In this document: in pieces, positions 1 through 64,000 of the stretch | How the letters are laid out: each line of letters opens with the position of its first letter | Position numbering within the stretch: position 1 is the first letter of the stretch | From: Arctopsyche grandis | Lineage: Eukaryota > Arthropoda > Insecta > Trichoptera > Hydropsychidae | Direction: 5' to 3' | Assembly: GCF_051622035.1 (NCBI RefSeq) | Contig: NC_135359.1 | Coordinates: 20,971,501 to 21,035,500, forward strand | DNA length: 64,000 nt | The notes under the pieces: generated by a model | What the model was told of the DNA's origin: nothing | Databases searched by the model: none | What the model saw: the letters and a program-made list of their open reading frames with translations, nothing else | Translations under genes and position numbers: made by a program

Positions 1-2
1 AT

Positions 3-1252
<1,250 letters not shown>

Positions 1253-2468
1253 ATATGTTTGTACTTCATGCATTTATGAATATGTTGTATTATTTATTAT
1301 TATCTTAAATAAGCTTCAGATATATTATCAACCAATCTGTATTGATTGTTTTTATCACTGTATACATCATACGATATTGATATTGAACTACTCCATACAT
1401 GTGTAAAAATTATATCATACAATTAAATACTACACTTAAAATCGTTTAAAAGATGAATCGATAATATATATTTCACAAATTATGTACATACCTACATGTT
1501 TTTTTTATTTGATATATTGCCATAGTTGATAATCAATAATGTTATCTTGCCGTATTTTTTTATTTTGCACATTCAAGGTTGTGACGTTGCAAATTTATGA
1601 CTGCACTTTATGTTTACCAACAGGTGAACTCGACATTTATGTACTGTTCGCTTCATATTTGCATTTACGATTGAAATCATGGGTGAATGCATTGTATAAA
1701 TCAAACGCTTGTAATGAAATATTAACCAACGATCTTGATATGGAGTTTTTATTAAACCATGTAATTTGATTGAACATTCAAGTTTGTTATTATCTTGTTG
1801 ATAGGCGAACTCGATTATTTGAAAATGCAGAGTCGCTATCTTTATGAATTCCCCACAGTAACGGCTAATGTTAACGCAAAAAGAATTATAACAATAAGAA
1901 CTACATGTTATAAAATAAAAAAATTAATCACAAATTGTCATTAAATGAAATTTCGTTTTCAAATATTTACATGTCGCATTTACAGTGGTTTCAAAATACT
2001 CGCTGACCTTACACCGCACAGACGTGTGTTTGACTATTGTTTTTTTTATTATTATTTCATTTTAATTTACATATAATATGAAATTGGAGATTAATAGTGA
2101 AGTGAACAGCTGTTATATAAACGAGGTAATTTTTTAAATACATTATATCATACATATGCGTGTAGGCAAAAAGAGCGTATTTTATGAATTTCTTTTATAC
2201 TACGCAATGAAATGTATACATTTGTATACCAGCTCAGAGGGTAAGTTTGAAGAAATCATGAAACGGAGAAGTTGAGAAATGTATTTTGAAGTGTTTCATT
2301 CAAAAATGGTTACCTGGACGACCAATACAGGTCTATTGTTAAAAAAAAGTTATATTTTCTTTCTTTTCCCCTTGTGAACCAACTTAATATGTGTTTAATT
2401 CAGATAATCAAAGTTCTATGTACTATATTATATGATTTTCTTATTAGACATATGTACATACATACATA
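1253..2468. other. Intergenic, 3' flank of the zinc-finger gene
   Basis: AT-rich and without a recognisable gene. The open frame at 1539-1769 encodes nothing I recognise. A segment near 1577-1623 is bordered by AG and GT, but its translation matches no domain I know and it is not joined in frame to anything. Confidence 0.5.
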
Positions 2469-2486
2469 CATATGTGCGCGGTCTCC

Positions 2487-2846
2487 GTGACGAGCCGGAA
2501 TGTTAAATTACAGAAAACGCAAATATCGGAAGGCAAAGATCTTAAGTCGAAAGATCAAAAAAAAGGGTGGATGGTAAACGGTACATACTCATTTAATTTG
2601 CGCGAGCAGGATACGACAGGAACAAGAGGAACAGGCTTTTCCTCCCGTATTAATGTGCGCGCGCAGAATACGGGAGGAAAAGCCTGTTCCTCTTGTTCCT
2701 GTTGTACCCTGCTCGCGCAAATTAAGTGAGTATGTACCGTTTACCATGCACCCTTTTTTTTGATCTTTCGACTTAAGATCTTTCGATTTTCGATCTTTGC
2801 GTTCCGATATTTGTGTTTTCTGTAATTTAACATTCTGGCTCGTCAC
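2487..2846. repeat. Foldback (long inverted repeat) element
   Basis: The segment is one long, nearly perfect palindrome. It begins GTGACGAGCC (2487-2496) and ends GGCTCGTCAC (2837-2846), with the centre near 2666 in a GTGCGCGCGC tract. Arms of about 170 bp include a Gly/Lys-coding-like AAGATC/AAAGATC-rich outer part and an inner part with AGGAACAGGC. Both strands therefore show mirror-image open frames (2472-2729 + and 2589-2846 -) that are not genes. Outside the arms, CATATG occurs on both sides (2469-2474 and about 2854-2859). A rearranged relative lies at 17340-17580. This is a foldback MITE; the superfamily is unknown. Confidence 0.85.
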
Positions 2847-2930
2847 GTTGACCCATATGTGCGTACGTATATGGATATATCGCCATTTTTGATCATTTAT
2901 TTGGATGATTTACATGTGCAATTGGTAAAC

Positions 2931-3025
2931 GGATTATTCCGCATAAAGCAATCTCGCGCAAGTCACTAAAATCTCGATCACTGAACATCTAGCACTCGAG
3001 TTCTCGTTAGTACAATATTTTACGT
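2931..3025. repeat. Single-arm copy of the 46471-46659 foldback family
   Basis: Starts GGATTATTCCGC and runs through a CACTAAAATCTCGATCAC core to a CACTCGAGTTCT block and GTTAGTACAATATTT. It is clearly the same as the left arm and start of the loop of the palindrome at 46471-46659, but the opposite arm is missing. Confidence 0.75.
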
Positions 3026-3041
3026 GAATTTGAATTTCTGA

Positions 3042-3080
3042 ATCCGATAATAATATTTTCTAATTAAAAAATTATTATCG
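3042..3080. repeat. Short AT-rich hairpin
   Basis: CCGATAATAATATTTTC is followed by its near reverse complement ending in ATTATTATCGG. The hairpin stem is about 15 bp. It may be the remnant of a MITE end; no function is inferred. Confidence 0.5.
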
Positions 3081-6000
3081 GATGATGTGACATTGCAACA
3101 CGATCATTGATTTATTTAAACGTACAATTAGAGGCTATTAAAAAGGGCAGTTCCTCCATAGGAGCTGTGAAACTGTAACGAATTCCTTTCCAAAACCGCT
3201 TGTTATTATATTATCAAGAAAAACCTTAATCTTAGGCAATTGCCCAAAAAGCTACCCTTTTACAATCGTTCTATTAACTGTACTTTCATTTAATTTGTGA
3301 TTTTATGTTGTATCTCATATTGATCGACGTTATCTGGAACGATGGTCCTATTTTTATAGAATTAGTGGGACTATTGATTTTCTTCAACATTATTAGTTGT
3401 TTTAAAAGTACATACATATACTTACAGACTGCCAAACAATACTATATATTTGAATACTTCTTTAGTTCCATATCTTTGAAGAAGATAAGAGAGTTTTCAT
3501 TAGATTTAAAAGATTTATACTTGTTATTGCGGACTTTTATAATATTTACATTATTTTGAACATTTTTATCCCTAGTATGACGCATTTTGCTGAAAGATTT
3601 CTGTAATATTTTTTAGTTTGCAAAAATTAATATCTAAGGGGAAAAATTATTGATGAATATTTTGTGCAAAAGAATCTGAACACGTGCGTGTTATAAGATG
3701 TTGACCAATTCCAATCATGTTGCTTACTATCAAATGGAAAAAAGTTTGCATGTGAACACACGATAAATAATTGAAAAAATAACAATGTCAAGAATATGAT
3801 CCCCCGCGTAGGTTTATCTAAGTTCTAAGGTCGCGCAAGTCAAACCCGACAACAATAATAATAAAATATGTTTGCTGGGGGCCTATATCACGATCGGAAA
3901 ACTTTTTTTGAAAATATCTTCGTCACAGTACGCAGAATTGATAAAAACAAACATATTATTCTGTCAAACATTAGGAAAGAAAATGAATAAAATAATAAAT
4001 TAAATTAAATGTCTAAAATATCAAAGTTTTTAATTGCTTTTGCAATATATTGACTCTTAATTCAGCGAACTTTCCGATTGGCGCTAATTTTTAAACGTAA
4101 TAAATTCAGTAAATCGTATTAGGTTATGTTAAAAAATATTGAGTTTTTGGCCAAACATTGTAGCAAAATATACAAATGTCAAACTAATAACAGTTTCGTA
4201 ACTTCGCACTGCTGTGCCAAACTGACAGTACCCATCAATTTATGTCTTAAACTGCAAAAAATATACAACATTTTGATGTGGTGACGTCAAAATGATACCT
4301 GGAGACGTGACATGTAAGTTTTGAGCAGAGGTACATATCATGAAATAAAACAATATTTTCAAAATCTCATACAGCTCGTTAAGTGTATTTTCACTATATT
4401 ATCTAAATTATCGCACGTGCTAATAAGCGATGAGCAAGCATAATATAATGAGTTTTGTTGCAGACCCCCAGCTGTTTGTGCCGTTTATCTTTAGCAAATA
4501 GCTGGTATGACGAAATCATTACGTCAAAACACTCCCTCAAAAATAAGCGTCATGGGTCGCAATTTGCTTTAACAGAGTCGCACGTTTGTGTATTTTTCAA
4601 TTTTGCTTATATGTTGATACATCAATTTAAAAATAAATTTATTCTCGGACGATAATAATATATACATGATATGCATTTATTTTGTGCGAAAATCGATGAC
4701 AATATATTATTTATTTTATTTTTATAACGGAGAAAGGATGAACTGATTAGTAACGTTAGTGTAATTTGAGTATCTATTGGTTTTGATATGACAGCTTCGG
4801 TCAAAGACGAATAACTTTGATATGTAATTTAATTTAATGATATGTAATTTATTAACACTTAAATACATAGTTGCTTAACTGGGTAATGACTTCTAGAAAG
4901 TCACGTGTCATAGATTTTAAAATCAGATCAGATAACATTAGAATAGTCAATAAATTGATGTTGTTTTTCATTATGTTGTATTTTGGATAGGTGGTGTAAA
5001 TGAAATCGTTTCAGGGGCAGTTGCCATCGACCCTGTTGAATCAAAAGAACATGACGTAAGTGTATGATCTATTATTTTTAACGCTTATCATTCCAAACAG
5101 TCAATTTAAATTGTCCGGATATTAACTTATTGTTGCAATTGAACCACTGCAATGGTCGCTCGTAGTAAAAATCCCGATAGCTGAAGGTTGAATGACCAGT
5201 TCAAAGCCATTTGGAAATTGTATTATGTATATATTATCGAAGAGGAAGTTAAGAAGCTTTGGATGAATGGTTCGATAAAATCATATTTATTATATTATAA
5301 ATTACATACATACTTAATTTTTGGGGAAATTTCGTGCTAGTTTTTATCAAACAAGGTTAAATAGATAGTGTTGGAAGTATTCGAGATATGACTTTTCTTT
5401 GTGTTTTTATTGGAATTATTTATGTTTCTTTAATATTAGTTTGTTTTCTATTTAAAGCTCAGGAAAGGAATGTAACGCAAAAGTTGCGATTATTCTGATG
5501 AAATGCTGACTGTTATTGTCTCGATAAATATACGCTAAGAACTACGTATACATATAATTGCTGATAATACTTTTTAGTGTTTACAAACGCAGACTATCAG
5601 GCAGGCAAAGGGTTTGCTTTACGCTCAGTACTTTTTTTTTATATTTTCTGTTACATTTTATATTTTACGTATTTTTATAAATAAAAACTACAAACCTTTT
5701 TCCAAAGCTGATGCAATATGTATTTCAAAAAAGTGTATTATTATATTTAAAGTTTTATATATTTTATTATTAGACATGAATAATATTCATATGTACATAA
5801 GAGGGGAGTAATGTTAATGTTTTTAAAATAAATATTTAAAATGTACATATTTATGTAATTATCGTAAAACACTTGTTTCTACACATCAAGTTAAAAAAAA
5901 TATTTAAAAACTTCAAGGAGGAATTAACAAGAATTCTAATCAGTTTCAATAGACAATACTAACCAATTAAAATTGGAGCCCAATTTTTTAAAAATTTCAC

Positions 6001-6820
6001 AAACCATTTCCTGGTATAAAAAATCCCGTCTTCTTTTTCACCGACCGTGAACAATATCGATATCTCTCATACATCGATATCACATTTTTATTCTAATTAA
6101 TTAAAGAAGTGCGTTTCGGCGACATTGTGATAACCCGAGATCTTTCAGTCTATGGAACTTAATGAAATATAGGCGCCGTTATGTTTGATAAGCATGCGGG
6201 CAGACTTGACCCCCTGTAGACATCAACTAAACGGACAATATTCACTATCGGAACAACATTATCTAATGTCGTCTTTCATTTCACCCATTTTATTTTTATG
6301 CACGGTCGCTTCGCCCAATGACGCATTAACGTATATGTTTTTAATAAAAAAACACCATTGATAAGTTTAAAATTCACAAATTTCTACTCTTAATACGTTA
6401 GATGATTTTCTACTTATTCAAATATAGAGCGAATTTTTTTTTAATAAATTTAATTTCAAAGTGCAATATATCATAGTATATTAGTTTATACATAATGATG
6501 ACATTATTAATATTTTACTTTCAGTTTACTTATCGAATGTCTTATATTAGCAATATTTGAAAATGATAACCCTCTGTATAAGTAGGCAACAGCTCGCATA
6601 TTTATCATTGTATGTCTTAAAAAGTGTACTTAAACAGAGCACATGTTATAGGGTGTTTATAAAATTTAATTGTATTGTTCTAGTTAGGCATTGATAACAA
6701 TAAAATTTTGTAAAAAAAATTTAAGTTGTCCTACAGTTATAATTGGCAATAATCATAGTTGTAGTTTATCGATAGTTATTGTGTACTACCATATGTATAT
6801 ACATATATATATAAATTTTC
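3081..6820. other. Intergenic, AT-rich, no recognised gene
   Basis: No convincing coding gene is seen. Open frames such as 3305-3559 and 5614-5811 are AT-rich, hydrophobic by composition and match nothing I recognise. One short stretch, 4991-5057, looks like an isolated coding exon and is listed separately. Confidence 0.5.
4991..5057 (+). other. Candidate orphan coding mini-exon
   Basis: A GGATAG acceptor-like site is followed by 67 bases open in one frame (GGVNEIVSGAVAIDPVESK then EHD) and a perfect GTAAGT donor at 5058-5063. The composition is protein-like, unlike the flanking AT-rich DNA. I found no partner exons. It could belong to an unseen gene, be a decayed exon, or be chance. Confidence 0.3.
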
Positions 6821-6829
6821 GGTACCTTT

Positions 6830-7220
6830 CGATCAATGTGTTTTGCCAGTGATGAAGTATGGATGTGAAACTTGGACATTAAACGCCAAAATCCAATTAA
6901 AAGACAAAGTCCAATGCACTCAAAGAAGTATGGAGCACTTTATGCTTGCCATAACGAAGAGATATAGGCAACGGAATACGTGGATGAGAAGTATGACAAG
7001 GGTAGTGGATATGGTGAACATAATGAAGAGATTAAAACGGCAATGGTCGGGTCAAGTCGCTAGAAGAATGGACAAAATAAATGCCAGAATGGTACTTGAG
7101 AGCATGTAAAAGGGTGAAAGGAAGGCCTCAAGGAAGATGTGTAGACGAAGCGTGTTGAAGAGGCCTTCCTCTTGCAGTGGATGGTGAATGGCTTATATGA
7201 TGATGATGATGGTGAATACT
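6830..7220 (+). mobile_element. 3' end of a non-LTR retrotransposon (RTE-like), degraded
   Basis: The open frame at 6843-7109 contains the stretch MKYGCETWTLNAKIQ, then RSMEHFML and RQWSGQVARRMD. This is the typical C-terminal extension of RTE-type endonuclease/reverse transcriptases (consensus like YGAETW...QRAMER.ML...W.WAGH.ARR.D). After the stop, GRPQGRC and QWMVNGLY appear in shifted frames, followed by a GATGATGATGATGG microsatellite, the usual 3' tail of this group. The upstream reverse-transcriptase and endonuclease domains are absent, so the copy is 5'-truncated and frameshifted. Not a host gene. Confidence 0.85.
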
Positions 7221-7781
7221 TTGGTAAATCATCAATAAATTCATATTTTATTACTGTTTTATATCAACTTTAGGGACAGCTATCATTTTATTCCAAGGTT
7301 TAGTAAACTTAATAATAATTATTTATTTGTATTACTAGTGTATTGCAAATAAATAATTATTCATAATATTTTACTGTTGACTAAATAAATAAATGCACAT
7401 ATGAAGGTTGTAATGTATGATCGGAATTTTATACTGGAAAGCATCGTACAAGTTTTTTGCACACACTGCGTATACTATTTGTTAGTTTTCATTGCCTGTT
7501 ATGTTTTTTTTTTAATTTTGTTGAATTTTAATTAAATGCAAAGTAATATTCTAGGATTATTTTCAATCTATTTTGATATGATAAAAATACGAAACTCAAA
7601 ACTTATCATTTTCTAAAAATGAGTAGTAGCTTCTGGTTAGCTTTCACCTTAATTTTTCGCAATGAAGTTTTTGTGTGGATATCCTCATGTGCATGTATGT
7701 AATTCTAAAACTTGGAAAAATTACTGAACTTTAGCTCACTTTAACCTCCATTTACTATATACGTACATATTTACCTACATG

Positions 7782-8245
7782 CAGTGGTGTAGTCGGGCCA
7801 GGTCGCCGCCCTGGCACTTTGATTCATATAAAAATTGTTTTTCGAGAACAATTAAAAAATATTTCACATAAAAGTTTGTATTCCAAATATTGTGAGCAAT
7901 CGAATCAATCGAATAGTAATCTGAATACATTCAAAACTTAAAAGACGTTTAATGAAATTTATTGGCTTTTTTTATCTAAAACCATCCAAAACTTGGTTTT
8001 AGGTTTTTGCAAAATCCAAGATGTTGAAGAGGATACATTATGAAAGTTTTTATAAAATATAAAAAAAAAAATTATAATTTCAACAAGTAAGAATATTTGT
8101 TAATTATTATTTCATTTTTTTAATAAATATTTGAACTACCAATATTAGGATACAAACTTTTTTTTAGTAAGGAAAAAAGTGGGGGGGAAGGGTCGTAAAA
8201 ATTAAACATCGACCTGGTTCATTTTTATTTAGCACTACACCACTG
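7782..8245. mobile_element. hAT-type MITE with 8-bp TSD
   Basis: Terminal inverted repeats are CAGTGGTGTAGT at the left and ACTACACCACTG at the right. The octamer CCTACATG stands immediately outside both ends (7774-7781 and 8246-8253). An 8-bp duplication with CAGTGG-type termini is characteristic of the hAT superfamily. The 464-bp interior is AT-rich and non-coding, so the element is non-autonomous. Confidence 0.9.
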
Positions 8246-8636
8246 CCTACATGTACATACATACATACATATATCTATACGCCTTAGGTGAAATGTTGAT
8301 AAAATCAAGTAATCATTGCAAAAATCTGAAAGCGCTTCATAGTGTATATGAAAGTTTAATTTCTTATAAATTTCAAAACAAAAAATCTTACGAAATTTAG
8401 GAGTTCATATAAATTAGTATGCGCATGAATAATTAAACGTCATTCCGTCGAAACAATGGACGATATTTTCAGACATTGTGTTTGTGTAAGTTAATTCAAA
8501 TATTCAGAACATGGTGTGCTCGTTTTTTAAATTGTGTTTGCATTACACAAAACAGCAAATTTGACTTGTGTGCGTGATCTTTGACTGCCCCACTCGAGTT
8601 GACTGCCGACGGAGATAACGGCCGTCGCTCCGTTGG

Positions 8637-8643
8637 TATATAA
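8637..8643 (+). promoter_or_regulatory. TATA-box promoter candidate
   Basis: TATATAA sits in an island of higher GC (8570-8720) that stands out from the AT-rich surroundings, and a CCAGTTC initiator-like site lies about 30 bases downstream. The next gene on this strand is SLC25A38 (ATG at 9334), but a strong TATA is unusual for such a housekeeping carrier. It could serve another transcript; the 8966-9208 frame is not a recognised protein. Confidence 0.4.
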
Positions 8644-9333
8644 GCAACACCCGTGCAGGGGGTCGCCAGTTCTATCAGCGTTCTGCTAGCTCGTGCTCCT
8701 TCCAAACCACCTCTCTCGACGAATCGAAGTCTGCCCAAGAATCAAATACTCATCGATTTCGACAGCAGTGATTTTGGATTTCCATAAATGAAGATATCCC
8801 CCGTTTGTGTGAATCGTCACACAAATATCTAAGCTACAGCGCATTTCGAACTTTCCAAACCGTTCTCCCTCTTCGAGCTTGCCCCAACCGATTTAAAAGA
8901 CCGAGCCAAACGTTCAAACGCTATCACTGGAGTCTTTTTTTGGAGTCGTCCATTCTTAATTTAAAGTGAATCACTGTGTACTCTTCTTTCATGAATTCAT
9001 TTCTGAGATCGGCTGTTGTAAAAATGCACATCAGTCTGTTCCGTGTGAACCCCATCTACTATTCCGACTACTCAGATACGATTGTGGCCGCCCGCTGTTG
9101 TATTTAAACAGTTTGTCCAAAGACAGCTGTTATACAATATTAACAGCCTCGTACATCCAATATAAACACATCAAATATAAATTCTTCGGAGTATTATTCC
9201 CACCTTGATTTTGACATTCTCATTACTTTTGAGCAATTGGAATATTAACAACATAATCGTCGCTTGGATCAAGTGTGACGGGAAATTTATTCTCTGATAA
9301 TATACACACACACCACTTGTATATTGAGATAAA

Positions 9334-10957
9334 ATGGATGTGAGTAATGTGATTTTAAGTGCATTTATTTGAGCATTTTGCTTGAAATTGTATGATGCTT
9401 ATATATTTTTTGTATTGTTTTAGTATCCTCCAGTTTTGAAGGCGTTCTTGGCCGGATCGTTCTCCGGGACGTTCAGCACTGTTCTGTTCCAGCCGTTGGA
9501 CCTCGTCAAGACACGCCTGCAAAGTGCTGCTACACCAGTGCATGCAGCCGTTAAGTAAGTGCATTTGATAAACAATTATTGCATAACGAATCAATCGGCA
9601 ATGCCTTTCAAGATTAACCTCGTTATCTATTCATTAATGAAGAAATTACATCAGTGGCATTTTTAGTCAACATCATTATAAATCCATTTGTGTATTATAA
9701 AAATATAATTAGTATATTTATCTAGTGGTTTTGTTTTTTTTTTTTCGTTATACAACTTTAATTTTTAATCAAACGTTAATTTTAAATCAAATCTTCCATT
9801 TTTTTAATACGTACATTTTATGATGCAATAATAATGCTACATTTCTTATTAAAACTGTTCATTCATATTACATACATTTTTATATGATTAATTCAATTTA
9901 AATAAAACTATTCATTTGTATTAATTTATTTTTTATTTTTTATTAGTGGTCGTGGTGTTCAACCGGGTATGATCAACATTGTTACTAATATAGTCAAACA
10001 AGATCATATTATCGGATTATGGCGTGGTATGGTGCCAGTGAGTATATTTTTACACTACCATTTAAAATGAATATAAAGCAATTTGTTTCATTTTATACAT
10101 TAAATCCTTAAAAAATTTGATTATAATCCGAATTTTTCTTGTTTTAGTCGATAACACGATGTGTACCCGGCGTCGGATTGTATTTCTCATCTCTTCATTG
10201 GCTGAAAGGACAGCTTCAAGTCAGACAACCGGGAAAAGACATCGGCGCATTGCAGGCAGTCGGCCTCGGTGTCGTCGCTCGCACCATGAGCGGCGTTCTT
10301 CTCATTCCGTTCACCGTCGTCAAAACGAGGTTAGTAATGCACTGACATTATTGCTAAGAGGATCGTTAATTGAAAAAGCAATTTGAATAACACTCAATGT
10401 ACATTCAGATTCGAATCGGGTGTTTACGGATACAACAGCGTACTCGGAGCATTACGTGACATTTGGAGAGTCGAAGGTCCTCGCGGCCTCTACTGCGGAC
10501 TGGGTCCCACTTTAGCTAGGGACGCTCCATTTTCCGGACTGTACCTGATGTTTTACACCCAAGGAAAGAAAGCCATCCCTGAAGGTAATATTTCTAACGA
10601 AATAATTTACATCATCGACTTTTCTACTGATTGTGTTTTATAATAATGAGGCTGTTTTCTATTACAGAATGGCTCCAATCGCCGACTCAAGCAAGTGCAT
10701 TGCACTTTTCGTGCGGCGTGGCGTCGGGTGTTTTAGCATCGGTTGCGACGAATCCAGCCGACGTGATCAAGACTAGGATGCAACTGTTTCCAGACAGATT
10801 CCCGAGTGTGCTAAGCGCTGCAATCTACGTCCAACAGACACACGGAATGACCGGGTATCTGAGTGGAATCGTACCGCGTATGCTACGACGTACTCTCATG
10901 GCCGCCATGGCGTGGACCGTCTACGAGGAGATAACTCGCAGCATGGGTCTCAAATAA
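9334..10957 (+). CDS. SLC25A38: Mitochondrial glycine transporter (SLC25A38/Hem25 family)
   Basis: Six exons joined in frame: 9334-9339, 9424-9554, 9947-10037, 10148-10329, 10409-10584 and 10668-10957 (stop TAA), giving 291 residues, the normal length for the family. The protein starts [18 protein letters not shown] and carries the three mitochondrial-carrier repeats with signature motifs [11 protein letters not shown] (repeat 1), IPFTVVKTR (repeat 2) and [11 protein letters not shown] (repeat 3). Six membrane helices are expected in the inner mitochondrial membrane. The first motif, the N-terminal AGSFSG and the C-terminal AMAWTVYEE are typical of SLC25A38, which imports glycine for 5-aminolevulinate and haem synthesis. 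The initiator exon is only two codons (Met-Asp) before a GTGAGT donor. Intact copy; codon use is richer in C/G third positions than the introns. The poly(A) signal is at 11371. Confidence 0.95.
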
Positions 10958-11370
10958 CATCAGAGCAGATTTTAATATCCTCTTCGAATATACTAAACAA
11001 TGTATCCAGAAAGGAATTACACTGCTGACGTAGAGGGTTGCATGAATATTTAATACATATTTAAAGTATCCGTATTGAACACCTCAGGGTAATGATGAGA
11101 TTGTTGACGCAATGGATTTGTTGAATTCTCACAATCATTTGGTCGATCGGCAACTCTATTATTTCTTTTTGAGTAGAGATGGCAAATTTGTTAGCTCGTT
11201 AGTGTCAGGCTTTATTTTTAAACTCAAAATTTCCACACGTTGTAGTAATGTTTTCCACAATTAATTTTCGATTATTTGTAAATAGAATTTTATATAAATT
11301 ACCTTAACATATTAATGATTTGCCATCGAATAATTGAAATATGATATTAAATGTACCTATATATACATAT

Positions 11371-11376
11371 AATAAA
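11371..11376 (+). terminator. Poly(A) signal of SLC25A38
   Basis: AATAAA about 410 bases after the stop codon, on the coding strand, in the convergent gap between SLC25A38 and the BRAT1-like gene. Confidence 0.6.
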
Positions 11377-12043
11377 GATGATTATATATTTTTATATTTG
11401 TTAGCAAATTGTACCAAAGATTTTCTAATGTATTGTTCCTTTTTTTTACATATTTACTCAATTTATAAAAAAGATCATTATTTTGAATCTATAATATATC
11501 AAAATTAAACTTTTTCGTAATGTTACAAATATTCATACTATACTATATTTTACTGTGTCATATTACGCATATTAGATCTTAATTTGTTTTTATAATTAAA
11601 TTTGCAATTCATAATAAATATATGATAATTATACGAGCAATTTTAATCACCTAACACAAAATTCCTTTCTATTTTTATATCAAAAATGCACACATGAAAG
11701 CTGCGTGGCCATATTTAACCTTTGCTAGGTTTTGTTTATGTCCGGGTCGTTAGCTACATAATCGCCGTCGTATTCAGACACATCATAAGCGATAAAGCTA
11801 TGTATATAAGTGAACTTTGCATCACTACAGTTAAGATATATACGTATATAAAACTTTTCACACATATGTCAGCGGCGAGTTAAACGATATCTGTATTATT
11901 ATGTTAAACGATTGTTAACATTAGATCTGCTCTATTTCATCGCTAAATTGGGACAAATCAAATTGCCACTCGATACAATTATACACAACTCTTACTGTTT
12001 TTGTTTTGAAAAGAAAACATTCACACTTCCATTACATATTGTA

Positions 12044-12049
12044 TTTATT
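12044..12049 (-). terminator. Poly(A) signal of the BRAT1-like gene
   Basis: AATAAA on the minus strand, about 370 bases beyond the stop at 12416. The convergent neighbour SLC25A38 ends near 11400. The gap 10958-12415 holds only these two 3' untranslated regions and AT-rich spacer. Confidence 0.5.
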
Positions 12050-12415
12050 TTATAAAAAGGTATAATAATAATAAAATAAAATAAAAAACATTTGAATGAA
12101 ATTCAACATTTTCGTGCGACAAAAATGAACATTTGATAGTCGAATAGTGTTATACATTGTGATAATGTAGCCCTTTGCAGAAAAAAATCACATTAGACTT
12201 TGTACTACAGTGAATATTTCATATTGTTGTAATCTTTAATATTATAAAGAGCATGTTGATCATAATTAACATTCGTAACAATGTTGTAACGTAACAATAA
12301 AACTTGCATTGAACCCTGTAATACAATGTTTACTCAAGACAATTAGATTGTTTGCACATTCGTTCATTTTAAAAACAGAAACAATCCAAATAATAATAAA
12401 TAATACAGGCTCTTT

Positions 12416-15400
12416 TCAATAACAATCTATATTGTTAATTTCAGACGAAGGCACATAAGAACCAAGTATATCGTCCATTAATGACTGGATATCAGTAGAA
12501 ACACCAATATTCCATTTCTTTTTCTCATCAATGGCCTTTCTGAAGTCGGTTTCCCGTACAGTCGACACAAAAGCCACTGGTTCGACAAACATATTCGATA
12601 TATTCTTCGGCTTCATTTCAACCTCTTCGCTTTTAGTATCGTCAACTTTCAACCTATCGGCGTATACATGAGCGAGCAAATTGACATCCTTGGAATTGAC
12701 AATCGATTCTATAACACTATCAGAATTTTGACCAGCATTCAACATCAGGCAGTTTGTCTCGCCGCGAATGTCTGCAGTGTTTCGATATGTGCCTATTTTG
12801 GCGATTTCAGCATCGTTTTTCAAAAAATTCTCATCGAAAATAGGCCGAGACGGTGTCGACAGTTTATCAGTTTTGTGGTCGATTTCTGTCATATTATACT
12901 TGTCGAGTAGCTGTATCAGTTCGTTTATTATCTGCAGTGCACTTTCCATGACTTCGATTTCTGAATCGTCTTTCATGCAGCACAATAAGACTCCTAAACA
13001 GCCTCTCAAAGCTAGTTCGTTTAAAATTTTCTTCAAGCGTTTTTTGATCTCGCCTTCGTTGAGTTGTACTATTTTTCGGTTCTCTTTTGAGAATGTGACC
13101 GATGGGAATATTCCGTCGATCATTCCCTGATGCGACATTTGATTGGCGATAACCTTCCTCCAAAACTGCAGCGCTGTTAATTGAACTTCCCAATGGAGGT
13201 CCTCGGCCGCCGCATGGAACATTGCCATGAACACACTGTCCAATAACGGCGCGGAAAATTTCTGATATTCGTATATATTTGTCATAACGCTAGCTGCTTC
13301 TTTGCGCACGATCCCCTCAGATTCTTGATGTAGTAGATTCATCATTTTAGCCTGAAAAATCATTATTCAAAATTCATCTTTTTGAAAGCTTTAACACTGA
13401 GCAATAAAAAAATCACGTTTTTGAGTTTACAGACCGGAACTAATTTTATTCTATTACAGATAAACCCAATTTTTTTCGTACACGAGTACTAAGAATTCCG
13501 TACACGAGTACTAAGATCTATGAACAAATTCGATATAAAAGCAAGAAGAGAGAGCGCGATCGAGACATTTAATATGCCGAAAAAATGTTTCACTGTTCAG
13601 ATTCGCCCCGAGTTTCCAATGATCTATATCCCAGCATTCGAATAGAAACGTTGTGGGGTATAAATATTTGTAAATACGATACTCATTCATATATGGGTAT
13701 ATGTAAGTGGCGAAGAAACTTTTTCTACTCTCTCGATGACAAAACGGTATTTTGCCTCCGAAATCCCAGAACCAGACTCCAAGATACTGCGGACCAGAGC
13801 ACCATACAGAAAACGCAGCACGAACGGGTTTTTAAAATGATACGCATTCTGCATAACAAATCCAAGCATCATTGAAGATCTGTTACATAATCTTCTATGT
13901 GACGATCAAATTTAAACGTAATTTCCAAATCTTTAGTCCACAGAGTATATAGGTGGGTAGCATATTTATAATAATCAACAGATTCGAGATGCTAGAAACG
14001 GGGATAGGTTACAAAGCTTTGGTGGAACCGTTTCAACAAAGAAATCAGACAAATTGGCAAACCTGGAGTCACATATATCCAAGGTCTGGCCACCAACACC
14101 GGGCCAGGGATTGAACCCGTGGACCCTCAGTTGAAAGCATTATACGCTAATCATTGAATTCGAATATTATAATGACTTATTGGTTCGCTCTTGTTTATGA
14201 GATATTAGCGTTTAAAGAAAATCCTAGTTTTTACAGCTTTTGGTCTTTACCTCAATTAAAGCAAGTATTAGAATCAATAGTCCATATACTTGCATACTTG
14301 CCATCTCTACATACTACATACTTGCCACACTTGCACACAGCACTTGCCTTGATTTTGAGCTAATGACCGCTAAAGCCAAAAAACTGTCAAACGAGAGCGA
14401 ACCAACAAAACCATTATCATATTCGAACTTAGTAAAGTATTAGCTCTGCTCTGGTAATTTTTTTTTTGTTGCTCAGTGTAATCGTAAAAAAGTTACATAA
14501 TACTTACAGGCAAATCTAGATATTGTAATTGGTTCTCCCACATATTCCGAATTCGGACCATTACGCCGATACAGCGTAAGGCTGATGATCGTACATAAGA
14601 TTCAGAATCTTCCATCGCTAATGTAACAACTAATTCGGGTAGATTGTTTTCTGAAATTTGTTGTTGAAATGCGGGAAATTCTAAAATTGAAATACATTAG
14701 AGTTAAACATCACTATCAGGACTCAGTTTATACATGTATTTAATATCAAATTATTTTAAATGTTATTTTAATGTGTGAGTATAATTACATACATTCATAT
14801 ATATGTATTAGGAAAATGATAAAATAACCACTTCATATTAGAAAGTAACATTTAGCCATTGTCTGTATTAAGATTGTAGTTAAAAATAACTTACTAATTA
14901 CAGCAACATCTGATACAACGTATAAAAGTTCCATAGCCGAGTCTCTGATGTCCCAATTGAGATCGTGCAACTTTTCATATATAGTTTTACCAATCTCTTC
15001 AATGATAGAACCGTGTGCACTATCGACGAGTAATGCTAAATTAGGCGACAGAAACTTTTTGATCGTCAACTGAGCAAGTTTGAAAGCTTTAATAACAAGC
15101 TGAAATATAAAAAGAATCAACATTTAAAAAGAAACTCAATGCTTTGTAATGTCAATGACAAAATTAGAAAATACCTTTGCATCTAAATTGCTCGTTTGAA
15201 TGACTTTTGAGCAAAAATTATAAACACACAAAACCTCAACAGTATCCTGCCATGGAATATCGAATTCATCGATGTAAATGTAAACGGCTTCCAGCAGAGA
15301 CGATAGTAAAAGCGAGTTTTCCCAACTGTCTACTCCGACGACTATGTAATTAGCTTCTATGTTTTCGGGGGCAAAATCTTGAAATCTATAAAAGTACGAT

Positions 15401-16892
15401 TGAAAAATGATGACAGCTTGTGGTTTGGACAGGTATTTCTTCAATCCAATGGTAAATTGTATTGCCTTCACGGCTAATTTTATATCATTTTTCTCTTTTA
15501 TTAAATCTCTAAGAGCATAAGCGAGCCTAGTAGTGTTCTCACAAGCGAGCGCTATTATCTTTTCAAAATACAGTTCCATAAAGTCGTTCTTTTTCACTTT
15601 GAGCGAACAAACCATCGGAAGGATGCTCATGATGATTATCTGATTGGTGAAATCGTAATTTTTGTCTTCGTTCACGACGATCAATGATGCATTGTAATGG
15701 TTCTGCACTTTAATTATATATGAGAATGAGAAATTGCTGAGCTCTAGAATACCTTCAATGTCACGTTTCGATATGAGTGCAGTAATTAACTGACTGTGAA
15801 TCAAACAAAATTCTTTAACATCATTCTGTGAGATCCCTTCAAAATCCATTTTGTCAACATAGACTTTAGATACACGAATAAGTAACAACAATTTCGATAT
15901 AGTACTAAGTAATTGAGATTTTCGACAGAGTTGAAAGAGATTCCAAAGATGGCAGTCTAAATTGAATTGTTTTGTAAGAGCTCTTATTATAATATTCGAT
16001 TTTCCAAAATGTTCTATGTTGTCTAATATGTTAATTAAAATTTGAAGTATCGGTGTCAGATAATTGTCCATAGCGAAATTTTCTTCATCGTCCATGATAG
16101 TGTTATTTTTCCACTGATGATTAATGAACGGGGTTACTATATTGGACAAAACCTCATTGCATTCTTTATCGAAGTTAAAATCGTTCAACTGCCATAGAAA
16201 TTGAGAGATAAAATTCAAATTGGTCCTCGATATGTATATCGTATGATTCTGATGAGACTGTTTGACCACTTCGCTCCAGAGTTGACTCTCTAACAGATAC
16301 AAAATCCCCGAACGGTGACAACTCATACTCGATAAAATTTTCAATGTGCCAAGTTTCAACGAGGGATCCTGATGTTGCAAGATGCATATCTTATTATACA
16401 CATCATTTTTCATCAAATTGCCAAATATCGGTTCTTTTTCACTCGCCAATGCAGTAAGGCGCAAAATGAAAGATTTTATAGATTTGTTTGTATCTATTAA
16501 AGCACCATCCCATTCAGACGCACAATGAATAATCCATTTCGTTACAGAAGGCAATTCTATGATTCCAGCATCTAAAAGGTAAATACAATTATTTCGTTGT
16601 TACAATATAAGATATATGATGGGTGCCGATTATTATCAAATAAGGGCGCAAACACACAAGATTGGGTGTGTTTTCGCCCTAAATCAATGTAAGTGGCTAG
16701 GTTATGTGTTAGAGCGGGATGAATATACGCGAAATGCCAAGTGTGCGATAGAGACAGAGCGAGTGCATTAAGTATACCTGTTTGTAGATGTGAAAGTAGC
16801 GTTTCTAGGCATGAGGATTGCGGTGCAGCTGCACCCGGTTTTACCAGCTGTTGAAGCACCAGCGATAGACGACGCTCCATCTTTTTGTACAA
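12416..16892 (-). CDS. BRAT1: BRAT1-like HEAT-repeat protein
   Basis: Five exons on the minus strand: 16778-16892, 15175-16571, 14895-15099, 14508-14680 and 12416-13351 (stop). All junctions keep frame and give 941 residues from the first Met, or 937 from MERR four codons later, which I think is as likely. The start (LQQLVKP...CLETLLSHLQ) resembles BRAT1, where a CLE-LL motif opens the protein. The remainder is helical HEAT/ARM-type sequence, for example EIGKTIYEKLHDLNWDIRDS and EDLHWEVQLTALQFWRKVI, the paired-helix pattern of this family. BRAT1 supports ATM/DNA-PK signalling and binds the INTS9-INTS11 module of Integrator in nucleus and cytoplasm. The chain ends in Asp-Cys-Tyr. Intron 4 carries a SINE fragment. 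I am fairly sure of the family, less of strict orthology. Confidence 0.8.
13492..13535. repeat. Two-copy 22-bp tandem repeat in BRAT1 intron 4
   Basis: The unit CGTACACGAGTACTAAGA occurs twice in succession. The unit also holds the small palindrome GAGTACTC-like GTACTAAG; no function is inferred. Confidence 0.6.
13968..14160 (-). mobile_element. SINE fragment (tRNA-derived head), copy 1
   Basis: Read on the minus strand, it holds a B-box-like GGGTTCAATCCC (plus 14107-14118), a decayed A box near 14140-14155, and a body matching the fuller copy at 22370-22876 (GAACCGTTTCAA, AAATTGGCAAAC, GGAGTCACA on the plus strand). The 3' tail part is missing. It lies in BRAT1 intron 4. Confidence 0.7.
16644..16681. 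repeat. Short GC-rich hairpin in BRAT1 intron 1
   Basis: AGGGCGCAAACACAC pairs with GTGTGTTTTCGCCCT across a short loop, a 15-bp stem with one mismatch. It is conspicuous in AT-rich intronic DNA; significance unknown. Confidence 0.5.
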
Positions 16893-17087
16893 TTAAGCAG
16901 GCTCAATAAGCCTAATGACAGCTGTCATCGAAGCCGCTAGTGGAATTGTACTCTAATTCAGTATTACCAATATAAGATTTATACATTTGGAAATAACCGC
17001 TATGCATAGAATGGTCATTGTTAACAAAAGTATCGTCTAAAAGCGAGCCATCGAAGAGAGAGACGGAAAGTCAGAAGAGAGACAAGA

Positions 17088-17110
17088 GAGAGAGAGAGAG
17101 AGAGAGAGAC
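17088..17110. repeat. (GA)n microsatellite
   Basis: An uninterrupted GA run in the spacer between the BRAT1 and Ku80 genes, which are transcribed divergently. GA tracts are common in insect promoters, and this one lies about 200 bases upstream of the BRAT1 start. Confidence 0.7.
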
Positions 17111-17291
17111 GAAGTGTAGCAAACAATGAACAAACTCTGCCGCGCAGAGTTTCTGTATCAACATTTTTGGAGGTTGAGAGCGATTCTATACATTCTACTT
17201 CTATGCCGCTATGTAAAAGAAGTGACCGTGAAAAAGTCGAAAATATTCATTTATCATGCATACATATGAAAAACGGTTAGTATATATATAT

Positions 17292-17455
17292 CAGTGGCGT
17301 GCGGTAAAAGTCTCTCTCCCCCCGTCGTACATCCTCACTTAATTTGCGCGAGCAGGATACAATAGGAACAAGAGGAACAGGCTTTCCCCTCCTGCGCGCG
17401 CACATTAAACAAGGCTGTATGACAAAAAGAGAGATAATTTCACCGCATGCCACTG
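17292..17455. mobile_element. hAT-type MITE enclosing foldback-element sequence
   Basis: Termini are CAGTGGCGTGCGGT on the left and ACCGCATGCCACTG on the right, flanked on both sides by ATATATAT (a possible 8-bp TSD, though low complexity). The interior (about 17336-17407) matches the inner arm of the foldback element at 2487-2846, including TTGCGCGAGCAGGATAC and GGAACAGGC. Confidence 0.75.
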
Positions 17456-17475
17456 ATATATATTATATATACATA

Positions 17476-17590
17476 GTACCGTTTACCATGCACCCTTTTT
17501 TTTGATCTTTCAATTTTCGATCTTTGCCTTTCGATATTTGCTTTTCGATACTTGCTTTTTCGACCATTTCACTTCCGGTCCCGTGTGGTA
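17476..17590. repeat. Outer-arm remnant of the foldback element
   Basis: GTACCGTTTACCATGCACCC followed by a T run and GATCTTTC-type repeats matches the right arm of the 2487-2846 palindrome (2736-2810). Together with 17292-17455 this is a broken or chimeric copy. Confidence 0.7.
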
Positions 17591-17654
17591 GACCCGTATA
17601 ATATTGAAAAAAATATAAAAATATCAAATATATAGTTCTTTATTTAATTATTTT

Positions 17655-17870
17655 AGGTTTTATGAAAATTTGTACTGGCCCAATAAAAAGCGTTTTGGGT
17701 TAGGTTTTGCAACGTTTATTGTCACTGTTATAGCATTCGTTGTTAATTTATTTAATATTTTAGTGTGTCTGGATAGTATTGAATGTACTTCCCAAAATAA
17801 CGATTTCGTGTTCTATAACTGCGAGTTAATATATACAGAATCGTGTGCAAGTTTGAACATGTCAAACTGA
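17655..17870 (+). other. Short hydrophobic open frame upstream of Ku80
   Basis: A TTTTAG acceptor-like site is followed by an open frame including FGLGFATFIVTVIAFVVNLF, a plausible membrane segment, and a stop at 17868-17870. I recognise no family. It may be a small-protein exon, a 5' leader exon of Ku80, or chance. There is an AG acceptor (TTTTAG, about 18007) just before the Ku80 start, so Ku80 probably has an upstream non-coding exon in this area. Confidence 0.25.
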
Positions 17871-18022
17871 CGTTTATACCGTGATCGTTGAGTCTTGTTT
17901 CCATTACAAGTTTTTCGTTTTAATAATATTTTGTTGGTTTTTAAAGTGTAATTACTTCCTTATTTTTGAAATATTTAAGTTGTTTAAATTTAATTGTTTT
18001 ATTTTAGACTAGGATTTGTGCA

Positions 18023-20383
18023 ATGGCACCTTCAAGCGTAGAAGCTACAGTTTTAATATTAGACATTGGTCCTTCGGTTGCTCGCAAAGAAAAAAATGGA
18101 ACGCTTAGTTTTTATGAAAAGGCTCGTAGCTGTATAATGAGAATAATTGAAAGAAAAATCTTCAGTCGGCCATGTGATTTGATAGGAGTTATTATAATGG
18201 GTTCCGAAGACACTAATCATTATTTTGATAGTAATGACCATAGATATCGAAACTTAAGCATAGCCATAAAACTCACAACACCTTCGTGGGATTTGATTGA
18301 AAACCTTGCAGAAAATGTAAGTTCTTATTATTAAAAAATAGTAATTAATAAAATGCAATAACATTTATTTGAACTGTTGTTTTCATTCATACATATATAT
18401 TTGATTTAAAATATACTTTTCACAACGTAGGTCAAAACTTCAGAGTATAATGCGGATTGGATTGGTGCCCTTATAGTAGCAGCAGATTTTTTAGAAAGTG
18501 ATCTTGGGAATACAAAAGTAGCTCACAAAAAAATTGTTTTAATGACAGACTTAAAAACATGCCCTAAAGTAAACGAAGTTGATATAAGTTCGGTTAGTTA
18601 AATATAATATTAAAATATGTCATTATCTATGTATGTATATTGAATTTTAGTAAATTCTTACATATTTTTCGTCTTACAGGTGGTTGATATGTATCAATCT
18701 AAAGAGCTAGAATTGATTGTAATAGGACCCGATATTTGGATAGATGAAGACTCCGAGCCTGCATACATGATGGATAAAGGAAAACAACAAGAAGAAAGTG
18801 AAATTATTCTAAAGAAAATTGTATCAGATTTGAGCGGCATCACTTGCAGCTTTGAAGAAGCTCTATTGCAATTGATATTTCATAAAAGAAAAGCAACCAA
18901 TCCTTATCCATGGAATGTAGATTTGTGCATCGGCTCCAATATTTCTATACCTGTTTCAGGCTATGGTAAAATCAGAGACGATAAAACCATTGGTCAATGG
19001 CGCAAACGTTATAAAGGCCCAAACGATGAACAGTATTTCAACCCTGACCAAATTATTAATAAAAAGTCATACTTCCAAAAAGAAGACAATACAACAGCTG
19101 TAGATGAGTTGGATATTGTAAGTGGATACTTGTACGGACAGACTGCAGTTCCATTCACAAAGTTAGATAAAACCATGGAATATGAGTCGGGACCAAAGTG
19201 CCTAACAGTATTCGGCTTCACTAAACGAAGCAATATTAATTGGAATAATCTATCCGGAGATGGCACAACATATGTTGTTGCTAGAAAGGGTGATGAAAAT
19301 GCAACAATAGCTTTAGATGCTTTAGTTACTACTTTGGAACGATTAAATCTGGTTGCGATAGTCCGAAAAGTATATAACAAAAGTACAGCACCACATATGA
19401 ATGTTCTTTTTCCAAATGTAGACGACGATTATAAATGTTTGTCTATGATCAACCTTGCATACAAAGAAGATTATAGATACATGGCGTTTCCTTCATTGAA
19501 TAAAAAGAAATATATTGCCAATGATGACCAGATTAAAGCTATTGATGATTTAATTGATTCTATGGATTTATCAGCAGTTGATGAATACGGCAGGGAATTT
19601 CTTTCTTTGGAAAATTCTGTAAATCCCGTTATACAACATTTCTTCGATACTATTTCGCATAGAGCTCGTCATCCCGATGAACCATTACCGCCTATCAGAC
19701 CGGAAGTACAAGAGTTGTTGGAGGTACCAATACCGATTACTAAAATTATGCTTGAACCGTTGGAATCAGTGAAGAAAAATTTTGAATTGATCATTCATGA
19801 GAAAGTAAAAACTGGAAAGTATTGGGTAAATCAAAATTTAAAACAAGAAGATAAATCATCTGATATAGCTGAACCATCTACATCCTCTATTACTCCAAAA
19901 GTCTCAACTGTTCCAAAAGTCTCAACTTCGGTTGCGTCTATTATGGCGAGTCAGACAACGCGTGTTGGAACTGTCAATCCAGTCAAAGATTTCACGGAGC
20001 TTTTACAAAACGGAGAACCTTTTGATTCGGTTTGCGAACAAATGATTGAGTCGATAGAGAGACTTGTGCTTTTTACACTTTCCAGTAACAATACAAAACC
20101 ACTGTCTGCTCTCAAAGCACTCAGGGTGGAATGCGTTTTGAAAAACACGTTGATTTTCAATAATTGGATATCTCAATTTAAAGTCGCCCTTTTGGAAAGA
20201 TGCAAAGAAGATTTCTTTGATGTTCTCGTTGCACAAAAATTGGGTCTTATCACCAAAACAGAAAACCCGAGTAGTACTTGTGATGAAGCTGCTGCAGTTT
20301 TATTTTATAACGCCAAGTCCAATCAAAGGGGCAACAATCTTAATGAAATTGATACCTCTGAAATAGATAACTTATTCGATTGA
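18023..20383 (+). CDS. XRCC5: Ku80 (XRCC5), DNA end-binding subunit of the Ku heterodimer
   Basis: Three coding exons, 18023-18316, 18431-18592 and 18680-20383 (stop TGA), join in frame to 719 residues, close to the usual 730. Order of parts: N-terminal vWA-like domain (residues 1 to about 240, starting MAPSSVEATVLILDIGPS); the Ku beta-barrel that encircles DNA (about 250-450, with PFTKLDKTMEYESGPKCL and GFTKRSNI); the helical arm (HFFDTISHRARHPDEPLPP, a Ku80 hallmark); a linker rich in Ser/Thr with a repeated PKVST motif; and a C-terminal helical domain (about 570-700) ending in an acidic tail EIDTSEIDNLFD. Ku loads on double-strand breaks and recruits the end-joining machinery in the nucleus. 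The ATG follows a TTTTAG acceptor at about 18007. Poly(A) signal AATAAA at 20431. The copy appears intact. Confidence 0.95.
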
Positions 20384-20430
20384 AATGTTAATTTATGTAA
20401 TATTTTGTTATTATGCACATATTATATTAC

Positions 20431-20436
20431 AATAAA
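20431..20436 (+). terminator. Poly(A) signal of Ku80
   Basis: AATAAA 48 bases after the stop codon, followed by a GT-rich stretch (TTATTGTGTATAAC). Confidence 0.7.
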
Positions 20437-20636
20437 AGAATTTAATTGCTGTTATTGTGTATAACTTTTGTCCCAGTTTATAAACCTTATTTATGAAATG
20501 AAACTATATTTCATATCAGTAGTTTCTGCAATAGGCAAGTCGGACGCCTGCATGCAAAAATACTTTTCTGTGACAAATTCTGTGGTAGCTTACAAGCTGT
20601 GGTTTCCAGAGAATCTTTTTAAAAATACAATGATAG

Positions 20637-21040
20637 TGTTGCGTAGGGGTGGGTGGAGGATCCAAGTAAAAGGCCAACAGTCGTCTCACAGCATTTATTT
20701 ATGATTAAGGAGATACACGCACTGGCAGTGCTCAGTCCAGAATGACCTGATATCGCGTAAGTATCGCCTTATAAGGGATAGATCTCTCAGGACATCTTCT
20801 ACGTCTAATTTGTTTGCCTATTGTTATGGTCACGTACGGATATGTCTTCCCACGACACGGTACAGATCAATTCTGCGAAAGGACCAATACCAGCCAACTC
20901 GGTCGCCATTGTTTAGCCTACATGCACTTAGCTTGTCGCTAAACCTTAAAACCACTTACACCGGTCACACGGTCTCTCAGGACGCTACCCGACCTAATCC
21001 GATCGCAATTACTCGGCGACTCTTTTTAGTATACGTAACA
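20637..21040. mobile_element. Solo LTR (404 bp) with 4-bp TSD
   Basis: The segment starts TGTTGCGTA and ends TACGTAACA, imperfect inverted ends of TG...CA type. The tetramer ATAG lies directly outside both ends (20633-20636 and 21041-21044). The interior has higher GC than its surroundings and no open frame of note. No second LTR or internal region is present, so this is a solo LTR, probably of a Gypsy-type element (4-bp duplication) left after recombination. The frame at 20810-21106 within it is not a gene. Confidence 0.8.
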
Positions 21041-21132
21041 ATAGTAAATGTATGTCTCCATTCGAAAATGGTCTCCCAGAAATATGTAGCTAAGTATTAT
21101 AATTGAGTAACATCAAGCAGGTCAAAATATAA

Positions 21133-21256
21133 GGGCGGCCGTGGTTCAACAATGATTAGAAATGTGTTGTGTTCACATTTCATAAAATATTAGGGCAGCC
21201 GAGGGTTTTTCTTAAGAAAAAGTCTAGGAATGATCGCCCCTAAAATTCGGCCGCCC
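21133..21256. repeat. Element with GGGCGGCCG / CGGCCGCCC ends
   Basis: GGGCGGCCGTGG at 21133 and CGGCCGCCC at 21248-21256 form short inverted ends around an AT-rich centre. No clear TSD was found. Possible small MITE; weakly supported. Confidence 0.4.
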
Positions 21257-21584
21257 GTGTGAATTGCACACATAGCATACATATATGGACAAACTCAAAA
21301 TCTCGATTCCTATTGGTCGAAAAGCTTTGGTATAATGTCTAATATGCGCGAACCTAAAAAAATGTGATTCTTATTGGTCCAAAACATTTTAACTGACTGC
21401 AATTAGGATCACTCATTTTTATTCCTACTTCAAACGTAACATTAAATATTCCATAGTAATTTTATTTACAGAGTATATCAAATTATAAAGGAATCGGTTT
21501 GATCCTAATATTGAGAGTTTAATTTTTACACATTTAATGTAGTTTATTCTGGCTTCGAGTGCATTATTTCAAAATATATTTTTT

Positions 21585-21750
21585 CGGTTCGGTGATTACT
21601 AGTCAAATGTGAACCGGTCACAGGACAACCGGTCGCTCTAGATCGGTCACACGTGATCACCCGTCACACTAAAACTGGTCACGAGAAAACTGGTCACAGC
21701 CTAAAACTGGTCACACCCGAAAATTGATCACGAAAAAACTGGTCACCCAA
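21585..21750 (+). repeat. Degenerate tandem array of GGTCAC units
   Basis: Starts with CGGTTCGGTGATTACTAG, identical to 43512-43529. About nine degenerate copies of [A]CCGGTCAC / AACTGGTCAC / ATTGATCAC then follow at 10-17 base spacing up to about 21750. Conserved GTCAC spaced like this looks like a degenerate minisatellite inside a transposon terminus. Confidence 0.7.
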
Positions 21751-22369
21751 AACTTAAAAATTGGGTCCGTTTACCATTTTTTCATTTACCCAAACTATTA
21801 GAGAATTGCTATTGTAATGGGAAATGATCAAATCTGTAATAAAATTATACTAATCTCTTTAAAGCTCATTTTTATTCAAAATTATAACTGATTTTATTTC
21901 GATGTTTACTTATTTTTTTTAAATGAAATTTTTTCCATGTTGAAGAAAATTTCAAGCAGTATTAAAATGACACAGGACCTAGATTTTATTGAAATATTAT
22001 ACATCCTTTTCGTGGTTCATATATCAGAGTGAGACAGCGATATAATGTAGGTCTAAGCACAGCAGGTGTCATCCCTGGGTATAACGCAAGTATTGATTTG
22101 TTTATGACAGTAGTTCAAAACATTTTTCCATTTGGTGAGTCACCGTTTGCATTGATTTAAAACTGTACCCACAGACTCTAAATTTTCTATACTTAATATC
22201 CAAATAAGTATTTCAGTACGCTTGTCTAGTATTGAATGGATTGTAAATTTTAATTAGATCAGTCAGAGATTTTTTTATTATTTTTTCAAATATACTTGAC
22301 AATGTGGCAATGCTTTATATATATTTTTTATAAATGATCAAAGATAATATAACAAAGCAAATATTTCGA

Positions 22370-22876
22370 ATATTTTATTTTTATTTTTATTACAATCAAT
22401 GTACACTCGTCATTACAGATCGCTCCAATGCGACGAGTATACGATAACGGTCAGAATACAACAATACATATAATACAATCAGAATAAAATCAGAATACAT
22501 ATAATATAATATATAATGAATTACAGAAATAATAATCATAGAGACATCTATGGATTATTTTAGATTTTGTGCACAATTATTATTAAAATTTTTATACACA
22601 TAATAAACACGAAATTATAGAGATGTCCATAGATTTCAGATTACTGTGCATAATTTCTACAAATTATACACACAGATTTGTGACAACAGGAAATGATCTA
22701 TTACCAATTTTCAGGAACCGTTTCAAAAATGATCAGAAAAAATTGGCAAACTCTGATAGAGAAACGATCGATTTGGAGTCACAAAACCCCCAAATCTAAC
22801 CAGTAGTTTGACGACTCGAACCATTGTTCTCAGTGGTGCTAAATATATACGCTACCATTCAGCCAAACTGCTGGTT
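22370..22876 (-). mobile_element. tRNA-derived SINE, fullest copy (copy 2)
   Basis: Read on the minus strand from about 22876: an RNA polymerase III A box TGGCTGAATGGTAGCG (plus 22850-22865), a B box GGTTCGAGTC (plus 22813-22822), about 270 bases of unrelated body containing GTTGTCACAAATCTGTG, and an end near GACGAGTGTACATTGA with an A-rich AATAAAAATAAAAATAAAA tail (plus about 22375-22395). The tRNA-like head is not a functional tRNA, as the acceptor stem does not fold. Two related copies are at 13968-14160 and 41225-41523. Confidence 0.85.
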
Positions 22877-23430
22877 AGAATATAACATAATTAATTTTAT
22901 TTAGTGTAAATTTTATAAAAGGTGGACTATCACTCACATCTAGTGTAGGCTGGGTAATACTGGGAGACCTAAATAAATCAGCTTACAGTTTCATTCGAGG
23001 GTTCTTTTGCCGTGTGTTGAATCTTTACATTCGTCTGCGCAATACCTTAATTAGAACACTTATTCGCTTTAAAATTTAATTAATTTCCGAAAATAAAAAT
23101 GAAATTTGTAACCCATCATTTGAATATTTTTCGTATTGATCACAGCTGTTCATAATCTATAATCCATCGTTTCACGCGTAAGTAGATTTTCAGACCTACA
23201 AAGTGTAATTTTCTGTACTGTACATGTACATACTGTTTAATATAATTGCTAATTAACCATTTATAGATAATCAAGTAATCATGTCCGAGATGGAAAAAAA
23301 TGGCATTTATATATGCTACCATAGTAACGATTGGTGAATAGCCCAAAGTAAGGAGTGCATTAGAATTTTTAGAATATAACAGTCATGTATGAGCATTTGT
23401 TGGTTGATTGTGTCGTGGGTCTCGTCAGGA

Positions 23431-26400
23431 ATGGAAATTCAGGGAGGTGGATTGCGGCCAAATGGAGGAGATGTCTTTCAATTGGATACTGTTAGAGCAT
23501 TGCATCAGACTATCGTTTCATTGAGGACTGCTTTGGAAGTGTCGAAATCGGAGTTGGACGATCTGCGACAAAAGTACGAAACCCACTTGGATACCGTTAC
23601 TTATTCAGAAACAATTCAAAAGCTGACGTTGGAGAATAATATTCTAAAAGGTAAATTAACTCAAGATTCAGAAACAGTTGAAATAGAAGATAGCACTAGA
23701 GAAAACGTGGATTCTTCTGTATGTGAAAAGCAACCAAAGGTTGTGACTTTTGCTTTGGATATAGCTTCGGAAGCAATCGATAATAAGTCAACCTCTGACA
23801 GTGAATTAAATACTATTATAGACAATGTTGAAATCAACGATACTGCAGTCAGTGCAAAAGTCAACGAAAAAGATAGTGTAAGTAACGACGGTGAATTAAT
23901 AAATTCTGATATAAGAAGTGACGTCATTGCTGAAAATAAAAAAAATAGTGGAGATCAATTACAGCAAGAATACCATAAAGATTCTAAAAATAAATCTAAG
24001 AGGCATAGAGATTTGAAAGAAGATCCATTAAAAGGAGAATTTGAAACTACGGTTGAGCTTGAATCCAAATTTGATGTCACTATAAAAGTATGTGCTATTA
24101 ATGATAACGGTGTTTTGAAACCGATTGAAATTGAAACATCTGATAATGATGTTTTGAATTTGAAGAAAAACAAGGAACAAACTTTGCACTCGGAAGAATC
24201 ACATTCTGAACATACCATTGAAGACAACGTTCCCTTAAACGTAACTATAGCTTCCTATGAGGAGATTCATATTGCCAGCACAAAAGAGTCCAATCACAGT
24301 TTCGTCACAGGAAACAATGATCGATTTAATATTCAAGTGAAGATAACTTCAGAAGAAAATTTGGCAATGGATCAGTATCCTGAACGAGAAAACGCTGCGG
24401 AGCACTTAAATGTGGAAGCTGATGAAATCAGCACCAGGTCATTTATTGTAAATATGTATCAGGTATACTTTATTACTGTTAAAAGGGTGCTAATGATGAC
24501 ATTTTTTTTCACACATTTAGATCTGTATCTGAAGGAGATAACTCAGTGTTTTCCGAAGCTGGTGGCACAGTCACCAATGTTTCCGATGGAGGGCGCAAAA
24601 TTTGCGAACAAGATAGCATAAGCGGAAATGATTCAGAAGAAGTCGATGATATCGAGCTAATTTTCACAACCGATGAAACCAAAGAATTTTCAGGCTATCA
24701 GGTTTGATTTAAAGTTTCTATTTTTTCTTATATGCAGGGCTCGAAATGGATGGGAGTAAATGGGAACACCGCTCCCTTTCGTGAAATCCAGAAACGTAGC
24801 GCTACCTCTCGTGAAAAATCTGATATTTATGTATCCTTTCGTAAATTTAAAAATCGTCCAGTCTTCAATGTCTCTATGGTGAGAAAATTTTAATTTATTG
24901 AACGTATCAAGTAAATCAGTAATGATTTATTTGAGAAACCCTGACTCATCACACCTAAAGATGTCAATCTATTATGAATACATACAACATAATATGTTCA
25001 GCTTAATTAAATTAAATTTTCAGCTTAATATGTTCAGAGGTGTGGAAAGAATCGTGGTCAACAACATTTTTGACTTTTCTAAGAGAAAAGTTTATTGTAC
25101 ATATTTAGTATTTTTTGCAAGCCGGCGTCAAAACGGGTCAGAGAAAACAAATGGACTATGATTATCATTGCTCATCTCACTATTGTTCATTATATAATGT
25201 TGTTTTATGATTTTTTTTTTAATTTTGCCAGCACCGTAATCCCGGTATTCAGACTAGTTTCAGCACCAGGATTAACGGTACCAGAAAACACCGGAATCCC
25301 TGGATCCCGGTGCCCGGGATCCCGGGATTGGAAGCCTTACTGTGCAGTCATCGATATAATGTATTAAAATAGGTAGAATAAAAAAATCTAAACCATGTTT
25401 TGTAAACTATCGAGCGCTCCCATTCGTGAAAATTTCCATTTCAAGCCCTGTATATACATATGTATGTACATATATATAAAATATACATACATACATACAT
25501 AAAATTATACTATTTGTAAATTCCTGTAAAATTGTAGGAAGATTTAGTATCCATTACTGATGGAGAAAATTGGAGTCATGGAGATGTTGCTGCACCGATT
25601 TTACTCAAATTTAACTTATTGGATCCTGAAGGGCAACAAACTAAAACTGAAGATTCAAATATACATGGTCGACCTTATAGTTATGAAAGTGAAAACCAAA
25701 ATAATACAATGGAGCCAAACAATAAAATGGGAGATGGCAGTGAGTCCAGCAACAAAATAGAGAATCGTTATCTGCACCATAAGAAAGGTATGCTACGGTC
25801 AGCGGGGGGTAGTAGGACGTACTTGGATGCCTCAAATGGAAAGCAACAAGATGCCAGAAGTTTCGAAAGCAATGAAAGTTTCAGCTTTGATAATAGATCA
25901 TTCAGTTTTGACAATACAAAGTCGTCAAGCATCGACAGGGGCTCGAGCATTGATATTAATACCCGAGAACTGAGTTTCGATCAGAAGGAAGAAAGTCTCG
26001 ATCAATTGGATGCATTGAGAACAACTGCACGCACGCATTATACAGTTTGTGTCGAAACTGACATTTCAAAATGTGGAGTAATGGAAGACGATGCATTTCC
26101 TTGTAATTTGAATTTGAGGAGGAACACTTGTCCAAATCCTTTTCAATACAGGTAAATTTGCACACATTGAATATGATATAATATTTTCAATATTGTATAA
26201 TAGTCCTAACTAAAAAATATTACTCTTTCATTATATTTAGACCAATATCTCATCGAGATGCTGTAAAAGCTTTTCCGGTAAGACCTTTACTCGGTGCTAC
26301 AGTAAATAAAGGTCCGAGGAAATCAAGTGCTGCTCAAACTGATATAAGCGCTTTACCTAATCATTGGCGTTCTGATACTCATCTAGCTAAAAAAGTAAGT

Positions 26401-29262
26401 TTTTGCTACTTATTTATTAAGGAAATTGAATTTGTGTATACATATTATGCAAATATGTACATAATAATTACACTTTAATTTTGTTAATTAGCCATTAACA
26501 AATGTTTTAATAATTAACTGTTTTGTTGCAAGACTTTACCATCAGCTTTGACTACACTTCCTGGTAGAGTAACCAGAGGAACAGTTTTATCGCGACTTGT
26601 TCCACCAGCACCGGTTCGGCCCACTCGTCTCTCTGAAGAAAATCGTAGAGTACTTTTAAGTGACATAGGTGAATTTTTATCAACATTAAAAAACTAATAA
26701 TTAAACTTAATTTAATCTTACCTGAAGTTCTCTATGATGTGCCTTGATAATTTTGTTTTGCACATACTTATGGAAATTTTGGTTCTCTCGTTTTTCTTGA
26801 ATATATGTATGTAATTATTATTTAATTAGGATTCACATCCATGGTACCTGAACTATCACGGTCTGCAGAACCAGTATGGGGTGCACTAGGGGCAACAGTT
26901 CTAACGCCGTCTACTTCCATTTCACGTCTACCATATTGTTGTGCTCTTCATGCTACCAATTGTTTTGGTTCTGTGCCTTCCTCTCCTACTAGACAAGATT
27001 CCAACAATACCAACTCTAAGTATGAATTTTCATTTAAAATTTTATGAAATTTGCCATTAAAAATTAGTAAGTGTAAAAAATGTTTCTTTAACATTCAGAT
27101 ATTGGTCTAAGGGCTCTATCCAACGCTCCATTTCTGGCAGGATAGGGGAAATGATTCCGAGTACACACAGAGTCAGTTTCATAGGTGAGCACAATAATAT
27201 GTCTCACGAATAGCCTCCTAAATATGATACTACTGTTTTTATTTTTATTTTATTCCAGATAAACCTATGAGAGGAGGCTGGCGAGGTTCAATGCCTGAAT
27301 TGAGGAAAAATATAACTTGTTGTTCGGCTGGTAATTTTCGTTCCCAGCGTCACTTCTCTGGAGCTATCAGATCTAAGACCATTGAGGGAGGTGATAGTGG
27401 TGATTCAACCGAAGAATTACTCGATGAGGCGGAGAGGTTTTTACGCAGCTCTGTTGATTGTACAGCGTTCAGTAAAAATTGTCCAGGTATATGACTAATT
27501 TTACGTTGATATTATCCATACAAGTTTATATCATACATCTTCAAACATTCCTTTATACTTCTGTATGCTGATGATATAAAAATTTATAAACCTATATATA
27601 CTATAAACGATTGTCATAAGCTACAAGAAGATCTAGATAGATTATCTGTATATTGTTTGAATAATGATCTTTTTATTAATCTAGAAAAATGCTCTATTTT
27701 AAATTTCACTAGAAATAAGTCAATTATCACCAATCACTATCAATGAAATCATTCAATCCTAAACACGTCATCTTCTATTAAGGATCTTGGTGTAATACTC
27801 AATAATAAACTAAATTTCTCTGAACATATTTCCTTCATCACCAACAAAGCATTTAAATCTCTTGGATTCCTACTCCGCTCAACAAAACCCTTTAATGATC
27901 CTTATGTACTTAAATTACTTTATTTTTCCTTTGTAAGGTCTCACCTTGAATTTGCCTCAATTATCTGGTCACCTTTTTATTTATCCCATATTAATTGTAT
28001 TGAGAAAGTTCAACTTAAATTTATTAAATCCTTACGCTACCTTTTTCCTACCTATGTATATCCATTCTACTGTTCCCGATATTTTAAAAATCCTATCTTT
28101 TAACAATCTTTCTGTCAGGCGACGACTTACTGATGCTACATTCTTCTTTAATCTCATAAATGGTTTCCTTGATTGTTCTTATTTACTGAATAAGGTTAAT
28201 TTCAGGATCCCAGTTCGGTATTCTAGACACGTTGGACTCTTTTCACTTAATCCTTTCAATACTAATTCCCAAAAATATTCTTATCTGCAGCGTGTTTATC
28301 GTATGTTTAACGAGGAGCTGAATGAGGTTGATCTGTTCGGTATTTCCCTACATATCAATTCAGGTCTAACATCAAGAGAATCTTGACCGATTGATTCATT
28401 TCTTCTTCTATTCTATTTTATAACCTTTTTCCAATATTTTCATACTTTAGTTTAATTATGCAATGTGCTATTTAGTCATGTTATAGCTTTCATTCTTTTC
28501 CTTTTCATTTGTTTATCTTGTATTTACCTTTTTCATTTGTTAATTTTTGTAAATTTCCATTTCTTCTTATATTCTATTTTATAACCTTTTTCCAATATTT
28601 TAATACTATAGTTTAATTATGCAATGTGCTATTTTGTCATGTTATAAAGCTTTTATTCTTTTCTGTTTCATTTGTTTATCTTATATTTATCTTTTTCATT
28701 TTTAATTATCTTTGTAAAAATCTGTAATTGGACTCAGATGTTATATATATTATATATTTACTCTTTGTTTTTATACATGTCTACATCTTGTTGTCTGTTG
28801 ATTTTTCAATAAATAAAATAAAATAAAATAAATAAATATTTATTAAATATGTATATATATTATTTTAGATGAATGGTGTCCATCTCCTTGCAGTCGTCCA
28901 TATTTACCATCGGTGGCTCGACAGTTACGTTTAGGTCATCTCGTAAAAGTCATTGCACCACACGGTCGAATTGCTTTAGGGAAAGTGAGGTGCGTTTCGG
29001 TTAAGTAGGAATATGTATTAATTCATTGCTAGAAACAATTTGAACACATTAATTTCCATGTTTTAGGTATGTCGGAATTGCCGGTGGTCCTGTAGCTGCT
29101 GGAATTTCAGCACCAACGTATGTTGGCATTCAGTTGAAGAAAAGCGTAGGTTCTGGAGGTGGCGATGGATCGTTTCACGGTCGACGGTACTTCCACTGTG
29201 AGCCCGGCTGTTCTCTGTTTGTTCTGTTTTCTAAAGTTGTCGTTGCTTGGGCTGATGTTTAG
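23431..29262 (+). CDS. Coiled-coil and CAP-Gly domain protein
   Basis: Ten exons joined in frame: 23431-24437, 24521-24701, 25538-26151, 26241-26394, 26533-26668, 26830-27019, 27099-27184, 27259-27486, 28869-28989 and 29067-29262 (stop TAG), about 970 residues. I start at MEIQGGG (23431); an upstream in-frame Met at 23389 exists, but TCGTCAG just before 23431 could be an acceptor. Residues about 15-75 form a coiled coil (VRALHQTIVSLRTALEVSKS onward). A long acidic, Ser/Asp/Glu-rich low-complexity region follows, with a Ser-Phe-Asp repeat patch (residues about 510-560). A conserved-looking block SAAQTDISALPNHWRSDTHL precedes the C-terminal CAP-Gly domain (KVRYVGIAGGPVAAG, YVGIQLKK, FHGRRYFHC). 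CAP-Gly domains bind tubulin or EB C-terminal tails, so a microtubule-associated protein is likely. I do not recognise the orthologue. Confidence 0.85.
24735..25450. mobile_element. hAT-like MITE in intron 2 of the CAP-Gly gene
   Basis: Inverted termini CAGGGCTCGAAATGGA (24735-24750) and TCCATTTCAAGCCCTG (25435-25450). Interior includes a CCCGGGATCCCGGG-type GC patch near 25300-25330. The flanking octamers do not match well. A fragment of the same family lies at 61870-61966 on the other strand. Confidence 0.75.
27545..28832 (+). mobile_element. 5'-truncated Jockey-type LINE in intron 8 of the CAP-Gly gene
   Basis: The copy opens at the reverse-transcriptase catalytic motif Tyr-Ala-Asp-Asp (27564-27575, in context ILLYADDIKIYKP) and continues with NDLFINLEKCSILNF, an in-frame stop near 27744, then IKDLGVILNNKLNFSEHI and RSHLEFASIIWSPFYLSHI, the classic Jockey-clade order. 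The downstream frame to 28386 is the RT C-terminus after a frameshift. The 3' untranslated part contains a roughly 160-bp direct duplication (about 28400-28560 and 28561-28722) and ends in a CAATAAATAAAATAAAATAA tail. Dead copy: stops, frameshift and missing 5' end. Confidence 0.9.
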
Positions 29263-29282
29263 TGAAAGTAGCAAATGATATT

Positions 29283-29288
29283 AATAAA
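29283..29288 (+). terminator. Poly(A) signal candidate of the CAP-Gly gene
   Basis: AATAAA 20 bases after the stop codon; unusually close but the only clear hexamer nearby. Confidence 0.45.
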
Positions 29289-32200
29289 TATTGTTTTATT
29301 GAATGATATAATTTGAATTCGATCTTGAATCGTGTAATTTCTTCTAAACTCTATGATGCGCACACTGACTCAAATATTGGCACAATTATTTTCATAACAT
29401 TTGAAAACCATATGACCAAGCAAGATTTAAATTTAAATAAATTCTATCAAAACCCTTGTTATGATATATGTTTATATTATATTTGAAGCTATTTGCATTT
29501 CTATTTTATATTATATTAATAAGTTTTTGAAAGTATAACATATTCGCTAACGTTAAAAAAAAAGAAAACTATTTCAAAACTCATATAATACAATAACCCA
29601 AAGAAGAGTGTTGTTCTCCAATTTCAAAACGATCTGCTTTTGCTTCGAGGAGATATAATCTATTGTTACCTGATGCTATAAATACATGATATTTCATGAT
29701 GACTTTTCATTCATAAGATTTCTGAACGTGTCAAATCCTTTCAGTATTATTAAAGAATAATAATGTTCATCAAGTCTTATTGAATTATGTAGTACGTAAT
29801 CGTTTTAAAGGCATATTACAAATATAGTTTAAATCTAAAAATTTAATCTTCAATATAAAAATTATTCATTATATTTATGACTAAAAAGTAAAAATTAATC
29901 AAACGATAGGGTTGTCAATTGCCTTGTTTGATTTTTTAAATATACTTATATGTATAATGTAAAAGTATTATCATGATTTTACTCATTGTGGTTAATTGCA
30001 TTATATGTAATTGTTTGAGAATTCTCTTTGTAATTATCTAAATTACACCAAGCAGTTTCTTTTACACTAGGAATGGTTGAGTTTAATTCGAATCCTTCTT
30101 GTCTGAATTTTTTTTAAATATCACTCAGTTCTTAACTGCGTTCTCCACCGATATCCGTGTTCACTAACAAAGCCAAATAATTATACAAATTTATGACAAC
30201 CCTATACATAAATACCAGAAGGATTTATAAGCCAATTTAATGGTTGTGTATGCACACAAGGATATAAAAATTGTGAAAAAATAAAATATAAATATATATA
30301 TATATATATAATATATATTTTTTCTATGTGACATTAATAAATTGCAATATTTATAATCTGGTCACAAACATACATATGTAGTTTAAGGCTTTTTATTATT
30401 ACACAAAGTATGAAGGTTTGAAGGTTAAGTTTTGAATCGAACTGGTCGTAATTTTACTTCATTATTCAGTATTTACTATATAAAAATTTTAATGTTATCA
30501 AAAAATCTATTGAAAATTTTGTAAGGTTTAAAAACCTTATTTTGGTGAAACGATTCTTAAAGAAATGCCTTTACACTGAAAAAGACCAACTAGATTTATT
30601 GGTTACCAGGTCAAAGTTTAATAGAAAAGTTGATCGTGTTAATGCGTTTAGAAATTTTATCAACGGCTGTGTCGTATACGAATGATTGTAGAATGAAAAT
30701 TAAACTGGAAACGACTTTTGATTATTTTTTCTCCAACTGTAACTATTTCAACAGTGTACTTTTTCTATGGACACTATTAAATTTTATTGGAAAAAACTAA
30801 AAAATTGAATATTCAATTCTCTTTTCTCTTTTCGTTAGTATTGACTACATAAGTAAAACATTTCTGTGAATAATACATGTGTACTTTTTGATGTTTTTTG
30901 TGTAGGATAAACTTATGTTTCATTTTTTAAATTATTATCAATGTATGTAAATGAGCGATGACTGAAGTAAAATGGACATATCGGAATCGGTAGTATGTGT
31001 GATAGATTGGATAGTTGCTCATCTAACAATAGTTGTTGTTAAAATATAATTACTAAAAAGCTTGACGTTAATAAATAAAGTGAACGTTGTAATTACTTGT
31101 CATCTTATTTAAATCAATTGGTAAAATATATGTATATGTCTGATATCTATTATGTTTTATAATTTTATAACGCAAAATTTCAACATGTGTTGCAATAATT
31201 ATTTTTAAATATTTCAATAACAGTAATATTTTTATTTATATACGTACAAAAAATATTAATGCTGATGAAGTATCAAATCTGATTATTGTTCATACAATTT
31301 TTGATATTGGTATTTAAAATGTATGTATTATATATAACGCTGTTACGTTTCTTTTGTTATTGATATCTTTGTTTGTTATTAATTTATGAATAATGTATTT
31401 TTTGTTGTAAAATTAATGTAAGTATTAATTAGATGAGATTTTAGAATGGATATTTCAAAGAGCTTACAAAAATAAAAGGCACTTAAAAAAATGTTAGATA
31501 AATATTTATGCATATAATTTAACAAAACATGAAAAAAATCAAAAAAAGACTGTTTGATAAATTTTAAAATACAACTTACTATAAACTGAATTTATTTTTA
31601 TACAAAAATAATATCTTTTTTTTTTTTTTGTAAAGTCAAAGTACACGAATTGATAATTATTTTCATAACTTGAGTATGTGTAATTTCAGTCTCATATATT
31701 TATGTTTCACTCAAATAAATTATAATGTTAAATACATATTTTATGATGTTATTCTATCATGTCGTAAAATTATTATAGTATATTTAAAATGAGGCAAACT
31801 TATGTAGCTTAAATAGTTGTGAAAAGTCAATATGAAATATTGAAAAGAAAAACTTTTAACTATAAGTTAGTGTCATCACTCGTCAGTGTATTTTGATGAT
31901 GTAAGTTACATATGTATTCCGAACAGGATTATGTGTAATAAATTATTATGTGTAATAAATAAGAGAATATTGAGAAAATAGAACTTTTATTTTGAAACAT
32001 CAGCAGTTAATTGTTAAAGAAGGGAAATTTTAAAGTTATAATACAAGTAATAAGAATAAAAATAAGAAACAGATAGTAATACAGGAAAGTGTGGAATTAA
32101 ATTTTTTAGAAAAAGCTATAGATGTAAATGTTAATTGCTAATGGAAAATTAATGTTACATAGATTTTCAAAGATAGCGAAAAGTAAGTATAATTTATTAA

Positions 32201-32413
32201 ACTACAATACTAAAAAAAAGAGTAGGAAGAGTATAAAACTTAAAATATAAGCGAAGATTTTCAAGAATGCAAAAAAATATAAAATTAATGAAGAAATCTT
32301 TGGTTTTGTTAAGCCAGATAGAACGGCAGATAAGAATCAAATTATCACATATGTATGTATTATTGTGCTATATTCGAGCACTTTGATTGATGTCTTTGAA
32401 ACGCGATCACTTT
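29289..32413. other. Gene-poor AT-rich spacer
   Basis: No coding gene is supported on either strand. It contains an (AT)n tract near 30290-30320 and many poly(A)/poly(T) runs. I see nothing else. Confidence 0.5.
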
Positions 32414-32899
32414 TTAATGATCATGAGTATGGACTGGGAAGTCGGCATACCATCCGAAAGCACCATGATGACCAGTGTGAGCTCCGTAGTCTACGTAATC
32501 ATGGGGATCTCCATGATGGCCAGCCTGGCGAGCATGGCGAGCTTCCGAAGAAGCAGAGTCTTCAGCAGAACCTGAAGAATTTAAATTAAATAAACGTCAA
32601 ACGATAAAAAATCTCCATAGAAAATGATTTTTAAATTACCGTGGATGTAAGCAGCTTCTGGGGGTGAATAGGCCGCTTGTCTCGCTACTCTGATACTCCT
32701 TTCCGCTTCCGATGGTTCGAAATGAAGGAATTGTATATCATCAACTGGGATGGCTATGTAACGAGGACGAGCCGTGGCACATAGTGCTAAGCACAAAACG
32801 GCAAAGGCTACGGATAACTTTATAGAAAAATGGCACGTGAGAATATGGTAAAAGATGAGAAGTCGATACGTATTTGTATGGAGCACTCACCAGCTTCAT
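32414..32899 (-). CDS. Small secreted Gly/His/Tyr-rich peptide precursor (114 aa)
   Basis: Three exons on the minus strand, 32891-32899, 32640-32817 and 32414-32571, join in frame. The first is only Met-Lys-Leu. The precursor starts with a textbook signal peptide, MKLLSVAFAVLCLALCATA, with cleavage expected before RPRYIAIPVDD. The mature part holds two Arg-X-Ala-Arg sites (RVAR before QAAYSPPE; RHAR before QAGHHGD), both candidate furin-type cuts followed by Gln, so cyclised N-terminal pyroglutamate is possible. It ends with a His/Gly/Tyr-rich segment (DYVDYGAHTGHHGAFGWYAD, then FPVHTHDH). A TATA box stands about 55 bases upstream of the ATG. It is most like short insect secreted peptides of unknown role (cuticular, antimicrobial or peptide-hormone-like); I cannot name a family with certainty. 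Confidence 0.85.
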
Positions 32900-32954
32900 T
32901 TCGATGTCTCTTGTGTTGTTGATGCAATTGATGAATATCTTTTGAAATGATTCG

Positions 32955-32962
32955 TATTTATA
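32955..32962 (-). promoter_or_regulatory. TATA box of the secreted-peptide gene
   Basis: TATAAATA on the minus strand, 56 bases before the ATG at 32899. This spacing allows a roughly 25-base 5' leader, a compact promoter typical of strongly expressed secreted-protein genes. Confidence 0.7.
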
Positions 32963-32963
32963 C

Positions 32964-34797
32964 GATACGTTTTCACCTGTTAAATATGGTGGGGCTAAGC
33001 AGTTCAATTGGTTTGTTTCTCACCTTTTTTTGTCGAATTTGACCACAATGCGTTCTGCTATACTTTTTCTATGGTTGACGACTTTGAAGTACGCAATGGC
33101 GAAATTCTATGTAGCATATTGCCGTCTTTGTTACTATGAAATAAATATTCTAACAAATGAATATATGTTATGAATTGTTGATAGATTTTTGCTTTGAGGA
33201 AGTTTTAAGCATATCGTACAAAGCTATGTAATATATTGGAAAGTATTAAGTATTTTTTCTGAACGTTCAGAATTGGACAGACTACAAAATGTGTTTAAAC
33301 AGTTTCTTACGGTTGAGTTGTGACACTATTTTATGGTGCGTTACAAAAATTTGTAAATGGTGTATTACTGTAAATACTTTTGTATTTCTTGTTAATAGAC
33401 AAATACTAGAATATTAATAATTCACAGCTTCCTATCCATACAAATATTGTACCATATAATGGAATATCTCCAACTTATAGTGTGTTAATGAATGCTAAAT
33501 TGGACTAATTATGAAACATATAAATTCAGTGGTCAGTTTCATAACATTAATTAATACTTAATATTGTGTAGTATGTTAAAATGTGATGGATAAAGATTAT
33601 CATTATTTAAAAGTTAATTTTGGTTCATGGTGTATTAGAGGTTATACGCCTGATCGGCCATGAGTTTTTTCGGAACTTTCACCAAATCGAAATTTTGCTT
33701 CGCTTTCGTTGATTTCAGCATTTGTCATTTTGTTTTATGTGTGATTAAACGCTAATTTATTTATATTTCAATTGTGTATAGTAATTTTTCTGTCAAATGT
33801 TTGATAAAATGATACAACATAAGTGGGAAAATATTAATTTTTATTATATATCACTTTCATTACATAGTGTACTTGCAAAAACTGTAATGAAAAATCAAAA
33901 AATTACATATTTGCAAGTGATGTATGCAATATAAAATATAAGTACAACAGTTTTTTTTTTTTTTATTTTTCAAAATTTTCAAACAACTTTTCTATAATAA
34001 TTTCACTCCAACCATAGCACAAGTGATTTTGTAAATTTGTACTGCTAAAAAATATAACGAAATGTTAGTAGAACTAAATTTTATATAATTAAACTGTGGA
34101 GAAAATCATAATACGTCAAGCAAAGAAAGCAAATTTTAAATAATAGGAAAAGTATTTGGATTGAATAGTACAATTAAAACATGGAAATTCATTACACTCA
34201 CTGAAGAAATTTTCAAATATGTTTTTGATGAATATTAAAACTAATGAATAATGTGTCCTGAATAACATGAAATTAAAAAAATACAAAAAGCGTTGTAGGT
34301 ACATAATTGCTGTACTGTCTTATATATTATACATATGAGAAAATATTCCTTTTGACGGAATAACCATTACCGTTTGATAACATTGAGATTACAAATTTAT
34401 AAATGTCTTAAAATGAAATGCATACAATATTTGTTTTATAATGTTTTTAACATGTGCAAAAATGTACATACATATATGGCACACTAATATAACGAAAATA
34501 ATTTTAACATAACTAAATGTAATCGTTGAACTTAGGGTGAATAAAGTAATTGGCATAATCATCAGGAACGAAACATTTTTTAATAGCTTAAACACAGTTT
34601 AAAAAGCCAGAAATGTTGATTCAAATAAAAAATTTAAATAATAATGTGACGGAAGAAAGCATCACAGCAAAATATTAATTTTATATTTTGTTCAATTTGT
34701 ACAAGTAATAAAAAATAATAGGAAAATTATGCATATAACACGAGGGATATTGCATGTAAAAAAAAAATGCTAAAATTAAAAGCACATTCTATTTCAT
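32964..34797. other. Spacer between secreted-peptide gene and papi
   Basis: No coding gene is seen. AT-rich, with hydrophobic open frames (34116-34304, 34389-34595) that reflect composition only. Confidence 0.5.
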
Positions 34798-37700
34798 TTA
34801 ATGGCTATCGCTTGTTGGTTGAATCTTTTCCGGACTGATAATACTGAGAGGTGGAGTCTGTTTTCCCATTGTCTCCAAGCTACCGTGGTGAGAATCGACC
34901 CGATTCATCTTGGCCTTTAATTCGTCTTTCGGATCAGGTATGTGAATGGGGTGCACCTTAGTGTTTAATTCTAAATTTTTGTGAGTTTCGTCTTTTTTTG
35001 GTGAGTTTGAGATCGTTGAGTTGCTTGTTCCTCTTTCGGCGTTCAAAAAGTCACCGTTTTGTACTTTTTTTCCTTGATTTGATGTCGACGATCCGTTCAT
35101 GTGGTGTGTGCCGTTAGTTTCAGGTTTCGGATACGAGAGCTCTGCAATTGGGTTAGGAACTGGGGATACCAATGGCTGACTGTCTGCGTTTGTGTCGATA
35201 CCCGCAGCCAATGACATTGATTTTGGTTTGCCACTATCAGACATCCCTTGAAAACTATCATCTGAAAAAAGTATTATAGATGATATAAATAACACCGTAT
35301 TTGGAGACTTGGATTAACTTATTATATATCATACCCAATTGTGTGCGATCTGAACGAGGTGAACTCGAAGGGGAAGATCCACCATGTGGTAAACTTGAGG
35401 CTCTTTCCTCCCGATTTCCAGTGACCATTCCTAGAACCCTACATTAAACACATCGAATTTACAAATCTGTTGTATGAACATAATAAATATGTATCATTTA
35501 TTTACATTTGTTTCAGTATAAGCACTCACTTATTTTAATAAAGCCAATCTCTTTCTGATAGCATTATCATTTGAATAATTTTTTTTTTGATTAGTTTTGT
35601 CAAAATATTATATTGATTGTTTCGAAAAAAATAAACTTACCGTGAGCATTCCAAATCGCCAAAAGATGGTGGTGGGATATTGGCAATTGGTGTGGGAAGT
35701 GGTGTCATTAAAGTTTTAGGTGGTTGTTCATTTTCAACTTCCACAGCCCATCCTTCATCTACCAATACTTGTCCTATGTTTACATCTTTACCTAAAACGA
35801 ATCAAAAGCTTTATAGGCAAATGTTAACGATTAGCTAAAATTATGTATATTAGGCAAAATTTAAACCTTCTTTTGTGTCGTAAAGCTTTACTCCGGGTAT
35901 AGGAGATCCTTCCCTCGAGTTTCTAGAAAGATTGGAAATTCCTTCGGTTTTCGGACGCTCTTTAAAGATGCAAGTACGAGACCAAAGCCTTTTCCATCTT
36001 GCTACCTAATAAAACACACATATACATTCATATAAGACTATTCTAAGATAGGTCAATCCACAGTACTATTTCGAATAACAAACTAGATAACACTATAATG
36101 AAACTTTGATGATATATAACTGTTTCTCAACATGTCCAATACCTGAGTGAGTTCTTCGAAACGTTCAATAGCTTGATTGTCCCACCGGTTTTTCTCTGTT
36201 TCAGTACCTTCTTCCAAAGGTGCAGGAGCCACACCAGCCAAAAAGCATTCTACAGCTTGATATCTCAGCGTTAACATATCGGTGCGAAGACTCAATAATT
36301 CATTCGTTGCAACATATTCATTATCACCATAATCGACGAAATGAACATCGCATACTTGCAGACTACTATCGAATTCGTTCGGTTTAATTTCGACGACCTA
36401 CATTAAATTATTATATAAATTAATATCATTATATAAAATAGAACATTCCCATAGTACATATACACAATTAACACATACTTTTGCTCTGTACCATTTTCCA
36501 TCGTGTCTGAATACGGCGGCCACCATTTGACCGACCAAAATGTCTGACAACTATATCCAAGAAAAACACATTTTATAAGCACAGTTAAATATTTATAATA
36601 ACATCTGTAGAAAATATTTACACTATGAAGATCTCGATTATCAGCATTGCTGTAGAATTCGGTCATGAGATCAACCAATTTATCGAGCTCCTCAACTTGT
36701 GGTCCCACGATTTGTAACCAGAACCGAGATGGTGAAGATACAGCAGATACAAACACTTCTAAAAGAGCACCGCTACTTCCTAAATATTTTTTATACATAA
36801 CGTTAAAAAGTATGCTAATAAAACATAATAGTATTAATAATTAAATATACAATTTTATAATTAAAATTTACCAATCCGGACAAAAATTATAATTGAAAGC
36901 ATGAAGAAAATTAATATAATAGAACATAAATAAAAATAAAATAGGAAGTATTGACTATCACTAGGTGAAAATTTTAATTACAATATTGTATGAAAATGCA
37001 AGACGAATCTATTAATTTTCACATATTTAATAATTGCTAGTGTATGATAATATCAATGTTATTCAGAGTTGCCCAAGTTGATTTGGTTTAATGGAGATAA
37101 GGTTAATAAATAGAAAAAAAATGTTAAAGACAAAAAAACCTTCAAAGTATGTGAAAAAATTAATATAAAATGTACATACATACATACATATATGCAGGGC
37201 CTTTCAGAGAAAATACGAGGCCCAGAACAAACGATCTTTTTGAGGCCCCCCCGATTTTTAAAATTCAAAACCATGGGGGAAAATACTTTTTAATAAATAT
37301 ATTACAAAACTAGTAAAATAGCTTTTATTTTTTTTAGAAAAGTTATTTGCTGGTGCTTCAACATCAGTAAAATTAGATATTATTTCAGAATAATCTAAAG
37401 TACAAGCTATCTGGACATTTACGTTGTATTGTTCAGATTTTTTATACATACATATGTAAGTTTTATGTACGAGTTATGTATTTTTTCTGACGAAGAGTCT
37501 AAAATTGAGCCCCCTAAAATTGTGAGGCAAATAGCAGCTGCCCCCCCTCCCCTCTATTGGTGTAGACGGTAAATGAAGCTGGGAGCAAGCTTTTTTTTGC
37601 CCTTCTGCCCTCCTCCTATTGTTACATGTGTATATAAATATATACAGGGCTTTTTAATACATGTAACGCGGTGGAACGGCGTTCCGGTACCTTTTTCTCG

Positions 37701-40700
37701 GTTTGTTTTATGTCTCAAACGAATATTCTATATAATATAATTTGAATACAATCTTTTATAATAAAAAACTTGACAATGATGAGTTCCGACACCTTTTTCT
37801 TTCAAAAAAAAGCCCTGCATATTTACAGTATACATAAATGTATAGAAAACATTAACAGTTTAAATGCAGCTTCCGTTTTCATGGTCAAGCTCAAATCAGG
37901 CGCCACATTTTGTTTTAAAGAAAGACTGCACGTTTGACAGATGGATTAAGAAGAACAGTCATGCTTTTTAATTGCAAATTTGTCATCGCTCACATTGTAC
38001 TTTTTGAAGTGAACCTAAGTTACTACAAAATATGACATTTTGTGGCAAATATAAAAAAATATTTTGCCTTCGTAGCGCCCCAAAACTGTTCGCCTGGGGT
38101 AACGATACCCCCAAGACCCTTCCCCTTTGTTACACCACTGCCCTCCCTCCTCTGAAATGACCTGCATATATGTAATCACATATTGGGTGCTTCACATATA
38201 GATGTATGTATAGCTAAACCGGAGTAACTGCAAGGCAACTCTGAAAAAATTAAACTATATTAACTATTTGCACTCGAATGCTGCCATCGCGGCGGCATTG
38301 AAGTTTGCCGTAATATCTGAATTCCGCCACTGCGGCGGCATTCGAGCATATTACGTTAGTATCAGTTATACTTTTATTGGTTACTCTAAATCTGTGAATT
38401 TCCATTATATATTGATAACAAAGATAATTTTAGCATGAATGCATAAAGCGGGCTCTTCACTCGCATCGTCTGCGGCCGCGAACACCGAGTGTGTGAGTCG
38501 AAATGTGATGCGTTCGAGACGCGGTAACGTGTTCTTGAATTCTTGGAAGCGAGTGGGCGCGATTATGGGCATTTCGTCAGAGGAATGCAAAAAAAAAAGG
38601 ATTCGCTATATTCGTCCAGCTATAGGACGCCTCCGACGTCCCGGGGCGTCGTTTAAAAAAAAAAAAATGAAAAATATGAAAAAAATAAAAATAAAAATTG
38701 GTTCCCCCATACTGGTTGATCGTCCGTCACATACAAATATAAATATTTAGCGACAGTCGGTTTTTATATATAGTATAGTATATATATGGTTTGCCTATGA
38801 TGCAATGGACTCTTTTCTTGGGAAAGGCGTATGTAGTACGAAAAATACAATTAATTCTGTAAGTATATTTATTTATTTATCTACAAAATACTTTATTTAC
38901 AAAATATTTCCATTCTCGTTGAGCACGCAAACTAAACTGCGAAGCTTCAGTAAAACGCCGTAAACCGGAAACTCCGTGTGTGAGTCGAAATGTGAGTGGA
39001 GGCGTGCCCCATTTTTGGCGGGGAACTTCGAAATTGCAACACTTCCAGTGGCGTAGTTACCATTGTGCATAAATGATACAAAGCATACGGCCCATGCTCG
39101 ATATGAAACAATTTCACCGTACACCACTGCTATACACTAAGTAGGCGTGTCAATAACAAATCAGGCGTGTAGCCCTCGAGTAGAAACATCGATTGCAGGA
39201 ACGAGATCTTACTTTAAAGTTTAGACGAAGCCACTTTGGTGTTTGATCGTATATATGAGAATGTTAGTAAATTACGAAATTCATACGAATAAATAAAATC
39301 AGAAGCGAACAAACTGGCCGGGAAGTTGGGAGAAATTTTTGCATCAGGGCCCGAAATTCTAGCTACGCCACTGGCACGAACAAAGTAAAAATATGTTAGT
39401 AAAAAGATGTCACTACACTCGCAGATTCGGAGTGCGATTTCGCGCCGTGTTCGCACGCGAGTGAAGAGCCCGCATAACAATAAGTATAAAACGTGTTATC
39501 ACTTAAGTGTAATGTTGCAACATTTTACAGGTCATAAAATATGAAATTTGAGTCCATGCCACTCGCCATCAATACACACAGTGTTACAGGCTTACATTGC
39601 ACACAGTGTTACAGTGTTACAGGTTATTTGTTTTGTGTTTCGAACGCTCTAATGGCAAGAAATTGTCATTATTTCAAGTAGAAACATAAAATTTAGCATT
39701 ATGGGTGTTCTTTGGAAAATATTTACAACATTGATTAATTATTATAAAAAAAATCTTAAAAATTAATTTTTATGGCTATTCTATAAACCATTTGTATGTG
39801 TTTTTGTCAATAAAATTAAAAGTTATAATAACTTTTACTTAAAAACAAAATTACTCAAAAACGTTTCAAGTTTACGGTTTAAAACCAGAGAGATGTAATA
39901 AGTAGTCACCGGACCCAGAGGGTGCCGCGTATTGTTCAAAGGTTGTAAATGCATTGTTAAAGGTTTGCTGAACCTTTTTTACAAAGGATTTACAACAATG
40001 GAACAATGGATAGCACTGTGACTATCCTACCTCTAGTAATAAGAATAGAGGGGCCCTTTTTTCAATTTTACGCAGTACGTCTCTATAAATACGCTACACC
40101 GCACGGAATACAATCGGATCAATTTACTTATAAAAATGTATCCCATGTTGTTTATTGTGTGTTTTTGAATGTATAGTGCAACTTTTACCGATGCTTGCCC
40201 ATCTTACGAGTAATATAAACAAACAGAGAAGTTTTTATCGGACATACGTCGAGCACCAAGTGTCAAATACGACTGATGCTAAAATTATTTATATCTGTCC
40301 GTGGACAGAATGTCACTTGACAACAAAAGAACACCTGAAGCCACTTCTTATTAATATTACATTTCTCTGTTTAAAACCCTAAAAAATTTTCGAGTCCAAA
40401 GGTTAAGAAGGATAGCATGTAAATTTTGAAATGGACAACACATGGAACACACGTAAATTAAAACAAATGATTGAAAGTGCGTTGCCCGAGTCCCCCGCCA
40501 CCGGAGGTGTGCATCTTACCAGCTGGCGGGGCGTTCTGCGGGCAGGATCCCTTCGTACCTGGATCAGTCCCCACTACGGCTTTTCCAGTGTTGGAGGCCG
40601 CATGTTTTCCTCTTGGCTCTCTATTTTTCCCTTCAGTTTCCCTTTTCAACTTGTCTTCCACAACCTTCAAGAATAGAATACATTATGCGGAATTAGTTCA

Positions 40701-42628
40701 TCAATGGTAATACACTTGAAATTGTGTATTAACTATTAAACTTACACATTTTTCGATCAAATCTGATGCGATTTTAATCTGTAGGGGATTTCCTATAATC
40801 ACAACCTTTTTTTGATTTACAGTATCTGTATCATTATTCAAAGTGGTTATTGTTATTTTGGCTCCACTTGAGCGACATATGTTATTGATGTTTTCACCTC
40901 CCCTACCTTGAAAATAACAATTAGTACAATAAATAAAACATTTTTTTATTGCATATTCGATCTATAAGAGATAATTTCCTTTTTTGAACATTTTTAGCAC
41001 GGTGGCGGCCGCTGACTCATATTTGTATCATTTTGGGTGCACAACGCTTAGTGGCTGCTGGTACATATATGATTTACGACTACGCGAACTGTTTCAATCC
41101 GCTGATATATTTTAGTATCACGTTTTCGTCAATCGTTTGTGGCCGACGATACAATTTTGTATCAAGTTTTCGTTTATGACGAAAACGTGATACAAATATA
41201 TATCAGCCGACTGAAAAATATAATATAAATAAAAATATACCTGAAAATTGGTATTAAATCTAATCCTGTTGTCACAAAAATCTGCCTGTGTATAATTTGT
41301 ATTAATTATACACAGTAATCTGAAATCCATAGATGTCACTATGATTATTATTTCTGATTAATTGTTATATTCTATATATTCTGATTGTATATGTATGTAT
41401 TACTGTATTTCTGATTTCTGATTGTTTATGTATTTCATTAACGTACACCCGTCGCATTGGAGCAAATCTGTAATGGCGGGTGTGTATTGATTTGTGACAA
41501 TAAAATAAAATAAATAAAATAAATATTCGCGCAATCGTGAATCATATATGTATCAGCGGCCACTAAACGCTGTGCACCCAACATGATACAAATACGGGTC
41601 AACGGCCGCCATAGTGTTAATATGTGCCATACAATGAAATTATCTTAAGAATGAGTTTTTTTTTACATTGGTTTTCTGATTCTCATATGGAGCAAAAATA
41701 ATAGAAAAGAAATGTTTGGTGGGTAGGATGAATATTTTTGTACTTTACGTCATCCAAATGTTTTACGCAGCAAATTTATACAAAGGTAAATTTATATCTT
41801 ATATAAAATAAAGTAAACATTTATATGAATAAACTTTTTTCAGTTTATTGAAGAAAATTAATCCTAAATATATAAAACATAAAGAATATTGGCTAAATAT
41901 GAAAATAAGATCTAAAATTATAAAAATATTGATTTTATTGAAATTCAAAATTCATCGACTTTTCTTTTTTATTATAATTTCAATTCATTTTAATTCAAAC
42001 AATTTAATTTTTTTTAATACCGTTAACTTATTTATTGTGTGATAAAAGTACACACATTGAAGGTAATAAACTCTATATTAAGTATTGAACGTGAAAAATT
42101 AATATGTTCACATATTTGTATTTTACCAATAATTCTTCCGGTCGCCCAATGAGGTACAGATAAAGTAACAGTTTGAAGGTTCTTTTGCTGCTGTATAATT
42201 TCATCCAATAAATTTTCAGCCATCGTAACGGCAATTTGAGATCCTCGAACGATACATATTCGCTCTTCGTTATTCTTACTTGAATCAGACATATTGATTC
42301 TAGCACCAGTTTTCGCTTCCAAATCTTTTATCGTTGAACCACCACGACCTGCAGTTAATAATAGACTGTAAAACCAAATAATTATCTAAATAATTAAATA
42401 ATCATATATTAATGCGAAAAATATCTACACCGTACCTATGATGGCAGCGACTAATCCTTTCGGAATGGGTATATCTTTCGTGCAAAATTTGGAAGATTCG
42501 GTTTGATCGGATTTGTTCTCCAATTCATCATCATCCTTTTTTAATAAAATATATAAGAGGAAAGCAGAAACGCTACACAGCGATATACCTAATACTACCG
42601 GCAAAACAATATTTGGAATCTGAACCAT
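34798..42628 (-). CDS. papi: Tudor and KH domain protein (Papi / TDRKH)
   Basis: Eleven exons on the minus strand: 42436-42628, 42127-42348, 40746-40906, 40520-40664, 36622-36779, 36479-36550, 36143-36397, 35867-36005, 35641-35791, 35335-35438, 34798-35261 (stop). Frame is kept throughout, about 687 residues. A GTACGA donor at 40558 would give a form 13 residues shorter. Order: N-terminal membrane anchor (IVLPVVLGISLCSVSAFLLY), KH1 with GXXG loop IIGRGGSTI, KH2 with IIGRGGENI, a charged linker, an extended Tudor domain (FWLQIVGPQ, VGQMVAAVFRHDGKWYRA, VHFVDYGDNEYV), then a Ser/Pro-rich tail. Papi sits on the outer mitochondrial membrane, binds dimethyl-arginine PIWI proteins through Tudor, and supports piRNA 3' trimming. 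The intron between KH2-linker and Tudor (36780-40519) is swollen by transposons. Confidence 0.93.
37195..38164. mobile_element. hAT-type element with perfect 8-bp TSD in papi intron 4
   Basis: Left end CAGGGCCTTTCAGAG, right end CTCTGAAATGACCTG (inverted repeats with two mismatches). CATATATG lies immediately outside both ends (37187-37194 and 38165-38172). The 970-bp interior has no transposase frame and contains C-rich strings and a nested smaller element at 37645-37817. Confidence 0.85.
37645..37817. mobile_element. Small MITE nested in the 37195-38164 element
   Basis: Ends CAGGGCTTTTT and AAAAAAAGCCCTG are inverted. Flanking octamers AATATATA and CATATTTA agree at 6 of 8 positions. Internal GGTGGAACGGCGTTCC is a short palindrome. 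Length 173 bp. Confidence 0.7.
38274..38346. repeat. GC-rich foldback repeat
   Basis: CTCGAATGCTGCCATCGCGG and, reversed, CCGCAGTGGCGG-type sequence with GGCATTCGAG form inverted arms around a short centre. GGCGGCATT appears in both halves. Confidence 0.6.
38448..39473. mobile_element. 1-kb element with GCGGGCTCTTCACTCGC inverted ends
   Basis: Left end GCGGGCTCTTCACTCGC (38448-38464) and its exact reverse complement at 39457-39473. The interior carries two direct copies of GTGTGTGAGTCGAAATGTGA (38487 and about 38976), so it is probably a composite, and hAT-like ends are nested at 39046-39373. No transposase frame. Unassigned superfamily. Confidence 0.7.
39046..39373. mobile_element. Nested hAT-like termini
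   Basis: CAGTGGCGTAGTTACC (39046) faces CTAGCTACGCCACTG (ending 39373); a further CACCACTG end lies near 39120-39126 with TTTCACCGTACACCACTG resembling the right end of the 17292-17455 MITE. No matching TSD, so the boundaries are uncertain; it may be two overlapping small copies. Confidence 0.55.
39578..39625. repeat. Short tandem repeat (ACACAGTGTTACAGG)
   Basis: CACACAGTGTTACAGG occurs twice, and GTGTTACAG a third time directly after. Intronic in papi. Confidence 0.6.
39893..40041 (-). mobile_element. MITE with internal hairpin, copy in papi intron
   Basis: On the minus strand it reads ATTACTAGAGGTAGGA, then CATTGTTCCATTGTTGTAAA, TTTGTAAAAAAGGTTC, and a mirrored AACCTTTAACAATGCATTTA segment. 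The same order occurs on the plus strand at 43512-43675, so the two are sister copies in opposite orientation. Confidence 0.7.
40994..41620. mobile_element. piggyBac-like MITE (about 95-bp TIRs) split by a SINE
   Basis: Left TTAGCACGGTGGCGGCCG and right, inverted, TTAACACTATGGCGGCCG open inverted repeats of about 95 bp. The right end has a TTAA target; the left is TTAG (one change). The subterminal GTGCACAACGCTTAGTGG is conserved in both arms. A second inverted pair of about 45 bp (near 41100-41208, around TCACGTTTTCGTCA) lies inside. The SINE copy 41225-41523 occupies the middle. It lies in papi intron 2. Confidence 0.7.
41225..41523 (+). mobile_element. SINE copy 3 (head missing)
   Basis: Plus-strand order AAAATTGGTATTAA, CTGTTGTCACAAA, TCTGCCTGTGTATAATTTGT, ATAGATGTC, CGTCGCATTGGAGC and a TGTGACAATAAAATAAAATA tail parallels the reverse of 22370-22740. 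The tRNA-like head is absent, so it is 5'-truncated. Confidence 0.75.
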
Positions 42629-42920
42629 TTTTACTCTTTAAACACACAATCAACTTATCCTGCAATCAATAAAATAAATACATATTAAATATTAAAACCT
42701 ATATCAAGTAAGGTAGCATTCAATTTTTTTTTGATAGTCCATCGACATTCATTTATTTAGCATTCACTCATATTAATATTAGATTTTTCCACCCCCCTCC
42801 CCGATTATCTTAAAATGCAAATTTTAGCTCTTTTTCAATTTATTTATCTTTTATTGTAATTATCGAAAGGCAAAAACATCTAGTTTCGACATCTTTCTTT
42901 GGCACTGAACTGCAGAAAGT

Positions 42921-42979
42921 AATAATCTGCAGTAATATATCACTCTTTCTGCAAGAGTGAGATATTACTGCAGATTATT
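42921..42979. repeat. Near-perfect 26-bp-stem hairpin upstream of papi
   Basis: Left arm AATAATCTGCAGTAATATAT plus CACTCT is followed by a 7-base loop and its reverse complement with a single mismatch. It lies about 290 bases upstream of the papi start. It could be a minimal foldback element or a hairpin RNA precursor. Confidence 0.75.
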
Positions 42980-43511
42980 TGTATGTAACAAAAATACTTC
43001 TTAGTCAGAATGGATGTCAACATCCTATTTATAAGTTGTGTGTATTTGACATTTCACTTTTCTAATGATAAACCATGATCTTACGTCACAAACGTGAAAC
43101 AAGTTAGAATACAGACAAAGGTAGTGAGTGTTGAAGGGAGGCTCTCCGGCAGGAGCTGGTCCCTGAGGCTGCGCCTCCACTAGCAAGCCAGCCTCAAGAT
43201 ACGGGCCGCCTCACAGTGCGCACTTCACTCAATATAATTTGAACGAGTGAACATTGCGCCAACTCTATAATAAGACATGACATAATTATCGGTATGACGC
43301 AAGTGCGCATTCGTCCTTCATGACATGTCACATTTTGTCAAGTTCACATTATTGTTGAATTTTTATTCAGTAACCGTAATAAAAACGTTTTACAAACGAA
43401 TTGATGACAATACTCACATAAACGAAGCACCTCACGGCAAAATCCAACTGTCAAATGTGACAGTATTGCCATCGTAAAAAATTAGCTGGCGGTAAAAGCA
43501 CAAGTAAATCC

Positions 43512-43675
43512 CGGTTCGGTGATTACTAGAGGTAGGACCGGAAGCGCGCCGTCTATTGTTCCATTATTGTAAATGCTTTGTAAAAAAGGTTCGGCAAACC
43601 TTTAAAAATGCATTTACAATATTTTAACAATGAACGGCATGCTGGTTATCCGGGCTTTAGTAATTACTTACCGGC
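43512..43675 (+). mobile_element. MITE with internal hairpin, second copy
   Basis: Starts CGGTTCGGTGATTACTAGAG, continues GGTAGGACCGG, TATTGTTCCATTATTGTAAA, AAAAAAGGTTCGGC and mirrored AACCTTTAAAAATGCATTTA, and ends near TTAGTAATTACTTACCGGCG. Opposite orientation to 39893-40041; its first 18 bases also start the array at 21585. Confidence 0.7.
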
Positions 43676-44106
43676 GAAACACTGGCCAACCGATGGTTTT
43701 TCGACCAGTACCTCGAGACTGCCACAATATGTTCAATTATACCATTAATCAGTAGTGGGCAAATAGAGCTGAATTGTTATTTTAACCAAATTTTAAGCAG
43801 TGTTCACTTATTTTATTGGTAGGTAATAATATGTAAATTGCTTGAATACAAATTTCTCTTTTTTGTTTAAATGTTTTCACTAACTTAACCATAAATATAT
43901 GTAGATTCCTATCAATGAAATGGTTTTATTAGATGGATTAATTATTTAATACATAATCCATCTAATCTAATAAAACTAGGTTTATTTATGATGAGCGGTG
44001 CACTTTGGGTTTGTACTCTAGTAATAACTTCCTTCCCGGCTGTCAAAATAAATAGTTGTGCATTGCCAACACAGTCGTCGCACTCGTCCTAACCCCATAA
44101 TATATA

Positions 44107-44273
44107 CAGGTCTGTTACTAAGAGTTGGCGCGTTCTCGTACTCAAAAAGAAGCGCACGAAAGGGACAGAGCGTCTTTTTTTTATTATTGAATGCAGTGTG
44201 ACAGGATGCTATACACCTATTCACCGAAACAACACAAGTGAATTTGTTCGCGCCAACTCTCGGTAAAAGACTG
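44107..44273. mobile_element. 167-bp MITE with GAGTTGGCGCG inverted ends
   Basis: Left CAGGTCTGTTACTAAGAGTT followed by GGCGCG; right end, inverted, CAGTCTTTTACCGAGAGTTG followed by GCGCG. One gap and a few mismatches over 26 bp. A related end (GCGCCAACTCTATAATAA) is at about 43255. No clear TSD. Confidence 0.65.
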
Positions 44274-44389
44274 TGACTTTTACCTTTAAAATTCACATAG
44301 CCAACAAAAAAAAAGACTTCGTTTTTTTACATACCTCTTATACATTGCACATAGTTTTCGTTTATTGATTTGTAAGACAGGGAAGGTAT

Positions 44390-45453
44390 TATGGAGGATG
44401 AACGAATGAGACGACTGGCATGTTAATGCACGTGTTTATTATATGACAGCTGAAGACAGAGTGAGTAGCGGCTGTTCGAACCCAGCCGGGTTGGTCCCCA
44501 CTCGCAGGAAGGCAACCAAACTCGACCATGTCGTATAAGCGAGCCGCCACATCACTCCCCCCCCAGCATCAGCGATACCAAAATTACAAAGAAACAAATT
44601 TTACAAAAGAAAAAAATTATTGTTACACAAAGAGAAAAAATTATTACGTGGGGAGAAAAAAAATTGTTGACGTGGGTCATCCGCTGTGTACATAGGTGTA
44701 CCGCCCTGAATGGTCGGTAGATTCGAGGGCGGTGACGTCGCGAGCAGGACGGTGGGTAGTCCGATGGTCGCGCCGATGCGATGCGATGCTGCGGCGGCGC
44801 CGCTCTTCCGAGGCTGATGTCGGTTGGTGGGGCGGCGGGGGCGGCAGGGGCATCGATGTGGTTGATGATACTCCGAGCTGGACTGTGAGTCGTTGTGGCT
44901 CGTGGAGGTGTTGTAGCGCTACCGCCCGTCTCGGTGTGGGGACGGACGGGGCCTTGATGATGATGATGGTGCTGAGGTGGTGTATGTCTTGTGGTGCTGG
45001 ATGACCGTTCTATGTGTAGTGGATCGCGCATGACTCCACATCCAGCTGTCAAGATCGTCGTCTCATTCGCTCCCCCATTTTTTTAAGCACCTGTCATCGA
45101 CGTTGTGGCTGGACGTCGGTAGGTAGGTAGGTAGCCGTGTCTGCTCGTTTATTGTCACCCGCGGGCCGCGACGCGTGTTGATGGCGATGGGGGCGCGGCG
45201 GGTAGCTTCTCCCGCCTGGCTCGGCGAGGCAGGGATGAGCGGCATGTTGAAATTGATCGAGGCTGCGTGGCTCGATGTCGGGGGTCACCAGTATGGAGGA
45301 TGAACGAATGAGACGACTGGCATGTTAATGCACGTGTTTATTATATGACAGCTGAAGACAGAGTGAGTAGCGGCTGTTCGAACCCAGCCGGGTTGGTCCC
45401 CACTCGCAGGAAGGCAACCAAACTCGACCATGTCGTATAAGCGAGCCGCCACA
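44390..45453 (-). mobile_element. TRIM-like LTR retroelement with two apparently identical LTRs
   Basis: Two direct repeats of 162 bp, 44390-44551 and 45292-45453, look identical base for base. GTAT flanks both sides (44386-44389 and 45454-45457), a 4-bp target duplication. On the minus strand, the sequence just inside the 5' LTR is CTGGTGACCCCCGACATCGA, a primer-binding-site-like TGGTGACCCC, and the sequence just before the 3' LTR is GCTGGGGGGGGAGTGA, a polypurine tract. The internal part is only 740 bp, GC-rich, with Pro/His/Arg-rich frames (44552-45052, 45063-45288) but no protease, RT or integrase. It is therefore non-autonomous (TRIM) and very recent. Confidence 0.9.
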
Positions 45454-45457
45454 GTAT

Positions 45458-45920
45458 GTTGACCGTATCCCGGTCTAACGAAACACGTGTTGTGTAGTTT
45501 GAAAGAGGATCGTTTATTTTTGTTCAATTTGGTACAGTGGTTATTGTATGTACGAAGAGGTTTCTTCGGAGAAGTGATCTGTTTGAACTCCAGAGGCTCA
45601 CTCTGCCGGTGGAGGTTGCTGCGTTGCTTTATAAACGTTTTGGGTCGAAGTGTGTCGTGTGCACATATTTTGTTCTTGGTACTCGCGCTGCCCTAGTATT
45701 GCTGCGAGCGTGGTTTTATGGGTTCATACGCCTGGACGTAGTTCGTGGTTTTTATGGGTTCAGTAAGTTCTTCCTTTGTTTCCCAGACACGTGTATAGAA
45801 ACACGTGTCGACCTTTTGACGAGGCGAGCGTGTGCCATACGTTAATGACTTTCCTGGATATGTGTCGCAGTGACCTGATGAGATCATTTCAGTTGTACTA
45901 TATGCCTACAGATTTGTCTC
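45458..45920. other. GC-richer unassigned segment downstream of the TRIM
   Basis: Before the TRIM insertion this block followed the sequence at 44389. It starts TGTTGACCG, has a duplicated GGTTTTATGGGTTCA-like phrase (about 45711 and 45748) and the small palindrome GACACGTGTATAGAAACACGTGTC. It looks like an LTR or decayed transposon. No paired copy and no recognisable protein. Confidence 0.4.
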
Positions 45921-46470
45921 TATCTGGATGAGGATAAAAATATAAAATAGGCAATCGTAGATTAACTCGATTAACATGATCTGCGGGGTCTTTTGGGGGC
46001 CCTGAACGAGCGCCTATGCGACTGAAGATTTATAAGTATAAAATGTGGTTAAATAAAACTACTGTTTATAAAAAATAAATTTTACTATTTATAATAAAAT
46101 GTTACATATTATAAGAGTATACATTTTTAAAAATAATTACAATTATAAAGATATCTTTCACTTTCACGTTTGTCAAAATATTAAAAATTGGTTTAATTTT
46201 AAATAGGACAATATAAATTTTCAAATGTAAAATCTAATACAAAAATATTTTTAATTGATATATCACAGTCATAATTTTTTAAAAATATTAACCCTTTATC
46301 ACTTGATTTATGTACATATCAGTCAATAACATGTATGTATGTATGTACATATGTACATACATTTCTTTAATTTTCAAGTTATATGTATTTTATAAAAAGT
46401 ATAATCAATAGCACTACTTGTAATGCTTAAGCTTAAATATGTTTATACATACATATCCTATTTGGTAAAG

Positions 46471-46659
46471 GGATTATTCCGCAAAAAGCGATATCGCACA
46501 AATCACTAAAATCTCGATCACGGAATATCTGGCACTCGAGTTCTTGTTAGTACAATATTTCGCATGGGTAGATTTCGATTGATGGAGTTTTTGGGTGCCA
46601 GATGTTCCATGATCGAGATTTTAGTGACTTGCGCGAGATCGCTTTTTGCGGAATAATCA
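46471..46659. repeat. Foldback element, two arms
   Basis: Left arm GGATTATTCCGCAAAAAGCG ... CACTAAAATCTCGATCACGG ... CTGGCAC and the right arm, inverted, with the same blocks. Arms about 65-70 bp, roughly 90% alike by eye, loop about 50 bp. Same family as the single arm at 2931-3025. Confidence 0.8.
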
Positions 46660-46945
46660 ACGAACCATTCTATTTATATAATACATCAATAGTCATAAAT
46701 CACAGCATACTAAAAAACCAAATATTTCATTGATCAAATCACAAATAAAACATGAAATCGATACAAAACTTCTTAAGGGTTAAATCATTGGTAAAATTAA
46801 AAACTAGGTTGAATTTTCTAATGATCACAAAACTTCATCTATTGTCATCATATACACAGATAAGGTACAAAAAAAAAAAAACAACTATGTGATCTTCAAA
46901 TCAATTGATTGGTAAATCAAGCATTAAAAACATAGTCATGTATGT

Positions 46946-46951
46946 TTTATT
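46946..46951 (-). terminator. Poly(A) signal of MFSD1
   Basis: AATAAA on the minus strand about 100 bases past the stop codon at 47052. Confidence 0.55.
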
Positions 46952-47051
46952 TTCCAAAATAATTTTATATGTAGTTATTATTTGGCACAATGATAAAAAT
47001 ATTTTCATCACTCGAGTCAATAATATTAACTATTCGTTAAAGTAAGAAATC

Positions 47052-49888
47052 TTAAATGGCTGGATGAGTTCCAATCTTACTTAGATAACGCGATCTAATC
47101 CGATCCGAATTTGAATGTTGAATGTGATCTCGGGTTACATCCAAAGTATTTGAGAGAGATTCATCTTGTATCAAAGGTGTTGTATCGTTTTGTTGCAACC
47201 TGCAAAATACATACATACATAGTTATGTTATTTGTATTAGTTAATTATTAACCCTTTGCCCGCGGCAATAAATATAGCGAACGAGCCCTGTACGTGGCCT
47301 TTTTCGCGAATTTGGCAATCGAGTTTTCGACCTTAAATACAGATTTGAATATTTACTCAAGTAACCAGATGTGTTAAATAACACATAAAGTATTATGTTA
47401 AACAATAAAATACATAATATATCTCGTAGTTTTGGCTTAATTGTCAAATAATCATTCTTCATACAATTGAGATGTATCGTCGCCATTGTTCAACAGACGT
47501 GACGTCACATAAACGAGTTTTCAGTATCGATCCACAAAAAACTAATTTTGACTGGTATATATTCATTTTCAGCAAATTGAATAGATGGCATTCAACTCTC
47601 AGTAATATATTTAACCAATTTTGAACCTTAAAACAGTTGAAATAGGCGCATATAAGGCTCAAAATCCCGTGCAAAGTTCAGAAATTCTAAGCAAGACAGC
47701 CGCGCTACAGACTTGTCGCGCAAAGCTTCCATAGAAGACGACCGCGGGCAAACGGTTAAAATGTAGACTATTTTTGAGCACTTACAGATATATTGCTCTA
47801 TCACTCGGTTTCATATTAAGTATTCCTTTCTGAGAATAATCCACTACAACTACACACACAGTAGTAATGAGGGAAACTGAAATAATAGTAAATACATATA
47901 TATTAATTTGATACATTGGAAAAAATGCGTCATATATAAATCATATCCAAACTTATAATCATATTGTATGTATTATGGAGTGGTGTACAGTGGATCCACT
48001 CTATCTCCATCGCACAACGAGATAGAGAGAATTCCATCATTCGCCAATGGTATTAAGTTTAAATACCTATGAGGCAGCCAAGGAAAAAGAGTTCCAACAT
48101 AAAGTAGCCACCTTTGTCAACAATTATGCCACAAATTAGAGGAACAACAGCCAAACCCAGATTTTGAACCGACTGACATCTAAAAATACAATTAGTAGAT
48201 GTAATACATGTTTACATTATGTTTGATTATCAAGCATAATATACATAGATATAAATTACATTCCAAATGCTGTTCCCAATTGACTTTCTGGAATGATTAA
48301 CGATATTGATGGCCACAATGTTATGCATAGTAGTGAATATGATAGCGCCAACGTGACCTATTAAGATTGAAATGGTTTGTAACAATTTATTAAAGATGGA
48401 TAAACAATTCTCAAATTTATTAAAATGTCTAACCATTCCTATAAAAGGGTTCCAAAACGTAAATGCTAGCATTCCATGGGCAGCAAATGTTGTAAGAATG
48501 CTAAAAATCATCCAATTTAGATTTCTTCCTGTTTTATCGATTAAAAGACCCCAGAAGGGACTGGAAATAGTAGCCACAATGTAAACTACAGAATTAACTA
48601 GATTTGCACTTTGGGGATCGTAATCATATTTCCTTTCAAAAAATATTCTGTTTGGAAAAATATATGTTAGTAAATCGATTGAAGCTTGATTACAATTTTA
48701 TTAAAATTATAATATAGTAAACTTACTTTACTAAAGCGATGAATGGAAATATTGTGACGAAATATGATACGCATATCACTGAGAGTAGCCAAAAAGTATC
48801 ACCAAAATCTTTAATCGCAGACAAATTCATTGGTTCTTCAGCATGCTGAGAGTTTTCTGACAACTTTGTATCGGCTCTTTTATCCATATATGTAAGTATA
48901 AGTGCACATATTAAAGAAAGAACACAAGTTAAAGAGGCTAAAAAAATTAAATTATATTAACATTATGAAATGCAACATAACACGACATATAATTTAATAT
49001 ACAAATATTAAATAATCGTATAGTAAAAATTTCAAACCAAAAAAAAGTACGGTTCCAATCTTTTGATATCCCGTGGTAAAAGTAGCAACCCAATTATATA
49101 AAGGTTCCATGACAATGAAGTTTACAGTACTTCCAACTCTTGCAAACGACATTTGTAATCCGAATACCATATTCAGTTCTTTGCCTTTGAACCATCGCAC
49201 TGCATAATTATTTTGTGCAACTGCTAAAGATTCACCTCCAATTCTAAAATGTAAATAATCGATTAAAGAAAATCATAATTTTATATTGCCACTAAAAAAA
49301 CTTACCCAAATATGAATCGACCGACTACCATAAGCCAGAAGGTGTTTATATATCCTCCAAAGGCAAATAATAAAGCACCTATTAACAATATACCCATATA
49401 TAAAATAGCTCCAATTCGCAGTCCAAAAACTCTGGAAAAAAACAAAGATGTTACTAAAACCAAGTATGACTCTAAAAAACGTTAAAAAGTATTTTGGTTA
49501 CCGGTCTATTAAAAAACCACCGACGAAAGATAACACAACATTTGGCCACGAGTAAATCGAGTACAATAAGACAAATTGAGTGGTAGTCATTTTTAAATCG
49601 TCTTTGAACTTATCCTGAAGTGCACCCGGATTATCATAGCAAAAATAGGAACCTTGAAAAATAAAATATAAATTATTATAAATTGCAATATAAGATGTAC
49701 CAAAGAAATAACATACACTAACCGGTTCCTAAAAAACACATAAATATTAGAGCTATATATCTGTAGCAGGTGTGATTGGGATTGCAAACACTTCTTGAAC
49801 AGCAACCATTTTCAATGTGTTCCTCTGATGAATTGTGTTGCTGTATATTGGTCCTTCTCTCATTTAAAGTATCTCTTGACGAATCCAT
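47052..49888 (-). CDS. MFSD1: MFSD1, lysosomal major-facilitator transporter
   Basis: Ten exons on the minus strand: 49723-49888, 49502-49652, 49306-49431, 49038-49243, 48727-48937, 48434-48647, 48260-48357, 48067-48179, 47786-47876 and 47052-47199 (stop). Frame is kept; 507 residues, near the family norm. The N-terminus is cytosolic and polar, then twelve membrane segments. Family marks: FMCFLGTGSYFCYDNPGALQ (helix 1 exit), SIYSWPNVVLSFVGGFLIDR (MFS loop 2-3 motif), GGESLAVAQNNYAVRWFKGK (helix 4/5), and WGLLIDKTGRN (repeat of the loop motif in the second half). MFSD1 exports dipeptides from lysosomes, in mammals with accessory protein GLMP. A C-terminal tail with SRYLSKIGTHPAI is cytosolic. 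No dileucine motif of the mammalian kind is obvious at the N-terminus. Intact. Confidence 0.93.
47248..47759. mobile_element. piggyBac-like MITE in MFSD1 last intron
   Basis: Starts TTAACCCTTTGCCCGCGG and ends CCGCGGGCAAACGGTTAA: inverted ends matching at 17 of 18 positions, bounded by TTAA on both sides, the piggyBac target. 512 bp, no transposase frame. It lies within the 47200-47785 intron and does not disturb the splice sites. Confidence 0.88.
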
Positions 49889-52800
49889 ATTTTTGGCTAA
49901 TTTAAATTATTTATTTATTTCACTGTGGACGAATAAAAGATCATGCGTAAATTTTAAATAAAAATTGAGTTATGCATGAGTTTAGTTATGGTATATTTAT
50001 TTTATTACTTCTAATCTATTTAGCAATATCGGCATAACGCAACACTTTTTGTAACAATTTTTTAAGTTATACATCAGGAGAAATATTGAAAAGGTAGAAT
50101 ATGACACGGATGTATGCAAGAAATTTGGAAAAAATATTTTGTATATAATATCCAATATGTTCATTGAAAGATAGCAACGAACCATACCACAATTCAAAAA
50201 TATCGATAGCAGTGTATGTATACGTACGATAAATAAGTATTGTATTTCCACGCAGAGATAATATTACTAAAATTTTAGGTCACAGTATAATTGTAAACTA
50301 CACAAGTATTTGGATTGGACGAAATAAATTTAATTAGTACTCATTGTGTACAAATTTTATGATATTTTGAGCTCTTTGAGTGATAATTATACAAACAAAA
50401 CCAAAGTTAATAAGATATGAGAGATTAATGCTTGATTTCATGTTTAACAGTTGCATGAAATATGGCAGTGGTTAGCAGACTATGACCTATGACTCAGAAG
50501 ATGACCCAACACCACAATTCGGTTGACATGCAAACGCTTACAATGAATTTTAAAAACCTTTTATAAATGAACAAAGTAAGTTTTTCTAAGATTTTTAGAA
50601 TAACAAAGATTTATAGTTGACTTTTTAACAACACCTTACAAAATTTGTTTTTGTACAAAATTGAAAAATGTATATATTTTAAGCATATAACTTAAAAAAA
50701 ACTTACAATATGTTTGATTTAATATGTAAATAAATTTCAACAACCGGTAAAATACATACTATAAGGATTAAATTTTCCAAGCATTCCTCGATGAAATGGT
50801 GTCAACAGAAAAAATAAATTTAGGCAAAATATTGAGTAATTCTGAATGCTAAATATAATTAAAAAAAAAATATACTTATAATTGAAGTTGAAAAAAGTCA
50901 TACGTAATCAAAAGAAGATTTAGAAAGTTAAATTTAAAGACAAAGAAAAGCATGTGGTGAAATAGTACAATTAAATATATACACAAATAATCAATTTTCC
51001 CATGAAAATATTAAACGTAAATACATATATTTAAAAATAACTATAAAAAATAAGTAAAAAAATAACTATAAAAAAGAATTGTAAATAGGTTTTTGAGCTC
51101 TTTTTCCTATTATGCTGTACATTAACATTATAATAATATAATACTATGATTACTAACCAAATAAAATAAAATTGTAAAATAGAAAATGATCAGTAGATCA
51201 GTAGCTATTAAAATAGATATAAGATGTATTGTGAACATAATTTATTAATAATAAAAAGCATTTAAAAATCAAAATAAAAAATATCAACTACTGAAATTCC
51301 ATATTGTCATTTGTAAGTATATATTATAAGAAAATTGAGCTAAAACGGTTTATAGAACAAAAAAATCTTAGAGAAAAGATAGGGATAACTAATTACAATG
51401 AAAATTAGTACAATGCACGAACAATGACATGATTATTAACACTATACAGACCAATGACGTGTAACGTTTTGTCAAAAAGATTTTCAACTGTAGTGAAAAT
51501 TTATCGTCATGCTTTTAAATCCATTGTTGTAAGTTGATATTTAATGCGTTTTTGCCCGTAATTTGATGATATATATAAAAACCAACCATACAAATGACTA
51601 AACGTCATACAACTGACACTAGTGACAACAAATAGCAGGGCTATTATGATTTTATACTACTGCCACCTCTGACTCATCTGTCAAACTTCAATGGCATTTT
51701 GTAGTACTTCACCAAGAATAATTCTATTGAAATTAATCAGATCTTTCTATTCATCAATATAGAATATAAATTAAATTTTCTTTTTATGCTGTGTTAAAAT
51801 TATATTATAAAATGAGTGATCATAGGAACAGGCCTAATTTATATAATATAATATTAGTTGGGTATTTGGAAGTGTGATACTCTTATTCAGCATATATGTA
51901 AATATATGTAGAATACGATTTTATTATTAGTTTAAAATTGAAATAACCTATTTGAAATGGTTAGCCATTGAAGACCATAGATATAAAAAGGAGAATTCAA
52001 TTTATTATCAATAAAGAAAACATTACGTATTAGTGAGAAACATCAACGAAATATATATGTATGTACATAAAAGTAATCTATAAAATTGGGATTTATGGTT
52101 AAGTAAAGCACATATACCGTGGTATTTATTCGATTTATATACGATTTTTCTTTTAATTAGAAAATCATAAAAAAAGTTTTTTAAAAACATACCTCTTGTA
52201 TAAGTTGTATATAAAATTATTATTTTGAATAAAAACACCAATATATTTTTTTTACTACCGCCATCTATGTATAAAATTAATGACTACCAACTGTCACCGA
52301 GATTAAAAATTTTCGGACCTGAAATGCTTCTTATACGATATTTTATCTCTATCGTAATGGCGGAGGCTCCATTTACTTATATTGATGACCAAAATGAGCA
52401 ATATGACAAAGTATGAAAACGATCAGATAAGAGGCAAACTTTTTCCTGAATTGTAATCGTAAGTGAAACGTAAAGGAGATATGTAAAAAATGCACATATT
52501 TTACCAAGATATGCATATAAAATCCCAAAAACTATTGAAGGGTTACGCATTTTTGATTTCAACAATTATTAATAAACTATTAATAAATAAATAAATTACC
52601 ATAAAAAATCTTACAACATTGTTTATGAAAAAAAAATGATTATGAAATTGTGAAGAAAAGTAGAAAGAAAAGGTCTAACACTTAGACCTATTCGTTTATC
52701 TAATCGACTCTAAATGGTAAATCTAGTTTGGTCGTTGTAAAATTGGGAATATTTGTATGAAAATAGAATTATATAGTAAAAGTAATTGTAAGTAAGAAAA

Positions 52801-53815
52801 TAGTAATTGTAAAAGGCTCAAGCGTCTGTGAAGTGAAACATAAAAGAGCCTTGTAAAAAATGAAATTGGTCTACGAAACTACATGTGTAAAAAAAGTACA
52901 TATTAGCTTTCATCTAATAACAAATACTGCACGATAGTGAATGATTATATGTGTATGTAATATGTAACATCTTCTATATAAATATAATACTAAATATTTT
53001 TTTCTAAAAGTGAAATTGAAATATTTAAAAAACAATCGTTCTTTTATTTATTCAAATATTTTAATTTATTCATTGTTTTAAGAATCGTGGTTTTTGTCGG
53101 GAAAAATATCGTGCACACTTTATGTACATATGTATATACATAAATATATAATAGGTTCGAGTGCGATTTTTTTTTCAATAGCGACATTAAAGAGCAGTTA
53201 GTTATATACGTAGATAGGTACGTATTTATAACAACGTAAAAGTTTTCACGGGCAGAGATATAGTTTTTTGAGCGTGAAAATCGCTCAACAACTTTGTCAT
53301 TAACCAGTCTGTCGCACGAATTTCGCCCTAATTGCACACACACTCTACAAGGAAAACATTTATCATCTCACGTCGTGCACGAACAAAATGATGCACTTCG
53401 ACTTAGAACGTGCGAAAATACCGCGTGTGCAAACTGTACCGAAGTGTCATTTTTGCGTGGCGATATCGTTCGATTTTGATATTGAGTCGGTAGTTTTTCT
53501 TTTCAAACTGCTGAAACGACAGTACGGTACAAAACTTGGAATGTTTTACCTCTCTTGTTATGCTATTTATATGTGTATTAAGGTGACTATTTTACATGTT
53601 TTTAGGTTATGTAACAAAACCAGGACATTTTTTTCAAAACAATGTTAGTAAAAATGTTAATAAACGTTAGAAAATCGTTATGAAAATAAAAAAAAATCGA
53701 TTTCAATATTTATAAATAGGCCCATCCTAAGGATTCTGCCAGGAAAGATACCCAAAAAACCAGTACTGTACCGGTAAAATCAGTATGAATTACCACCTTA
53801 ATGTATGTATGTATA
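49889..53815. other. Gene-poor AT-rich spacer upstream of MFSD1
   Basis: No coding gene is supported. Several open frames (49997-50251, 52023-52241, 52225-52416, 53044-53343) match nothing recognisable. The MFSD1 promoter should lie just right of 49890; no TATA is evident. Confidence 0.5.
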
Positions 53816-54468
53816 CAGTGCCGGCCTTACACCCAATGGCGCCCTCGGACAATTTTTTCTTAACACTCTTAGAAAAAAATTATAAAAAACTGGATTACCA
53901 TCCTCCTTTTTCCCGGTCTTGGTACCTTGCTATAGTTTCAAGGAGTGGCAGCAAAAGCATAGAAACTCATATGTTTGGATATAATTCTTGTAAATTGTGC
54001 TGTTTTATAAAGTTTAATACAATGACTGGATTAATTTTACCTTGAACTTTATTTGAAAGAAAGGATTTTAAATTGATTAGTTCGAGCACCGCTCGAAGCA
54101 CCAAAAGCCCTTTAAAATTAAAATTATAGCTCCAAAAGCCTTACATATGTATTCGGCAAAGCCGATCGGCTGAAAAAGCCGATCTTCAAATAAAGCTCAA
54201 AATCTTCAAATTAATTCAAAATATGATATTATTGCTAATAGTATCAGAATTTGAATTCGCTAATAATATCAGATTTTGAATTTGCGGTGAGCTTAATTTG
54301 AAGATCGGCTTTTTCCAGTAGATTGTTTGAATATAATTTGCCGAGTACAAATGTAGGGCTTTTGGAGCTCTAATTTTAATTTTAAAGGGCTTTTGGCGCA
54401 TCGAGCGGCGCCCTAACTTATTTGGCGCCCTCGGGCATCACCCGAGCCAGCCCCTTAAACCGGCACTG
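53816..54468. mobile_element. hAT-like MITE with long internal inverted repeats
   Basis: Ends CAGTGCCGGCCTTA and TTAAACCGGCACTG. Flanking octamers TATGTATA and TGTGTATA agree at 7 of 8. The stretch 54080-54410 is itself a large inverted repeat: GAGCACCGCTCGAAGCACCA / AAAGCCCTTTAAAATTAAAA facing its complement near 54365-54410, and GCCGATCTTCAAAT facing ATTTGAAGATCGGC. GGCGCCCTCGG occurs near both ends. Confidence 0.8.
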
Positions 54469-54911
54469 TGTGTATATCTCAATTATAATTCAATTCAATT
54501 CAGGAATTTAATTGCATTGAATGGATGGTAATCGGCTGTAAATGATAATAATTTGAAAGTTTGCAATCAAATGTATTGAGAATATTATTACCCCAATAAC
54601 TATTACTTTCATTACAATTTCAATTCATGTAGTAGCTGTTGAAGTGAATTTATCACATATTAATTATTTAATTAAGAATAATTCTAACTTCAATATTACT
54701 AGTACATACATACTACATTTATGTATCAATATTTTTATAATTTGCAGATAAATTTCAATCGGTTTTGGATTTTGGGCTCTTCAATATTGCTACGTATTCA
54801 TATTCAGCATATGTATTTAACACATCAAGTAAGTTGATTTACTAATATAATATAATATGACGACATATTTAATTTGCTTAGTACTTATTAATTATGTACA
54901 TATTATAATTA

Positions 54912-55447
54912 CACTGTTCGACAAATGATGACTTTTTTTTTTGGTTCAGAGACGAGATATATTTTTTCTTATAAATCTTCATATGCCTATTGAACACGAA
55001 TCTGCACACTTCCGATTAACCCTTTTAAACGAAAACAAAAAATAGTATGGCCAGAAAACTATCCACATAAACATGTTTCAATAGAAAATACTCGATATAA
55101 AAAGTATTAACAATGGGAAAAAGTGCCAAGTGAAAATACGTACTTTTGACTTTTGATTTGAACTGGACGACTACTTAGAGAGATTTGAAAGCTGAAAAGA
55201 ACTACAAATGAAAGATAAAATAACCGACTATAGATTCCAAAATTCATTTTGAACAGGAAGTTGACAGATTTTGAGACATCGACAGAACAACTCCAAGATA
55301 TAGAAAAATCGTGCGATTTAAAAAACACATATATCTCCGAATCTCGAGCCAATCAACATTTTTTACTACCAGATTCGTGTTCACTGGGAATAGATCTATA
55401 AGAAAAGTCATATCTCGTCTCTGAACCATTTTTCGTGTCGAACAGTG
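54912..55447. mobile_element. PIF/Harbinger-like MITE (TTA target)
   Basis: Ends CACTGTTCGACA and TGTCGAACAGTG, with further matching inner sequence (GGTTCAGAGACGAGATAT facing ATATCTCGTCTCTGAACC), arms about 60 bp. TTA stands outside both ends (54909-54911 and 55448-55450), the 3-bp target typical of PIF/Harbinger. The interior also pairs AACACGAATCTG with CAGATTCGTGTT. Open frames inside are not genes. Confidence 0.78.
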
Positions 55448-55585
55448 TTATTTGATACTTAGTCAAATATAAATTTATATTTTCAGTGAAGATCTTTTGT
55501 CATATTACATATGTAGGTGTTTGGGTATGAAACTGATTTATTGTACATATGTACATACTTTTTATATGCCGATGACCAAATGCAG

Positions 55586-55800
55586 TCAGTTTTTCTCGAC
55601 CAGTCCGTACAACGACAGCTCGGTAGCCGTGATGGCCTGCGAAGCGATGATGGAACCAGCAAAGCGTGGTCTTTCTTTCAATTCCTCAGCAATGGCGCGC
55701 TTATTCATCTCCACAGTGCCTTCGAGAGCGGTCAACACCAACGTCGCCGAGTGACAAACAATCGCGAAAACAATCAATAAAATGTGCAAACGAATTTGAA
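55586..55800 (-). other. Candidate minus-strand coding stretch opposite the 5' leader
   Basis: The minus-strand frame ending at 55586 reads RLHILLIVFAIVCHSATLVL, a hydrophobic leader, then EMNKRAIAEELKERPRFAGS and TATELSLYGLVEKN before a stop. Codon use looks natural (C/G-ending third positions), but no initiator Met exists close to the leader. The frame only opens at 56059, inside the opposite gene's coding exon. It could be a terminal exon, a decayed gene, or coincidence. No family recognised. Confidence 0.35.
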
Positions 55801-55969
55801 CAAACAAAAGTGTTGCGTGCGGCGGTAGTAAACGCCATTGATTGTTTGCCTTTTTTGTTCCATCGAGGTGAAATTTCACAGCGTAATTAAGTGCAAGAGT
55901 CGTGTGTCGCAGACAAGTGTTCGATTTTTCCAGCGCAATGAAAACACACCGGCCGATGCCCCAGCTTCG

Positions 55970-56502
55970 ATGAAGTGTTTCCCCTCGGATTTCAAGAGTT
56001 CGCTGAAAAGTTTCCTCGGCAAGATCAAAATGTGTCTGCTGAACATACTCCGACTCCACATCATCCAGAATCAGCGACAGAAAAAGCTATACAACAAGTA
56101 CAGGCAGGAGTACATGAACGCTTACATACAGAGTCGCAACGAGATGGCCACGGTGCGATACAATGATCATTTCACCATGGTGCCGCCGTCTCCCGATTCC
56201 AATATGTGGAGTGCTTATCCTGGAAGTAAGAATAGCGGGTTCAGTGACACGGCCAGGCCTCCTTCTGTCTTCTATCTGCCGTCCCATGATGATGTGGATT
56301 TTACGTCCGATAACTATTATAGTTCTGGTGGATGTTCGAATTGCTGTCGTTGCGACGACGACAGTGGAAGGTTTTCTTCTGTGTGCTGCAGCGAGTATAT
56401 CTTCAATGGCGGTCAACATTTGGACGATAAAGGATGCTATGCTGGTGGGAGATATCAGTGCTATGGAGACGAGTGGAATCCTAGAGATTTTGTCGCTTGC
56501 CC
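55970..56502 (+). CDS. First coding exon of an unrecognised Cys/Tyr-rich protein (partial)
   Basis: ATG at 55970 opens 533 bases of clearly coding sequence (177 codons plus two bases) up to a GTGAGT donor at 56503. Third positions are C/G-rich in an AT-rich region. The start is basic and helical (MKCFPSDFKSSLKSFLGKIK, then QRQKKLYNKYRQEYMNAYIQ); next comes a Pro/Ser region (MVPPSPDSNMWSAYPG) and a Cys-rich stretch CSNCCRCDDDSGRFSSVCC, then YQCYGDEW. The Cys clusters could bind metal or be palmitoylated; no signal peptide is obvious. The frame is open upstream to 55838 but MKCF is the better start. No further exon was found in the remaining 7.5 kb, so intron 1 is long or the gene extends past the window. 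Unnamed. Confidence 0.75.
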
Positions 56503-57194
56503 GTGAGTTTTTTTTATTTATTTTTTATTTTAAGTCTGTTGGTATTTCAGGTAGTATAACCTTTCTTAATAATCAGTGGTTATATGTTTTGTTATAGTTG
56601 AATTACTGATGTCCATAATAATGTGTTTTTTAGTGGTACAAATTTTCATGCATCGTAACTCAATTTGTAAACACATCCATATGTTTGAATTAAGTAGATA
56701 TATGCAGTTTTATTTTACAAATGCATGTTTGTTAAATAGTCAAGAATAAATTAACACGTTTGAACCAATTAACAAGTGGAAAACATGACTTAAGACTTAA
56801 CATGTTGGGGTTTAATTTCCATTGTTTACAATAACATCATTTGTGAACGAATTAATTGAGTTCATGAAATTAAAAAAAAAGGTTTTGATGAAAATTTTAA
56901 TGAAATATATTGCTTACATACATACATTAACTTGTATATGCATGTATGTGTGTATGTTATGAATATATGTACTGTATAACTAAGGCAATATAAAAAAAAG
57001 TGTGGTATAATCATACGCGCCGAGAGAAAATTCAGGTCCTGGGAAAAAATAAATTTACTGATCAAAATATAAATCACAAAACTTCATCTATTGCTACTAC
57101 GTACATATGTATGTAGTAATAGATAAAGTAAAGATAGATGAAGTAAAAAAAAGGGTGATTAAAAATAAAAATAGTTTTGTGTTTAATAAGGACA

Positions 57195-57345
57195 TACGAG
57201 TATATGTATAGTATTATGTATAATATTTTACATATACTATATATTTTATATATAGTATGTACATACATATATGTAAAATATTACATACGAGTATATGTAT
57301 AATATTATGTAAAATATTTTACATATACTATATACAATATATTTT
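57195..57345. repeat. Two-copy AT-rich direct repeat
   Basis: ACGAGTATATGTATA followed by a TATTATGTA...ATATTTTACATATACTATAT phrase occurs twice, about 94 bases apart, with inverted TACATATACTATAT/ATATAGTATGTA units between. Likely expansion of the local (CATA)n-type satellite. Confidence 0.6.
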
Positions 57346-58976
57346 TCATATATATGTATAATATTTTATATGTATTCATAAACTATTAATTAATTATTAT
57401 TATTTTACATATTTTACATGGGAAAACCATCAAATTCAATTTGAACAAAAAAGAAATTTAAAATATATATTTTTTTATTTATACCAAATTTTGTCGACGA
57501 ATTTGTCACCGCTGGGCAGCCGGAAATTTGCAGGCTTTGCTTACATCGGACTTAGCTTACCGTTTCGTACCGTGCCCTTAAATGTGCAAATACACTAAAT
57601 CATACGGCATGCACGTGCTCGTGGTGTCCAACTGGGATGGACGTTTCTTCAGGTCATTATTAATTCGTACGATCTCATTATTTCTAAAAATTTCTCCTAC
57701 ATTTTTTCAAATATGGGAATCACCGTAATCGATCAGTATCAATCCTATGTCATACATATGTATGTATAACCGAAAAACCTCCAGGAGTGAGATTTTTTGG
57801 GCAGACTTAGCATGCCAGAGTTTTATTTAAATCATCTAAATAAACACGATTCTGTTTGTCTGCACCCTATAAGTCTCCCCCCCCCCTCTCATCGGGCCTG
57901 TTTTAATGAAATGTAGTAATGTAAAATCATTTTCAACACTTAAAATATAATTTAATCAATGGGTTATTTAAAAAAAATATTCCGATTTTGAATACAAAAT
58001 TATGTACTTACATAATATGTACTTTTCATCAAGCACACCAGTGAAAACCATTTTAAAAACCCACAATTTATTAAAATAGTAGTGAACACGTTTTTGATTA
58101 ATTTATATGACTTTTCTCAATTTTCTTAAAAAAACTTCACACATACATTCAACGATAGAAAAAATAAATAGGTTCTAAAACGATAGAAAAAATATGCCAA
58201 AATATTCAATTATCGGAAAAATGGCAAATTTCACTCTCGACCGCCATGATATGCTATTATCGTAAATCCGATATTATAAATATACGCGATTCGAACGAAT
58301 TTCTCCGAAAGTCATTCACGCGTTTGACCGAAATATGTATGTATGTATATCAATATAAATGGCACATAAATAATTTTATGGTACTTTCTGTACGTCTCAC
58401 TCTCATTTATTTACATATTTACGACACTATTTATGTATTTGTTTGCGTACTCGTTGATTTTCTAGAAACGTTTCTCTCGAATCGGCCCTATCGAATCGGT
58501 CGCAGCTCTCGATATTTAATTGCATTGTCTGTGTAAAAAAGAAAGAGTCACCTGTCGAGATGGCACTCGGTTACTTTGACAAATTAGTAAATAAACGACC
58601 GTTTGCCGGCACTATTTATTGTTGTTTGCTTTGTTTCTAAGCTTCTCTACGCTCTACATCTCGTTGGGCGAAATGGTTTAATACAACCGTTACGCTAAAC
58701 ACCGCAACCGCACAATATACCACACACCTTCAATACGAATTAAATCGAAATAATATATATGTATGTAGGTATGTATGCACGTGTAACGTCGTACAATTGT
58801 TGAAAAAAAAAATCGTTTGAAACTTGAAATTTCTCAATGTGTTGCATTAACGTTTCGCCTTTGGACGATTTCTATACGTCAAGTTATCAAAAATTTGAAT
58901 TACTTCATAACAGAGCGGTTTTGTTGGATTAAATCGCACTAATAAATTGCTTAACATGTGTGTGTGTTTATGTGGA

Positions 58977-58990
58977 GGGGGGGGGGGGGG
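58977..58990. repeat. G14 homopolymer
   Basis: Fourteen consecutive G, rare in this AT-rich sequence. Possible sequencing or assembly slippage site. Confidence 0.8.
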
Positions 58991-59158
58991 TTATTTTGGA
59001 ATTTTTGTTGTTGTTATCAGATTGCAGTTTAATTACTTTTCATGTAGGATTTATATTGCTGTCTGAAATTGTACGATGTATGTAGACATGTATCTGAAAG
59101 ACAGATACGGGTATTAAAATATAAAATTATAATTTTAGATTGTAATAAATTTATTTAT

Positions 59159-59785
59159 CAGTGGCGTGCCGTGGCTTTTAATTAAAACAGGGTAATAGGT
59201 ATGGACAAAAAAAAAATTGTTTTCCAATTATAATAATCTGTCTTGAAGTGATGAGTATTGTTTTTATGTATTTTCGTACAGAAATATCCTAAATAGTTGA
59301 ATAATATCTTGTTTGTCTTTAAAACGTAATCTTTTGAATGATTTGTCGAACAATTGATCGAGAATGCAACATTCCAAGGCTTCCTTATTTCGAAATCTTT
59401 TCGCGAGCCGAGTCCCCTTGCCACATTTGTACTCAAAAAGTTCTATTTATATTTGTGTTGTTTTAATAAATGAAATTGTCCAGAATGATGAATGATGAAG
59501 ATACACATCGGAATATTCTCAGTGATAATTACACAAATACTTGAAGAGATGAGTAAATTAAAGAATGCTTTGTTTTCGATGGAAGAGAACAGAATTCTGA
59601 CGGTGATTCCGTGTAAGCGAACGACCTCAGGTAGGGTCGATTCCAGTTTCTCAACTTCGTTAATCCGAGTGAATAGTATCATTTTTATGAACAATTTATT
59701 GTAATTCAATTGTTGAAATTTTTAATTTTGGGGACTAGTCTAGTCCCTCTACATATGTATGTAGTTCAATGACGGCACGCCACTG
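59159..59785. mobile_element. hAT-like MITE, CAGTGGCGTGCCGT ends
   Basis: CAGTGGCGTGCCGTGG at 59159 faces TGACGGCACGCCACTG ending 59785. Flanking octamers TTATTTAT and GTATGTAC agree at only 5 of 8. Open frames inside (59182-59436 -, 59443-59709 -, 59492-59704 +) show no transposase signature that I can recognise, though their length suggests decayed transposase coding sequence. Confidence 0.7.
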
Positions 59786-61504
59786 GTATGTACATACATA
59801 TGTATGTATGTATTTTTGATTAATTTTTATAGAATATTTGGTTTTTCTGGTTTTGGAAAGCTTTGCATTGATTAGACAATGTCTATGTATACTTTTTGCT
59901 ATTTGATTTAGATTAGAATCTGCAGGAAATTGTCAAATTTTTTTTAGCGAGTTTTGAAATGAATCGGGTTGCATCAAAACGGTGCAAGAGAAGCGCAGAA
60001 AGACGAATCGGATTTCTATGGTTGTGTCATTTCCTGATTTCGATCTAACCATCGCGTCGTAAAAGAAATAAAATCATAAAAAAGGTAATCGTGAATCGTA
60101 TCTAAATAATTCAATAAACAGTACGTGTTTATCGCTTGATCGACAAAACCTTTCCGCAATAAATTCACTTAAACATGTACGAGTAGTACTTAATGGTAGA
60201 TGAAACTGTGGGAAGTGTGCGTCTAAAAATTACTTGAATTGATATAATTGTATTTGCGTACCATTGTATTAAGGATGCACAGTTTGGGTTTGAAAAACCG
60301 ATCAATATCATTTTTATGTGAATTTCGATTCTATTCGGTATTTTAGCGTAGTTTTTTATTATTTTTGGTGACTGAATAAAAATTGAACAGTTTGTTCTTT
60401 GTGAGTGTAGATTAGTTAATAAAAAAAACGTTATAAAAGTTAACTTGCATGAAATTTCAACATCTGTGATATGATTTTTAACGGTTTAATTAACACTGTG
60501 TTTGCATCAGTATTTAAACGTTCGGTGTGAACTATTAAATGGTTTTTTATTAAAGAGAACAATACTTTTTAGATTGCATGGTTTTGAATGCTTTATTTTT
60601 CATCTCTCGAATATCGAGCAACGTGACCACTGTAATGCAACTACCCACTGAATTTTGATTAATTGATATCGTTACCGAATAAACATATACCATTTTCCAA
60701 TAAAGTCCAATAGCGAATCAAAGTCTATGTAAATAAGTTTTCTGGGTGGGGGTCAACTCACATTTAAATATAATATTTTATCGTCATGGGAAATATTAAT
60801 GTAAAAAAATAGCTTGGTGCAAGTGTCCTTGTCTTTGTCCACATACAATATCTGCAAATTTGCTTTCTTGTTTTGTTCAATGCAGAGCTTCGTGGTCATT
60901 TCCTGTTATCTGGGACCCGGTCCTGTGCCAAATTGAATGCAGTGTTTCGGAGGTTTAGAATATGAGCTCAATGGACCACCGTTCGAAGAAGAGTATCTTC
61001 AAAAGTATTCATAATACATAGATTGACATTTTTGCTTGTGATGAGTCAGGGTTTCTCAAATTAATCATTACTGATTTTCTCATCACAGAGACTTGCAGGA
61101 TTGAACAATTAAATATTGGTTCCTTGGTAATTTATTTAAAATAAGAAAGCCGACAATTTAATAGAAAATAATCGAATTTGGTGACAGGCTTGTTACAAGT
61201 TCATATAAATGCTGATTTTCTGCCTCAAAACTGAAACTTTTGCCTCAAAACTGAAAAGTCGACATAAATTATGCATGGAATCGTAAAACCCTCGATTTAA
61301 ATAGAATTTGTAATCCGTTATTTTCAAGTAACATTAATGAACCCAGTTTGTTAAAAATACAATAATAGTTAAAATGGTTCTCGGCTAGAGATAAATGCCA
61401 TTGGTGGAATTGAAATGTAAATCATTTTATTTGCAGTCAACAATTGTGATTCAATATCGCAATATTGGCATATTATTTTCGGCAATAATTATTTAATTTG
61501 AATT

Positions 61505-61620
61505 TTTATTTATTTATTTATTTAATATACTTGGGGGAGGTGGCAAAGCCGATAGACTTAAGGGGTTTGATCAAACAGATTTTAACAAATTATACATATG
61601 TATGTATATGCAAATAAAAT
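61505..61620 (-). mobile_element. 3' end of a minus-strand retroelement
   Basis: Plus-strand TTATTTATTTATTTATTTAA precedes CTTGGGGGAGGTGGCAAAGC; read on the minus strand this is a GC-richer 3' untranslated end followed by an (AAAT)n tail. No coding part can be followed upstream. LINE or SINE remnant. Confidence 0.5.
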
Positions 61621-61869
61621 GAGAAAAATTGAAATACATTAAAAAAAACAATATTAAAATAAAAATAAGAGAGCAAAAAAAATATAAACAAAAAAAATCA
61701 GAAATACGATTATGGGAAAGAAGAATTACAGAAATCCTTTAGTTTTAAAAAAAGTATCAAGCTTATTCTTAAAAATATTAACGTTATCAGAGATTACTAT
61801 TGTCATTGGGAAGACTATTCCAAACTGAAACCAAACAATTAATTAGATTTTTCTTTTTGGAGTCTAAGC

Positions 61870-61966
61870 GAGAATTTGTTTCAAAACTTACGAAAGGGTA
61901 TGGAAATTTTGTGCGCTACGTTTTTGGATTTCACGAAATGCGCTCCAGTTCATTTCGAGCCCTGCT
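61870..61966 (-). mobile_element. Fragment of the CAGGGCTCGAAATG MITE family
   Basis: Minus-strand reading CAGGGCTCGAAATGAACTGG, then TTTCGTGAAATCCAAAAACG, then TAGCGC, matches the left end of the element at 24735-25450 (CAGGGCTCGAAATGGATGGG, TTTCGTGAAATCCAGAAACG). The other terminus is missing. Confidence 0.7.
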
Positions 61967-62539
61967 TCCAACACATTTCGAAGCCATCTAACGTGTCCCT
62001 TTCTCTCGTTTTAAGCAAGACATGGAATATAATGATGTAAGGCAATGCAATAGGGATCAACAGAGATCGCAAAAGATGGATTTTAGTTTTTCTCATTATA
62101 CCCAGAACGGTTTTTCCATATCTTTGTCAGACTTATCATCGCCATTTTCCAGTAAAAAAAGCAATGTAAAAAATAACATTTAATTTTTGTGCTAGAATTA
62201 TTTTGAGCAGCTACTTCTCATTTGACTTGTCAGAAGATTTTAATCGACTGTTTAATGTGAAAATATTAGAAAACTGCGCGCGCACTGAAAAAAGGTTGAA
62301 AATCATCGACTTAAAATTTAGATGCAAGTGTGGTTTTTTGTTTGCTTTATTATTTACATATTCAACTTAATTAGATGCGGAACTCTCGCTCGTACTATTT
62401 GTATGCATTGTTTAGCCATACACGGTTTTCAATATGTTTGGAGCTACCACAACAAAATATTTTGACCGTGACCGTGTGAAAACACGGTTTTCATAGATTA
62501 TAAGTATCAAGATCACCGATTTTTAGGTCAATAGTCGTA

Positions 62540-63230
62540 TTTTTCACTTACGGCAGCCGCACAGTACGGAAGTGACGACAAATAAACACTATACATGTGT
62601 ACATGGAAATAATATCAAAATTCAATTGCAAGTGCAACGCGGTGCCTATTGTGAATGTACTCCAACGTCGCGCTTATATCGCTATAATGAATATTTTAAT
62701 ATGCGTTCATCAAGATCGTACGAGATTACTCAATTATTGTAACAATGTTAGCAGCGGTCGAGTAGTTTCCGACGTGAGTGCCAGATAGGAAGTTTTCTTA
62801 TCGCATTTTTCACGCATTCCGATTTTTCGCGATTGTAGAAATTTTACATTAGGCGGGCCCCACATTATGCACGATACGTGAGTCGTTAGTTCAGATCGTT
62901 GGCTTTTTGATCTGTGATCGATGTAATTTATGGTGTTTGTCGTTGTCGATAATGTGTGTGTGTGCGTAACATTATGAATTATTTATTATTATCGTGTGTT
63001 ACGTTACCTTTCGTCGAAAGTGTTTGCTTCAATCGTCATCGAGAAACTGTTAAGGGGAGAGTTTTTTTTAAAGCGTAAAAATGAGAAAACGTCACATTAG
63101 TGACACTTTTACTAATTGCCTAGTTGAATTTTCGAATATTTTCGTTGTTGTTTTGTCTGCTCGTGGTATAATCGAATTTTGGACGTTCCGAATCGACGAG
63201 AAGGCGTTTCGAATGAGTTTTTGGTGAAAA
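62540..63230. other. GC-enriched region, possible promoter or non-coding 5' exon
   Basis: Compared with its flanks, this stretch has more CG dinucleotides (for example GACGTGAGTGCC, GCGGGCCCCAC, GATACGTGAGTCG, TTCGTCGAAAGTG) and no long repeat. GTGAGT occurs twice. Such islands in AT-rich insect DNA often mark 5' exons and promoters. No protein is recognised in 62597-62788. Confidence 0.35.
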
Positions 63231-64000
63231 AAATGATGATTTGTTGTGATTATGCGTTTCTTGGAGTGTTTGCATTTTCTAAAAAGATTTTGAAAAAAAT
63301 AAAAATAAATGCATTTTTTGTTGCAGAATTTTGCTCGATTTTATGTTAAAACAATTAAATAGTACAATTTTTTGTCAATAGATATCTACAAAATTAAATT
63401 AGAAATTTAATTAATTTACTTTAATTATTATTATTTATTAAATCGTTTTATTTATTACTATATATCATTTTAAATAAATATATAATTAAAACCCATGTGT
63501 TTATAAATTGAACATCTATTTAATTTAATAAATTTAAAACATTATTTTGTAAATAGTATGAACAAAATTATATAGATGTCTCTATTGAGAAATTAATTTT
63601 CTTCGGAAAACTTTTGGAAAATTTTATTCAATTTAATTATTATTTGAACAAATTCCTAGTTTACGCTCTTATATTCTGAATATAATATATGTATATGAAA
63701 CATTATATTGAAAATATTTTAATATTTAATTGAATTTTTTCGATTTTTTTTTATTTGGTTTTGAAGATTTGAAGTTGCTTAAAGTGACGGAATTTGTGCT
63801 TTCTAAAAATGTCAAAAAATTAGAGGCTCGCATCTAACAAAAATAGTGATAGTAATGAAACTAATGAACATACAAATTTCAAAAGCATCATGACATGCAT
63901 AAGGAATTGCATACATATTCACTTTTACCCAGTCGATTTTTTCACTTAATTGATATTTAAAAGTTCCACTAAATGTTCTAGACGTTTTTGACACTATATA

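Follow-up and report, generated by a model that had tools for sequence, protein, structure and literature searches.

The 64,000-nucleotide stretch of Arctopsyche grandis DNA analysed here (the window) contains a short element that is flanked by two LTRs and in which no mobility gene was found. An earlier note, made from the sequence alone, had described a freshly inserted TRIM-like element that an autonomous partner must have mobilised. Its observation was confirmed by our analysis, and its interpretation of the element as TRIM-like, recent and trans-mobilised is supported, fitting the near-identical copies, target-site duplications (TSDs) and non-conserved reading frame found genome-wide. The window element belongs to a large, young family of non-autonomous LTR retrotransposons (TRIMs), and we estimate a probability of roughly 0.8 that this family is moved by an autonomous CsRn1-like Gypsy element, for which a family designated F1 is the named candidate.

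A complete TRIM in the window

The features of the element and its surroundings are as follows.

44390–45453, minus strand: complete non-autonomous LTR element (TRIM), 1064 bp
45292–45453, minus strand: 5′ LTR, 162 bp, TGTGGCGG...CCTCCATA
44390–44551, minus strand: 3′ LTR, same sequence as the 5′ LTR
44552–45291, minus strand: internal region, 740 bp, with a reading frame that varies among copies
45281–45290, minus strand: primer-binding site (PBS) TGGTGACCCC, of presumed tRNA-Trp type, one base (C) past the 5′ LTR
44552–44564, minus strand: polypurine tract GGGGGGGGAGTGA
44386–44389: target-site duplication, left copy, GTAT on the plus strand
45454–45457: target-site duplication, right copy, GTAT on the plus strand
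45337–45342, minus strand: AATAAA in the 5′ LTR, overlapped upstream by TATAA
44371–45910, minus strand: probable solo LTR, older and belonging to another family, TGTAGG...CTTACA, flanked by AATC, on which its boundaries rest
43900–44099, plus strand: diverged relative of the TRIM LTR ending ...CCATA, the certain part being 44006–44099

On alignment, 162/162 bases of the two LTRs agreed, and the parts that the earlier note had located are all in place: the GTAT duplication (ATAC when read along the element's own strand) flanks both ends, TGGTGACCCC follows the 5′ LTR after one base, and the G-rich polypurine tract GGGGGGGGAGTGA abuts the 3′ LTR. The LTR reads TGTGGCG...CCTCCATA, and the junction of the 5′ LTR with the PBS is CCATACTGGTGACCCC. 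Chance agreement of 4-mers at the TSD spacing was seen at 452 of 62,900 window positions (0.7%). The 10-nt PBS is the longest match in the window to the 3′ end of what we take to be the tRNA-Trp sequence, on which all primer-site assignments in this study depend; the runner-up is 7 nt long.

The internal region was likewise as described, only 740 bp long and GC-rich (56.8%, compared with 51.9% in the LTR and 32.6% in the whole window), with CAT/CAC and CTAC runs whose lengths vary among the copies compared. Pfam returned no match for three open frames inside the window copy, and no gag-pol or other mobility gene was found there. RNA folding of the LTR was unremarkable (z −0.49). Separately, internal positions 220–235 (window 45057–45072) display inverted complementarity to LTR positions 137–152 at 15 of 16 bases, a value equalled by 0 of 60 shuffles.

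When the insert and one GTAT are taken out, what remains is a 472-bp LTR bordered by AATC at each end, and parts of this LTR are 87–90% like stretches at two other loci (L071 and L098). Because these relatives diverge just before the insertion point, the joined flanks support rather than prove an empty site; the TRIM probably landed near the 3′ end of this older solo LTR. Close by, 44006–44099 on the plus strand aligns to LTR positions 68–162 at about 70%, its end ...CCCCATA coinciding with that of the LTR, and has an alignment score of 47 against at most 33 in 822 other window comparisons. A TG start follows ATATA at 43895–43899, matching ATATA at 44100–44104, and would make 43900–44099 a 200-bp solo LTR with an ATATA duplication, a reading that is suggestive only in such AT-rich DNA. 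Beside this diverged LTR, 44110–44271 has 23-nt inverted arms (87%) set 116 nt apart, resembling a MITE. The window is AT-rich (CpG observed/expected 1.14) and has Ku-domain, KH and MFS matches elsewhere, features consistent with an animal and perhaps an insect. It also contains a long near-perfect inverted repeat (117 nt, 97%) at 2480–2853, with a second related copy 14.7 kb off at 17284–17559. Rfam at gathering scores gave no match on the whole window.

A large family of near-identical copies

The genome searched comprised 475.7 Mb, including the window. The LTR search gave 1473 candidates, of which 40 were scored, all being at least 99% identical, and the internal-region search gave 779, of which 40 were scored to yield 41 matches at 93–100% identity; these candidate numbers come from a first look and so are not full copy counts. 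Thirty copies from the internal-region search were read (L009–L038, the window's own among them). Both LTRs were complete in 30/30, a 4-bp TSD was present in 28/30, and the LTR pair was identical in 18/30, while every copy (30/30) had TGGTGACCCC one base past the LTR and GGGAGTGA preceding the 3′ LTR. Pairwise identity of the internal regions was 97.6–99.9%, gaps aside, and the commonest bases at TSD positions 1–4 were A, T, A and T (15, 18, 17 and 17 of the 30 upstream tetramers). The first-ATG frame ranged from 29 to 223 aa across the 30 copies; it varies by indels, and the TRIM therefore contains no conserved gene.

The CCATA end of the LTR, which the earlier note had correctly recorded but called odd, proved to be a family trait, since all 30 copies end in ATA: the 3′ LTR ends in CCATA in 29 copies and CTATA in one, and the 5′ LTR in CCATA in 28 and CTATA in two. 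Internal regions of the other 29 copies measure 750–768 bp, so that these elements are longer than the 1064-bp window copy, whereas a short copy, L043, measures 661 bp. Published TRIM members reach 1192–1263 bp (PMC3532108, PMC10886601), so that the limit of about 1000 bp for TRIMs is a soft one. One copy (L029) has a 29-bp insertion within its 3′ LTR.

Twelve places from the 40 LTR matches listed were read, and each proved to be TRIM: two LTRs were present in 11, and the stretch fetched for L053 contained a single LTR plus part of the internal region. As one of them, L057, is the same copy as L038, the LTR search contributed 11 copies additional to the 30.

F1, a Gypsy family with the same terminal signals

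A search of the genome for the tRNA-Trp site (7 matches) led to an element other than the TRIM, L042, which has identical 123-bp LTRs (TGTGGCG...CCCACA), an AATC duplication, a tRNA-Trp site one base past the LTR and the end of a Gypsy pol. This pol end has 117 genome matches, and the 23 loci with a pol C-terminus at ≥99% identity constitute F1 (L058–L080, L073 being L042's own). Among the F1 places listed, 11 of 23 have a 1041-aa open frame with no stop in the match. A 586-aa piece of F1 contains RNase H, H2C2 and integrase-core domains, and the 3′ part of the integrase carries a GPY motif (PPYDGPYRVLKRG in L042 255–515), the same 86 aa with this motif being found at 99–100% in 23 places. Judged by these sequences, F1 is apparently a CsRn1-like Gypsy family that has been recently active; its primer site was read from L042 only.

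L042 itself (positions 92–1643; G000:C10:11802593–11805608) is an F1-type LTR element keeping only the pol end, the rest of pol having been replaced by an antisense, uninterrupted U5 snRNP 40K coding sequence (PDB 3jcr_D, E 1.4e-76), part of which is doubled (505–833 and 1150–1478, 99.4%). This insert is apparently a host mRNA captured by a Gypsy element. Gypsy pol ends were also observed at fairly regular spacing, of about 7.4 kb on G000:C188 and C41, 21–23 kb on C73 and C13:27456665–27522730, and 17–21 kb on C2:27301–122063, which suggests tandem arrays of retroelements.

The boundary between polypurine tract and LTR (marked by a slash) is GGGGAGGGAGTGA/TGTGGCGACC in the F1-type elements L060 and L042 and GGGGGGGGAGTGA/TGTGGCGGCT in the TRIM, so that GGGAGTGA/TGTGGCG is common to both over 15 nt. 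By contrast, comparison of the TRIM LTR with F1 and 13 other Gypsy-like loci gave background-level scores only (21–30), and the LTR ends are unlike (CCATA in the TRIM, CCCACA in F1). Among 12 further Gypsy-like stretches, the junction GGGGGAGTA[TC]/TGTGG was found in five (L089, L090, L094, L095 and L098), L092 has GGGGGAGTAC/TATGG, and L096 has an F1-type LTR. No polypurine/LTR junction was recognised in the other five of the 12 fetched (L088, L091, L093, L097 and L099), in which an LTR may have gone unseen, and the exclusion of another helper is weakened for this reason.

A locus that joins TRIM and F1

TRIM sequence is present in 3 of the 23 F1 loci. In L069, a TRIM interrupts F1: the F1 sequence continues at 100% to either side of it, and the duplication is ACCA; the same F1 site is uninterrupted in L059, which is a clean empty counterpart. 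In L078, a TRIM that is the same copy as L011 lies 18 bp from an F1 LTR. The third locus, L075, has the order GGAC, complete TRIM LTR, TRIM internal positions 1–440, F1 pol end, F1 3′ LTR, GGAC. Its F1 LTR is split by a later insertion (1885–3153), probably of a DNA transposon, that has GGGCGC/GCGCCC termini and a short duplication.

Given that one 4-bp duplication surrounds a unit with a TRIM LTR at its start and an F1 LTR at its end, the two were integrated together, unless two deletions in a nested pair mimic this arrangement. Standard reverse transcription yields two equal LTRs, and L075 would therefore require cDNA recombination or a rarer event. We favour the view that TRIM and F1 cDNAs were joined before integration at L075, and consider it about an even chance that the locus arose by a single integration of a hybrid cDNA whose two LTRs differ. 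If this is the case, TRIM and F1 cDNAs would recombine within the same particle or pre-integration complex, the F1 integrase would need only the last few LTR bases (TGTGGCG / ...A), and L075 would identify the TRIM helper directly from sequence.

Alternatively, L075 may not be a hybrid insertion but a TRIM nested in F1, with deletions that chanced to leave GGAC at both ends. TRIM copies do sit in or beside F1 (L069 and L078), and a deletion between the two LTR starts, both TGTGGCG, would keep the 5′ TSD. However, this history requires two deletions, of which one must have fallen precisely at the LTR start that TRIM and F1 share, and a 4-bp match that is unlikely by chance, at the 0.7% of window positions reported above for the tested spacing; we regard it as a possible but doubtful account of the locus.

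A second alternative concerns the helper itself. A TRIM is usually connected with its helper through LTR likeness, and the present family could have arisen by deletion from an autonomous parent of its own that has the same LTR, is rare, diverged or unsampled, and moves the family instead of F1. Such a parent would be compatible with the diverged LTR relative at 43900–44099, with the scoring of 40 of the 1473 LTR candidates, and with the junction unrecognised in 5 of 12 Gypsy-like stretches. The 12/12 places read from the 40 listed LTR matches were TRIM, though, and 0 of 14 Gypsy-like loci tested show the TRIM LTR, so that within this scope the LTR was never found on a full-length element, the very outcome that the earlier note had named as one that would refute its reading. 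L075, moreover, joins the TRIM to F1. We consider an own parent of this kind unlikely, and F1 the likely helper on the basis of one hybrid locus plus the terminal signals; that F1, rather than a close relative, fills this role is what we infer. The case for F1 is weakened because the TRIM LTR has no similarity above background to F1, the LTR ends differ and the hybrid is a single locus, and also because the window PBS matches tRNA-Trp over only 10 nt and the host tRNA-Trp gene was not found. The evidence for a helper is unusually direct for a TRIM, yet it comes down to one locus.

The primer tRNA

The short sister copy L043 (337-bp internal region, LTRs 96.9% alike, TSD GTAT) bears on the identity of the primer. 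Past its LTR, 29 nt match the complement of the presumed tRNA-Trp 3′ end, beyond the usual 18; further along, the copy continues into the final 304 bp of the TRIM internal region. The 29 nt apparently stem from reverse transcription that ran on into the primer tRNA beyond its normal stop and would thus be a trace of priming by tRNA-Trp, and such a read-through would back the primer's identity from genome sequence alone. The match of the PBS to tRNA-Trp is 10 nt in the window copy, 29 nt in L043 and 19 nt in the F1-derived L042. Of the seven genome matches to the 3′ end of tRNA-Trp none was called as a tRNA, and the anticodon arm of tRNA-Trp had no genome match. Tandem units were observed at about 1367–1700 of L044/L045 (G000:C13:29268000–29271165), each with a tRNA-Trp-type primer site (...CCCCGCCTACATTGGTGACCCC...), and some are extended by a tRNA-like TGATTTGAAC. 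Viral contigs were scanned for exact copies of the 18-nt tRNA-Trp site, the LTR start and the PBS leader, and the contig collection for the LTR start, with 0 matches in every case; the collections consist of viruses and prokaryotes, so these negatives say little.

Proposed mechanism

In the model that we propose, Pol II would transcribe the TRIM from its own LTR. Particles of an autonomous CsRn1-like Gypsy element would take up the RNA, presumably by co-packaging, and it would be reverse transcribed there, tRNA-Trp serving as the primer and the G-rich tract as the second primer. The helper integrase would then insert the TRIM, producing the 4-bp duplication. Helper and TRIM would have in common only the short signals that the machinery reads, namely the primer-binding site, the polypurine tract and the LTR start TGTGGCG. 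TRIM helpers are usually guessed from sequence likeness; here, the candidate helper shares almost no sequence with the TRIM, and the connection between them consists of terminal signals and a hybrid locus; what Gypsy machinery recognises thereby becomes directly testable.

Transcription by Pol II is more likely than by Pol III. LTR positions 109–117 (TATAATAAA) contain TATA-like and polyadenylation signals. A Helenus-type TRIM (TRIMp3) would instead depend on RNA polymerase III and a tRNA-like promoter in the LTR, and the LTR does contain GGTTCGA, a perfect box B core, which was present in 15 of 2000 shuffles; a box-A-like TGGTCGAGTTTGG begins 46 nt upstream of it. In the passages cited, hymenopteran Helenus elements also use tRNA-Trp among their primers and animal Helenus elements have 4-bp TSDs (PMC10886601). 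Nevertheless, the element gave no Rfam match even at E 10, the combined box A/B score was equalled by 117 of 2000 shuffles, and, with no T4 run in the LTR, the internal regions of 30/30 copies contain runs of ≥6 T, at which Pol III transcription should end short of a full RNA; we regard the Helenus reading as very improbable.

Age of the insertion

That the window element was freshly inserted, as the earlier note put it, holds in kind: the insertion is recent, but its date is only bounded. The 0/162 LTR differences correspond to a 95% upper bound of 1.8% divergence. With insect substitution rates of 2.8e-9 to 1.1e-8 per site per year or generation, this amounts to at most about 0.8–3.3 million years or generations. 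Gene conversion or assembly as the source of LTR identity, conceivable for a sequence as short as 162 bp with many near-identical copies that might convert one another, is scarcely credible, given that the window contains zero N, that the TSD, PBS and polypurine tract are all present, and that LTRs are identical in 18/30 copies, yet internal regions differ by up to 2.4% among loci.

Comparison with known systems

TRIMs and tRNA-Trp Gypsy elements are both known in insects (PMC3532108, PMC10886601, PMC2582038, PMC3630058), and a bumblebee TRIM/LARD annotation has been published (PMC4414376); the comparisons below apply to the parts of these sources cited. The present family has the hallmarks of a TRIM, with paired short LTRs accompanied by PBS and polypurine tract in 30/30 copies, no mobility genes, and multiple copies with TSDs. 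It resembles PbTRIM of the red harvester ant in its size class, non-coding internal region and several copies with identical LTRs, in LTR length (152–184 bp in PbTRIM, 162 bp here), and in a 4-bp TSD preferring ATAT, A, T, A and T also being the commonest bases here (PMC3532108). In contrast, PbTRIM has a tRNA-Leu primer site, which is absent here, where 30/30 copies have TGGTGACCCC, fitting tRNA-Trp as we take it to be; its LTRs are described as TG...CA rather than TG...TA, it is 480–781 bp long as against 1064 bp for the window copy, and its authors had found no autonomous relative, whereas a helper candidate is named here (PMC3532108).

Helenus TRIMs are alike in the 4-bp TSDs of animal members and in having tRNA-Trp among hymenopteran primers, and their Gypsy helper was likewise inferred from the PBS, with helper LTRs that may be unlike (PMC10886601). 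Their defining tRNA-like LTR sequence was, however, not detected here by Rfam (E 10). The TG...TA end, found in 30/30 copies of this animal TRIM family, has a counterpart in the TGTA entry of the LTR_retriever motif list, a non-canonical end allowed by annotation software (PMC8220671).

The CsRn1 lineage of Ty3/Gypsy has a tRNA-Trp primer site and a 4-bp TSD (PMC3630058, PMC2582038). The TRIM and L042 likewise have a PBS of tRNA-Trp type, and the duplication is 4 bp in 28/30 TRIM copies and AATC in L042. The GPY motif of the lineage is also present in the F1 pol end (PMC3630058, PMC2582038). The LTRs of the 14 mosquito members listed, at 146–407 bp, span the 162 bp of the TRIM but are longer than the 123 bp of F1, and the TRIM differs from CsRn1 in lacking gag-pol (PMC3630058, PMC2582038). 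Among the papers listed by our literature searches, we recognised no description of this TRIM family or of a TRIM-helper hybrid with two different LTRs, which does not prove that none exists; among the animal TRIMs already known, the family described here is a new addition.
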